Shown: positions 1 through 39,522 of the stretch, one piece after another
Layout of the letters: each line of letters opens with the position of its first letter
Position numbering within the stretch: the first letter of the stretch is position 1
DNA from: a virus
DNA length: 39,522 bases
IMG/VR virus record: IMGVR_UViG_3300043015_001152
Span: 1-39,522 of that record
Strand: one strand, 5' to 3'
Notes under the pieces: model-generated
Database searches by the model: none
What the model saw: the letters and a program-made list of their open reading frames with translations, nothing else
Told to the model about the DNA's origin: nothing
Translations under genes and position numbers: made by a program

Positions 1-127
1 GGCTTAAAAGCCAATAAAGATGCGCTACTAGCAGAAAAGAAAAAGCTAGAAGAAGAAACGCAGGCTAAATTATTGGAAAAAGAGCAAGCGGCAATTGATG
101 CAGCAAAGAAAGCTGGCGACCTTGAAA
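1..127. repeat. Left copy of the 127-bp terminal overlap
   Basis: Bases 1-127 are identical to 39396-39522. The repeat lies inside the scaffold gene and keeps its reading frame, so the simplest reading is the overlap of a circular assembly. A length of exactly 127 is a common assembler k-mer size, which points to an assembly product rather than a physical terminal repeat. Confidence 0.95.
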
Positions 128-549
128 AAGCTTTTGAGCTTGAAAAAGCGAAGTCAGAGCGAGAGCGTAACGAGTTATCAGAAAAGCTTAACGCTCGAAA
201 TGATTTAATTCTTTCATCTAAAAAAGAAGCTTCTGTAAAAAGCATTGTTTCGAACTTTGCTAAAAACGATAAGCTTAGCCAATTAACAGCGGCGCAATTA
301 GTTGACTATGGTTTTAGTGATGATGGTGACATTGTTGCTAGATATAAAAACCTAGATGGCGAAGTTGTTGCAAACAATCACGATGATTGGCTTAAGTGGG
401 CTAAGTCTGACCCAGATATGCAAAATCATTTATCTGGTTCTAAGGGTTCTGGTACTGATTATTCGTCGATTAAACCGTCTAACCAAGGCACTCAAAGAGA
501 GATGGATAGGCAGGCCAAGATTGACGAGTTAAACGCTAAACTTAGTTAA
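1..549 (+). CDS. Scaffold-like protein, C-terminal part (gene continues from 39309)
   Basis: The open frame enters the window at base 1 in phase with the ATG at 39309. Joined across the repeat, the product is about 211 residues. It is highly charged and predicted helical, with long Lys/Glu/Ala coiled-coil stretches over the first half and a shorter, less charged C-terminus. Its place directly before the major capsid gene, its size and its composition are those of phage capsid scaffolding proteins, which fill the procapsid and leave before DNA packaging. A TTG at base 73 is in frame but is not needed as a start, because the frame is open upstream. Function rests on position and composition; I cannot assign a family. 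Confidence 0.8.
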   Translation, partial: GLKANKDALLAEKKKLEEETQAKLLEKEQAAIDAAKKAGDLEKAFELEKAKSERERNELSEKLNARNDLILSSKKEASVKSIVSNFAKNDKLSQLTAAQLVDYGFSDDGDIVARYKNLDGEVVANNHDDWLKWAKSDPDMQNHLSGSKGSGTDYSSIKPSNQGTQREMDRQAKIDELNAKLS

Positions 550-562
550 AAGGTAAAAAACT

Positions 563-1531
563 ATGGCACTACCTAATATGCAAGTCTATAACAATGAGAT
601 TGTAGGCACCACTATTGAACTTTTAGGGCAAATGACTAACAAGTTCAACCAAGCTTCTGGCGGTGCAATTGTGCTGTCTACTGATGGCTTCCGCGGTGAC
701 TTCGATAAAGAGTCATTCTTTAATCAAATCGCAAGCGCTCAGCGTCGCGTTGATCGTTATGCAGCAAACGGCGCCCAAGGTTCAACCAACCTAACGCAAG
801 GCGAAGTTGTAGGCGTTAAAGTTGGCGGCGGTTTTGGCCCTGTATTATTCGAACCTTCACAGCTTTCATGGCTACAGCGTGATCCAGGCGCGGCCATCAT
901 GGCTATCTCAGAAGGCTTTGCCGACGCTTTGTTAGCTGACCAGCTTAACACGGCAGTAGGCGCAGCGGTTGCAGCAATCGAAAACCAAGCTGCATTGGTT
1001 AACGATGTTTCTGGTTCTGGCGGCATTACTCAGATTGCCCTTAACGGCTCGCACGCTAAATTCGGCGATAGTTCATCAATGCTTGTTACTGATGTGATGT
1101 CAGGCTCTGTTTATCACCGCTTAGTAGGTGAGGCAATCAATAACTCAAACCGCCTGTTCGAATCAAGCAATGTTCGAGTGATTGATATCCTTGGCAAGCT
1201 TGTTGTTGTATCGGATATTCCAGCACTTTACGAAGCTGGCACACCGAATAAAGACAAGGTTCTATCTCTTACAAACCGTGGCATTGTTGTTGATAATACA
1301 TCGGATATTATTTCCAACCTTGACACTACAAATGGCAAGCAGCGAATCGAGACAACTTGGCAAGCTGATTACACATTTGGCCTTAAGCTTAAAGGCTTTA
1401 GTTGGGACACTACAAACGGCGGCGCTTCACCAACTGATGCAGAGTTATTCACTGGCACAAACTGGGATAAAGCTGTGGCAGATGATAAGCACCTTGCAGG
1501 TACTCTTGCTATTGGCTCTGCGGACGCATAA
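563..1531 (+). CDS. Major capsid protein
   Basis: This 322-residue protein forms the head shell. It begins 13 bases after the scaffold gene with AAAGGT as a weak Shine-Dalgarno. The middle region contains a DVMSGSVYHRLVGEAI stretch of the kind seen in HK97-fold capsid proteins of the gp13-like group, and the first 110 residues are Gly/Ala rich with an extended N-arm character. No protease gene lies beside it, so the head probably matures with a separate scaffold and without a cleaved delta domain. Order scaffold, capsid, connectors supports the call strongly. Assignment to a particular capsid family is inference. Confidence 0.88.
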   Translation: MALPNMQVYNNEIVGTTIELLGQMTNKFNQASGGAIVLSTDGFRGDFDKESFFNQIASAQRRVDRYAANGAQGSTNLTQGEVVGVKVGGGFGPVLFEPSQLSWLQRDPGAAIMAISEGFADALLADQLNTAVGAAVAAIENQAALVNDVSGSGGITQIALNGSHAKFGDSSSMLVTDVMSGSVYHRLVGEAINNSNRLFESSNVRVIDILGKLVVVSDIPALYEAGTPNKDKVLSLTNRGIVVDNTSDIISNLDTTNGKQRIETTWQADYTFGLKLKGFSWDTTNGGASPTDAELFTGTNWDKAVADDKHLAGTLAIGSADA

Positions 1532-1541
1532 GGAGTAAATT

Positions 1542-1688
1542 ATGGCTACTGCATACGCTCAACACCCACTTAGTAAAGAAGAAAAGAAAGCTTTACTAAA
1601 GAAGTTTGACAAGGTTTTAGACTTACGTTTTAAACCAGAAAAACTAGAAGCGGGTGATAAAGTTATCGAAAAAGAAAAAGCTAAATAA
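1542..1688 (+). CDS. Small charged protein after capsid gene
   Basis: A 48-residue ORF starting at an ATG with AAGGAG seven bases upstream, immediately after the capsid stop. The product is Lys/Glu rich (about half charged residues) and predicted helical, without cysteines or membrane segments. The next feature is an intrinsic terminator, so it closes the scaffold-capsid transcript. Small charged ORFs in this position are common in siphophages and may be capsid-associated, but nothing in the sequence shows a function. Confidence 0.75.
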   Translation: MATAYAQHPLSKEEKKALLKKFDKVLDLRFKPEKLEAGDKVIEKEKAK

Positions 1689-1716
1689 GGCTTAAACTTT
1701 AGATAACGCTTTTAAT

Positions 1717-1743
1717 AGCCTCGCCTTTGAGTGGGGCTTTTTT
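1717..1743 (+). terminator. Intrinsic terminator after the capsid transcript
   Basis: AGCCTCGC pairs with GTGGGGCT (eight pairs, two G-T) around a six-base loop, followed by six T. It ends the scaffold-capsid unit. The T run lies only 13 bases before the next start codon at 1757. Confidence 0.8.
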
Positions 1744-1756
1744 ATGCGAGGAAATT

Positions 1757-2365
1757 ATGTTTTTAACTAGAAACTCTTTATTGAGACCTATGTATGACTA
1801 CATAGTAAAAATGTCTAGTGGTGTATCTGCTTTCATTGTTCAGTTTTACAACGAGGTTAACAAAAAGCGCGGGTTAGAATGGGAAGCTTCAAGGTCTATA
1901 CCTTTTTCTAGCGTTGGTGATAAGGTTTACTCAATTATTGGGGTTGGCTCCAAGTATGTTGATTTGAAATCTAGAGTATTAGGCGCTACTGGCGGCGGTG
2001 TAATTGGTAGAGCTTATAAAATATCAGATGCTGATGTAACGTTAGGTACGCCAGATAAATGGTACAACTACAATTCATCAATAACAGGACAGCCAGAAAC
2101 AATGCTTTATCCTGGAAGTGAAATAACATTTGTGAAGCCGGTTGTTGATTTGGCGGTTGAAGCAAATAAAATTCACGCTGATATTTTTGCAATAACAAAC
2201 ACGCAAAACCAAGGTAAAGGTTTTATGCCAGCTCCCTTTGGTGGTAATCACATACTAAACCCTAATGACGTTATCTTGCTTGAGATTGAATCGTTTGATT
2301 CTTCGCAAACAGCAACAGCTAAAGTCGATATTTACGAAGGTGAGTTGGATTTTTATCCAGAATAA
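1757..2365 (+). CDS. Hypothetical virion-region protein
   Basis: A 202-residue protein of unrecognised family. I chose ATG 1757 because GAGGAA lies six bases upstream; an upstream TTG at 1727 is inside the terminator stem and has no ribosome site. The C-terminal half has the alternating polar/hydrophobic pattern of a beta-rich domain (NPNDVILLEIESFDSS, then ATAKVDIYEGELDFYPE), and the middle is rich in Gly, Tyr and Asn. Position among head genes suggests a head decoration or fibre-like protein, but that is inference from context only. It is followed at once by a terminator. Confidence 0.75.
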   Translation: MFLTRNSLLRPMYDYIVKMSSGVSAFIVQFYNEVNKKRGLEWEASRSIPFSSVGDKVYSIIGVGSKYVDLKSRVLGATGGGVIGRAYKISDADVTLGTPDKWYNYNSSITGQPETMLYPGSEITFVKPVVDLAVEANKIHADIFAITNTQNQGKGFMPAPFGGNHILNPNDVILLEIESFDSSQTATAKVDIYEGELDFYPE

Positions 2366-2368
2366 ATA

Positions 2369-2391
2369 AAAGCCCCATTATTCGGGGCTTT
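2369..2391. terminator. Bidirectional terminator between convergent genes
   Basis: AAAGCCCC and GGGGCTTT pair perfectly around a seven-base loop, with T-rich flanks on both strands. It separates the rightward gene ending at 2365 from the leftward cluster. The stop codon of the small leftward ORF (2378-2380) lies in the loop. Confidence 0.85.
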
Positions 2392-2470
2392 CTTCATTTG
2401 TGTTATGATCAATTTGATTACCTATCGCGTAAATCAAAAAGCCTAAAAATAAAGAAATGGGTTTAACCAC
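2378..2470 (-). CDS. Small single-TM protein, possible paralogue of the 70-aa neighbour
   Basis: A 30-residue leftward ORF starting at GTG 2470 just after the clamp-like gene. It has a hydrophobic segment (SLFLGFLIYAI) followed by NQIDHNTNEESPE. The tail closely resembles the C-terminus of the membrane protein at 3059-3271 (SQIDHQANEESQDNPQ), which is the main reason to treat it as a real gene or a gene remnant. The ribosome site is weak: GAG nine bases upstream. It may be a shortened duplicate. Confidence 0.45.
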   Translation of the reverse strand: MVKPISLFLGFLIYAIGNQIDHNTNEESPE

Positions 2471-2476
2471 CTCTCT

Positions 2477-3010
2477 TTACTCTTTGATTCCCATCATGAC
2501 AATTATTGGCTCTCCGTAAATTTCATTAAGCAGCCCTCCCAAACCAAAAACAACCTTTTCGTTGGCGTTGTGCAAAGTTCTCACAGATACGAACTTTTCT
2601 TTTTTGAATGCTTTATCAATTTGCGCCATGTACTTAGCTTGCAATGACGGGTGTTTATCCGCAAGCTCATAACTTTCCGGTATAACCCTATTAAAGTCTG
2701 GAAATTTACCATCTTGAATGTCAAAAAGCTGAACGGCAATGCACTGCTCGAAACCGTCATAGTGATATGCTGTATTTTTACCTTTACTAAACTCAAGCTT
2801 TGTCTTTATTGCTGCCGCTGGTATTTTACCTTTGAAATCAACAATTACATCAAGTCTTGTTCTAATTCCACTTTTCATTCTAATTGCTGTGTGACCATTA
2901 GTTGCTTCGATGTAATTTTTGTTTATTCTGATACCGTTGAGATAATAACGGACGTCTCCACGTGCTCTAAACTCGTTTGCAGCCCTTAACTTACAAGTGT
3001 CAATCTTCAT
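2477..3010 (-). CDS. Beta-clamp-like (DnaN-related) protein, short form
   Basis: A 177-residue protein with two stretches like bacterial sliding clamp (DNA polymerase III beta): TNGHTAIRM near residues 37-45, like the TDGHRLA motif of clamp domain 2, and GKFPDFNRVIPES near 101-113, like the FPDYRRVLP segment at the domain 2-3 boundary. Full clamps have about 366 residues in three domains; this has roughly one domain and a half. It cannot form an ordinary dimeric ring alone, so it may trim or block host clamp contacts, or form another oligomer. AGAGGG lies five bases before ATG 3010. It sits in a leftward cluster inserted among head genes. Similarity is clear by motif; function is inference. 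Confidence 0.7.
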   Translation of the reverse strand: MKIDTCKLRAANEFRARGDVRYYLNGIRINKNYIEATNGHTAIRMKSGIRTRLDVIVDFKGKIPAAAIKTKLEFSKGKNTAYHYDGFEQCIAVQLFDIQDGKFPDFNRVIPESYELADKHPSLQAKYMAQIDKAFKKEKFVSVRTLHNANEKVVFGLGGLLNEIYGEPIIVMMGIKE

Positions 3011-3058
3011 TTCTACCCTCTCTTAACAATATATCATTTAATTCTAAATAACTTAACT

Positions 3059-3271
3059 TCACTGTGGGTTATCTTGGCTTTCTTCATTTGCTTGGTGGTC
3101 TATTTGGCTGTCAATAACCGCAACACCGCATAGAAACACAACTGCAATCGCCATTAATGCAGTTAGCAACGGAAATACACCGTAAAACTCCAAAAGATCA
3201 AAAGCTTTGCTAATCATCCAAAGGCAAAAAACAGTTAATGCTAAAGACTGTAAAAGTATTTTAATTTTCAT
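3059..3271 (-). CDS. Two-TM membrane protein
   Basis: A 70-residue protein with two hydrophobic segments, about residues 4-24 and 31-52, and a polar C-tail SQIDHQANEESQDNPQ. ATG 3271 is preferred over the GTG at 3280, because GGAG stands eight bases before the ATG. The upstream gene ends three bases before it, at 3274, so translation is probably coupled. Nothing identifies the family. The tail is echoed by the 30-residue ORF at 2378-2470. It could act in superinfection exclusion or lysis, but that is only a guess from small size and topology. Confidence 0.7.
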   Translation of the reverse strand: MKIKILLQSLALTVFCLWMISKAFDLLEFYGVFPLLTALMAIAVVFLCGVAVIDSQIDHQANEESQDNPQ

Positions 3272-3273
3272 TA

Positions 3274-3615
3274 CTACCACTCCATATCTTTACTTAAATC
3301 AGACAAATTAATTTCTGATAGTTTTTGCTCTAGGTTTGCTATTGCTTTTTCATGTATTTCAATTTCTTCATTTATACCTCTCCTAACAAAAACCATTGCA
3401 GTTTCATAGTGCTTATAAATCTTGTGCATATAATCACGATCGTAAAAACTTAACTCTATTCTTAGCTCTTTACCAAGAGAGAAAGCAGATTGATCTTGCG
3501 TTTTTCCGTTTATTACTGCTAACCCCCCTCTTAACTCTGAGATTCTTTTTTTTCTACTTCTTATTGCATCTAAAGCATGATTAACATCGCTAAGTATCTG
3601 TACATTGCTTTTCAT
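3274..3615 (-). CDS. Coiled-coil hypothetical protein
   Basis: A 113-residue, highly charged and predicted helical protein, first gene of the leftward cluster 3615-2378. The C-terminal third (about 78-105) is heptad-like: EEIEIHEKAIANLEQKLSEI. A GGAG lies just upstream of ATG 3615 in a leader (AAACAAATGGAGTAATAAA) nearly identical to the leader of the leftward gene at 36476. No family recognised. Confidence 0.7.
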   Translation of the reverse strand: MKSNVQILSDVNHALDAIRSRKKRISELRGGLAVINGKTQDQSAFSLGKELRIELSFYDRDYMHKIYKHYETAMVFVRRGINEEIEIHEKAIANLEQKLSEINLSDLSKDMEW

Positions 3616-3662
3616 TTTATTACTCCATTTGTTTAACTAACTCGAATATAGCAGCAAACAAT

Positions 3663-3699
3663 TTGAATGTTTAATAACCTTTAGCTATAAGCTATAATC
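3663..3699 (+). promoter_or_regulatory. Rightward promoter overlapping dyad operator, copy a
   Basis: TTGAAT (3663-3668), 17 bp, TATAAG (3686-3691) reads as a sigma70-type promoter for the connector genes from 3730. The -10 lies inside a copy of the genome-wide dyad family (3676-3699), here imperfect by one missing base. The region is divergent: the same site lies upstream of the leftward gene at 3615, where TTAAAC, 18 bp, TATATT with an upstream TGC could serve leftward. Confidence 0.6.
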
Positions 3700-3729
3700 A
3701 AAAGCAATAAGAATGTTATAGGTTTTAAA

Positions 3730-4203
3730 ATGGCTGTTACAGTTGGCACAAACTCATACTTAACACTTGCAGAGTTTAAAGCTCAGGCTGATTCTTTGGC
3801 GCGTGATTATTCTGATTATACGGATGAGCAGATTGAAGCGACATTGATTGAAAGCTCACTTTTTTATATTGACCCAACTTATCAATTTAAAGGTAGTAAA
3901 GTTGATGAGTCTCAAGAGATGGATTTACCTACAGATAAAGTGTCTATATCGGACATTTCGAAAGGTGCGTTTCAGGCGGCATGGCAGGCTTTGACCGGTT
4001 ATTTATTTGTTGATCAATCAGTAAATGCAAACGGCGAAGTAATCAAAGAGCGAAGCAGACTAGCCACTCTTGAGGACGAGGTTGAATACAGAGCAGGAAC
4101 AAGGCCAGCGACAACTTATGATACAAGTCGAATCACCATGCTACTAAAACCTTATCTTGCCTATCAGGGTGCGGGCTTTCAGATTCAAAAGGGTTATAGC
4201 TAA
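3730..4203 (+). CDS. Head-tail connector protein (DnaT-like/gp6-like)
   Basis: A 157-residue protein beginning MAVTVGTNSYLTLAEFKAQ, which matches the start of the phage family usually annotated as putative DnaT-like ssDNA-binding protein and found in the connector position. Members are mostly helical adaptor proteins that bind below the portal ring. Predicted helices at about 15-25, 35-50 and 75-95 fit. It is the first gene of a tightly packed series in which each gene overlaps the next by one to four bases (4203, 4556, 4930, 5349). Confidence 0.75.
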   Translation: MAVTVGTNSYLTLAEFKAQADSLARDYSDYTDEQIEATLIESSLFYIDPTYQFKGSKVDESQEMDLPTDKVSISDISKGAFQAAWQALTGYLFVDQSVNANGEVIKERSRLATLEDEVEYRAGTRPATTYDTSRITMLLKPYLAYQGAGFQIQKGYS

Positions 4204-4556
4204 TGGGTATACCTAAATCTAAATTTAAAAATGTAGCGGCAAAACTTTTTGATAAGTTCGCTGAAATGCAGTCGCCATTCGTTATTAAAAAAGATATTGG
4301 CTATGATCCAATCACTGACACTGAAACAAAGTTTAGCGAAACGGTTGGCGCTATACCTATTGATTTAAAGACAGCGGAAGGTGTATTTGGCGAAGTGACA
4401 AGCGGCAATATTTACCTGGTTATCTTGGATGCTTCACCTGTACCTGATGATTTTGACGCAAGCTATTATTGCAACTTTGACGGTGCAGATCGTGAAATAG
4501 TTCAAGTTATGGGCGATGCAGCGGAAGCGGCTTATTTTGTGCGAGTGGTGGTGTAA
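4203..4556 (+). CDS. Probable head-closure (stopper) protein
   Basis: A 117-residue protein in the second connector position, start codon overlapping the previous stop (TAATG). The middle and C-terminus are beta-rich (NIYLVILDASPVPDD, then EIVQVMGDAAEAAYFVRVVV), as in small beta-barrel head-closure proteins of the gp16/FII type. No conserved motif is decisive. The call comes from order, size and fold character. Confidence 0.6.
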   Translation: MGIPKSKFKNVAAKLFDKFAEMQSPFVIKKDIGYDPITDTETKFSETVGAIPIDLKTAEGVFGEVTSGNIYLVILDASPVPDDFDASYYCNFDGADREIVQVMGDAAEAAYFVRVVV

Positions 4557-4933
4557 TGGGTAGAAACGCACGCGAAGCTGATGTGACTGATTTTTTGGAT
4601 GGTGAAGTTAATAAAGCCATTCGAGAAACAGCTATTTATGTTGAGAATGAATTGGTGAGGCAGGCGGCGGTTGATAAAGGCATTTTGAGGGCTAACTTTA
4701 TTGCAAGCGTGGGGAGCCCCACAAGCTCTACCATTGAATCACCTGACAAGTCTGGTGGCTCAACCTTAAATACGGCTGTTAGCGTTATTGGTTCAGCTAA
4801 AGCGGTAAAATATCCGACTATCTACGTGCAAAATAATCTACCTTATGCCTACAGAATCATGGAGACGGGTTACTCAGGCCAAACACCACCTAAAACACTA
4901 AGTCTAACAATACAAGCGGCGGTTAATATATGA
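4556..4933 (+). CDS. Tail-completion/neck protein, HK97 gp10-like
   Basis: A 125-residue protein in the third connector position. The N-terminal part is helical (about 9-45), and the C-terminal part contains NNLPYAYRIMETGYSGQTPP, which resembles the conserved region of HK97 gp10-like proteins where a Tyr-rich motif precedes a Gly turn. It overlaps the next gene by four bases. Family membership is likely, and the role in joining the tail to the head is inferred from related phages. Confidence 0.65.
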   Translation: MGRNAREADVTDFLDGEVNKAIRETAIYVENELVRQAAVDKGILRANFIASVGSPTSSTIESPDKSGGSTLNTAVSVIGSAKAVKYPTIYVQNNLPYAYRIMETGYSGQTPPKTLSLTIQAAVNI

Positions 4934-5349
4934 GTTACTTAGATGGATTAACAAGAGCTTTTCAACTTAGGCTTGCGCAGAATTTACCAACTGGCTATGC
5001 TGCTAGCGATGTTGTTAATTTAGATCGCGGCCCAGAAGAAACAAAAACAGAAAAGCATTTAGTGCAATCAACTGCTTTGGGCTTAAGGCAGCAAACGGCG
5101 AGAGATAGAAAGCGCTGTATACGTCAATTTTTCATCCACACAATATCGGTTAACGTACCAAATTCAAACAGAGCACAAAGAGCTGATATAATGACTACTG
5201 TATCAGAGATTCAAACGCTATTTGAAAAGCTAGAATTCAATGAATACAAAACGCAAACAACGTCAATTGATGTTGTCGGAAAACTAACAGATTCAAAATT
5301 TTATAGAGTTGACGTTAATGTCAACGGCTACTATGAGGAAATTTTATAA
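4930..5349 (+). CDS. Tail terminator protein
   Basis: A 139-residue protein with the alpha/beta order expected of tail terminators: an N-terminal helix (DGLTRAFQLRLAQNLP), a central strand (FFIHTISVNVPNS), a second long helix (about 90-105) and C-terminal strands ending YRVDVNVNGYYEEIL. Such proteins form the hexamer that caps the finished tail tube. It lies directly before the tail tube gene, the usual place. It resembles the DUF4128-type group, but I cannot confirm this without a search. Confidence 0.65.
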   Translation: MSYLDGLTRAFQLRLAQNLPTGYAASDVVNLDRGPEETKTEKHLVQSTALGLRQQTARDRKRCIRQFFIHTISVNVPNSNRAQRADIMTTVSEIQTLFEKLEFNEYKTQTTSIDVVGKLTDSKFYRVDVNVNGYYEEIL

Positions 5350-6521
5350 TGGCTACAACAGTAACAGACCGCGAGTTAGTCGGCGAGGATATTAGCGTCC
5401 ACTTATCAGCGCAAACTACAAAAGGCTCAGTTGATGCAAACCCTGAGTTCTTCAAAGTTAAACGAGTTGGCGGCGCACCAAAGCAAACGGTAAGCTCGAC
5501 AACATCAAGTACACTTAGCAACTCGCAAAACGGCAAACAAAACATCCAGACAAACTCTGAACAAGCGGCGGAGTTATCGACCGAGGTTTTTACTCAGACG
5601 AAAGATTTATTGGTCGCGGCAATTCATTCTGAGCTTGACGATAATAGTTACACTGGCGCCGATGTTGAAATCACAGCTACAGGTTTAACATTCCAAGGTG
5701 CAGATACATTACTAAGCGCTGGCGACTTCTTATTTTTACAAGGCGCAACTGATGACGACAATAATATTACTTACAACGTCCAAAGCGTTACTGGTAATGA
5801 TGTTGTTTTAAATCCAGCACCAGCAGCAACAGAAGCTGTTGGGGTATCAATCACAGTAGCAAGCAAAAAATACGCAAACGGCTTAACTCCCACTTATTTT
5901 TTAGGTCAGCGCAGACAATTAGATAAATCAGCAGTAGGTGAGTTAACTTATTTTAACTTTGCTGATGGCCTTATCGATTCGTTATCTTTGGAAATTCCAG
6001 AAGCTGAGTTGATGACAGCGACAACTAATTTACTGTGGGAAACTGCAAGCGATAGCCGCGTGGCAATCACAGGTCAAACAGATGCAGCAGAAGATACCAG
6101 TGAAGCGGCAGGCGTTGAAAATCAATTTAAAAAGTTTTGGTTAAACGGCGCGCCTAGCGAGTGCATCTTAAAATCTGCGAGTCTAGAAATCGCTAACGGC
6201 TATCAATCAAGTGCTGCGGCTGGCTGTAAGCGCAATAGCTTAGGTGGTCGTCAATTTGCCGTTACAGGCTCATTTGTTGCCAAGAATCTAATCAGCGACT
6301 CAGCTTACTGGGAAGAATTATATCTTGCAGGTTCGCGAGTTGATTTGGCATTTGAAATTGTGTGGAGCGATGGCAAATCTATGGTTATTCAAGTTGAGCA
6401 GGCTTATTTATCTGAGCATGAGCAATCAAGTGAAACAGGTTTCTCTAACTCGACGTTAAGTATCAGCGCGGAAGAAAACCCTAGCACAAATTCAACCATT
6501 AGAGTTTTCACAAGCTTCTAA
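5349..6521 (+). CDS. Major tail tube protein
   Basis: A 390-residue protein, start overlapping the previous stop. It is beta-rich and Thr/Ser/Ala rich, with two blocks separated by a Gly/Asp-rich linker near 130-150, which may be an inserted Ig-like or HNN-like domain (residues about 100-170). The C-terminal part (SGFSNSTLSISAEENPS) resembles the tube_2 group of tail tube proteins. It is followed by a terminator and then, after a short leftward insertion, by the chaperone pair and tape measure, which fixes the tail-tube assignment. Confidence 0.82.
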   Translation: MATTVTDRELVGEDISVHLSAQTTKGSVDANPEFFKVKRVGGAPKQTVSSTTSSTLSNSQNGKQNIQTNSEQAAELSTEVFTQTKDLLVAAIHSELDDNSYTGADVEITATGLTFQGADTLLSAGDFLFLQGATDDDNNITYNVQSVTGNDVVLNPAPAATEAVGVSITVASKKYANGLTPTYFLGQRRQLDKSAVGELTYFNFADGLIDSLSLEIPEAELMTATTNLLWETASDSRVAITGQTDAAEDTSEAAGVENQFKKFWLNGAPSECILKSASLEIANGYQSSAAAGCKRNSLGGRQFAVTGSFVAKNLISDSAYWEELYLAGSRVDLAFEIVWSDGKSMVIQVEQAYLSEHEQSSETGFSNSTLSISAEENPSTNSTIRVFTSF

Positions 6522-6529
6522 AATAGTTA

Positions 6530-6547
6530 AGCCCCTTAACTGGGGCT
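6530..6547. terminator. Terminator after tail tube gene
   Basis: AGCCCC and GGGGCT pair perfectly around TTAACT, with ATTT after it on the plus strand and a T-poor end on the other. It ends the connector-tail tube transcript and overlaps the 3' end of the leftward membrane gene. Confidence 0.7.
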
Positions 6548-6746
6548 ATTTCACTGTTATTGAAAATGGTGAGCTTTGCAATGCAACATAAATCAAAAAT
6601 AAACCACCAAAGAAAGCAATTAAGCACACGAGAGCCTCCCACCTTTTCAAGCCACCGCCAAGAGCTGAAAGTGCGATAACTGCAATTGGTGAGAGAGTAA
6701 CCAAAACAGAAAAAATTAAAAATACTAAAAAACCTAGAATCTCCAT
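6546..6746 (-). CDS. Two-TM membrane protein
   Basis: A 66-residue very hydrophobic protein with segments at about 3-27 and 37-57 and a basic turn (GGGLKRWE) between them, so both ends probably face the same side. I start it at ATG 6746, which overlaps the stop of the upstream gene (TGATG); a GTG at 6749 is also in frame. It forms a two-gene leftward cassette with 6746-6916. Small phage membrane proteins like this often act in exclusion or membrane disturbance, but no family is recognised. Confidence 0.65.
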   Translation of the reverse strand: MEILGFLVFLIFSVLVTLSPIAVIALSALGGGLKRWEALVCLIAFFGGLFLIYVALQSSPFSITVK

Positions 6747-6916
6747 CACTCAAACACCTTTAAACCATTAAAACCTAAATACAAACCACCGCAAACCATG
6801 CTGTTAACCATTATCGCAGGCCAAAACATAACACCTAAAACAGCATCATTGTATAAATAATAATTAGCCAAGCTTGCACCGATAACCCATAAACAAGATA
6901 AGATAAATCCGATCAT
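6746..6916 (-). CDS. Small membrane protein
   Basis: A 56-residue ORF with two hydrophobic stretches (about 3-20 and 26-48), ATG at 6916 with GGAGAG five bases upstream. Its stop overlaps the start of the next membrane gene, so the two are translationally coupled. The gene is driven by the leftward branch of the divergent control region 6944-7016. Function unknown. Confidence 0.65.
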   Translation of the reverse strand: MIGFILSCLWVIGASLANYYLYNDAVLGVMFWPAIMVNSMVCGGLYLGFNGLKVFE

Positions 6917-6943
6917 TTTTACTCTCCATCTAAAAACAGCTTA

Positions 6944-7016
6944 AAACTAACACTTAAAAGCTCAATCTCTAAATAACATTTAGCTATAAGCATATAACTT
7001 TTTATTTTGCTAGAAT
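6944..7016. promoter_or_regulatory. Divergent control region with dyad operator, copy b
   Basis: The dyad copy (6975-6998) contains GCTATAAGCATATAAC, a one-mismatch palindrome. Rightward, an extended -10 TGC-TAGAAT (7011-7016) lies 12 bp after it and serves the tail chaperone gene. Leftward, the series CTAAATGTTATTT, about 20 bp, TTAGTTTTAAGCT repeats the geometry of the leftward promoters at 18684-18738 and 36507-36570, with a weaker -35. Confidence 0.6.
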
Positions 7017-7046
7017 GTAAGCATTGATATTAATAAGAGTAGAAAT

Positions 7047-7508
7047 ATGTTTTTTCGTAACCGCAAGAAAGAATTAAACGAGCAAGTAAGCGCATCAATA
7101 TCATGCTTTAAAGAGTGCCTAGATAAACTAAAAAATGGCGCGCCTATTTACCCTTTTCCTGATAATGCAGATTTATTCTTTAACGTGTTGCGAGTTGGTA
7201 CGCATCAACAGCAAATTCAAATGGAAGAAGTGCGCAAAGCTGTTTATGGATTCAATCCGCCGCGACACGTTGATCACAACTTATTATTCGCGCATTGGCT
7301 TGGTAATTATGGGGTAACAGGCTGGGGATATTTGGAAGATGAAAACGGCAAAGAATTAAAATTCACTCGCGAAACTTGCCGTAAAATATTTTTAGATGAG
7401 TCACATAGAAACTTTTTGGTACCGACTTTAATCAACGGTGCAAGCGATGCTTATGCTTATCTAGCTGATGAAGCAATAGAGGCTATAGAAGAACTAAAAA
7501 AGCGTTAG
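7047..7508 (+). CDS. Tail assembly chaperone, short form (gpG-like)
   Basis: A 153-residue protein between the tail tube gene and the tape measure gene, the standard place of the tail assembly chaperone that binds the tape measure during tail formation. It is helical and acidic. Its last codons before the TAG are CTA AAA AAG CGT, which hold a -1 slip site (7496-7502). ATG 7047 follows the weak ribosome site AAGAGTAGAA. Most ribosomes should end here, giving the short form. Confidence 0.8.
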   Translation: MFFRNRKKELNEQVSASISCFKECLDKLKNGAPIYPFPDNADLFFNVLRVGTHQQQIQMEEVRKAVYGFNPPRHVDHNLLFAHWLGNYGVTGWGYLEDENGKELKFTRETCRKIFLDESHRNFLVPTLINGASDAYAYLADEAIEAIEELKKR

Positions 7509-7867
7509 CGTGGGATTCAAGTGGCAATCAGGCGACTTTAGACACTTTAATGCGAACACCTGTCAAACATTTGTCTCCGCACTTAAAGAAAATGCTTGAG
7601 CAACTGAAAAAGCAAAAGCCGAATCTCACAGAAAAGACACAGGAATTATTAGGCGCTTTTTACAGATTAGATAGAGAGCGTGAGCGTGTAGGACAAATGG
7701 CAAGCCCGCAGCATATTAAGCAGAGTCAAATAATTGACTATATAAAAAATAACGGATCTCATGGGTTTGAAGGAGATTACTTTGAAAAGATTATTTTTGA
7801 AATTGACGAAGCGCACCTAAAAGCGTTTTACGAAAAGCAGAAACAGGAGGCCAAAAAGCATGGCTGA
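7047..7867 (+). CDS. Tail assembly chaperone, frameshifted long form (gpGT-like)
   Basis: A -1 slip on A AAA AAG (7496-7502) lets ribosomes continue in a frame that is open from 7502 to the stop at 7865-7867. The product is about 273 residues: 152 shared with the short form, then 121 in the -1 frame. The downstream part has an ATG at 7550, but with no ribosome site, so it is a frameshift extension rather than a separate gene. The extension is basic and helical (HLKKMLEQLKKQKPNL), ends in a charged tail, and overlaps the tape measure start by eight bases. This copies the lambda G/GT arrangement. Confidence 0.85.
7496..7502 (+). other. Programmed -1 frameshift site A AAA AAG
   Basis: The heptamer stands in the correct phase: the first A is the third base of CTA, then AAA AAG are read in frame 0. 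The zero-frame stop TAG follows one codon later, at 7506-7508. A weak GATT/AATC stem lies downstream at about 7513-7528; no strong stimulator is obvious. Confidence 0.85.
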
Positions 7868-10319
7868 TGAAAAGTATATACGAATTAGGATAGATGGCGG
7901 AAACTCACGTAGTACTGCTAGAAAAATCAATAATGATGTAAAAGGTATTGGCGTTAGTGCTGACGGTGCGAGTGATTCTATGATGAGGTTATCATCTGTT
8001 GCAAACGCCGTTATTACATCCCTGGCAACCGCTAAAGTAATACAGTACGCGGACGCATGGACCAACGTTAATAACAGGCTCAGGTCTGCAACAACAACAT
8101 CCAAAGAGTTTACGCTTGCTCAAGATGAAATTATAAGGATAGCTCAAAGGGCTGGTGTTGATCTAAATGGTGTTGCCGAGGCTTACTCTAGAATATCTCA
8201 AGCAACCGCTGAAATAGGTGTTTCACAGGAGCGTGTCATTGATGTTACTGAAAAACTAACTCTAGCATTAAAAGCTGGCGGAGCTACTGCGGCAGAAACA
8301 TCAAGCGTTATGATTCAGTTTGCGCAAGGTTTAGGCTCTGGTGCGTTGCAAGGCGATGAATTGAGATCAATCCTAGAGGCATCAATACCAATTACAAAGG
8401 CTTTATCTAAAGAATTTGGAGTTACAACTGGCGAGCTTAAAAAGCTAGGTTCAGAGGGTAAGTTAACCGCAGACAGGGTTGTTGATGCCATAGAAAACAT
8501 TGATGAAAAATCTCTAACTTTTACAAAAGACGTAACAAGCGGCTTTGTCGAAGTTAATAACGCGCTAACTGTTTACGTTGGTAAAATAGATGAAAGTCTT
8601 GGGGCATCTGAAAATCTTTACGGCGTATTGCGCGGACTATCTGAAAATATAGATGAAGTGGTTAGCGTTATTGGTGTATTTATACAGGTTGGAGCAACTG
8701 CCTATATAACAAACATGACCAAGGCGTTGATTGCCAATTCTGCGGCGTGGATAGCGACGCAATCTCAGGCTGCAAGGCATAGCGCAACTCTTTTAACTGC
8801 CGCTAGCGCAACTAGAACAACAGTAGCGGCAACTTGGGCGTTAACTTACTCACTGAGAGCTCTAAAAGCCGCATTGCCATTCGGTGCGATATTCCTTGGC
8901 TTGGAAGTTATGCAAAGAATGCTAACTGCAACTAATGATCAAATTGCAGCAAATGACAGGTACGCAGAAAGCACGAGAAAGCTAAACGCAAGGCTAGAGA
9001 CTAGAGCTGAAAAAGAGCGAGCTATTGCGCTGCGTACAGCGGCAGAAGTTAACGCAAGAAACCAAGATAAACTACTTAAACAACAAGCGTTAATTGATGC
9101 AGAGAGGCTAAAGCTTGAGCAAGCCAGCGCTGCAAAATCAGCAAAGCTGAGAGGTGAGGAATATGATGCGGCAAACGAATTAACGTTATTCCAGATAACA
9201 AAAACTCAAAACAGAATTAGAGTTATGGAAGAGGAAGCCAGAAGATTGCAGCGCATAGCTGATAAATCAAATCAAGCTTTCCTATCTATTCAAAACTCAA
9301 TTGGTGGTGAGACAACAAAAAGCGCTATAACAAGAGGTGCATTTGTTGATCCAAATCAGGCGGCAGGCGCTCAGCTAGATAGAGATTTGAACTCATTATT
9401 TGATGGTGAAAGAGAGGCAAACCCATCATCCGTAGATTCCGATTTCGAATCAAGAATAAATCGGGAAAAGCTATTAACTCAAGCGCTAGAGGATGAAGTT
9501 GAACTTAGAAGAGCTTTAGCCGCTGGGGAAGTTAATCAGCGTCAATTTGATGAGCAAAATGCTTTAAACCAAGTTTTTTATACTTATGAGCAAAAGCGAC
9601 AAGCAATAATCGAAAATGAGACCCTAAACGAAGAGCAAAGAAAGCAAATATTAGACTTGTATAGAGAGCAGGAAATACTAGCTGAACAGCAAAAGCTTGA
9701 TGCAATAACAAATGCAACCAAGAGCGCAACTGACGAAAGGCTCGCAATGCAGGAGGCTTATAATCAGTCGGTGCAGGCCCTGCAAATGCAAACATTCAGC
9801 AACGCAACGGCGCTGCTTAACTCATTAAATGCAGAGTCAAAAGTTGCTGCATTGGCTGGTATAGCAATTCAAACAGCTACAGCGTTTATAGCTAACAAGG
9901 CAGCAACAGCAAGCGCAGCAACACTTGCATATTCATCTCAGTTAATACCGGGCGACCCAACATCGCCAGTAAGGGCGGCGGCAGCGGCGGCAAAAGCCAC
10001 AACTCTCGGCTCCATCAATGGCGGTTTGATACTTGCGGCTGGTGCAGCTAAAGGCTTAGGCGCTCTAGGTGGTGGCGGTGGCGGCAGCCCATCAAGTGGT
10101 GGCGGCGGTGGTTCATCTCAATTCACGCCACAAAGATCGGTAACACAACAAACTGAAACACAAAAGCAAAAAAGAATTATTGACCTGAGAGGTTTTGAAA
10201 ATGGCGGCTATTTAACCAAGGGGCAATTAACTGAATTACTGCAAACTGATGATGATGTTATACTAGCTAGTAACAACGGTCAGAGTAACGCTCAGAGAAC
10301 AGGACTGATAAATGGCTGA
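7860..10319 (+). CDS. Tape measure protein
   Basis: An 819-residue protein that sets tail length and enters the cell envelope at infection. The N-terminal third matches the tape-measure N-terminal domain (KAGGATAAETSSVMIQFAQG and LRSILEASIPITKALS, about 140-190). Long helical, Arg/Lys/Glu-rich coiled-coil blocks lie at 370-480 and 510-640. Hydrophobic segments at about 330-350 and 660-700 could insert in membrane. A Gly-rich linker (about 737-765) precedes the C-terminal tail ENGGYLTKGQLTELLQTDDD. AGGAGG stands nine bases before ATG 7860. At 819 residues it would span roughly 120 nm if 1.5 angstrom per residue holds. Confidence 0.92.
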   Translation: MADEKYIRIRIDGGNSRSTARKINNDVKGIGVSADGASDSMMRLSSVANAVITSLATAKVIQYADAWTNVNNRLRSATTTSKEFTLAQDEIIRIAQRAGVDLNGVAEAYSRISQATAEIGVSQERVIDVTEKLTLALKAGGATAAETSSVMIQFAQGLGSGALQGDELRSILEASIPITKALSKEFGVTTGELKKLGSEGKLTADRVVDAIENIDEKSLTFTKDVTSGFVEVNNALTVYVGKIDESLGASENLYGVLRGLSENIDEVVSVIGVFIQVGATAYITNMTKALIANSAAWIATQSQAARHSATLLTAASATRTTVAATWALTYSLRALKAALPFGAIFLGLEVMQRMLTATNDQIAANDRYAESTRKLNARLETRAEKERAIALRTAAEVNARNQDKLLKQQALIDAERLKLEQASAAKSAKLRGEEYDAANELTLFQITKTQNRIRVMEEEARRLQRIADKSNQAFLSIQNSIGGETTKSAITRGAFVDPNQAAGAQLDRDLNSLFDGEREANPSSVDSDFESRINREKLLTQALEDEVELRRALAAGEVNQRQFDEQNALNQVFYTYEQKRQAIIENETLNEEQRKQILDLYREQEILAEQQKLDAITNATKSATDERLAMQEAYNQSVQALQMQTFSNATALLNSLNAESKVAALAGIAIQTATAFIANKAATASAATLAYSSQLIPGDPTSPVRAAAAAAKATTLGSINGGLILAAGAAKGLGALGGGGGGSPSSGGGGGSSQFTPQRSVTQQTETQKQKRIIDLRGFENGGYLTKGQLTELLQTDDDVILASNNGQSNAQRTGLING

Positions 10320-11187
10320 TAACTTATTTAACAATCTAATTGTAACCGACTCGGCGCAGAGTGCAGAAGTTGTACCGCTGAGTAATAACGTGTTTGTTCT
10401 TGGCGGTGATGGCGCCATCGGCGCTGGCGGTGTTTGCAAAAGCATAATCGGTTTTAGAAATTCAATTCTAACATCGACGGTAAGCGGTCAAAATGAAGAC
10501 GCAAATTACCCGTTTTCAAACTGCCTAGACTATCGAGATAATACGCAGTACAGCCCATCAATAACTAGCGGCTCAGTTGTTATTGAGTTTACTCAGACGG
10601 CCAATATTGATATTGACTATCTTGGTATCGCAATTCATAACGGGCGCACTGCTAACTTAGTAGGCTCTCTAGAGGTGCAAATTAATGGTGTATGGGAAGT
10701 TGTTGCGACATTTACGCCTATTGGTGACTTGAGAACAATCTGTGAAAAGTTTGATACGGTATCAAGTCGCAAGCAAAGATTAACACTTAACTTTGACTCC
10801 AAATTGTATATTGGCACTATCTACATGGGTAAGTCTTGGGAGTTTGCAAGAATGCCAAATGTTGGCTTTACTCCTGCAAATTCTAACAACATTGATGAGG
10901 TTGTTAATTTTCAATCTAACACAGGGCAATTTATAATTTCTAGACGCAAGCAAGTTGGTTACGCGCAATCTGGTGATTTTGATTTCATTGCGTTTGATGA
11001 CATCAATGTAAACTATATTGATTATATGCACCATGTAAAAGATGGTAAGCCCTTTTTTATGAAGTGGGATAGCGAAGCAAATCAAAATATTTTCGGGCAG
11101 CACGCAAACCCTAACAACTTGAGAGCACCGAGTTACACAAGCGCCAATACTGCCACTTTTAGCTTTGAAATGGTGGGGTATAACTAA
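10312..11187 (+). CDS. Tail tip protein, distal-tail-like
   Basis: A 291-residue protein overlapping the tape measure gene by eight bases and the hub gene by one. The middle (about 45-165) has a galactose-binding/discoidin-like pattern of beta strands: ANYPFSNCLDYRDNTQYSPS, GSVVIEFTQTANIDIDYLGI and a following strand with an aromatic turn. The C-terminal part ends in strands (TATFSFEMVGYN). Position directly after the tape measure fits a distal tail or tail-tip protein. A carbohydrate-binding role for the middle is inference from pattern. Confidence 0.65.
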   Translation: MADNLFNNLIVTDSAQSAEVVPLSNNVFVLGGDGAIGAGGVCKSIIGFRNSILTSTVSGQNEDANYPFSNCLDYRDNTQYSPSITSGSVVIEFTQTANIDIDYLGIAIHNGRTANLVGSLEVQINGVWEVVATFTPIGDLRTICEKFDTVSSRKQRLTLNFDSKLYIGTIYMGKSWEFARMPNVGFTPANSNNIDEVVNFQSNTGQFIISRRKQVGYAQSGDFDFIAFDDINVNYIDYMHHVKDGKPFFMKWDSEANQNIFGQHANPNNLRAPSYTSANTATFSFEMVGYN

Positions 11188-13775
11188 TGCCTTTTGATAA
11201 CAATAAAAGCTTACACGGCACAAAAGTCATTCAAGCTGTTGCTATTTATCCAAACGCTTGCAAGTACTCAACACCCGAAACTCTTGCGGCTGGTGAAGTT
11301 ATTTCTGGCGGTGATTACTCAGTCGCATACACAGGTAACATAACTGTATCTGGTGGCGATTTAACTATATTTACAGCGCAATCTAACGAGTATTTAAAAA
11401 TCGGCAATGAGCTAGCCAAATGCTCAGTAGTTAACGCTACAACTGTAAATATCACCTCAAGAGCGCAACTAGGGACCACGGCGGAAGATATAACCAACGG
11501 TCAATCTCTTAGGGTTTTGCATGGCGGTGAAGCTGATGGATCATGTCGTGGCTACCCAAAAAGGCCAGACGGAAAAGGCTGCTCTACTGATGATAGTTTT
11601 GACTCTGATGTAACTAGAGAGTTTTTGATAACCGATACTCAATTAGTTGCAGGTGAAATCTATTACAACGGACTGCGCTCAATAAGCCACAGCCCGACAC
11701 TTTTAAAGCCCGGCAATGAGATTGCCAAAAATGCGAGTGTTAGTGTAACTATAAACGACAATACTGATGACGATGTTTATTCAGTGCCATATTCAGCAGT
11801 TAGAAATAGCCGCTCAACTTACTTGCGTAAACTGCATGCTCGCACCGGTGGATATCTACGCAATCGCAAAATGATAGTTTACTCTGGCTTCACTTTTGGC
11901 AATACATTCGACCCTAACGAGTGTATATCTCGCGAATATATAATTGATGACTTTAATATCAGTAATGATGATGTTGTTACTATTCGCGGTGTTGACCCGC
12001 TTATTTTTACTGAGGAAGCAAAGGCAAAGACTCATGATGTTAGCGCCGGCGTATTGCTAGCTGATATTGATAACACATCAACTCAGATAACACTTAAAAA
12101 CTTTGTTGTTGGTGAGTACGGTGCCGATACTGAAAGCGGCACTGTTTTAATTGATAGTGAGCTAATTGATTATACTGTTAATGATTCTGCTACGGGAGTT
12201 TTAGATATCGTTAATCGCGCAGTTGCTGGAAGCACTCAAAAAGACCACAAAATAAACGCATCGGTTCAAAAGTGCCTAGTGTTAACCGACTTTAACCCAG
12301 TAACGGAAATAGTAAGCATTCTGCAAACGCGCACAAACATTGAAAGTAGATTTTATGATGATTACACGGCCGTCACTACTACTGTACCAAATAACAGCGG
12401 GACTGTTTACGTGCCAAAGCCTGAAAGCATTAAATCATTTATAAACACGATCATTAGGTCATGGGCTGAAAATAATATCAGCTTATATTTTGATGAGCTT
12501 GCCAAAAAGATACGCATTAAAGCGGTTGGAGACTTTGAGCAGCAACCGATAACAATTACAGACACAGATATTAAGCGTGACAGTGTGCGTATTGATAATA
12601 AGTATCAAGACCAAATTACTCGAGCATCAATCGGATTTGCCCCATTTGACGCAAGCAAAAAAGTTAACGATGAAAACAGCTCAATACTATTTCAATCAAT
12701 TAGCTTGCAAACTGAGTCAGTAGGCACTCTTGAGCCACAAGAGGATAAAACGTTTTACTCTAAATTCTTAACTTCTAGCGACACTGATGTAAGTATTGCG
12801 GTTGGTGGCGTGTCGCGCATTGCAAACGTAAACACTAAGCCACCGCAGGAATACACTTTCACTCTTGATTACGAGAGTTATGGCAATGTAACTGGCGGCA
12901 AGATTGAAGAAGGCGAGATAATAAACGTTAAGACTGAGCTATCAATTGACGATGACGGTCAGCCTATGTCTCAAAATCTTCAAATTCTCAGTATTAAGGA
13001 TGACATGAAGAACAAGCAGATTGAGGTTAAAGCTGTTACATATCAAGACATTATAAATGAAAATGACTTTGATTTTGTAATTAATGAAAATAAAGAAAAT
13101 TACGTTTTAAGTGATGATTTTGCACCAAATAATGCAGGTGAATACACAGTTTTTATAGCTTCAAACGTCACTATAGGCGCGACAAGTGTAAGTAATTACG
13201 CTTTTAATACAGGCTCTCAAAACACTGGCGTAACCCTAAAAATAATACACAGAGGTCAAGTTCTTGGCGCCGGCGGAAAAGGCGCGGAAGGTGTTAACGC
13301 TTTAGCTCCAAACGATGGAGATATTATACAAATTGACGGGGCGCAAGGTGGTGTTGGTGGTGATGCTTTAAACATCACAGTGCCTACTGTAATAGATGTG
13401 ACTCAGGGCGTAATATACTCAGGAGGCGGAGGATCTCCAAGCACCAATGCAGAAGCTATAAACTTTAGCGGCAATCTATCCGTTACAGCGAGTAACGGCG
13501 GTAGCGGTGGCCAAGGTTATGTGGGTGGCGGATTCGGAGGATTTGGAACATCAACAGCTGGCACACTGGTTGATATAGGTGTTAGCGGTGTTGCTGGCTC
13601 TCGCTCAGCACCTGGTAAAGTTGGCGACTTAGGTGGTGGTGCATGGGGTAGTAATTCAGATTCAAACCCACAAAGCGGAGAAGCCGGACAAGCTGGTTAT
13701 GCAATACGCTCAAACGGAAATAGTGTTACAATTATCGGCGACAATGACGCAACAATACGCGGAAAGAGAGATTAA
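11187..13775 (+). CDS. Tail hub/tip protein with Gly-rich C-terminal domain
   Basis: An 862-residue protein. Residues 1-640 look like a tail hub: beta-rich, with an early RGYPKRPDGKGCSTDD stretch like the cysteine-containing region of hub proteins that replace gp27-type modules (lambda L/I-like), then repeated strands. Residues about 690-862 form a distinct Gly-rich domain with runs such as GGGGSPST, GGSGGQGYVGGGFGGFG and GDLGGGAWGS, ending NDATIRGKRD. That pattern is known from glycine-rich tip adhesins, in which polyglycine-II helices display receptor-binding loops. So this protein probably carries a receptor-binding tip. It is followed by the tailspike after three bases. Confidence 0.75.
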   Translation: MPFDNNKSLHGTKVIQAVAIYPNACKYSTPETLAAGEVISGGDYSVAYTGNITVSGGDLTIFTAQSNEYLKIGNELAKCSVVNATTVNITSRAQLGTTAEDITNGQSLRVLHGGEADGSCRGYPKRPDGKGCSTDDSFDSDVTREFLITDTQLVAGEIYYNGLRSISHSPTLLKPGNEIAKNASVSVTINDNTDDDVYSVPYSAVRNSRSTYLRKLHARTGGYLRNRKMIVYSGFTFGNTFDPNECISREYIIDDFNISNDDVVTIRGVDPLIFTEEAKAKTHDVSAGVLLADIDNTSTQITLKNFVVGEYGADTESGTVLIDSELIDYTVNDSATGVLDIVNRAVAGSTQKDHKINASVQKCLVLTDFNPVTEIVSILQTRTNIESRFYDDYTAVTTTVPNNSGTVYVPKPESIKSFINTIIRSWAENNISLYFDELAKKIRIKAVGDFEQQPITITDTDIKRDSVRIDNKYQDQITRASIGFAPFDASKKVNDENSSILFQSISLQTESVGTLEPQEDKTFYSKFLTSSDTDVSIAVGGVSRIANVNTKPPQEYTFTLDYESYGNVTGGKIEEGEIINVKTELSIDDDGQPMSQNLQILSIKDDMKNKQIEVKAVTYQDIINENDFDFVINENKENYVLSDDFAPNNAGEYTVFIASNVTIGATSVSNYAFNTGSQNTGVTLKIIHRGQVLGAGGKGAEGVNALAPNDGDIIQIDGAQGGVGGDALNITVPTVIDVTQGVIYSGGGGSPSTNAEAINFSGNLSVTASNGGSGGQGYVGGGFGGFGTSTAGTLVDIGVSGVAGSRSAPGKVGDLGGGAWGSNSDSNPQSGEAGQAGYAIRSNGNSVTIIGDNDATIRGKRD

Positions 13776-13778
13776 AAT

Positions 13779-15947
13779 ATGGCATTACAATCATTTACCA
13801 TAACCATAGGCGCGCTAACTGATGCGGGTAACAATGGCAAAAACTATGTAAACAATCAACCTGTTTACATTAAAAGCACAAACGGCACGCTTGCAAATAT
13901 CTACAGAGATTTAGCTGGCACATCACCAATTACGCAAGACGGCATTGCAAACGTAACTGATAATCGCGGTCAATTTACATTTTTTGTTGAAGCTGGCGAT
14001 TACAATGCAGAGTATCAAAGCCAAGTCACACCGATTACTGTTGTTGGTGCTGATTACTTCAACAGTAGAATTGATGAAACCGTAAACCAAATAATTATAG
14101 ATTTATCCACCTCTCGCGGATTTAGAGTTCGAGGTACTTTTGCGGCTGGCTTTACTTACGAGCTACCTAATGATGTTGGTTTAGATGCGAGTGGCAACGC
14201 GTGGGTTTATACTGATGTTGAAGCCTTGCCTTTTACTGTACCTGCCGCTACATCTCCAAGCTTTCCGACTTATACGCAAGTAACCTTTAATCAAGCGTCT
14301 AATATTAGCTACACTGAAAATTCCAATGTTGAAAACGCATTGAGGAAACGTGCAGGTTATTACACGCTAGCAGAGGCGCAAGCTTTAACGCTAGAGATTG
14401 GTCAAAGTGTATTCATAACTGACTATGAGGATGCAAAATATACTTGCGTTGATGTATCTGATGTTGGTGGATGGTATTTATCTGGCAGCACGTCAAAGCT
14501 AAGATTACAACTTAATGTTGCAGTTGTTAGACCTAACTTAAAATGGTTCGGTGTACTACAGGACGGAACAGATCAGACAACTACAGTACAAGATGCTGTA
14601 AACTGGCTCTTTGACAACGATTATCACGAGTGCACCATGCCGCGAGGTGATACTCGTACTGGGCAGGTTTTTTATCCATGCGCAGCAACCACTGCTGACG
14701 CTGGTTTCAGAGTCTATGGTTGTGGTGTTGGTATAACCAGAATTTTAGGTACAGCATCTAGCCCTGTTACATTAAAAAGGCGATCTGGTAGCGGTGATGC
14801 GTTAAGATTCGGAATGTATCATCTAACAGTTGTTGCTAGTGGAGGCAAGCATGACCACGGAATTTACTCTCCGGATGGGATGGCTTATTGCGAGCTAGAT
14901 GATTTGCACGTCCTTGGATTTAAAAATAATTTAAGGTTCCCTGCCAACACATATATAAATAGATTTACTAGGTTGTTTTTATCTGGCGCTCCAGAAGTCG
15001 GTTTTAATATGGCGGGAGGTAGTGGAACTACAAACTTCTTTGACAACATATTTGTTTTTGGTGCAACTGTATCAGCGTATGATTTAACTGGTACTTATTC
15101 AACAATAGGCAGTCTTGCTGCTGACAATTGCTCAGGAACTCAAGTTTACAGGTTTAACTTTTTTTCTGGTACAGCATCAAGTATCGGTAGCGAATCAAAT
15201 GATGCTCAGAGCGTCTTAAATGTATTGAACTCCAATTTATCTGTTGATTATCTACTTTCGTTCCGCAATCAAATGGATAACACCACAGGCAAGGGTAGGG
15301 TTTTAGTAGGCTCAGGCTCTACAGTTGAACTTGATAGATACGTTGTTACACAGGCTGCTCAGTTTAATGCCGCATTCGCACCGATAGATATGCTAGACGG
15401 CAAGGTAAAGGTTGGACAATCGTCTTGGAATCTAGTTTCATTTACTGGCGAGCCTGATGGCACTACCGACACAGAAGGTTATATAATTTCATCTGACGAC
15501 TCGACAGGTATAGCTGTGTCAAATGACGGTACTCGACGTGCTTACATCGGGATGGATAGGGGCAGAACTAGGTTTTCAGAGTCAGACCCAAGAATAAACG
15601 GGACGTTAGCAGTACCAAAGGCGATCTTTATGGATGCTGTTGGTCAACCTCGTTTCGATAGTGATGGTAACGATTATAGATTCGGGCGACCTGCAAGAGT
15701 CGGTGACTGGTTTATGGAATCAGACCCACTATCTAACCGTATAGCTGCTATGGTTATTACTGAAACGGGTAACGACCTAAATGCCTGCAAATGGAAAAAC
15801 ATTATATTCGAGCAGAAAGGCACTACTGCTGAAAGGCCATCATCGCCAAGGACGGGGGAACATTACTATGATACAACGCTTGGTCGTCCAATTTGGTACT
15901 CAACTTTAAACTCTCGATGGGAGTTTGCTGACGGAACCGCTGCATAA
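13779..15947 (+). CDS. Tailspike, right-handed beta-helix
   Basis: A 722-residue protein. Residues 1-150 are an N-terminal attachment region with Ig-like strands (GQFTFFVEAGDYNAEYQS). FGVLQDGTDQTTTVQDAVNW (about 258-277) is the typical opening of a pectate-lyase-like beta-helix, which then runs to about residue 530 with repeated short strands. The C-terminal portion ends with the common fibre motif ERPSSPRTGEHYYDTTLG and RPIWYSTLNSRWEFADG. Such proteins bind and often cut capsular or O-antigen sugars; no catalytic residues can be assigned from sequence alone. ATG 13779 follows three bases after the hub gene, without a strong ribosome site. Confidence 0.85.
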   Translation: MALQSFTITIGALTDAGNNGKNYVNNQPVYIKSTNGTLANIYRDLAGTSPITQDGIANVTDNRGQFTFFVEAGDYNAEYQSQVTPITVVGADYFNSRIDETVNQIIIDLSTSRGFRVRGTFAAGFTYELPNDVGLDASGNAWVYTDVEALPFTVPAATSPSFPTYTQVTFNQASNISYTENSNVENALRKRAGYYTLAEAQALTLEIGQSVFITDYEDAKYTCVDVSDVGGWYLSGSTSKLRLQLNVAVVRPNLKWFGVLQDGTDQTTTVQDAVNWLFDNDYHECTMPRGDTRTGQVFYPCAATTADAGFRVYGCGVGITRILGTASSPVTLKRRSGSGDALRFGMYHLTVVASGGKHDHGIYSPDGMAYCELDDLHVLGFKNNLRFPANTYINRFTRLFLSGAPEVGFNMAGGSGTTNFFDNIFVFGATVSAYDLTGTYSTIGSLAADNCSGTQVYRFNFFSGTASSIGSESNDAQSVLNVLNSNLSVDYLLSFRNQMDNTTGKGRVLVGSGSTVELDRYVVTQAAQFNAAFAPIDMLDGKVKVGQSSWNLVSFTGEPDGTTDTEGYIISSDDSTGIAVSNDGTRRAYIGMDRGRTRFSESDPRINGTLAVPKAIFMDAVGQPRFDSDGNDYRFGRPARVGDWFMESDPLSNRIAAMVITETGNDLNACKWKNIIFEQKGTTAERPSSPRTGEHYYDTTLGRPIWYSTLNSRWEFADGTAA

Positions 15948-15951
15948 AAAA

Positions 15952-15972
15952 AAGCCGCATTAATTGCGGCTT
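15952..15972. terminator. Bidirectional terminator between tailspike and lysis operon
   Basis: AAGCCGCA and TGCGGCTT pair perfectly around TTAAT, with A-rich sequence before and T-rich after. It ends the rightward tail transcript and the leftward lysis transcript. Confidence 0.88.
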
Positions 15973-16040
15973 CTTTCTATCTTGCTTGAGTTGTAACAAA
16001 ACAAAGCTGTCACGGTTAAATAAATAATTACATAAATCAT
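15960..16040 (-). CDS. 26-residue single-TM peptide at end of lysis operon
   Basis: ATG 16040 has AAGGAA six bases upstream, stronger than for many genes here. The peptide is one membrane segment (MIYVIIYLTVTALFCY) with a short basic tail (NSSKIERSRN). The stop lies in the terminator stem. It is the last gene of the leftward lysis operon and could be a small lysis helper. Short length keeps the call tentative. Confidence 0.5.
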   Translation of the reverse strand: MIYVIIYLTVTALFCYNSSKIERSRN

Positions 16041-16049
16041 TTTGATTCC

Positions 16050-16109
16050 TTATTTTTTAATCCAATCTTTTAACTTGCTTCCAATTGTTGATCCAAAGCG
16101 GTAATTCAT
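16050..16109 (-). CDS. Possible 19-residue amphipathic peptide
   Basis: MNYRFGSTIGSKLKDWIKK lies between the holin and the 26-residue peptide. It is basic with an amphipathic pattern. The ribosome site is weak (AAGG 13 bases away), so it may be leader sequence only. Confidence 0.3.
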   Translation of the reverse strand: MNYRFGSTIGSKLKDWIKK

Positions 16110-16115
16110 TACTTG

Positions 16116-16499
16116 CTAATTACCTTTCTTTACATTGTAAAAATTAACCCCAAAACTTGCGCCGATAATCATGCCGAAAGCCGTGGTTATCGGAGCAAAC
16201 AATTCACCAAGCTTTTGAGTAACTGCGGCAACTTGCTCAGGAGTTTGACCGCTTGGTACGAATCCAAAAAACTCGCATACTAGCAAACCAAGCATAGTAA
16301 AAAGATAAACTCCATAAAAGAAAGTTACACATCGACTTAACTGGCGGCGCATGATGCCGTTAGGGTCTAAAACCTTTAACATTAGCGTTTGCGCTTCTGC
16401 CGACTCTTTTTTAGTCTCAATCATTTCAGTCGCTATGTTTTCAACGGTGCTAAAAAATCCGCCAGTGAAAATTGCTTTTATTCCTGCCAATAAACTCAT
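16116..16499 (-). CDS. Holin, three-TM type
   Basis: A 127-residue membrane protein that would form the hole through which endolysin leaves the cytoplasm. DPNGIMRRQLSRCVTFFYGV (about 45-64) resembles the DPxxxxSRR..P motif of three-TM holins first described for gene transfer agents. Hydrophobic segments lie at about 58-78 and 98-120, with a shorter N-terminal one near 2-16. It overlaps the upstream membrane gene by three bases (ATGA) and belongs to the endolysin operon. Confidence 0.78.
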   Translation of the reverse strand: MSLLAGIKAIFTGGFFSTVENIATEMIETKKESAEAQTLMLKVLDPNGIMRRQLSRCVTFFYGVYLFTMLGLLVCEFFGFVPSGQTPEQVAAVTQKLGELFAPITTAFGMIIGASFGVNFYNVKKGN

Positions 16500-16678
16500 T
16501 GCGTCAACCTCGCTATTACTGCGATTGATAATAAAAAGAGCATAACAAAACAGTAAAAATTAAGCTCAGTTATCTTCTTTCTTAGTTTAATATTTTCTTT
16601 AACTAGAGCGTGAGAGTCATGAGGGTTACACTCGCATTGCTCCGTTTCTTGCTCTTGATTGTCTATATGGGCTGTCAT
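16496..16678 (-). CDS. Tail-anchored membrane protein in lysis cassette
   Basis: A 60-residue protein between endolysin and holin. ATG 16678 is chosen because GAGTTGAGTG lies upstream; a GTG at 16687 is also in frame. The N-terminal half is acidic and contains CECNPHDSH, a cluster of two Cys and two His that could bind metal. A charged helix (ALVKENIKLRKKITELN) is followed by a C-terminal TM segment (FYCFVMLFLLSIAVIARL). This topology is unlike Rz spanins, which begin with the TM. An antiholin or regulator is possible. Confidence 0.65.
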   Translation of the reverse strand: MTAHIDNQEQETEQCECNPHDSHALVKENIKLRKKITELNFYCFVMLFLLSIAVIARLTQ

Positions 16679-16679
16679 A

Positions 16680-17072
16680 TTAATCACTCAACTCAAAATG
16701 CGGCATATCAACAAAATTACACCAGTGACCGCCCCACTCAAGTTTATAACCAAGAGTAGATGCAGCTTGAAGCATTGCGCAAGCTACCATAGCTAAATGC
16801 TCGCGCTCCCAACTTGCTTTACCACTTACAAAAGCATAAACGTCTAGCGCTTTACCTGTTTGGTGAAAGCTCTTTTTCTTATAACCATCAAGTTGAGATT
16901 TTCCGCCGTGATAAAGCCTGTTCTGCTCCTCTGCGGTTCTAAGTCCGCCGTTTGATGGTATACCAAAGTCAACCTTGCTTATTGATAAAGCTACACCTGC
17001 TATCTCTTGCAATCTTTTATCAACGGTTCTTAGCCTGTTTTTACTGGCGATTCCAAATTTAAAGTTACTCAC
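16680..17072 (-). CDS. Endolysin, M15 peptidase (L-Ala-D-Glu/VanY-type)
   Basis: A 130-residue peptidoglycan hydrolase of the M15C family. SFHQTGKALDVY gives the zinc ligands His70 and Asp77, and VDMPHFEL gives His125; EWGGHW (112-117) is the usual preceding motif with the catalytic Glu/Asp region. It should cut the peptide stem of the cell wall. There is no signal peptide, so the holin is needed. GTG 17072 is used, with AAGGGG upstream. It overlaps the end of the reading frame 17065-17218. Confidence 0.9.
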   Translation of the reverse strand: MSNFKFGIASKNRLRTVDKRLQEIAGVALSISKVDFGIPSNGGLRTAEEQNRLYHGGKSQLDGYKKKSFHQTGKALDVYAFVSGKASWEREHLAMVACAMLQAASTLGYKLEWGGHWCNFVDMPHFELSD

Positions 17073-17218
17073 AATCCACCCCTTTGCTTTTTAAATCGCG
17101 CTGATATTCAGCCTCTCTGCGTCTGCGCAATAAATCAGCCGCTCTTTTTTTTGTTTAGCTTATTTGCGATAGATTTAATTTTTCTATGTCTAGCAGCTTT
17201 TTGCTCAAGTGTTAGCAT
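17065..17218 (-). pseudogene. Small basic gene split by an A8 tract
   Basis: From ATG 17218 (GGAG seven bases upstream) the frame reads MLTLEQKAARHRKIKSIANK and continues LNKKKSG before a stop at 17135. If one A of the A8 tract (T8 at 17145-17152 on the plus strand) is skipped, translation continues as RAADLLRRRREAEYQRDL and KSKGVDCE, ending at 17065 in a GTGAGTAA overlap with the endolysin start. That tight coupling and the uniform charged composition suggest one 52-residue gene. It may be a sequencing error in a homopolymer, a real mutation or a programmed slip. Confidence 0.5.
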
Positions 17219-17459
17219 TTTCATTCTCCAACTTCGCTAGTTTTCGTAAAAGTTCAAGCTCTAAAGCTTCATTTCTTGTGTTTTGCGCTGTTCTAATCTT
17301 TCGCAATAATTCACATCGTTTAGAGTGCTCATATCTTGCCCGCTTAGTGAAGTCTAGTGTGTTTTTTCGCAATACGTGCATCTCGCCGCAATTGAGTGGA
17401 GCGTGCATTTTTAACACTAGACTATCAATTAAGTCTGCCTGTTCATTTAAGTGATTCAC
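17205..17459 (-). CDS. Hypothetical helical protein
   Basis: An 84-residue basic and helical protein starting with GTG 17459, which overlaps the stop of the HTH gene (TAGTG). The C-terminal half is a heptad-like helix (NEALELELLRKLAKLENENA). Residues 20-30 include HAPLNCGEMHVLR with single Cys and two His. No family recognised. Its end overlaps the next small gene, consistent with coupled translation in the lysis operon. Confidence 0.7.
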   Translation of the reverse strand: MNHLNEQADLIDSLVLKMHAPLNCGEMHVLRKNTLDFTKRARYEHSKRCELLRKIRTAQNTRNEALELELLRKLAKLENENANT

Positions 17460-17746
17460 TACGCTTCAACCTTTAATTTATTTTTATACCAGTATCTGTA
17501 CTGAGATACGTGCTCGCTTTTCATGTTTAACCTTTTTGCAATTTCTTTAACCGGCATATCAGACATTAAAACTTTTAGCTCATTAGCTTTTATTTGGCGA
17601 TAAGATCCACTTAGGCCAAGCCTTTTTCTTTCAGCTTTAATTTTGTAAATGCTACAACCTGTTATTTCAGAAATTTCTTTTATTGACTTACCATCTTCAA
17701 TATTCATTTTTAAAGCAAGCTCGATGTTTTTATTTCTGTTAACCAT
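17459..17746 (-). CDS. DNA-binding protein with two helix-turn-helix units
   Basis: A 95-residue protein. Two related HTH-like units can be read: SIKEISEITGCSIYKIKAER (about 21-40) and PVKEIAKRLNMKSEHVSQYR (about 65-84). Each has the A/S-x3-G/N-x5-I/V spacing of a recognition helix, like Hin-type or resolvase-type HTH repeats. It is probably a regulator, and since it sits first among the well-formed genes of the lysis operon it may control late expression, perhaps through the dyad operators. ATG 17746 overlaps the stop of the upstream reading frame (TGATG). Confidence 0.7.
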   Translation of the reverse strand: MVNRNKNIELALKMNIEDGKSIKEISEITGCSIYKIKAERKRLGLSGSYRQIKANELKVLMSDMPVKEIAKRLNMKSEHVSQYRYWYKNKLKVEA

Positions 17747-17946
17747 CAAATCAATCCGAATTTATGTTTAACTAAATCATAGTTCGGTATTCCGCAGCCG
17801 CTATATTTAAGCTTACTTGAGCATTAATAGTACTCTCTAAAGCTATTAATTAAACTTTCACCTACACCAGTCAGTCGAGATAAAGCGCACGTTTGAATGT
17901 GCGGATTATCTCTTATAAGGCGCTTTGTAACTTCATTAAGATGCAT
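17746..17946 (-). pseudogene. 66-residue gene with an in-frame TAA
   Basis: ATG 17946 opens MHLNEVTKRLIRDNPHIQTC and continues ALSRLTGVGESLINSFREYY to a TAA at 17824-17826. The same frame then stays open for 25 more residues (CSSKLKYSGCGIPNYDLV, then KHKFGLI) and ends in TGATG, overlapping the HTH gene start. Such an ordered end suggests the full frame was once, or still is, one gene. The 40-residue product may function alone. Readthrough, a recent nonsense mutation or a sequence error are the options. Confidence 0.5.
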
Positions 17947-18355
17947 AAGCATGTAAATCCTTATCTAACTGACTAACAACGCCTAGAATCGCCAGAGAGA
18001 GCTTTTTATGAGTAAAATACTTATTACCTTTCTGTGCGTGCCAGCCTTGCTTTGTTGGTTTTAGCTCAACCCCATAATCAAGTGCAATACATACACAATC
18101 ATCAGTTTCAGCCCAATCATAATAACTGTTGTCGTACTGCTCATTTCTAACGATTAGTTGATTGTATGAAAACTGGAAAAACTCAGCGTTATTTTTAAGC
18201 CACTCAATAACTAGATTGTCTCTAGCTGGCTGTTGATTAGAAATTGAATAAGCGGCTTTTACCTGGATAACCATTTCATCGCCAATTACGCCGTAAATGT
18301 TTTCAATGTCGTTTTCGTCAATAATTTGACTTAAAAGTAAAGGTGTAAGTTTCAT
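17936..18355 (-). CDS. Hypothetical protein
   Basis: A 139-residue acidic protein. ATG 18355 is chosen because GGAGATAAAC lies directly upstream; the frame is open further but without a ribosome site. Composition is soluble alpha/beta, with a Tyr/Asp-rich loop (NEQYDNSYYDWAETDDC) and a C-terminal helix (KLSLAILGVVSQLDKDL). No family recognised. It forms a pair with 18358-18657; their leader sequences (GGAGATAAA-CATG and GGAGATAAATATG) are almost identical. Confidence 0.7.
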   Translation of the reverse strand: MKLTPLLLSQIIDENDIENIYGVIGDEMVIQVKAAYSISNQQPARDNLVIEWLKNNAEFFQFSYNQLIVRNEQYDNSYYDWAETDDCVCIALDYGVELKPTKQGWHAQKGNKYFTHKKLSLAILGVVSQLDKDLHAYAS

Positions 18356-18357
18356 GT

Positions 18358-18657
18358 TTATCTCCACTCCAAAACAATAACAGCAACATAGTTTCCGCAA
18401 GCGTCGCGGAATTGTAATTTGTTTTTTGCCCCAGCTGGTGAAGGCCATGTATTTGAGATCTCACAATCAAAGAACATAACCTGTAGTCCGTTGACTAGCA
18501 GATAGCTCTGGTTGTGGTACCAAGTAACTTTGTAATCAACACCAAGCGCATTAAAGGCAAACTCTCTGCTAAAACCATGCTCATCAATATTGATGAGCTT
18601 GCCGTCTAGCAACTTAACAAATATCTGCTCTGCTTTTTCGTATTCAAATTTCTTCAT
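18358..18657 (-). CDS. Hypothetical protein, first gene of leftward lysis operon
   Basis: A 99-residue protein, ATG 18657 with GGAG eight bases upstream (an ATG at 18669 is in frame but forms part of the ribosome site). It has alternating strands (FNALGVDYKVTWYHNQSYLL, then VNGLQVMFFDCEI) and a final strand YVAVIVLEWR. It stops two bases before the next ATG. It is the first gene behind the leftward promoter at 18684-18712. Function unknown. Confidence 0.7.
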   Translation of the reverse strand: MKKFEYEKAEQIFVKLLDGKLINIDEHGFSREFAFNALGVDYKVTWYHNQSYLLVNGLQVMFFDCEISNTWPSPAGAKNKLQFRDACGNYVAVIVLEWR

Positions 18658-18683
18658 ATTTATCTCCATTAGTTGATAGCTTG

Positions 18684-18738
18684 ATACTAACGGAGATAAT
18701 CCGAATGGTGAAATAACATTTAGTTATATAGATATAAC
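18684..18738 (-). promoter_or_regulatory. Leftward promoter and dyad operator, copy c
   Basis: On the minus strand TTCACC (18707-18712), 17 bp, TAGTAT (18684-18689). Just upstream is the best dyad copy, GTTATATCTATATAAC (18723-18738), a perfect palindrome with a two-base centre. The arrangement dyad, TAAATGTTATTTCACC, 17 bp, TAGTAT, then AGCTATC recurs at 36507-36570. Confidence 0.65.
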
Positions 18739-18744
18739 AGAAAG

Positions 18745-18767
18745 AAAAAAGCCCTCATAAGAGGGCT
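18745..18767 (-). terminator. Terminator of the leftward recombination operon
   Basis: AGCCCTC and GAGGGCT pair perfectly around four bases. On the minus strand the stem is followed by six T. It lies between ssb and the lysis-operon promoter. Confidence 0.88.
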
Positions 18768-18778
18768 AGCAAGTAATG

Positions 18779-18836
18779 GAGTAGTAAAATAGCAATGATG
18801 GGAGCCAATGCCTTTGTGAATACTATTTCACTACTC
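18779..18836 (-). other. Long hairpin downstream of ssb
   Basis: GAGTAGTAAAATAG (18779-18792) pairs with CTATTTCACTACTC (18823-18836): 13 of 14 positions, with a 30-base loop. It lies in the ssb 3' region, before the terminator, and contains no gene. It may be a stability element, a small RNA or a single-strand origin-like structure. Confidence 0.55.
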
Positions 18837-18857
18837 TATTTTAGTCAAATTTATTCC

Positions 18858-18927
18858 TTAGAAAGGAATTCCGCAATTTTTACAGTCGGGGTCTTGGCCG
18901 CCACATAAATGACACAAGTCCCCGTTA
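18858..18927 (-). other. +1-frame SSB tail ending CGIPF
   Basis: In the +1 frame relative to ssb, the reading frame is open from 19142 to a stop at 18858. Beyond the ssb stop it reads CHLCGGQDPDCKNCGIPF, a CxxC-x6-CxxC knuckle ending in IPF, like the DDIPF tip of bacterial SSBs. It has no good start codon of its own. Confidence 0.5.
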
Positions 18928-19443
18928 CTGCTGTGGGGTAAAGCCACCTTGTTGCGGCGCGAAGCCACCTTGTTGTTGGTTTTGATTAAACCCACCTTGC
19001 TGAGCTTGCTGGTATTGATTTTGTTGTGCTTGTTGCTGCTGACCGTTAAAACCACCTTGAGCTTGTTGTTGTTGTGGCTGTTGCTGCGCTCCATCTTGCT
19101 TACTGTCAAGCATTTGCATTTGCCCGCCCATATCAATAACAATTTCAGTGGTATACTTTTCCTGCCCTTGTTGATCAGTCCATTTTCTTGTTTGCAGTCT
19201 ACCCTCGAAATAAACTTGAGAGCCTTTTCTTAGGTACTCGCCAGCAACCTCACCAAGCTTCCCAAAAACAACTACACGATGCCATTCGGTACGCTCCTGT
19301 TGCTGCTCAGTGTTTTTATCTTTCCAGCTATCACTTGTTGCTAAGCTAATATTTGCAACTGCATTACCATTTGGCATATAGCGAACTTCTGGATCTTGAC
19401 CTAATCGACCAACTAGAATGACTTTATTTACGCCTCTGCTCAT
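18925..19443 (-). CDS. ssb: Single-stranded DNA-binding protein
   Basis: A 172-residue SSB. The OB-fold (residues 1-105) is classic: [20 protein letters not shown], then [18 protein letters not shown] and [15 protein letters not shown]. The rest is a Gln/Gly-rich linker with repeated QQGGF units. In frame 0 the protein ends GGFTPQQ, without the acidic tip that SSBs use to recruit partners. The expected tip-like end (GIPF) lies in the +1 frame; a one-base shift near the C4 tract in ACCCCAC (about 18936-18942) would join them. AGGAAAAT precedes ATG 19443. It is the last gene of the RecT/exonuclease operon. Confidence 0.93.
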
Positions 19444-19453
19444 TTTTATTTTC

Positions 19454-20155
19454 CTATTTATAAATATCGTTAAATGTAAAACCAATTGAAGAAAGCTTAT
19501 TGTCCATTTCACTAATAAACTTTGGTATTTCTTCATCGAAAACTTTGAATAATTCCATGTCTGGCTCATGCCTTACAGTTTTAATATTCTGCTTTTTCAT
19601 GCGCGGGTCGTAGTTTACAAAGTCCCACCACTCGCGCTTAGTTAGCCACATACTGTATTGTATCTGAGTTAAATACTCAGGCTTAGGCTCACCACCTAGC
19701 AATTGATTTATGTATTGCTCAGTAGTCCATGGGCATTTTATTTCTAGCCCTCCATCATCATTTACTAGAGAGTCAGGGCTAACACCGCAGCGCATATCAT
19801 CAGAGTAAATAAATGCAATTTCTGTTATCTGTTTTTCGCCCCAGAAATCGTACAGGTCGCGCGCTTTTGACTCGTTATCTTTACCCCACTGTAACTGCTT
19901 GGCTGTTATTTCATCAGGTAGCAAACCGGTGCAAACTTGAGCTATTAGTTGCTCCATGTACTTATCACGATTAGCGCTATAGGTGCCTTTTTTTCTGCCT
20001 GCCTTAATTATGTCATGAACGCGAGAGCCTGTAATAACCCCTGCGCGCATTCTATGCCACTCTGGGCTACCCTGCTCAACCTCACCACCATCAAAGCCGA
20101 ACTTATCTAATGTTTGCTCTGACAGTCTTTTAAATTGTTCTACTGTACTAAGCAT
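19454..20155 (-). CDS. YqaJ/lambda-Exo-type 5'-3' exonuclease
   Basis: A 233-residue PD-(D/E)XK nuclease that degrades the 5' strand at double-strand ends, making substrate for Rec[21 protein letters not shown] (about 28-47) is the conserved entry motif. Catalytic residues Asp128 (GVSPDSLV) and Glu138/Lys140 (GLEIKCP) are present; the Gln/Tyr helix ([10 protein letters not shown]) follows as in the family. GGAGAG lies five bases before ATG 20155. It overlaps recT by eight bases. Confidence 0.9.
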
Positions 20156-21029
20156 CGTAACTCTCCAAGAATGAAATTATCTTAACAGCTTGCTCGCTCG
20201 TTAACTCAGCTAGAGATTGAATTTCACAGTTAATTAATCGCGGCGCATACTTGCACATACCGGCTTCTGTTTTACCTTTGTCAGCTAAGTAATCAATAAT
20301 TGTATTTAACTGCTTTTCTGTGGCCGGTGTAATATCTTTAGGCTGCTCTGACTGCTCTTGCATACCCTCGCCAACATCAGTGTTTAAGTTGTGAATAGCT
20401 TGATCTAACCTGTCAACTTTAGGCCAGTATTTGCTTGCACGTTTAACGATAGTTTTGCGTGCCATCTCGTTATAGTCTGTTTTCCACGGTGTCTGCTTGC
20501 CGCTTTTGTAACCTTGCGAGCGCTTCATGATGTCATCAATATCAGACCTAGACATTTCTTCTGTCAAGTAATCACCATCCGCAGTTTTAACAGTACAATA
20601 ACCGCCAATAACATCGCCACGACTTCCAAACGGGTTGTATTTATGCGTTGGCGCGCGATCTAAACCGTTAGATTCATAAGTATCACTCTCATGTACAAGC
20701 TTACATTGCGCCCACTTGATTGAGCCTGTAGACATGGCTAGGTGAATCAAACCCATATAGCTAATATCAAGGCAAACCTTTTTATCTCTTGGCACCAAAT
20801 AGGCGTGCTTATTAGCTGGGTTAAGGCTTATACCAATTGCAGCAACATTGATAATTGCATTCTGTAAGCTAGCCATGTTATTGCGTGCAGTGTTAGCTAA
20901 AAAGTTATTGGCCTGCAAAGCCTGTATTGCAAATTGAGACTCTGCCGCAAAGGTTACTTTTTCATCTACCACATTAGACAAAAACATACTTTCCTGCTTA
21001 TTCACAAAGGCTATTAATTCATTACTCAT
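20148..21029 (-). CDS. recT: RecT-type single-strand annealing protein
   Basis: A 293-residue member of the RecT/Redbeta family, which anneals complementary strands and works with the exonuclease encoded next. Signature regions are NVAAIGISLNPANKHAYLVP (about 62-81), VCLDISYMGLIHLAMSTGSI (about 87-106) and a C-terminal MARKTIVKRASKYWPK (about 188-203). The last 80 residues form a helical tail (ATEKQLNTIIDYLADKGKTE) that probably contacts SSB. ATG 21029 has GGAG eight bases upstream. Confidence 0.92.
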   Translation of the reverse strand: MSNELIAFVNKQESMFLSNVVDEKVTFAAESQFAIQALQANNFLANTARNNMASLQNAIINVAAIGISLNPANKHAYLVPRDKKVCLDISYMGLIHLAMSTGSIKWAQCKLVHESDTYESNGLDRAPTHKYNPFGSRGDVIGGYCTVKTADGDYLTEEMSRSDIDDIMKRSQGYKSGKQTPWKTDYNEMARKTIVKRASKYWPKVDRLDQAIHNLNTDVGEGMQEQSEQPKDITPATEKQLNTIIDYLADKGKTEAGMCKYAPRLINCEIQSLAELTSEQAVKIISFLESYDA

Positions 21030-21040
21030 CTTTTACTCCA

Positions 21041-21226
21041 TTATTTCTTATAAAAGACCACTGGACTTTCACACTCAAGGCACCGCTCATGCGCAAAACT
21101 GTATTGCTCTTTAGTGCAATATTTTATATTCAACTCATCTTTTGTCGCCTCAATAACAGCGCCGCAACTTATGCATGTCGCTTCATATTTAACAGGGTCT
21201 TTTTTGCCTAGCTTAATTACTTTCAT
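21041..21226 (-). CDS. Small zinc-ribbon protein
   Basis: A 61-residue protein with CISCGAV (18-24), a single Cys (C37) and CLECES (49-54), so five cysteines of which four can form a zinc ribbon. GGAG lies six bases before ATG 21226. It starts inside the end of the RHH gene upstream, so the two are coupled. It may aid the recombination proteins or regulate, but nothing shows which. Confidence 0.7.
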   Translation of the reverse strand: MKVIKLGKKDPVKYEATCISCGAVIEATKDELNIKYCTKEQYSFAHERCLECESPVVFYKK

Positions 21227-21365
21227 CTTTTACTCCCAGCTTTTCTTTGCGTTTGGCCCACTCAATTAACAACCTCTCTGCATTGCCTTTTTTGCCGCCT
21301 GGTAATTTACCAAGTTGCTCATGCACACTTTCTGGTAAATCCAGCCTGATACCTTTTTTATTCAT
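21213..21365 (-). CDS. Small ribbon-helix-helix-like protein
   Basis: A 50-residue ORF, first gene of the leftward recombination operon. GIRLDLPESVHEQLGKLP (residues 5-22) reads as a beta strand then helix A; GNAERLLIEWAKRKEKLG (27-44) reads as helix B. This is the pattern of Arc/CopG-type RHH repressors. AGGG lies seven bases upstream of ATG 21365. It overlaps the zinc-ribbon gene by 14 bases. It is a good candidate for the autoregulator of the divergent early control region beside it. Confidence 0.65.
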   Translation of the reverse strand: MNKKGIRLDLPESVHEQLGKLPGGKKGNAERLLIEWAKRKEKLGVKDESN

Positions 21366-21395
21366 ATTTAAACCCTGTTTTCGTTTGGTGAGGTA

Positions 21396-21424
21396 ACTTT
21401 AGTTTATGGTGTTTGCATTGTCAA
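21396..21424 (-). promoter_or_regulatory. Leftward early promoter
   Basis: On the minus strand TTGACA (21419-21424), 17 bp, TAAAGT (21396-21401). The -35 is perfect. It drives the RHH-zinc-recT-exo-ssb operon. Confidence 0.75.
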
Positions 21425-21458
21425 CATTAAATATCAACATATTCTGTACATTATTATA

Positions 21459-21487
21459 TTGCACAATTAAAATGCAACTGCTACAGT
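21459..21487 (+). promoter_or_regulatory. Rightward early promoter
   Basis: TTGCAC (21459-21464), 17 bp, TACAGT (21482-21487). A TTGCA/TGCAA inverted pair spans the -35 and spacer and could be an operator. It drives the genes from 21513. Confidence 0.55.
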
Positions 21488-21512
21488 TACCGAAACTTAA
21501 TAGGAGATAGTG

Positions 21513-21863
21513 ATGAAAGAGAAATTTACTGAAGGGCCTTGGGTATCAGATATTAGAGTTGGCTGCTGTGCGGTTTACCAAGAAAACTCTAGAGATGAAT
21601 GGGAGCATGGTTTACATCAAGATGAAAGAAATATTTTTTACGCCTCATACAAAAATATGGCGCTAGACCCAAGTTATTCACGACAAGCTGAGGAGGCGAT
21701 TGCAAACGCCAACCTAATAGCCTGCGCGCCTGATATGTATGAAATGCTAGAAAGTATTATTGAGTGTGCCAACGATTCGCAAAATGAAATCAGTCACAGT
21801 GATTTAATTTACAGCCTTCATGATGATATTAATAAACTACTTAAACGCGCAAGGGGTGAGTAA
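21513..21863 (+). CDS. Common phage early protein of unknown role
   Basis: A 116-residue protein of a type very frequent in phages: an N-terminal FTEGPWVSDI block, a variable middle and a C-terminal ANANLIACAPDMYEMLESII helix (about 73-92). The role of the family is not known. ATG 21513 has AGGAG seven bases upstream; a GTG at 21510 is in frame. It is the first gene of the rightward early operon. Confidence 0.75.
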   Translation: MKEKFTEGPWVSDIRVGCCAVYQENSRDEWEHGLHQDERNIFYASYKNMALDPSYSRQAEEAIANANLIACAPDMYEMLESIIECANDSQNEISHSDLIYSLHDDINKLLKRARGE

Positions 21864-22039
21864 TGGATAAATACAGCTTTAGAGAGTTTTTAAAATCGTG
21901 TTCGCCAATACTGCTGCTGATGATGGGAATTGTAACTGGTCTTCTTACTGGTTTAGCCGTATCAATTCCGCACACAGATAAGCATGGCTGCGAATACGTA
22001 GAAAAAGCAGAATGCAAACAAGTATGGATTAAGAAATGA
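21863..22039 (+). CDS. Single-TM membrane protein
   Basis: A 58-residue protein whose start overlaps the previous stop (TAATG) and whose stop overlaps the next start (ATGA). A TM segment (ILLLMMGIVTGLLTGLAV, about 17-34) is followed by a C-terminal domain with two cysteines (HGCEYVEKAECKQVW), which could form a disulfide if exported. Such N-in, C-out proteins made early can block superinfection; this is only inference. Confidence 0.7.
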   Translation: MDKYSFREFLKSCSPILLLMMGIVTGLLTGLAVSIPHTDKHGCEYVEKAECKQVWIKK

Positions 22040-22236
22040 TTAAACTACCCGCTAAATTTACACAACTAAACGAGTTTCAAGCTCAAAGCCTTTTATACGC
22101 AACACGCGAAGCTATGCAGCTACGCAAAAACAACAAAGTAAATACACGCACAATTGAAGGTAGGTGTGGCCTGGTGTTTACTTTTAACTTTACCGATGCA
22201 GGTCATGTATCGGTTGATTGGAGTGAGAGAGGTTAG
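22036..22236 (+). CDS. Hypothetical small protein
   Basis: A 66-residue soluble protein with an N-terminal helix (LNEFQAQSLLYATREAMQLR) and C-terminal strands (GLVFTFNFTDAGHVSVDW), giving an alpha-beta-beta order. Start overlaps the previous stop by four bases. No family recognised. Confidence 0.65.
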   Translation: MIKLPAKFTQLNEFQAQSLLYATREAMQLRKNNKVNTRTIEGRCGLVFTFNFTDAGHVSVDWSERG

Positions 22237-22237
22237 T

Positions 22238-22387
22238 ATGGGTGAGTGGACAAACAAAGCCTACTACGAGAAACAAGCCAAGAAGCACTTTAACGAGTAC
22301 CAAAAGGCAATCGATGCTGGTGACACGAGGTCAGCAGACTATCACATGAAGGAGTATTTAACTTATGAAAAGGCTAGTAAGAGCTAG
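22238..22387 (+). CDS. Hypothetical small helical protein
   Basis: A 49-residue ORF two bases after the previous stop, with GAGAGG five bases before ATG 22238. It is polar and helical, with Tyr-rich heptads (YYEKQAKKHFNEYQKAIDAG, then YHMKEYLTYEKA). A terminator follows, so it closes this transcript. Confidence 0.65.
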   Translation: MGEWTNKAYYEKQAKKHFNEYQKAIDAGDTRSADYHMKEYLTYEKASKS

Positions 22388-22405
22388 CAAATACCCACCA
22401 CAACC

Positions 22406-22428
22406 AGCCGCTTAATTGCGGCTTTTTT
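22406..22428 (+). terminator. Terminator
   Basis: AGCCGC and GCGGCT pair perfectly around TTAATT, followed by six T. It separates the first early genes from the RHH/replication unit. Confidence 0.88.
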
Positions 22429-22433
22429 GTGTT

Positions 22434-22468
22434 TGGGTGTTGACATACCCATACATGCGCCCCATAAT
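22434..22468 (+). promoter_or_regulatory. Promoter with ACCCA operator
   Basis: TTGACA (22440-22445), 17 bp, CATAAT (22463-22468). Around the -35 is TGGGTGT-TGAC-ATACCCA (22434-22451), a near-perfect dyad. Two more ATACCCA words lie at 22391-22397 and 22470-22476. RHH proteins often bind repeated short words, so this may be the operator of the RHH gene at 22499. Confidence 0.7.
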
Positions 22469-22498
22469 TATACCCACACTTACAAAGAGGAAATTAAA

Positions 22499-22750
22499 AT
22501 GCGTAGAAAAAAGTTAGATGTTGTTTTCGATGAGAAGGTTAATGAGATTGCGCTTGAAATAGCAGAGAAAATGAAAGAGCATGCAAAAAGAAATGGTGAG
22601 GATAAGAAGGCAAATAAGTCTGAAATTATCAGATGTGCTTTAAATATAGGGTTAGCTCAAATTAACAAAGATATGCCAAATTGGGAAAGCAGCAAGTCAA
22701 TGCATAGCATGCTTCATATTGCCAACTTAAGAGCCATGTTAGGAAGATAA
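22499..22750 (+). CDS. Ribbon-helix-helix-like regulator
   Basis: An 83-residue protein. RRKKLDVVFDEKVNEIALEI (2-21) gives the N-terminal strand and helix A; KANKSEIIRCALNIGLAQIN (about 40-59) gives helix B with the NKSEIIR word typical of RHH proteins. The last 25 residues form an extra tail. AGAGGA lies eight bases before ATG 22499. It has its own promoter with ACCCA-type repeats and stands just before the replication gene, so it may control both itself and replication. Confidence 0.75.
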   Translation: MRRKKLDVVFDEKVNEIALEIAEKMKEHAKRNGEDKKANKSEIIRCALNIGLAQINKDMPNWESSKSMHSMLHIANLRAMLGR

Positions 22751-22752
22751 AA

Positions 22753-22771
22753 GCCAGTGGGTCAGACTGGC
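22753..22771 (+). other. Hairpin between regulator and replication gene
   Basis: GCCAGT and ACTGGC pair perfectly around GGGTCAG. There is no T run, so it is not a normal terminator. It may control the amount of replication mRNA or be a protein-binding site. The loop holds TGGGT, the complement of the ACCCA word (bases 22758-22762). Confidence 0.5.
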
Positions 22772-22810
22772 AGTTGTATAGTTTAATTTCAGCGAGGTTA
22801 ATTATAAACC

Positions 22811-23476
22811 ATGAGCACTAGAAAGTCATTTGTTCTACATAAAGACAGTTTGCAGGTGTTAGATGATCTAAGTGATGAGCAAGCAGGAAAGCTATTTAAA
22901 GCAATTAAGGCCATTCAATTAGGTGAAGAATTCGAGCTTGATGCACTAACAAAGATAGCGCTTTCACCTTTTAAAGCTCAGTTTGCTAGAGACAATGAAA
23001 AGTATGAAAGAATTGTAGAGCGCAATAAAAACAATGGGTTAAAGGGTGGTAGACCTAAAACCGAAGATAACCCAGAAGAACCCAAAAAACCCAGTGGGTT
23101 AATTACGAACCCAGAAAACCCACAAAAAGCCGATAGTGATAGTAAGAGTGATAGTGTTAGTGATAGTGATAATAAAAGATCTATTCTTGCGGAATCACAG
23201 ATTCCTGTAGATGAGTTAATTTCGATTTATAACGAAGAATGCAACGCATTGCCAAGGGTTGTAACTTACAACAAAAAGCAAAAAAGAATCTCACAATTAA
23301 AAGCTAGATGGAACGAAGATAAAGAGCGTCAAAACCTAGGTTGGTGGAGAGAGTTTTTTAAATGGTGCAACACTAACGAAAGCTTAAACGGCTCAAAGTT
23401 TGATTGGATAGCAGACTTAGAAGCTATAACCAATCAAAGTAAATTTACTCGACTTATTGAAAAAGGCACTCTGTAA
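22811..23476 (+). CDS. Replication initiation/helicase-loading protein
   Basis: A 221-residue protein directly before the helicase gene. Residues 1-80 match the DUF6291-like N-terminal domain (SFVLHKDSLQVLDDLSDEQA, then GGRPKTE). Residues 80-125 are a low-complexity linker of Pro/Asn and Ser/Asp repeats. The C-terminal part (QKRISQLKARWNEDKE, then WWREFFKWCNTNESLNG) resembles the primosome-type domain of phage replication proteins, where W..F....S..L.G is usual. Likely it binds the origin and loads the helicase. The ribosome site is weak (GAGG at 13 bases). The linker DNA carries repeats that may be the origin, as in lambda O. Confidence 0.75.
   Translation: MSTRKSFVLHKDSLQVLDDLSDEQAGKLFKAIKAIQLGEEFELDALTKIALSPFKAQFARDNEKYERIVERNKNNGLKGGRPKTEDNPEEPKKPSGLITNPENPQKADSDSKSDSVSDSDNKRSILAESQIPVDELISIYNEECNALPRVVTYNKKQKRISQLKARWNEDKERQNLGWWREFFKWCNTNESLNGSKFDWIADLEAITNQSKFTRLIEKGTL
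23069..23122 (+). repeat. AACCCA repeats, possible replication iterons
   Basis: AACCCA occurs at 23069, 23079, 23088, 23108 and 23117, and its complement TGGGTT at 23095-23100, forming the perfect palindrome AACCCAGTGGGTT (23088-23100). Spacing is near 9-10 bp, one helical turn. They lie in the middle of the replication gene. Confidence 0.5.
23133..23172 (+). repeat. Tandem GATAGT-like hexamers
   Basis: A block of GATAGT/GAGTGATAGT units encodes the Ser/Asp linker. It is AT-richer than the preceding block and could be the unwinding element of an origin, or simply a coding linker. Confidence 0.45.
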
Positions 23477-24870
23477 TGGATATTAATAACTTAATTAACT
23501 ACGACTTTGAACTTTCTGTTATTGGCAAATATTTAAACATTGGTGAGGATAACACTGAAAGCGCAGAGCTTGACACTCTTGTCAGTGCTGATGACTTTTA
23601 TCACCGCGACACAAAAGCGATCATGCGAGTTATTGAGCAGCAAAAAGCCAAAGGCGAAAAGTTTGATGTTATAACGATGGTTGATTTTGATGAAATTGAT
23701 TTTGCTTTAGCGAACAAGGCATCAAAAGAGTCATACGCCTCGCTAAACATAATTAAAGATCATGCAGTAAAAATTATGGAGCTTGCAAGGCAAAGAGACG
23801 CCTATGTAATGGTTAGAGATTTAGATAGAGCCATGAGCAGCAAGTTAGATCACGAAGATAAAATGACTTTACTGTCTGACTCTCTAAATAAAATCGCCAC
23901 AATGATGAATCGCGGCTCAGAAAAAGAGAAAAACATAACAACAGCTATGGAAAAGGTTATAGCTTATTGCGACGACAGAGCAAAGTGGAAAATCGAAAAC
24001 GGGATTAAGACAGGTATAGCGGCAATTGATGAAGCTTTAGGCGATAGAGGTATTGGTAAAACAGATTTTATTGTAGTTGGGGCAAGACCTAAAACTGGTA
24101 AAACACTTGTTAGCCTGGCAGTTTCCGCGAACTTGGCAATGGAAGACAAAAAAGTTTTATTCTTTAGCTTGGAAATGTCAGAGTTTGAATTAGGTGTTAG
24201 ATTAATGGCAAACGCGTCCTATATGAAGCCTAGCGACATTTACGGTTATGTAGGCGAGGATAATGACGAATTTTGGTCTAACGTTTCTACAGCGGCGCAC
24301 AAGCTTCATAATAAGCAATTGCACATTGAAGATACACCAGCGCTAAAAATTCAACAGATAAAAGCGATTGCAAAGCAATTTAGCGCAAGGCTTGGTGGTT
24401 TAGATTTAATTGTAGTTGATTACCTACAAAAAGCAGGCGTAAACGATAAGGGCAGGCATGACCTGGCAATCGGCGAAATATCAAGCGGCTTAAAAGACCT
24501 GGCAAAAGAAATAGAGTGCCCTGTTTTCGCATTAAGCCAGTTAAACCGTAACGGCAAAGGTAAGCCAGACATGACTCACTTGCGAGAGTCTGGACAGATT
24601 GAGCAAGATGCAGACGCTATATTTTTGCTCCACAACGTTGTTGACTCTGAAAACGATGAGGAATTACATAAGCACCCGATTGTTGAGGTTAATATGCCAG
24701 CTTATCGACACGGAGCGAGCGCAGGGCCTTTTTATCTAACTAAAAAATTCGGAAAAATGAAAGATGCAGACCCTAAAGACGTTTCAGCGGCAAAAAGCGC
24801 AGGCCAATCAACTCAGCAAGAAAATACAAGACCTCAAGGTTTTCAGCCTCAAGGATTTAAGAAACCATGA
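23476..24870 (+). CDS. Replicative DNA helicase, DnaB family
   Basis: A 464-residue hexameric helicase that moves 5'-3' on the lagging strand. Residues 1-150 form the helical DnaB N-terminal domain (SVIGKYLNIG at about 15). The RecA-like motor has Walker A GARPKTGKT (about 201-209), Walker B LIVVDYLQ (about 312-319), FALSQLNR and LRESGQIEQDADAIFLL in the order expected. The end is a Pro/Gln/Gly tail. Start overlaps the replication gene stop (TAATG). Confidence 0.93.
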   Translation: MDINNLINYDFELSVIGKYLNIGEDNTESAELDTLVSADDFYHRDTKAIMRVIEQQKAKGEKFDVITMVDFDEIDFALANKASKESYASLNIIKDHAVKIMELARQRDAYVMVRDLDRAMSSKLDHEDKMTLLSDSLNKIATMMNRGSEKEKNITTAMEKVIAYCDDRAKWKIENGIKTGIAAIDEALGDRGIGKTDFIVVGARPKTGKTLVSLAVSANLAMEDKKVLFFSLEMSEFELGVRLMANASYMKPSDIYGYVGEDNDEFWSNVSTAAHKLHNKQLHIEDTPALKIQQIKAIAKQFSARLGGLDLIVVDYLQKAGVNDKGRHDLAIGEISSGLKDLAKEIECPVFALSQLNRNGKGKPDMTHLRESGQIEQDADAIFLLHNVVDSENDEELHKHPIVEVNMPAYRHGASAGPFYLTKKFGKMKDADPKDVSAAKSAGQSTQQENTRPQGFQPQGFKKP

Positions 24871-25205
24871 AAAACGATGCACAAAAACAATTTGAGAATC
24901 ATTGCTCAGAACACCTAGATATGCGCCATCATTTACCTATAGCCCAACAGGTTTACAAAGAAGCATACGAAGCCGAGCCTAACAAAGTTAAAAAGGAAAA
25001 CGTAGCAGGTCGGGCGATGAATCAATATCTATACGCACAGCTAAAAGCGATAGGTTGGCACAACTGGAAACCAGACGAAAAAGGAAACAAACCAAAGCGA
25101 GTAACGCCGCAGCAAGGTAAGTTAACAGATTCAGAACGCGCAGCAGTAGCGCACAAAGCAACAAAAGAAATGCCGAAAGGTATGGGTATAAAATTAGATT
25201 GGTAG
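24867..25205 (+). CDS. Hypothetical replication-region protein
   Basis: A 112-residue protein that overlaps the helicase by four bases (ATGA). It is polar and mostly helical, with a basic C-terminus (GKLTDSERAAVAHKATKEMP). It has AGRAMNQYLYAQLKAIGWHN in the middle. Position after the helicase is suggestive of a replication accessory role, but no family is recognised. Confidence 0.7.
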   Translation: MKNDAQKQFENHCSEHLDMRHHLPIAQQVYKEAYEAEPNKVKKENVAGRAMNQYLYAQLKAIGWHNWKPDEKGNKPKRVTPQQGKLTDSERAAVAHKATKEMPKGMGIKLDW

Positions 25206-25215
25206 GGGGTAGAAG

Positions 25216-25767
25216 ATGAATAAAGATCACAAAATAAAACACAGCAGGTCGCAAGGGTTAATTGACTATGCTTGCAAATATGCAGAAATGGCGCATGACG
25301 GGCAAAAAAGAAAATACACAGGCGAGGATTACATAGAGCACCCTATCGAGGTTGCACAAATAGTTGCTGGTGTTACGGATGATTGCAGGGCTATAGCTGC
25401 TGCATTCCTGCATGATGTTATAGAGGATTGCGGGGTGACTGTTAGCGATTTGATAAGGGATGGATTTAGTTTTGATACTGCAATGCTAGTAAATCAACTT
25501 ACAGATATATCAACCTCTAGCGATGGTAACCGCAAATTTAGAAAAGAGCTTGATAGGCGATACCTGGCCAGAGCAACTCCATTGGCAAAGACGATTAAAC
25601 TCGCAGACTTGATTAGCAACTCCAAATCAATTGCCGAGCATGATCCAAAGTTTGCTAAAACATACATGGCAGAGAAAAAGGCTTTGCTTGAGGTTTTAAA
25701 GGAAGGCGACAGTAAGCTTTACGCAAGAGCTGAGAAAATAGTTAAGGATTACTATGAAAACAAATAA
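25216..25767 (+). CDS. (p)ppGpp-hydrolase-like HD protein (SpoT/Mesh1 type)
   Basis: A 183-residue HD-domain protein. All expected metal and catalytic residues are present: His42 (EHPIEVA), His66-Asp67 (FLHDVIED), Glu70-Asp71 and Asp131 (TIKLADLISN). RKYTGEDYIEHPIEVAQIV is the Mesh1/SpoT signature. There is no synthetase, TGS or ACT domain, so it is a small stand-alone alarmone hydrolase and should lower (p)ppGpp or a related nucleotide. It lies between helicase and NinG genes and overlaps the next gene by 14 bases. A role against alarmone-based host defence is inference. GGGG lies seven bases upstream of the ATG. Confidence 0.85.
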   Translation: MNKDHKIKHSRSQGLIDYACKYAEMAHDGQKRKYTGEDYIEHPIEVAQIVAGVTDDCRAIAAAFLHDVIEDCGVTVSDLIRDGFSFDTAMLVNQLTDISTSSDGNRKFRKELDRRYLARATPLAKTIKLADLISNSKSIAEHDPKFAKTYMAEKKALLEVLKEGDSKLYARAEKIVKDYYENK

Positions 25768-26350
25768 ACCAAAACGCAAACGCTGCAAGCAATGCAAAAA
25801 GCTATACAAGCCAATCAATAGCTTTCAATCAACTTGCTCGCCTAGCTGTGCAATTGAATACACAAAGGACAAACAAAACCGCAAAGACGTATTTAAAAGC
25901 GCCATAGCAGCCGACAGGAAAGAGATTAAAGGCAAGTTAAGGCAATTAGGCAAGTCTGACCGCTCGAAAGCTCTCAGAGCTGCACAGAAAGCCTTTAATG
26001 CATTTATTAGAGAGAGGGATAAGCAGTTTAATTGCATATCATGCGGTAACAAGTTGCAAATATTTACCGGTGTAAAAGGTCAATTGTTTGACTGTGGGCA
26101 TTATCGCAGCACAGGAAGCGCGCCACACCTAAGATTTAATGAAGATAACGCGCACGCTCAGTGCGTTCGCTGTAACCGGTATTTAAGCGGCAATGTAGAA
26201 AGATACCGTGACGGGTTAAAAGTTCGCATAGGCCAAAAAAGACTTGATGAGCTAGAAAGTAACAATGAGGTTGTTAAATATACAGTCGATGATCTTTGGA
26301 AGATTGAAAAAGATTACAAGCAAAAGCTAAAGGAGTTGCAGGGTGATTGA
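25754..26350 (+). CDS. ninG: NinG (Rap-like) recombination protein
   Basis: A 198-residue protein of the lambda NinG family, which acts on Holliday junctions or joint molecules. The N-terminal zinc finger RCKQCKKLYKPINSFQSTC with a following CSPSC is characteristic. A second metal cluster, CISCGNKLQ, then DCGHYRSTGSAPHLRFNEDN and CVRCNRYLSG, resembles an HNH-like fold. It overlaps the HD gene start and ends with NinB, an order known from lambdoid phages. Confidence 0.88.
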   Translation: MKTNKPKRKRCKQCKKLYKPINSFQSTCSPSCAIEYTKDKQNRKDVFKSAIAADRKEIKGKLRQLGKSDRSKALRAAQKAFNAFIRERDKQFNCISCGNKLQIFTGVKGQLFDCGHYRSTGSAPHLRFNEDNAHAQCVRCNRYLSGNVERYRDGLKVRIGQKRLDELESNNEVVKYTVDDLWKIEKDYKQKLKELQGD

Positions 26351-26783
26351 AAAATACAAGCTAGTCACAAGCAATAAATCAGCATTGATTGAAGCTCTTG
26401 AAGTTATGCTTAGTCAAAACGAAGCGGTACAAGTTACCGCCAAGCCATGGAGCAGAAAAAGAAGCCTGCCAGCCAACTCTCAGGTCTACGTATGGTGCGC
26501 GCACATAGCAAAGCTAGAAGGTGAAAGCGCAGAGTCAGTGCGTAACTTTTGTAAATTGATGTTCGGGCTGCCAATACTGCTACAGGATGAAAATTACAAA
26601 GACAAAATATCATGGACGCTCAACAAGCTAGGTTTTTATAACTGGAATCACGAGCAGCAAGTTAATTACATGGAATTGCTACCAGTTAGCAGTTTATTCA
26701 ATACGAAGCAGCACAATGAATACAGGGATAACATGCAAGCTTACTACGCTAAGAACGGAGTAATGCTTGATTATGTAAATTAG
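26343..26783 (+). CDS. ninB: NinB-like recombination mediator
   Basis: A 146-residue protein of the NinB/Orf type, which loads or helps single-strand binding in phage recombination. KPWSRKRSLPANSQVYVWCA (39-58) is the family signature; GESAESVRNFCKLMFGLPIL follows (66-85). Overlaps NinG by eight bases. Its stop falls in dyad operator copy d. Confidence 0.8.
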   Translation: MIEKYKLVTSNKSALIEALEVMLSQNEAVQVTAKPWSRKRSLPANSQVYVWCAHIAKLEGESAESVRNFCKLMFGLPILLQDENYKDKISWTLNKLGFYNWNHEQQVNYMELLPVSSLFNTKQHNEYRDNMQAYYAKNGVMLDYVN

Positions 26784-26798
26784 TTATAAGCATATAAC
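26775..26798 (+). promoter_or_regulatory. Dyad operator, copy d
   Basis: GTTATAAGCATATAAC (26783-26798) is a palindrome with six-base arms and four-base centre. It starts the gap before the gene at 26863. AT-rich -10-like words (TATAAAT) follow near 26810-26816. Confidence 0.55.
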
Positions 26799-26862
26799 CA
26801 AACAGTATTTATAAATCTAAATTTAAAGTGCTAAATTCAGTAAAAATTAAATGGAGAGTGAA

Positions 26863-27081
26863 ATGACACCACAGCAAGCAGATTATTGCGATAAGTTATC
26901 AAGCGGCAATATTGAGGTTGCTGTACCATGTGAAAGCTCAATGAGCTTGCGAGATTTAAGGGTTTATGGAATTGAGCTTCTTGTTGCTGGTTTGCCAAAG
27001 ATAAAAGCAAGAGATCACAATCTTGCATACACAGAAACCACAATAATCGTAAATGATATTTTAACGGGGTTAGGTAAATGA
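26863..27081 (+). CDS. Hypothetical protein upstream of methylase
   Basis: A 72-residue acidic protein. ATG 26863 has GGAGAG six bases upstream; ATG 26851 is part of this ribosome site. It contains GNIEVAVPCESSMSLRDLRV and a C-terminal helix. It overlaps the methylase start by four bases. No family recognised. Confidence 0.65.
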   Translation: MTPQQADYCDKLSSGNIEVAVPCESSMSLRDLRVYGIELLVAGLPKIKARDHNLAYTETTIIVNDILTGLGK

Positions 27082-27662
27082 AAATAGATATATTCAACAC
27101 GGATAAAAAATACAAAGTTATCGTTGCTGATCCGCCTTGGCAATGTCGTGATGTAAAAACAGGTGGCTCATATGTTTCTGGTGCTGCAAACAAATACAGG
27201 GTTACATCAACTTATGATCTTTGCTCAATGCCGGTAAGGTATTTGCTAGAAAAAGATTCAATATTAATCATGTGGTATTTAAGCTCTATGCCTGATGATG
27301 CTTTGCAAATTGTTAAAGCTTGGGGTTTTAATAAATTTTTAAACATAAACGGTTTTGTTTGGGGTAAGCTTACTAAAAACGGTAAGCGTCATATTGGCAT
27401 GGGTCACGGCACCAGGGCTGCTACTGAGAGTTGTGTTATTGCATATAACGGCAATTTATCAAATATCATTAAAGATAAGTCAGTTAGGAATTACTTTGAG
27501 GCTCAAATGCCAGTTGATGAAAATGGTAAATACATTCACAGCGCAAAGCCTGATGAGTTTTTTGAGCTTGTAGATAAGCTGGTTGGCACTGATTGTAATC
27601 GACTTGAAATGTTTGCCAGAAAGGCGAGAGATAACTTTGATAGGTTTGGCGATGAAGCTTAA
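27078..27662 (+). CDS. MT-A70-type adenine-N6 DNA methyltransferase
   Basis: A 194-residue methylase. VIVADPPWQC (14-23) holds the DPPW catalytic motif; LIMWYLSSMPDDALQIVKAW (about 62-81) and GFVWGKL follow as in the MT-A70 group. It has GTRAATESCVIAYNGNL near the SAM-binding end. It probably modifies phage DNA and protects it from restriction. A second adenine methylase is at 37348. Confidence 0.88.
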   Translation: MKIDIFNTDKKYKVIVADPPWQCRDVKTGGSYVSGAANKYRVTSTYDLCSMPVRYLLEKDSILIMWYLSSMPDDALQIVKAWGFNKFLNINGFVWGKLTKNGKRHIGMGHGTRAATESCVIAYNGNLSNIIKDKSVRNYFEAQMPVDENGKYIHSAKPDEFFELVDKLVGTDCNRLEMFARKARDNFDRFGDEA

Positions 27663-27786
27663 ATGCAGAACAAGAAATGAGCACGTAAACGGCAAGCAAA
27701 CCGCTCAGTCTTTAGGTTGGCGCAGAGATTATAAAATCTTAGCGCCTGCATGGTTGGTAAATAGTTATAAGGTGAAAGTAAAATGA
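27652..27786 (+). CDS. Small basic protein between methylase and 104-aa protein
   Basis: A 44-residue basic protein (MKLKCRTRNEHVNGKQTAQS, later WRRDYKILAPAWLVNSYKVK). It overlaps the methylase by 11 bases and the next gene by four (ATGA), which supports it as real. The ribosome site is poor, so coupling is likely. Function unknown. Confidence 0.55.
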   Translation: MKLKCRTRNEHVNGKQTAQSLGWRRDYKILAPAWLVNSYKVKVK

Positions 27787-28097
27787 AAGTAATTAAAGCA
27801 ACAAAGAAACCAGTAACAATAGAGTGTATGGAGTGGATTGGGACGGCTCAGTCAACAAGAAGGGTTTTAGAATTTATGGGACAAAATGTTACAACCAATT
27901 GCAGCAAGTCTAGTGATGCGTTTTTGGATTATCACGAGCATTGTTTAAATTTTGGGTTAACAATAGAGACTCCGAAGGGTGATATGAAAGCAAGTGTAAA
28001 TGATTTTATTATCAAGGGTGTAAGTGGTGAGTTTTATCCATGCAAGCCTGATATTTTTCATAAAACCTATGATGTCGAAAATAACCAAAAAGCATAA
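27783..28097 (+). CDS. Common phage protein ending in GEFYPCKPDIF
   Basis: A 104-residue protein of a widespread phage group, recognised by an N-terminal KKPVTIECMEW-type block and a C-terminal VNDFIIKGVSGEFYPCKPDI stretch (about 76-95). The family's role is unknown. It is the last gene of this transcript. Confidence 0.75.
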   Translation: MKVIKATKKPVTIECMEWIGTAQSTRRVLEFMGQNVTTNCSKSSDAFLDYHEHCLNFGLTIETPKGDMKASVNDFIIKGVSGEFYPCKPDIFHKTYDVENNQKA

Positions 28098-28115
28098 GCA
28101 TAGAACAAAACGGTA

Positions 28116-28144
28116 TTAAACAAACTCACCGATTTTGCTATAAT
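28116..28144 (+). promoter_or_regulatory. Extended -10 promoter of noncoding RNA/tRNA unit
   Basis: TTAAAC (28116-28121), 17 bp, TATAAT (28139-28144), with TGC directly before the -10. The promoter word GCTATAATTAACTTA resembles GCTATAATAACTTAG at 31385-31399. Confidence 0.7.
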
Positions 28145-28148
28145 TAAC

Positions 28149-28451
28149 TTATCGGGTTTAACGACAGAAGGCCCGATAATCTTTGTTTGACAGCTACGGA
28201 AAGACGGCCCTCAATAGATTGGAGGTGATAAAATCTCCCGCGCAGGGTTAAGCGTAGAAAAGAGCAGTAAACTAACTACGGTCGTGAGATAGCAGTTAGT
28301 AACTCAATTACAATTATATTAACTAATATGGAGCTGTAATCCGAGTTTTGAATATTTACGTTTTGGCGAACGTTAGCAAACCTAAACGATGTGAATCAGC
28401 AAAGAGGTTTTTATGAATGAAGAAGGTTGGGGTTTTTAGAGTTTATTTGAT
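28149..28451 (+). ncRNA. Candidate structured noncoding RNA upstream of tRNA-Gly
   Basis: The 354 bases from 28098 to 28451 hold no credible gene. After the promoter come seven short helices, all exact: TTATCGGG/CCCGATAA (28149-28156 with 28172-28179), CTACG/CGTAG (28194-28198 with 28253-28257) enclosing GGAG/CTCC (28221-28224 with 28235-28238), ACTAACT/AGTTAGT (28271-28277 with 28294-28300), ATTACA/TGTAAT (28307-28312 with 28335-28340), ACGTT/AACGT (28358-28362 with 28369-28373), AAACCT/AGGTTT (28378-28383 with 28405-28410). The tRNA and a terminator follow, so it is one transcript of about 450 nt. I do not recognise an RNA family. Large ornate RNAs such as GOLLD also lie beside phage tRNAs; this is an analogy only. 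Confidence 0.55.
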
Positions 28452-28524
28452 GCTTCTGTAGTGTAACGGTAGCACGCTGTCCTTCCAAGTCAGTAGCGGG
28501 GTTCGAATCCCCACAGAAGCTCCA
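28452..28524 (+). tRNA. tRNA-Gly (UCC)
   Basis: GCTTCTG pairs with CAGAAGC as the acceptor stem, followed by an encoded TCCA. The anticodon loop is CTTCCAA, so the anticodon is TCC. D arm GTGT/GCAC and T loop TTCGAAT are present. The anticodon stem has one T-T mismatch and the T stem base one C-A mismatch, which may lower stability. Glycine codon GGA would be served. Confidence 0.93.
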
Positions 28525-28571
28525 AATACGCTTTCCATGGTGTATTACTTGAACGGTAGAAAATTGAGAGC

Positions 28572-28597
28572 AAAGCCACTTTAACCGGTGGCTTTTT
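28572..28597 (+). terminator. Terminator of the tRNA unit
   Basis: AAAGCCAC and GTGGCTTT pair perfectly around eight bases, followed by T-rich sequence. It closes the promoter-RNA-tRNA unit. Confidence 0.85.
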
Positions 28598-28646
28598 ATT
28601 ATTGAAATGTTAGTATTATTAAACCATTAACCACAGGAGATAAGTT

Positions 28647-28694
28647 ATGGCTATTTCACGCAGAAAAGGCGGCAAAGGTAAGAAGTTCAAATAA
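28647..28694 (+). CDS. 15-residue basic peptide
   Basis: MAISRRKGGKGKKFK has AGGAG seven bases before its ATG, the best ribosome site in this region, and its stop overlaps the start of the next gene (TAATG). Eight of 15 residues are Lys or Arg. It may be a real peptide, such as a nucleic-acid binder, or a leader that couples translation of the membrane gene. Confidence 0.55.
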   Translation: MAISRRKGGKGKKFK

Positions 28695-29092
28695 TGTTAA
28701 CTGCTGATTTACTGGTCACTGCATTTGTATTTCTTTGCTTGTTTGTAAATCGGCAATCTCTGTATTTTGTGTGCGCAATATCTCTAGGTGAGCTCGCTTA
28801 CTATTTAACTTCAACTGACTTTTCATTTTCGATACTTTCAGCGATTTTATATTCATTAATAGCTTACCTTTCATCAAGGGTTAAATTTGAGCTTCAAATG
28901 GCGTTATGTGCTTATTCAGTTCTTTACTGGTTCAACGCTTTAGACTTTTTCCTATTTCCCCACGAAACACTCTTTTATGTTATATTTCCTTACGTTGTTA
29001 AATTAGTTGATGTTTATGTAATCTACCATTTAATAAATAAGGAGCAAAAGGATGTTGGAATTTATAGCTCCAGTAATTGCTCTTTTAATTAG
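28694..29092 (+). CDS. Polytopic membrane protein
   Basis: A 132-residue protein with about four hydrophobic segments (approximately 2-18, 22-40, 45-60, 70-115) and a polar C-tail. Aromatic residues are frequent. It is first of three consecutive membrane genes whose ends overlap by about 40 bases each. Function unknown; the cassette as a whole looks like lysis or exclusion. Confidence 0.7.
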   Translation: MLTADLLVTAFVFLCLFVNRQSLYFVCAISLGELAYYLTSTDFSFSILSAILYSLIAYLSSRVKFELQMALCAYSVLYWFNALDFFLFPHETLFYVIFPYVVKLVDVYVIYHLINKEQKDVGIYSSSNCSFN

Positions 29093-29183
29093 CGGTTACT
29101 TTGTCTACAATTGTGTAAAACACGTAATCAACAGAAAGAAAGAGCATGAGCTTAATAAACGATATATTTCACGCGATAAGTGA
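29052..29183 (+). CDS. Single-TM small protein
   Basis: A 43-residue ORF with AAGGAG seven bases before ATG 29052. MLEFIAPVIALLISGYFVYN is a TM segment, followed by a basic tail (HVINRKKEHELNKRY). It overlaps both neighbours. N-out/C-in topology is expected from the basic tail. Confidence 0.65.
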   Translation: MLEFIAPVIALLISGYFVYNCVKHVINRKKEHELNKRYISRDK

Positions 29184-29424
29184 TCACGGTAACGCGGTTC
29201 TTAGTAAGTTTGTAACATATTTCGGAGTTGTATCTATTGGCAGCGGTGGCGCTTTAGGTGTCGCCAATGGTACAGCTTCAAAGGTTGCTCAAGATCAATT
29301 TCTAACACTTCCAGATTACGCGGCCATAGTTTCCATTATTGGTGGTATCTGCCTAGTAATTAAAAACGCAGTGGATATTTATTACAAGATAAAGGAAAAG
29401 CGAAGTGAAAAAGAAGAAGAGTAA
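29146..29424 (+). CDS. Probable class II holin
   Basis: A 92-residue protein with two TM segments (about 22-42 and 57-77) and a strongly charged C-terminus. IGGICLVIKNAVDIYYKIKE (about 65-84) followed by KRSEKEEE resembles the end of lambdoid S21-type and related holins (TNLYFKIKEDRRK). A three-TM holin is encoded at 16116-16499, so this phage may carry two holins or one holin and an antiholin. Confidence 0.65.
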   Translation: MSLINDIFHAISDHGNAVLSKFVTYFGVVSIGSGGALGVANGTASKVAQDQFLTLPDYAAIVSIIGGICLVIKNAVDIYYKIKEKRSEKEEE

Positions 29425-29458
29425 GCAAGAATTCAAAAAATCCCACTCCAAATACAGG

Positions 29459-29476
29459 CCGCGTTAATGCGGTTTT
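29459..29476 (+). terminator. Terminator after membrane cassette
   Basis: CCGC and GCGG pair around GTTAAT, followed by TTTT. The stem is short but GC only. Confidence 0.65.
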
Positions 29477-29505
29477 GTTATATCTATATTCCAATAAGTT
29501 ATAAT
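29477..29505 (+). promoter_or_regulatory. Dyad operator, copy g
   Basis: GTTATATCTATATTCC (29477-29492) is the dyad with one altered arm, like copy e. TATAAT stands at 29500-29505. Confidence 0.5.
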
Positions 29506-29533
29506 TAAAAACCTAAAATAGTTGGTTTTTTGC

Positions 29534-29562
29534 TTTACGACGCAATCTATAGTTGCTATTAT
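29534..29562 (+). promoter_or_regulatory. Promoter of accessory operon
   Basis: TTTACG (29534-29539), 17 bp, TATTAT (29557-29562), preceded by TGC. It drives genes from 29609. Confidence 0.6.
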
Positions 29563-29608
29563 TATCCCAACGAAACGCAATAACGCGAATTAATTTGGAG
29601 ATAGTGAA

Positions 29609-29857
29609 ATGAAAAGAACATTTAATGATGAATTAAACCTTGCAGTTGAAATCGCAGAATCAAGCGCAAGAAATCCGTCAGATATGGCTAGAGAGATTCA
29701 CGCATTAAAAATGCAAAATAAAGAATTGATTGGCGCCAACGAGAAAATGAAATCTCTTATCCAAAGATGGATAAACAGTGTCGATATTAGTTACGCATGG
29801 GATCAAAAGCAACTCTCTGTTGAGAGTGGTGAATTTTTAAAGGTTAACTCTCAGTGA
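29609..29857 (+). CDS. Hypothetical helical protein
   Basis: An 82-residue protein with GGAG eight bases before ATG 29609. It is mostly helical, with a heptad run (IHALKMQNKELIGANEKMKS). The end overlaps the next start (GTGA). No family recognised. Confidence 0.65.
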   Translation: MKRTFNDELNLAVEIAESSARNPSDMAREIHALKMQNKELIGANEKMKSLIQRWINSVDISYAWDQKQLSVESGEFLKVNSQ

Positions 29858-30024
29858 CACCAGCAAAGCGCGCTAAGCAACTTGGCGCGCAATCTCTAAA
29901 GCAAGTTGCAGATACATACGGTTGTGGCGTAGAGAATATGCGCAAGAAGTTTTATCAAAAGCCTAAGCAGTTCGACATTATTGTTTTGGGTGTGGTTAAT
30001 TTAAACAATGGAGAAGAAAAATGA
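29854..30024 (+). CDS. Small HTH protein
   Basis: A 56-residue protein starting at GTG 29854. AKQLGAQSLKQVADTYGCGV (7-26) and NMRKKFYQKP read as a helix-turn-helix with recognition helix. It overlaps both neighbours by four bases, so it belongs to the operon. It is a candidate regulator. Confidence 0.65.
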   Translation: MTPAKRAKQLGAQSLKQVADTYGCGVENMRKKFYQKPKQFDIIVLGVVNLNNGEEK

Positions 30025-30734
30025 TTGAGTGGAAAAATGATGCTGTTTGTTATTTCGATGGTGAGCAATGGCGTTCTGGAGTTATAGCTAACAGGGTTAG
30101 AGCTGTCAAGTTCGATGACTTCCAACTAAACGAAATCCGCATAGGTGATTACATTGAAAAATCAGAGTTAGACACCGAGCAAAAGTATAATGATGTTGTT
30201 GATGTGTTTGGGTTGTTTGGTTATTTAGAATCTTGCACCTTGTGCTTTAAGGATGTAATTGAGATTGGAGGCATGCTAATAGATGATAGCATTACTATTT
30301 ACGCAGAGGCTCCTACATATCCAAGCGTTAAGCGCAAACTAACCTACAACCAATTAATGGCAATCGGCAAGCTAAAGCGCATGATGAATGAAAAGTCCGC
30401 AGTTAAGTCCGCACCTAAAACAACTACGGAAGTAAGTGCGGATAAGCTCAAAACATCTGTTGATTACCTTAACGAATGCATTGAGGCGCAAGCTGAAGGA
30501 GGTAAGCAATACGATTCAAGCGGCACAGGTGAGCGCTCATTCGATGCAGCAGCAAAGGCTTTTAATGCTTTAACTGGTGAGAAATTAAGCGGCTCTGATG
30601 TGTGTTTGCTGTTGGCTTGCCTTAAAGTGGTAAGGCAGAATAGCGATAAATCAAGACTGCATGATGATAGCTTACTTGATGGTGTTAGTTATTTGTCTCT
30701 CTGGGCGGAGGAATTGAATAAGGAGTTTAAATGA
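30021..30734 (+). CDS. Accessory protein with DUF6378-like C-terminal domain
   Basis: A 237-residue protein. The N-terminal half is beta-rich (residues 1-90, repeated WKNDAVCYFDGEQWRSGV type). The C-terminal part matches DUF6378: DAAAKAFNALTGEKLSGSDV, then CLLLACLKVVRQNSDKSRLH and GVSYLSLWAEEL. That domain is common in phages and looks like a nucleotide-related helical fold, though its role is unknown. The join between the two domains is a Thr/Ser/Lys-rich linker (about 120-142). Confidence 0.7.
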   Translation: MIEWKNDAVCYFDGEQWRSGVIANRVRAVKFDDFQLNEIRIGDYIEKSELDTEQKYNDVVDVFGLFGYLESCTLCFKDVIEIGGMLIDDSITIYAEAPTYPSVKRKLTYNQLMAIGKLKRMMNEKSAVKSAPKTTTEVSADKLKTSVDYLNECIEAQAEGGKQYDSSGTGERSFDAAAKAFNALTGEKLSGSDVCLLLACLKVVRQNSDKSRLHDDSLLDGVSYLSLWAEELNKEFK

Positions 30735-30961
30735 TGAAAATAGAAGATTTATTGAATATTGATGCTGGTTCTGCGGTTGATTGGCTTGAAAGAAATCAGC
30801 ATAAATTTGCACTAATTGAAACCGAACCAAAGGATTGTATTAAGTGCGGCTCTATGGATGTTGGAGCGTCTTGCAAATCGGCTTACTGCTACAATTGCCA
30901 GCATGAAACTATAGCCGATTCAACAATTGAAGCTGTGATTAAGTGGAACTTTCAAAGGTGA
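30731..30961 (+). CDS. Lar-like zinc protein
   Basis: A 76-residue protein. CIKCGSMDVGASCKSAYCYN and CQHETIADSTIEAVIKWN match the Lar restriction-alleviation family: CxxC, then CYNC, followed by a T-x2-A-x2-WN end. Lar proteins help the phage against type I restriction. Together with two adenine methylases it forms an anti-restriction set. Confidence 0.75.
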   Translation: MMKIEDLLNIDAGSAVDWLERNQHKFALIETEPKDCIKCGSMDVGASCKSAYCYNCQHETIADSTIEAVIKWNFQR

Positions 30962-30964
30962 TTT

Positions 30965-31069
30965 ATGACTAGGATAATAACAAAGAAAATGCGCAGTAGC
31001 TTCGGTTATCCAACATTGAGCGGAACAAAGAAGCGGAGAGTCTTAGTTTTACGGAGGGTGGTTAAATGA
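30965..31069 (+). CDS. Small basic peptide
   Basis: A 34-residue, strongly basic ORF starting at 30965, close after the Lar gene. Its stop overlaps the next start (ATGA). KKMRSSFGYPTLSGTKKRRV is its core. It resembles a nucleic-acid-binding peptide, but no family is recognised. Confidence 0.55.
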   Translation: MTRIITKKMRSSFGYPTLSGTKKRRVLVLRRVVK

Positions 31070-31275
31070 TTAACTGGATGGTTTTCGATGTTAGCTTGCC
31101 TTACCCAAGCTATGAGTTTTTGATTTTGTTTTGCAAGTATTGGGCAATTCAATCAGCGCCGGCAATCATTATGCTTGATAAGCTTAATAAGTTGCTTGAT
31201 AGGAGGGTTAATCTTAGACCTTCAAATGTTGAGAGGGTGAAAAAGCGGCATTCAAGCTTGCTTTATCACCGATAG
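31066..31275 (+). CDS. Hypothetical small protein
   Basis: A 69-residue protein with GGAGG upstream. A hydrophobic stretch (YEFLILFCKYWAIQSAPAII) may be a membrane segment; the C-terminus is very basic (RVNLRPSNVERVKKRHSS). It ends the accessory operon. Confidence 0.6.
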   Translation: MINWMVFDVSLPYPSYEFLILFCKYWAIQSAPAIIMLDKLNKLLDRRVNLRPSNVERVKKRHSSLLYHR

Positions 31276-31342
31276 GTTTACCGTTTGTTATTTTTGCCAT
31301 ATACAGGAATAGAAGATAATAAAGTTAATTTTTTATAGCGGT

Positions 31343-31370
31343 AAAGCCTCACTTTTAAGTGGGGTTTTTT
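31343..31370 (+). terminator. Terminator before the packaging operon
   Basis: CCTCACTT and AAGTGGGG pair over eight positions with one G-T, with A-rich sequence before and T6 after. Confidence 0.85.
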
Positions 31371-31386
31371 ATTGCCTGTAATAAGC

Positions 31387-31440
31387 TATAATAACTTAGA
31401 TGCTCTATCAGGAGATAGGGCGCTTTATTATCAGGAGATA
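31387..31440 (+). promoter_or_regulatory. Packaging-operon promoter and twin GGA hairpins
   Basis: TATAAT (31387-31392) in GCTATAATAACTTAG is the -10; no good -35 is visible. Two hairpins follow: GCTCTATC-AGGA-GATAGGGC (31402-31421) and TTATC-AGGA-GATAA (31428-31440 region). Each has the same core, TATCAGGAGATA (31406-31417 and 31429-31440), with AGGA in the loop. The second holds the ribosome site of the small terminase. Confidence 0.65.
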
Positions 31441-31448
31441 ATGAGTGA

Positions 31449-31859
31449 ATGAGCAAGTTAACAGCAAAACAAGATGCCTTTGTTAAGGAGTATATACTTA
31501 ACGGTGGCAACGCAACTCAAGCAGCCTTAAAGGCTGGCTATAGTGAGGATAGCGCCAGATTTGTGGGTAGCGAAAACTTAACAAAGCCCAACATCAAAAA
31601 AGCTATAGAAAAACACCGCCAAAAACAAGAAGAAGTCTTTTTAATGTCTAAGACTGACAAGTTAAAAGTGCTTGAAAAAATAATCATCGCTACAGCGTCG
31701 GAAGATGGCGAGAAAGGCGTTTTAAATGCCAGCGCGGCAATCGCTGCAATCAAAGAGCATAACTTAATGCAAGGCCATAACGCTCCAACTGAAACAAATA
31801 CAAATATCAAAGTTGAGCAATCTCTTAAGGAGCGCCTTACAGGTGGAAGTAAGCGCTAA
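31449..31859 (+). CDS. terS: Terminase small subunit
   Basis: A 136-residue protein that recognises phage DNA for packaging. LTAKQDAFVKEYILNGGNAT (4-23) and QAALKAGYSEDSARFVGSEN (24-43) are the typical N-terminal HTH of the terminase_2 group, and a helical oligomerisation region follows. AGGAG stands 11 bases before ATG 31449; an ATG at 31441 reads only three codons. Overlaps terL. Confidence 0.9.
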   Translation: MSKLTAKQDAFVKEYILNGGNATQAALKAGYSEDSARFVGSENLTKPNIKKAIEKHRQKQEEVFLMSKTDKLKVLEKIIIATASEDGEKGVLNASAAIAAIKEHNLMQGHNAPTETNTNIKVEQSLKERLTGGSKR

Positions 31860-33423
31860 TCACTTAAAGGCAAAAGATTACCTAAGCAGAATTGATGTTC
31901 TAACTTATGACGAGTTAGCTGATGCCTTGACTTATAAATGGTTTAGGCTTTGCTCGCTTTACCACATCAAAAACAAGCAAGGTAAAAAAACTCTATTTCA
32001 GCCAAATGAAGAGCAAGAGCAGCGCTTTCTATCTCATCATGGCAGAGACTTAATTCTTAAGGCTAGGCAGTTAGGATTTACGACGTTTGAAATGATTGAC
32101 GCGCTAGACGATTGCCTATTTACGCCAGATTATAATGCAGGTTGTATTTGCCATAACCTTGACAGCGCAAAAGATATATTTCGAAACAAGATCAAGTATG
32201 CCTACCAAAACATAACCCAAGAGCAAAGAGATTTACTTTTCGATATTGGTTATGAGCTACCAACGCCTTTAAGTGATAAAGGTAACTCTTATGTGTTTAG
32301 TAATGGCTCAGCAATCAAGGTAAGCACATCATATCGTGGTGATACACTTCAAAGATTGCACGTTTCAGAGTTTGGTAAGATATGCAAAAAGTACCCAGAT
32401 AAAGCTAAAGAGATAGTTACTGGTGCGTTTGAGGCTGTACCTGCTGATGGAGGCATTGTTACTCTTGAATCTACTGCTGAGGGTAAAGAGGGTTACTTTT
32501 ATGAGTACAGCGAAACAGCTAGAAAGAATCAGTTGATGGGTAAGAAGTTATCAGTTCTCGATTTTAACTTTCACTTTTATAGTTGGTGGAAGCGTGAGGA
32601 ATACTCCATAAAAGGCGAGATAGTTGAAAGTCTAAAGCCTTACTTTGCAGAATTAAGCGCAAAGCATGGTATAGTTTTAACTGACGGCCAAAAGGCCTGG
32701 TATTCGTCTAAATGGAAAGTGCTTGGCGAAGACATGAAGCGCGAATATCCATCAACACCAAAGGAAGCGTTTGAGCAATCAATTAGTGGTGCATACTATT
32801 CAACTCAGTTCAGCGATATATACAAAGATGGTCGTATAACCGACTTAAATGGTTACGCTGAGAGTCTTAAAGTAAATGCTGTTTGTGATATTGGTATCGG
32901 TGACAGTACTGCGGTTTGGTTTTGGTGTACTCAAGGTGATGAGATTCAAGTTTTGCACTATCACGAAAACAGCGGTGAGGGGCTGGGTTATTACTTAAAG
33001 TACATTGAAGATATTGCGACCAAGAAAGGCTGGGATATTGGCAAGCGATATGGCCCGCACGATATGAATAACAGAGAGTTTGCATCCAAAGGCAAGACAC
33101 GTAAAGAGCTTGCACGCGAAGGTGTAGAATATGGCAATAAAACATATTACGCAGACTTTGAGATAGTGCCAAAGCTTGGTATTGACGACGGTATACAGTT
33201 AGTGCGTGAATTGCTACCCAAGTGCATCTTTGATGAAAAAGAGTGTGAACAAGGTATAATTGCATTAGAGAATTATCGTAAAGAGTGGAATGATAAGCTA
33301 GGTTGCTGGCGTGATAATCCATTGCATAACTGGGCTTCACATGGCGCCGATGCTTTTAGATACCTTGCAGTTGTTGAAAGTAAGCGTGATACTCTTTGGA
33401 CTGGCGGCTTTAAGATGAGATAA
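31843..33423 (+). CDS. terL: Terminase large subunit
   Basis: A 526-residue packaging motor and nuclease. I start at GTG 31843, because AAGGAG lies ten bases upstream; a TTG at 31813 is in frame. ILKARQLGFTT (about 71-81) is the deviant Walker A; RLHVSEFGKI holds the Walker B region; VCDIGIGDSTAVW (about 345-357) is the first nuclease Asp region and WASHGADAFRYLA (near 505) the final one. Charge-rich coupling motif GGIVTLESTAEG precedes. The order fits the terminase_6 type. Packaging mode (pac or cos) is not visible. Confidence 0.92.
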   Translation: MEVSANHLKAKDYLSRIDVLTYDELADALTYKWFRLCSLYHIKNKQGKKTLFQPNEEQEQRFLSHHGRDLILKARQLGFTTFEMIDALDDCLFTPDYNAGCICHNLDSAKDIFRNKIKYAYQNITQEQRDLLFDIGYELPTPLSDKGNSYVFSNGSAIKVSTSYRGDTLQRLHVSEFGKICKKYPDKAKEIVTGAFEAVPADGGIVTLESTAEGKEGYFYEYSETARKNQLMGKKLSVLDFNFHFYSWWKREEYSIKGEIVESLKPYFAELSAKHGIVLTDGQKAWYSSKWKVLGEDMKREYPSTPKEAFEQSISGAYYSTQFSDIYKDGRITDLNGYAESLKVNAVCDIGIGDSTAVWFWCTQGDEIQVLHYHENSGEGLGYYLKYIEDIATKKGWDIGKRYGPHDMNNREFASKGKTRKELAREGVEYGNKTYYADFEIVPKLGIDDGIQLVRELLPKCIFDEKECEQGIIALENYRKEWNDKLGCWRDNPLHNWASHGADAFRYLAVVESKRDTLWTGGFKMR

Positions 33424-33425
33424 CT

Positions 33426-34904
33426 ATGACAGATTTAACAGTAAACGAAGAATACGCAACGCACATTAGGAAGTATCAGCTTGTGCGTGATTGCGTTAAC
33501 GACATGGTAAAGCAAAGAGCTTGCAGGAATGCGGCTTGTGATTACACGGGAGTAAGCAACTATAACCATGGTTACATTGTGCGCGCTCCTGGTATTAGCG
33601 ATAAGTCTTATCATGCCTTTGCTAATCGAGCGGTATTTAAAAACTACACAGGCAATACACTTGATATTTTATGCGGCTCTGCAACTATGAGTCCTTATAA
33701 ATTGTCGGGTGAAACTCAGGATGATCAAGTTACCGACTTACCAGAATCAATTGCATATATCGAGTACTCGTTTAGCAAGTCTGGATTAAGTTACTACGAC
33801 TCTCTTAAATTACGCATTAGAGAAGTTTTAAGCGTTGGTAGATTTGGCGTTTGGGTTGATTTACCAGGCAATGCAGGGGAATCAACAAGCGCTGAAATTA
33901 GGCGGCAAGGCATATTTGCACGGGCGCACTCATTTAAGGCTGAGCAGATAGAAGATTGGTCAGAGTCTATCATTAACGGACGCAAGCAACTTAACTATGT
34001 AAAACTGCGTGACAAATACACTGAGATTAAGATTGAAGGCGGCTCGCCTATTCGCAAGCTGTATGATGTTTGTTACGAGCTATTTCTTGATGAGGATGGG
34101 CTTTATGTTGTCAAGGTTGATGATGGTAGTAATGAAACTATCTACACACCTACACTTGGTAATGGTGAAAGATTAAGTTTTATTCCGTTTCAATTTTACG
34201 GCTCGATAGATAATACGTCATCGGTTGACCCGCTCCCTCTTTACAAGATAGCTGAGATCAACATTGCGCTATTCAATAACGATGCAACATTTAGGCAGGC
34301 AATGTGGTATTTTGGTTCTCCTACTGCAACATTCAGCCTTAATCAAGATGTTACTCCCCAGCAGTTTATGGATATTAACGGGTTAGAGGCGGGGAAATCT
34401 CCAACATTCGGCGGCTCTGCTTATGTTGGTTGCGAAATTAATTTAGCTCAAATATCAGTTGATTCAATGCTAATCGAAGCCATGGATAAAGACATCGAAG
34501 CAATGGCTCAGATTGGCGCTCAGATTATCACTGTAGGGCAGAACGAAACAGCGGAAGCAGCACGCATACGCAAAAGCTCAGGCATGGCTAGCTTATCTAA
34601 CGTCATTAACAATATAGAATCAGGTGATAAAAGCGTCATTAACTGGATGATGATGTTTAACAATGAAAGCGGTCAGCCTGACGAGTTTGTTTTAGAGCTA
34701 AATAAGAAGTTTTATGATGACAAAATCGAACCGCAAATGATCCAGCAGTTGCTAACTATGAACTTTCAAGGTAAATACCCTGATGAGTATCTATTCAAAG
34801 TACTTAAAGAAAATAACTTCACGCTTGATGGTGATAATGTTGTGGATTACAAGGAAAGGATAGGCAATGACATACCAAGTGGAAGTATGAATTTAGATGA
34901 GTAA
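33426..34904 (+). CDS. Portal protein
   Basis: A 492-residue portal that forms the dodecamer for DNA entry and exit. The product resembles the DUF4055 portal group: RVRDCVNDMV-like N-terminus, YYDSLKLRIREVLSVGRFGV (about 120-139), the GSPTATFSLNQ stretch and a C-terminal IDNGDKSVINWMMMFN-type helix region. It begins two bases after the large terminase. A perfect terminator follows. Confidence 0.88.
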   Translation: MTDLTVNEEYATHIRKYQLVRDCVNDMVKQRACRNAACDYTGVSNYNHGYIVRAPGISDKSYHAFANRAVFKNYTGNTLDILCGSATMSPYKLSGETQDDQVTDLPESIAYIEYSFSKSGLSYYDSLKLRIREVLSVGRFGVWVDLPGNAGESTSAEIRRQGIFARAHSFKAEQIEDWSESIINGRKQLNYVKLRDKYTEIKIEGGSPIRKLYDVCYELFLDEDGLYVVKVDDGSNETIYTPTLGNGERLSFIPFQFYGSIDNTSSVDPLPLYKIAEINIALFNNDATFRQAMWYFGSPTATFSLNQDVTPQQFMDINGLEAGKSPTFGGSAYVGCEINLAQISVDSMLIEAMDKDIEAMAQIGAQIITVGQNETAEAARIRKSSGMASLSNVINNIESGDKSVINWMMMFNNESGQPDEFVLELNKKFYDDKIEPQMIQQLLTMNFQGKYPDEYLFKVLKENNFTLDGDNVVDYKERIGNDIPSGSMNLDE

Positions 34905-34908
34905 AAAG

Positions 34909-34929
34909 AAAGCCCCTTATTGGGGCTTT
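34909..34929. terminator. Bidirectional terminator after portal gene
   Basis: AAAGCCCC and GGGGCTTT pair perfectly around TTATT; A-rich and T-rich flanks on both strands. It ends the packaging transcript and the leftward cargo transcript; the stop of the leftward 267-aa gene lies in its loop. Confidence 0.88.
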
Positions 34930-35720
34930 TTCTTTATGTCGTATTTTTCTAGTAGCTTTTCAGTTATCTCAAGTGACTCAGCGCCAGTTATGAAGTTATA
35001 TTTTTCACAAAGATAAACGCCTATTTCATCACGCAACTCATCCTCTGGTGTTGGCGGTTTTTTAACCCAACTGTCATTATTCCAGCATGAACCATAAGAT
35101 AACCCGTCTGCTGTTTCAAATGTTATTACCTCATCACCGCTAGACATTAAACCTTTTGAAATGCATTTTACCAACTCACCCTTATGGATAAATTTATCGC
35201 CCACAGCTGGCCACTCTTTAGGCTCAGGCTCTTTAGGTGAATCATCAATAATAATCGAGTATCGCTTGAGCTTGTGTAAATTCTTTTTATACTCTGATTT
35301 ATCAGATAATACGCATGCTGTTATTGTTGCCATGCCGCTTTTTATTGATTTTATTCTTCCATACAGCTTTTTGTTATTGTCCCACACAACAAGATCGCCA
35401 ACTTTAAAACTCTCACCACTCGAGATACCTTGATTTGATTCAGCATCATTGTTTAATTGATTCCATATATCTCTGATAATGCCTTTTTCTGGCGTGTCAT
35501 AGCTCATGCAACCTGTTCTAGAATTTAATTGCTCTAAACGCTGCCACAACCAGCTACCTTTTGAGACGTGATAATCATCCCAGTTTTCATGTTCTGAATT
35601 TAGCTTGCTTGGTATTAAATCTTTATTGTTACCAACTGGCGGCTTCCAATGCTCACCACCTTTAAACTTATAACCAAGACTATTAAGTGTTCTAACTGCT
35701 GATTCGTATTTTTTATTCAT
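34917..35720 (-). CDS. Cargo protein with SH3-like barrels
   Basis: A 267-residue protein, last of the leftward cargo block. ATG 35720 has GGAG five bases upstream. Two repeated beta-barrel-like segments are visible: VGDLVVWDNNKKLYGRIKSI (about 111-130) and AVGDKFIHKGELVKCISKGL (about 175-194), with Gly/Trp-rich strands in between. The N-terminal helix (YESAVRTLNSLGYKFKGGEH) and C-terminal helix frame them. No family recognised. Location between portal and head genes is a usual insertion spot for moron or anti-defence genes. Confidence 0.65.
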   Translation of the reverse strand: MNKKYESAVRTLNSLGYKFKGGEHWKPPVGNNKDLIPSKLNSEHENWDDYHVSKGSWLWQRLEQLNSRTGCMSYDTPEKGIIRDIWNQLNNDAESNQGISSGESFKVGDLVVWDNNKKLYGRIKSIKSGMATITACVLSDKSEYKKNLHKLKRYSIIIDDSPKEPEPKEWPAVGDKFIHKGELVKCISKGLMSSGDEVITFETADGLSYGSCWNNDSWVKKPPTPEDELRDEIGVYLCEKYNFITGAESLEITEKLLEKYDIKKKPQ

Positions 35721-36244
35721 ACTAACTCCGTGAGAGCCCAAGCTCTTTTTGTTGTTAAAATATTATCGATTTGTTCATTGCTGATTGAATCACCATTTGG
35801 AACAGCCAACCAACACAAATTAGTAAGCGTGTTGCGCTCTCTAAAATCATCTGCAAGCGCTTCATGCGCCTCATTAAGGTAGTCCACTAGCTGAGACTGC
35901 AAAAGCGGCTCAGTGAGCTTTACCTCTTCAACTTCAAAGCGTGATTTGCCATTACTTTCTACACCTACTGCAATTAGGTGAATATTCCATAGGTGTCGGA
36001 TTTTTGACACAGCTTGAGCCATTGATAATCCAACTTCTACGCAATTGCCTGTTTTAAAATTCAACATATGCGCCGTGTACTTTTCGCTTTCATAAGTTTG
36101 ACTATGAAACACTGCTAAGTTTTTAAGGCCAGCCCTAGCACAAGCTAGAGCGCCTTTCATTTTGTTGTACTTCTTTTTGTTTTCAAGCCTTCTCTTTGCG
36201 GCTTTCTTTTGATGCCTGTAAAAGGCACTTTCTTTACGAGCCAT
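35717..36244 (-). CDS. Cargo protein with basic N-terminus
   Basis: A 175-residue protein. The first 30 residues are strongly basic (ARKESAFYRHQKKAAKRRLE), suggesting nucleic-acid binding; the rest is mixed alpha/beta with QSQLVDYLNEAHEALADDFR as a helix. It overlaps its neighbours by a few bases. No family recognised. Confidence 0.65.
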   Translation of the reverse strand: MARKESAFYRHQKKAAKRRLENKKKYNKMKGALACARAGLKNLAVFHSQTYESEKYTAHMLNFKTGNCVEVGLSMAQAVSKIRHLWNIHLIAVGVESNGKSRFEVEEVKLTEPLLQSQLVDYLNEAHEALADDFRERNTLTNLCWLAVPNGDSISNEQIDNILTTKRAWALTELV

Positions 36245-36476
36245 GTTTATATCTCACTGTGCGAGCCTTAGCGGTGCCTGTTTTATCGCTGACAATTACG
36301 CCATTCTTGCGAATAATAACGCGCTTCATTTGCTTGTTGTGAGCCTCTGCGAGTTGACCAGGCGTTTTAATCACGTGCTTAACATCTTGCGCAGCACAAT
36401 AACGCTTCATGTGTTGAGTTGTTTGTGTGAATGATAAATCACTCATTGATTCTGGTGCGAATATGTTATCTGTCAT
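36234..36476 (-). CDS. Small basic cargo protein
   Basis: An 80-residue protein, first gene of the leftward cargo block, with GGAG eight bases before ATG 36476. The middle QHMKRYCAAQDVKHVIKTPG resembles a helix-rich segment, and the C-terminus is basic (SDKTGTAKARTVRYKHGS). Its leader (AAACAAACGGAGTAAATAAA) resembles that of the gene at 3615. No family recognised. Confidence 0.65.
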   Translation of the reverse strand: MTDNIFAPESMSDLSFTQTTQHMKRYCAAQDVKHVIKTPGQLAEAHNKQMKRVIIRKNGVIVSDKTGTAKARTVRYKHGS

Positions 36477-36506
36477 TTTATTTACTCCGTTTGTTTCGAT
36501 AGCTGA

Positions 36507-36570
36507 ATACTATTAGATTATTTTGCTGCGGTGAAATAACAATTTGGAATATGTATATAGCTAAATGGTA
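36507..36570 (-). promoter_or_regulatory. Leftward promoter and dyad operator, copy e
   Basis: Minus strand TTCACC (36530-36535), 17 bp, TAGTAT (36507-36512), with the altered dyad GCTATATACATATTCC just upstream (36546-36570 holds the whole element). The same cassette occurs at 18684-18738. Confidence 0.65.
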
Positions 36571-36628
36571 TTTAACTTTTAGATGTTAACGAGCTAGATT
36601 TAGCAAAACTTAAACAGGAGAGTGAAAA

Positions 36629-36793
36629 ATGATTTGTATGCAAACGAAAGATAAAGAGCAAGTAACTTTACATCAGATTGATTTAGATAAATATGAGCTT
36701 GAGATATTCAATAATAACGGATCAACAAAGGCGCATTTAACAGAAAAGCAGGTTATCGCGCTTGCTGAAAGAGTATTGAAACACACATCTTAG
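36629..36793 (+). CDS. Small hypothetical protein
   Basis: A 54-residue protein with AGGAGAG eight bases before ATG 36629. TKDKEQVTLHQIDLDKYELE reads as strands and HLTEKQVIALAERVL as a helix. It is alone on its strand before the noncoding region. No family recognised. Confidence 0.6.
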   Translation: MICMQTKDKEQVTLHQIDLDKYELEIFNNNGSTKAHLTEKQVIALAERVLKHTS

Positions 36794-36795
36794 GT

Positions 36796-36823
36796 TTGCA
36801 CTGTTGGTTATGTGGTGTATAAT
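36796..36823 (+). promoter_or_regulatory. Promoter of noncoding RNA
   Basis: TTGCAC (36796-36801), 16 bp, TATAAT (36818-36823). The -10 is perfect and the -35 has four of six. No gene follows for over 500 bases. Confidence 0.75.
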
Positions 36824-36829
36824 TTGTGG

Positions 36830-36953
36830 TGCGGAAGTGAGACGCCGCTTAGAAAGAAAATTTGAGAAGGTATTTACACATGCGACTTTTGCGGGTTTTT
36901 CCATCAAATTTCGCCCCTTCTCACCGAAGGTCGCAGTTGTAAGTGCCTTTTTT
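36830..36953 (+). ncRNA. Candidate terminated small RNA
   Basis: About 124 nt from the promoter start to a T6. The 3' half is a large hairpin: GGTATTTACACATGCGAC (36869-36886) pairs with GTCGCAGTTGTAAGTGCC (36930-36947) over 16 of 18 positions including two G-T. Two other pairings compete with it: AAATTTGA/TCAAATTT (36858-36865 with 36904-36911) and TGAGAAGG/CCTTCTCA (36863-36870 with 36916-36923). Near the 5' end, GTGGTG can pair with CGCCGC (36826-36831 with 36843-36848), followed by CTTAGAAA. Small regulatory RNA or switch; no family recognised. Confidence 0.55.
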
Positions 36954-37347
36954 GTGTCAAATTCTTAAGAAGTATCAAGCTTGTCTGGTTAGGCGATAAA
37001 CCAGAGTCAACGCTAAGAGCCAAGCCGTAAAAGCCGGTATTCGCCTGACACAAACCCTTTCTAAAGCACCTCACTTGATTAAGCATTCGGTACTTACCGC
37101 AAAACACCAACAATTTAAAATAACACTGGTTAGTGCGTCGACTTTTAGACCGAGGATAAAGCGAGTTAATGTTGATGTGATCACATAGGCCGAATTTAAC
37201 AAATTCATATAGGCGTGATGTATCGGAGCGACAACTCTAAAAACTGTTTCGCATATTGAGTAGCTAACATAACAGTAAAAGATCTTATTTGTTTGATGTG
37301 TCAACTAAAGGTCTAATGATAACTATTATTTAAATTTGGAGTAGAAA
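36954..37347 (+). other. Noncoding region with many hairpins
   Basis: No credible gene in about 390 bases. Exact helices include TTTGTGTCA/TGACACAAA (36951-36959 with 37046-37054), closing a domain that holds CTGGTT/AACCAG (36985-36990 with 36999-37004), alternative AGGCGA/TCGCCT (36991-36996 with 37041-37046) and TTCTTAAGAA (36962-36971). Beyond it are CGGTA/TACCG (37088-37099), CACT/AGTG (37124-37135), TGTGATCACA (37176-37185) and GAATTT/AAATTC (37192-37206). It may be a large structured RNA joined to the small one upstream if the terminator is read through. Confidence 0.45.
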
Positions 37348-38046
37348 ATGAAATACATGGGAAGCAAAAACAGAATAGCAAAACACATTCTGCCAATAAT
37401 GCTAAAAGACAGAAAAGAGGGTCAATATTGGGTTGAGCCTTTTGTTGGCGGTGCAAATATGATTGATAAGGTTACAGGTAATCGCATTGGTGCAGATTCA
37501 AACAAATATTTGATAGCGCTTTTAAGTGAGATGACGAAAGAAGGCTTTGGATCTCCTGATGTTGATGAAGTTAAATTTCTAGAAATAAAAAACAACAAAA
37601 GCAAGTTTGATGATTGGATTGTTGGTTATGCAGGGTTTCAACTTTCATTTGGTGCAATGTGGTTTAGCGGTTACAGAAAAGACAAGCAAGGAATAAGAAA
37701 TTATTCAGATGAGGCCAAGAGAAATGTTGATAAGCAATCAAAAAAATTAAAAGGCATTACCTTTATTAATACCGAGTATAAAAAACTAGAAATACCATGC
37801 AAAAGCATAATTTACTGCGACCCGCCATACGAAAACACAGCAAAGTACAAAGCCGTTGACGAGTTTAATCATGGTGAATTTTGGCAGTGGTGCAGAGATA
37901 AAGCAAAAGAAGGTCACACCGTTTTTGTTAGCGAGTATAACGCACCTGATGATTTCGAGTGCATCTGGCAGCAAGAGCTAAATGTATCTGTTGCAAAAGA
38001 TGGTAAGCACAAGAAGGCCATTGAAAAGCTATTTACAATAAAATAA
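37348..38046 (+). CDS. Dam-like adenine-N6 DNA methyltransferase (D12 class)
   Basis: A 232-residue methylase. KYMGSKNRI (2-10) is motif X, VEPFVGGANM (29-38) the SAM-binding motif and IYCDPPYENT (155-164) the catalytic DPPY. It is shorter than E. coli Dam (278). GGAG lies six bases before ATG 37348. It stands alone between the noncoding region and the head gene. Likely it protects phage DNA or marks it for packaging or expression. Confidence 0.92.
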   Translation: MKYMGSKNRIAKHILPIMLKDRKEGQYWVEPFVGGANMIDKVTGNRIGADSNKYLIALLSEMTKEGFGSPDVDEVKFLEIKNNKSKFDDWIVGYAGFQLSFGAMWFSGYRKDKQGIRNYSDEAKRNVDKQSKKLKGITFINTEYKKLEIPCKSIIYCDPPYENTAKYKAVDEFNHGEFWQWCRDKAKEGHTVFVSEYNAPDDFECIWQQELNVSVAKDGKHKKAIEKLFTIK

Positions 38047-38056
38047 ACCACCATGC

Positions 38057-38088
38057 TATAATTGCCCTATATCAAATTAGGGCTTTTT
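38057..38088 (+). promoter_or_regulatory. Promoter and hairpin before head-morphogenesis gene
   Basis: Extended -10 TGC-TATAAT (38057-38062 for TATAAT) is followed at once by GCCCTA/TAGGGC (38064-38069 with 38078-38083) and T5. The hairpin looks like a terminator, and it also covers AGGG, the only ribosome site for ATG 38091. Confidence 0.6.
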
Positions 38089-38090
38089 AT

Positions 38091-39215
38091 ATGCAGTCAC
38101 CTGAATTTTACGCAGCGTTAACCAATCGAAGCATATTAGACCAGCGATTTGCAACATCATTAAATAAGCAAACAACAGAGATACTCCAAGATCTAGCTAA
38201 ATGGCTTAGAGAGCGAATTGATCGCGAAGGTAGCACCATTGCATCAAGAGAACGCTATAAGAAACTCTTAGCCGATGTGGAGAAGCGCAGCGAGCAGATA
38301 TACACAGATATAACTGATTTATACTATGAGCAATTTAAAGCTCTATCCGCTGATGAAGCGCAATTCGTATCTCAAGCCATGCAAGCTTCTGTGGTTACTG
38401 ATGTGATAGTGGAAACCCCGAGCAATCGAAAGCTTTGGGCGGCAGTGACTCAAAATCCTTTATCAATTGGTGGCAATAACTCATTTGTTGATTTTGACGA
38501 CTTGATTAACAAGCTAGGTGATAACAGCAAAAAAATATCTAGCGTTATATCTGGCGGATTCTCTCAAGGTCTTACACTGCAAGAAATGACTCAATCAATA
38601 ATTGGTACACGGTCACAGAATTACACTGATGGCATTATCGACGCATCAAGGCGCGAAGCTCAGGCAATTGTCAGGACCGCAGTTAACAGCATTGCATCAA
38701 CATCGCGTGATGAAGTATTTAGACAGAATGATGATATCGTGTGGGGATATACAATCTTAGCTACTCTTGACACTCGAACATCTGATACGTGTCGATATTT
38801 TGACGGTAAAACATATCGCTATTCTGATAATTACAATCCAAAGCCACCGTTTCACTATTCTTGCAGGACTCAGATTACAGCAGAGTTTTACAACGAAAAG
38901 TTAAACCGCACAGGTTCGACCCGCTCAGCTAACTTTAAAGGTGGTGAGGATTTAAAAGCGGGTAAAGTCGGCCAGGTAGACGCAACAAAGCAGTATTACG
39001 AGATATTAAAGCAGCAACCTAAATCACAGCAGGATGCTGTTTTAGGCAAAGCTAGAGGGTTAATATTCCGCAACTCAGGATTAAGCGCGCAAGAGTTCAG
39101 AGAGGCTTTGACTGATAGAATGGGAAATCCACTTACACTGTCTGAAATGGCGGCTGAAAACAAGAAAATACTAGACTACATGAATAAGAATGAATTTTTA
39201 AAAGGTTATATCTGA
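38091..39215 (+). CDS. Phage head morphogenesis protein (SPP1 gp7 type)
   Basis: A 374-residue minor head protein. The C-terminal domain matches the gp7/Mu F family: SRREAQAIVRTAVNSIASTS (about 188-207), then LDTRTSDTCRYFDGKTYRYS and KPPFHYSCRTQI (about 233-270), with the conserved cysteines and His. The N-terminal half is helical. It follows a promoter-hairpin element and precedes the scaffold gene. AGGG seven bases before the ATG is the only ribosome site. Confidence 0.9.
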   Translation: MQSPEFYAALTNRSILDQRFATSLNKQTTEILQDLAKWLRERIDREGSTIASRERYKKLLADVEKRSEQIYTDITDLYYEQFKALSADEAQFVSQAMQASVVTDVIVETPSNRKLWAAVTQNPLSIGGNNSFVDFDDLINKLGDNSKKISSVISGGFSQGLTLQEMTQSIIGTRSQNYTDGIIDASRREAQAIVRTAVNSIASTSRDEVFRQNDDIVWGYTILATLDTRTSDTCRYFDGKTYRYSDNYNPKPPFHYSCRTQITAEFYNEKLNRTGSTRSANFKGGEDLKAGKVGQVDATKQYYEILKQQPKSQQDAVLGKARGLIFRNSGLSAQEFREALTDRMGNPLTLSEMAAENKKILDYMNKNEFLKGYI

Positions 39216-39222
39216 CGATAGT

Positions 39223-39257
39223 TTGACGCTTATAACCTTTAGTTATATCATTATAAC
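39223..39257 (+). promoter_or_regulatory. Promoter and dyad operator, copy f
   Basis: TTGACG (39223-39228), 17 bp, TATCAT (39246-39251). The dyad GTTATATCATTATAAC (39242-39257; arms of six bases) covers the -10, as in copy a. It drives scaffold and capsid genes. Confidence 0.65.
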
Positions 39258-39291
39258 AATTATTAACAAGTAGCAGGGCTACACCCATTTT

Positions 39292-39303
39292 AATCAGGAG
39301 ATT
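39292..39303 (+). promoter_or_regulatory. GGA-loop hairpin at scaffold ribosome site
   Basis: AATC-AGGA-GATT is a four-base-pair hairpin with the Shine-Dalgarno in its loop, eight bases before ATG 39309. It resembles the twin hairpins before the small terminase gene. Confidence 0.5.
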
Positions 39304-39308
39304 ATTAA

Positions 39309-39522
39309 ATGGCTGAATATACAGAAGATCAGTTGAAAGAAGCGCTTGAGAAGCAAAAGCAAGAGCTAAAAGCTGAGTTTGAAGCTGAAACCGCAGGCTT
39401 AAAAGCCAATAAAGATGCGCTACTAGCAGAAAAGAAAAAGCTAGAAGAAGAAACGCAGGCTAAATTATTGGAAAAAGAGCAAGCGGCAATTGATGCAGCA
39501 AAGAAAGCTGGCGACCTTGAAA
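39309..39522 (+). CDS. Scaffold-like protein, N-terminal part (continues at base 1)
   Basis: ATG 39309 has AGGAG eight bases upstream. The first 29 codons (MAEYTEDQLKEALEKQKQEL and on) run to base 39395, after which the sequence repeats from base 1 in the same frame. The N-terminus is heptad-like coiled coil, as expected for a scaffold. See the entry at 1-549. Confidence 0.85.
   Translation, partial: MAEYTEDQLKEALEKQKQELKAEFEAETAGLKANKDALLAEKKKLEEETQAKLLEKEQAAIDAAKKAGDLE
39396..39522. repeat. Right copy of the 127-bp terminal overlap
   Basis: Identical to bases 1-127. It closes the circular map inside the scaffold gene. Confidence 0.95.

Follow-up and report, generated by a model that had tools for sequence, protein, structure and literature searches.

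A putative modular structured RNA of marine phages that holds a tRNA or a tRNA-like element in an exchangeable slot

The window analysed here is the whole of a 39.5-kb virus record (IMG/VR IMGVR_UViG_3300043015_001152, 39,522 nucleotides) with a lambda-like gene layout. Its early side carries RecE/RecT-like genes, O-like and DnaB-like replication genes, NinG, NinB and a methyltransferase, and its late side a holin-like gene, TerS and TerL. Where the early-type genes give way to the late-type ones lies a region that a preliminary description, made from these letters alone, had proposed to be a closed non-coding transcription unit, with an extended -10 promoter, seven exact hairpins, a tRNA-Gly and a terminator, and possibly a new structured RNA. 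The individual elements are in place (Table 1), the tRNA being called by both ARAGORN and Rfam with cloverleaf, anticodon and model score all in order, and the stretch is gene-free as claimed, since the plus strand has no ORF of at least 50 aa between 28098 and 28693; no coding match for the unit was found, an outcome that the preliminary description had named as refuting it had there been one. Directly behind the terminator, at 28649-28693, is a very basic peptide frame of 14 to 15 codons, MAISRRKGGKGKKFK; similar tiny basic frames are found behind the unit in the related contigs L032, L035 and L037, and one is likewise present in L099, a contig that does not have the RNA.

Table 1. Features of the candidate RNA unit and its left border in the window
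Feature	Position	Strand	Description and basis
Last early-type gene	27783-28097
Promoter-like site, extended -10	28117-28144	+	TAAACA-16-TATAAT, TG before -10; consensus scan
Module A, first hairpin	28149-28179	+	Exact 8-bp stem, purine-rich loop, then conserved AATCTTTGTT
Module B	28224-28237	+	Conserved GGTGATAAAATCTC segment
Module D, universal hairpin	28264-28307	+	Stem 28271-28277 with 28294-28300; GUGA loop 28284-28287; invariant G.U pair; covariation, covariance models R1 and R2
Module E	28301-28347	+	Stem 28306-28312 with 28335-28341; conserved loop GGAG
Module F, small hairpin	28357-28373	+	TACGTTTTGGCGAACGT; conserved in L007, L010, L034, L053 and L069
Remnant of 46-codon frame	28413-28439	+	9 codons including stop; sequence comparison
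Slot helix, 5' arm	28438-28449	+	AGAGTTTATTTG, also written AGAGUUUAUUUG; pairs with 28523-28534
Slot insert, tRNA-Gly(UCC)	28452-28524	+	ARAGORN; RF00005, 54.1 bits; encoded CCA 28522-28524
Slot helix, 3' arm	28523-28534	+	CAAATACGCTTT, also written CAAAUACGCUUU; starts with last two bases of tRNA CCA
Terminator hairpin	28572-28595	+	9 pairs, then T-rich; consensus scan

Taken on its own the window is unexceptional. The promoter-like site is part of a block that is repeated almost letter for letter and conserved in 10 relatives, and the terminator keeps its position in the relatives, while the frequency of promoter-like and terminator-like sites in the region is not significantly above that in shuffled sequence. 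The leader (302 nt) has an MFE z score of -0.54, with 25 of 100 shuffles folding as well, and the whole unit one of -1.32. Between 28149 and 28450 there are two hairpins with at least six exact pairs (28149-28179 and 28271-28300) where dinucleotide shuffles give 0.99 (P 0.27), and six with at least five exact pairs where they give 3.75 (P 0.18). The idea that the seven hairpins form a chain beyond what chance provides thus finds no support, and since the window's sequence alone is not beyond chance the evidence must come from relatives.

A short conserved motif was detected by distant BLAST in the Pseudoalteromonas phages Pq0, TW1, XCL1123 and H103, within intergenic DNA that is unannotated or doubtfully annotated. 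Pattern scans of viral contigs yielded further members (L007, L009-L012, L032-L037, L053 and L069), and phages C7 and PHS21 and contigs L131 and L123/L130 were picked up in later searches; the membership is drawn mostly from a single ecological group. Hairpin D, the element common to them, occurs in about 20 phage contigs, and a covariance-model search recovered it in 10 of 16 whole records, once in each. The predicted unit is thus single copy, and it sits at different genome positions: in the window and in Pq0 it precedes lysis or packaging genes, in TW1, XCL1123, H103 and C7 it lies within structural genes, and it always has the orientation of the gene behind it. Hairpin D is absent from L099, whose TerL is 83% identical to that of the window and which has a short leader and a terminator at that place instead, and the other TerL relatives, which are fragments, gave no match to it. 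The varied positions and the absence from L099 point to an RNA gene that moves between phages rather than to a fixed control element. L099 itself (NYWO01000016.1) is filed under an Arcobacter MAG and is likely a wrongly binned phage contig. Used as search keys, GTAATCCGAGTTTTGA and the string of the F hairpin returned mostly chance matches; a hairpin D pattern with one version of the stem had no match in a bacterial genome collection, and the unit had none in E. coli.

Hairpin D covaries strongly. Among its 19 distinct sequences 94.7% of cells are paired, 5 of the 11 pairs have changed on both sides, and there are 18 compensated cells against 4.2 in shuffles, with none of 500 shuffles as good; covariation was counted here with our own compensated-cell tests, a different method from R-scape. 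The signal is present in register only and is lost when the register is slid. The top of the hairpin reads GUC-GUGA-GAU and includes the invariant G.U pair; L131 has a GAGA loop, and the closing pair and loop of L123 are U-GAAC-A. These predicted features of the top are RNA-like. The preliminary description had set beforehand that its helices would fall if homologues showed no covariation, and this hairpin (28271-28300) withstood that test, as did the helix around the tRNA described below; most of the seven helices are variable or unproven. The core of the hairpin (28278-28292) also resembles helix 93 of 23S rRNA (E. coli 2588-2606, around A2602), matching at 13 of 14 nucleotides with one base dropped, a level equalled by 0.6% of random hairpins of the same shape. 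The likeness was noticed afterwards, the G.U pair and Pq0 differ, and it would be a weak lead.

The second well-supported helix, absent from the preliminary description and the most telling of all, encloses the tRNA. This slot helix is known in nine variants, with five pairs compensated and 12 compensated cells, where shuffles give 3.8 and none of 500 does as well, again in register only; the shuffles keep the relatedness of the slot sequences, and these counts are therefore not probabilities. In the window the acceptor stem of the tRNA-Gly abuts the helix. Where the insert is not a canonical tRNA the helix runs on as UGUGNNN/NNNCACA, and at the base of unrelated inserts this extension is 100% paired with its last three pairs covarying freely (0 of 500). 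Both the slot and insert-stem alignments consist of arms cut at fixed positions, and they test the pairing at those positions rather than the alignment. Because the slot helix flanks the tRNA on both sides, the tRNA would be an arm within the RNA. The preliminary description had likened the locus to the large phage RNA GOLLD in that it neighbours a tRNA; the association with a tRNA stands, and the tRNA is better seen as lying inside the RNA than beside it.

What occupies the slot differs even between close relatives. Unrelated inserts occur in relatives with backbones 95-100% identical. The core and 3' parts of L032, L033, L034/L035, L036 and L037 are 97-100% identical, yet between their inserts the identity is only at the level of shuffled sequence: a 59-nt fold in L032, a 138-nt tRNA-like structure in L033, a tRNA-Met(CAU) in L034/L035, a 151-nt tRNA-like structure in L036 and a 69-nt fold in L037. 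Inserts have thus been exchanged at exact borders among near-identical backbones. The tRNA-Met(CAU) has an anticodon stem that we take to be that of tRNA-Ile2. The tRNA-like inserts combine an acceptor stem of seven pairs with a T arm of five pairs and a TTCRANY loop, but a different, long domain stands where a tRNA would have its D and anticodon arms; those of L033 and L036 also finish in CCA. Strictly defined, this motif was found 5 times within the 8.9 kb of units against 11 times in 2.9 Mb elsewhere, and 4 of those 11 proved to be in units recognised afterwards. Units with a tRNA are also found in Pq0, C7, L131, L053 and L069, and no recognisable tRNA is present in those of XCL1123, H103, TW1, L032, L037 and L007, which nevertheless keep hairpin D and the slot. 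Codon compensation was considered as a motive for carrying tRNA-Gly(UCC), and a codon count gave no strong motive, GGA and GGG being minority codons in this phage.

Several inserts turn up again between other flanking stems in further phages, some of them distant phages of Pseudoalteromonas and Vibrio. The XCL1123 insert is also present in HS2 and BS5, and that of H103 in PHS21. L123 has two tandem copies of slot and terminator with different inserts, the first of which is found in 191 Vibrio phage records; in Vibrio phage K172 it closes a tRNA array ahead of a terminator and an endolysin gene. This fold, GCGTAGGATGACCCGCAAGCC..TAAATCGATAAGAGTCAT, is nearly invariant in the 191 records and unannotated there (in K172, L154 1473-1580). 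In HS2 (L151 2370-2600) and BS5 (L152) the XCL1123 insert belongs to an unannotated, apparently structured non-coding unit without hairpin D.

The remaining modules (A, B, C, E and F) are not proven as structures. Module A is confined to the window's own group, and its one compensated pair (G-C to A-U in L009/L069) amounts to weak covariation, with 82 of 500 shuffles as good. Module B stands upstream of hairpin D in most members, including TW1, Pq0, C7 and L131; a long-range helix drawn by eye between this segment and the part after the slot fails in L011. For module E there are compensated pairs in TW1, L010 and the L032 group, with weak statistics from four variants. A 46-codon frame, MRKSRLSLMIEL..., with a good ribosome site lies between module F and the slot (L034 1226-1420, reverse strand); it is complete in L034, L053 and L069, the remnant in the window is in frame with it, and the complete frame has no family match. 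L010 has a different frame, of 62 codons, between hairpin D and the slot.

A search of Rfam 15 with the window and 18 related loci returned nothing beyond tRNA, in line with the preliminary description, which had seen no family match; with two strongly covarying helices, its suggestion of a structured RNA without a family match has held up. We found no description of such an RNA in open-access papers, the literature that our search covered. In ICP1, an abundant non-coding transcript of ~800 nt stands at the start of the lysis cluster (PMC7567579), which is a similar setting in a marine-type phage; ICP1 differs in having no tRNAs, and compared with XCL1123 it has only a terminator-sized match, at another place. 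The inserts of L033 and L036 recall tmRNA (RF00023) in keeping an acceptor stem, a T arm and a CCA with a long domain between, but L033 scores 10 bits against a threshold of 47, ARAGORN finds no tmRNA, and neither a model match nor a tag reading frame was obtained. The tRNA of the window, for its part, belongs to RF00005; what sets it apart from other tRNAs and from phage tRNA arrays is that a helix within a larger RNA encloses it and that it can be replaced.

That this is a family of structured RNAs with a real slot is, on the comparative evidence, very probable. A complete tRNA-Gly with an encoded CCA, the tRNAs in other units and the K172 array that ends in one of the insert folds would all suit a simpler account, a plain tRNA transcription unit whose one product is the mature tRNA, with leader and flanking helix serving just to protect or process its precursor. 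We consider it unlikely, given the six units that keep D and slot without a recognisable tRNA and a slot helix that holds part of the CCA; moreover, we know of no need in tRNA leaders for a conserved covarying hairpin. An account with no functional RNA at all, through chance folding or through a DNA-level element like a recombination hot spot, has in its favour the ordinary single-sequence statistics and a mosaic exchange of modules that a hot spot would fit. The covariation of D and slot in relatives contradicts chance folding all the same, and the retention by diverged phages of an invariant G.U pair and a loop of GNRA type, together with a hairpin D that always has the sense of promoter and terminator, make this whole class of explanation very improbable.

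The position in the window, between nin-type and lysis/packaging genes and with a terminator at the end, is that of lambda pR'-tR' (6S RNA), and the short leader and terminator of L099 at the same place add to the case for a late-operon leader that controls transcription there, perhaps by RNA-only antitermination as in HK022 put. Like put and the 6S leader, the unit is a structured RNA near a phage transcript start followed by a terminator, but it differs in size, in its autonomous terminator and in its place in TW1-type phages; put RNAs, compared here by description only, measure ~70 nt, contain two stem-loops and directly follow early promoters (PMC9378689). With the unit inside structural genes in four phages, hairpin D missing from L099 despite its close TerL, and none of the scanned proteins recognised as Q, a late-operon role is distinctly improbable, and the ~450-nt unit is more likely to be an autonomous non-coding RNA gene than an obligatory leader. 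Nearest in kind are GOLLD and ROOL, which are structured non-coding RNAs that phages and prophages encode close to tRNAs, and the exchangeable slot is what appears to be new. The unit could be a self-assembling scaffold working in the same way without common descent: it too is a phage RNA associated with tRNAs, tRNAs sometimes lie within the GOLLD linker (PMC12286853), and the GNRA loop of hairpin D would be suitable for docking. Yet many GOLLDs exceed 800 nt, the present RNA has one slot with exchangeable inserts as well as hairpin D and is known from sequence, and the GOLLD and ROOL models have no match in the window, whether at gathering threshold or at E up to 10; we consider such a scaffold improbable.

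The best reading is that the locus encodes a modular structured RNA of marine phages, undescribed in Rfam and the open-access literature, that would present a tRNA or a tRNA mimic. For the fuller claim, a modular structured RNA that acts through its insert with the target left unfixed, we regard the chances as evenly balanced, and that the function is exercised by the insert acting in trans is proposed tentatively, a little short of that. The RNA would be made during infection as a free RNA, and the insert would do the work, the RNA presenting or releasing a tRNA-shaped element; since some inserts have no tRNA features, the tRNA shape would be a frequent solution and not a universal one. It would most likely feed or distract host factors acting on tRNA, such as defences that cut tRNAs, and this would account for inserts that change fast while the scaffold stays constant. 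An arms race would be expected to produce that pattern, tRNA-cutting host enzymes are a plausible opponent, and it has been suggested that phage tRNAs are under selection to counter enzymes of this kind (PMC10264068). A decoy or anti-defence role in particular is speculative and somewhat doubtful. The same caution applies to a further conjecture, that phages keep a constant scaffold and docking helix and swap RNA cassettes, be they tRNAs, tRNA mimics that lack the anticodon arm or other folds, with a separate host factor as the target of each; such a locus would be the RNA equivalent of an exchangeable anti-defence locus. Alternatively the RNA may contribute to codon supply or RNA stability or act as a scaffold, and where the insert is a tRNA it may just function as one.

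Why phages carry tRNAs, and large RNAs beside them, has long been hard to explain. With a tRNA lying within a larger RNA, and mimics at the same position in close relatives, the two seem to be alternative ways of doing the same job. If true, the swapping of cassettes on a constant scaffold would explain why some phage tRNAs exist, and isolated Pseudoalteromonas phages that carry the RNA (TW1, H103, C7, Pq0, XCL1123 and PHS21) make the question directly testable.
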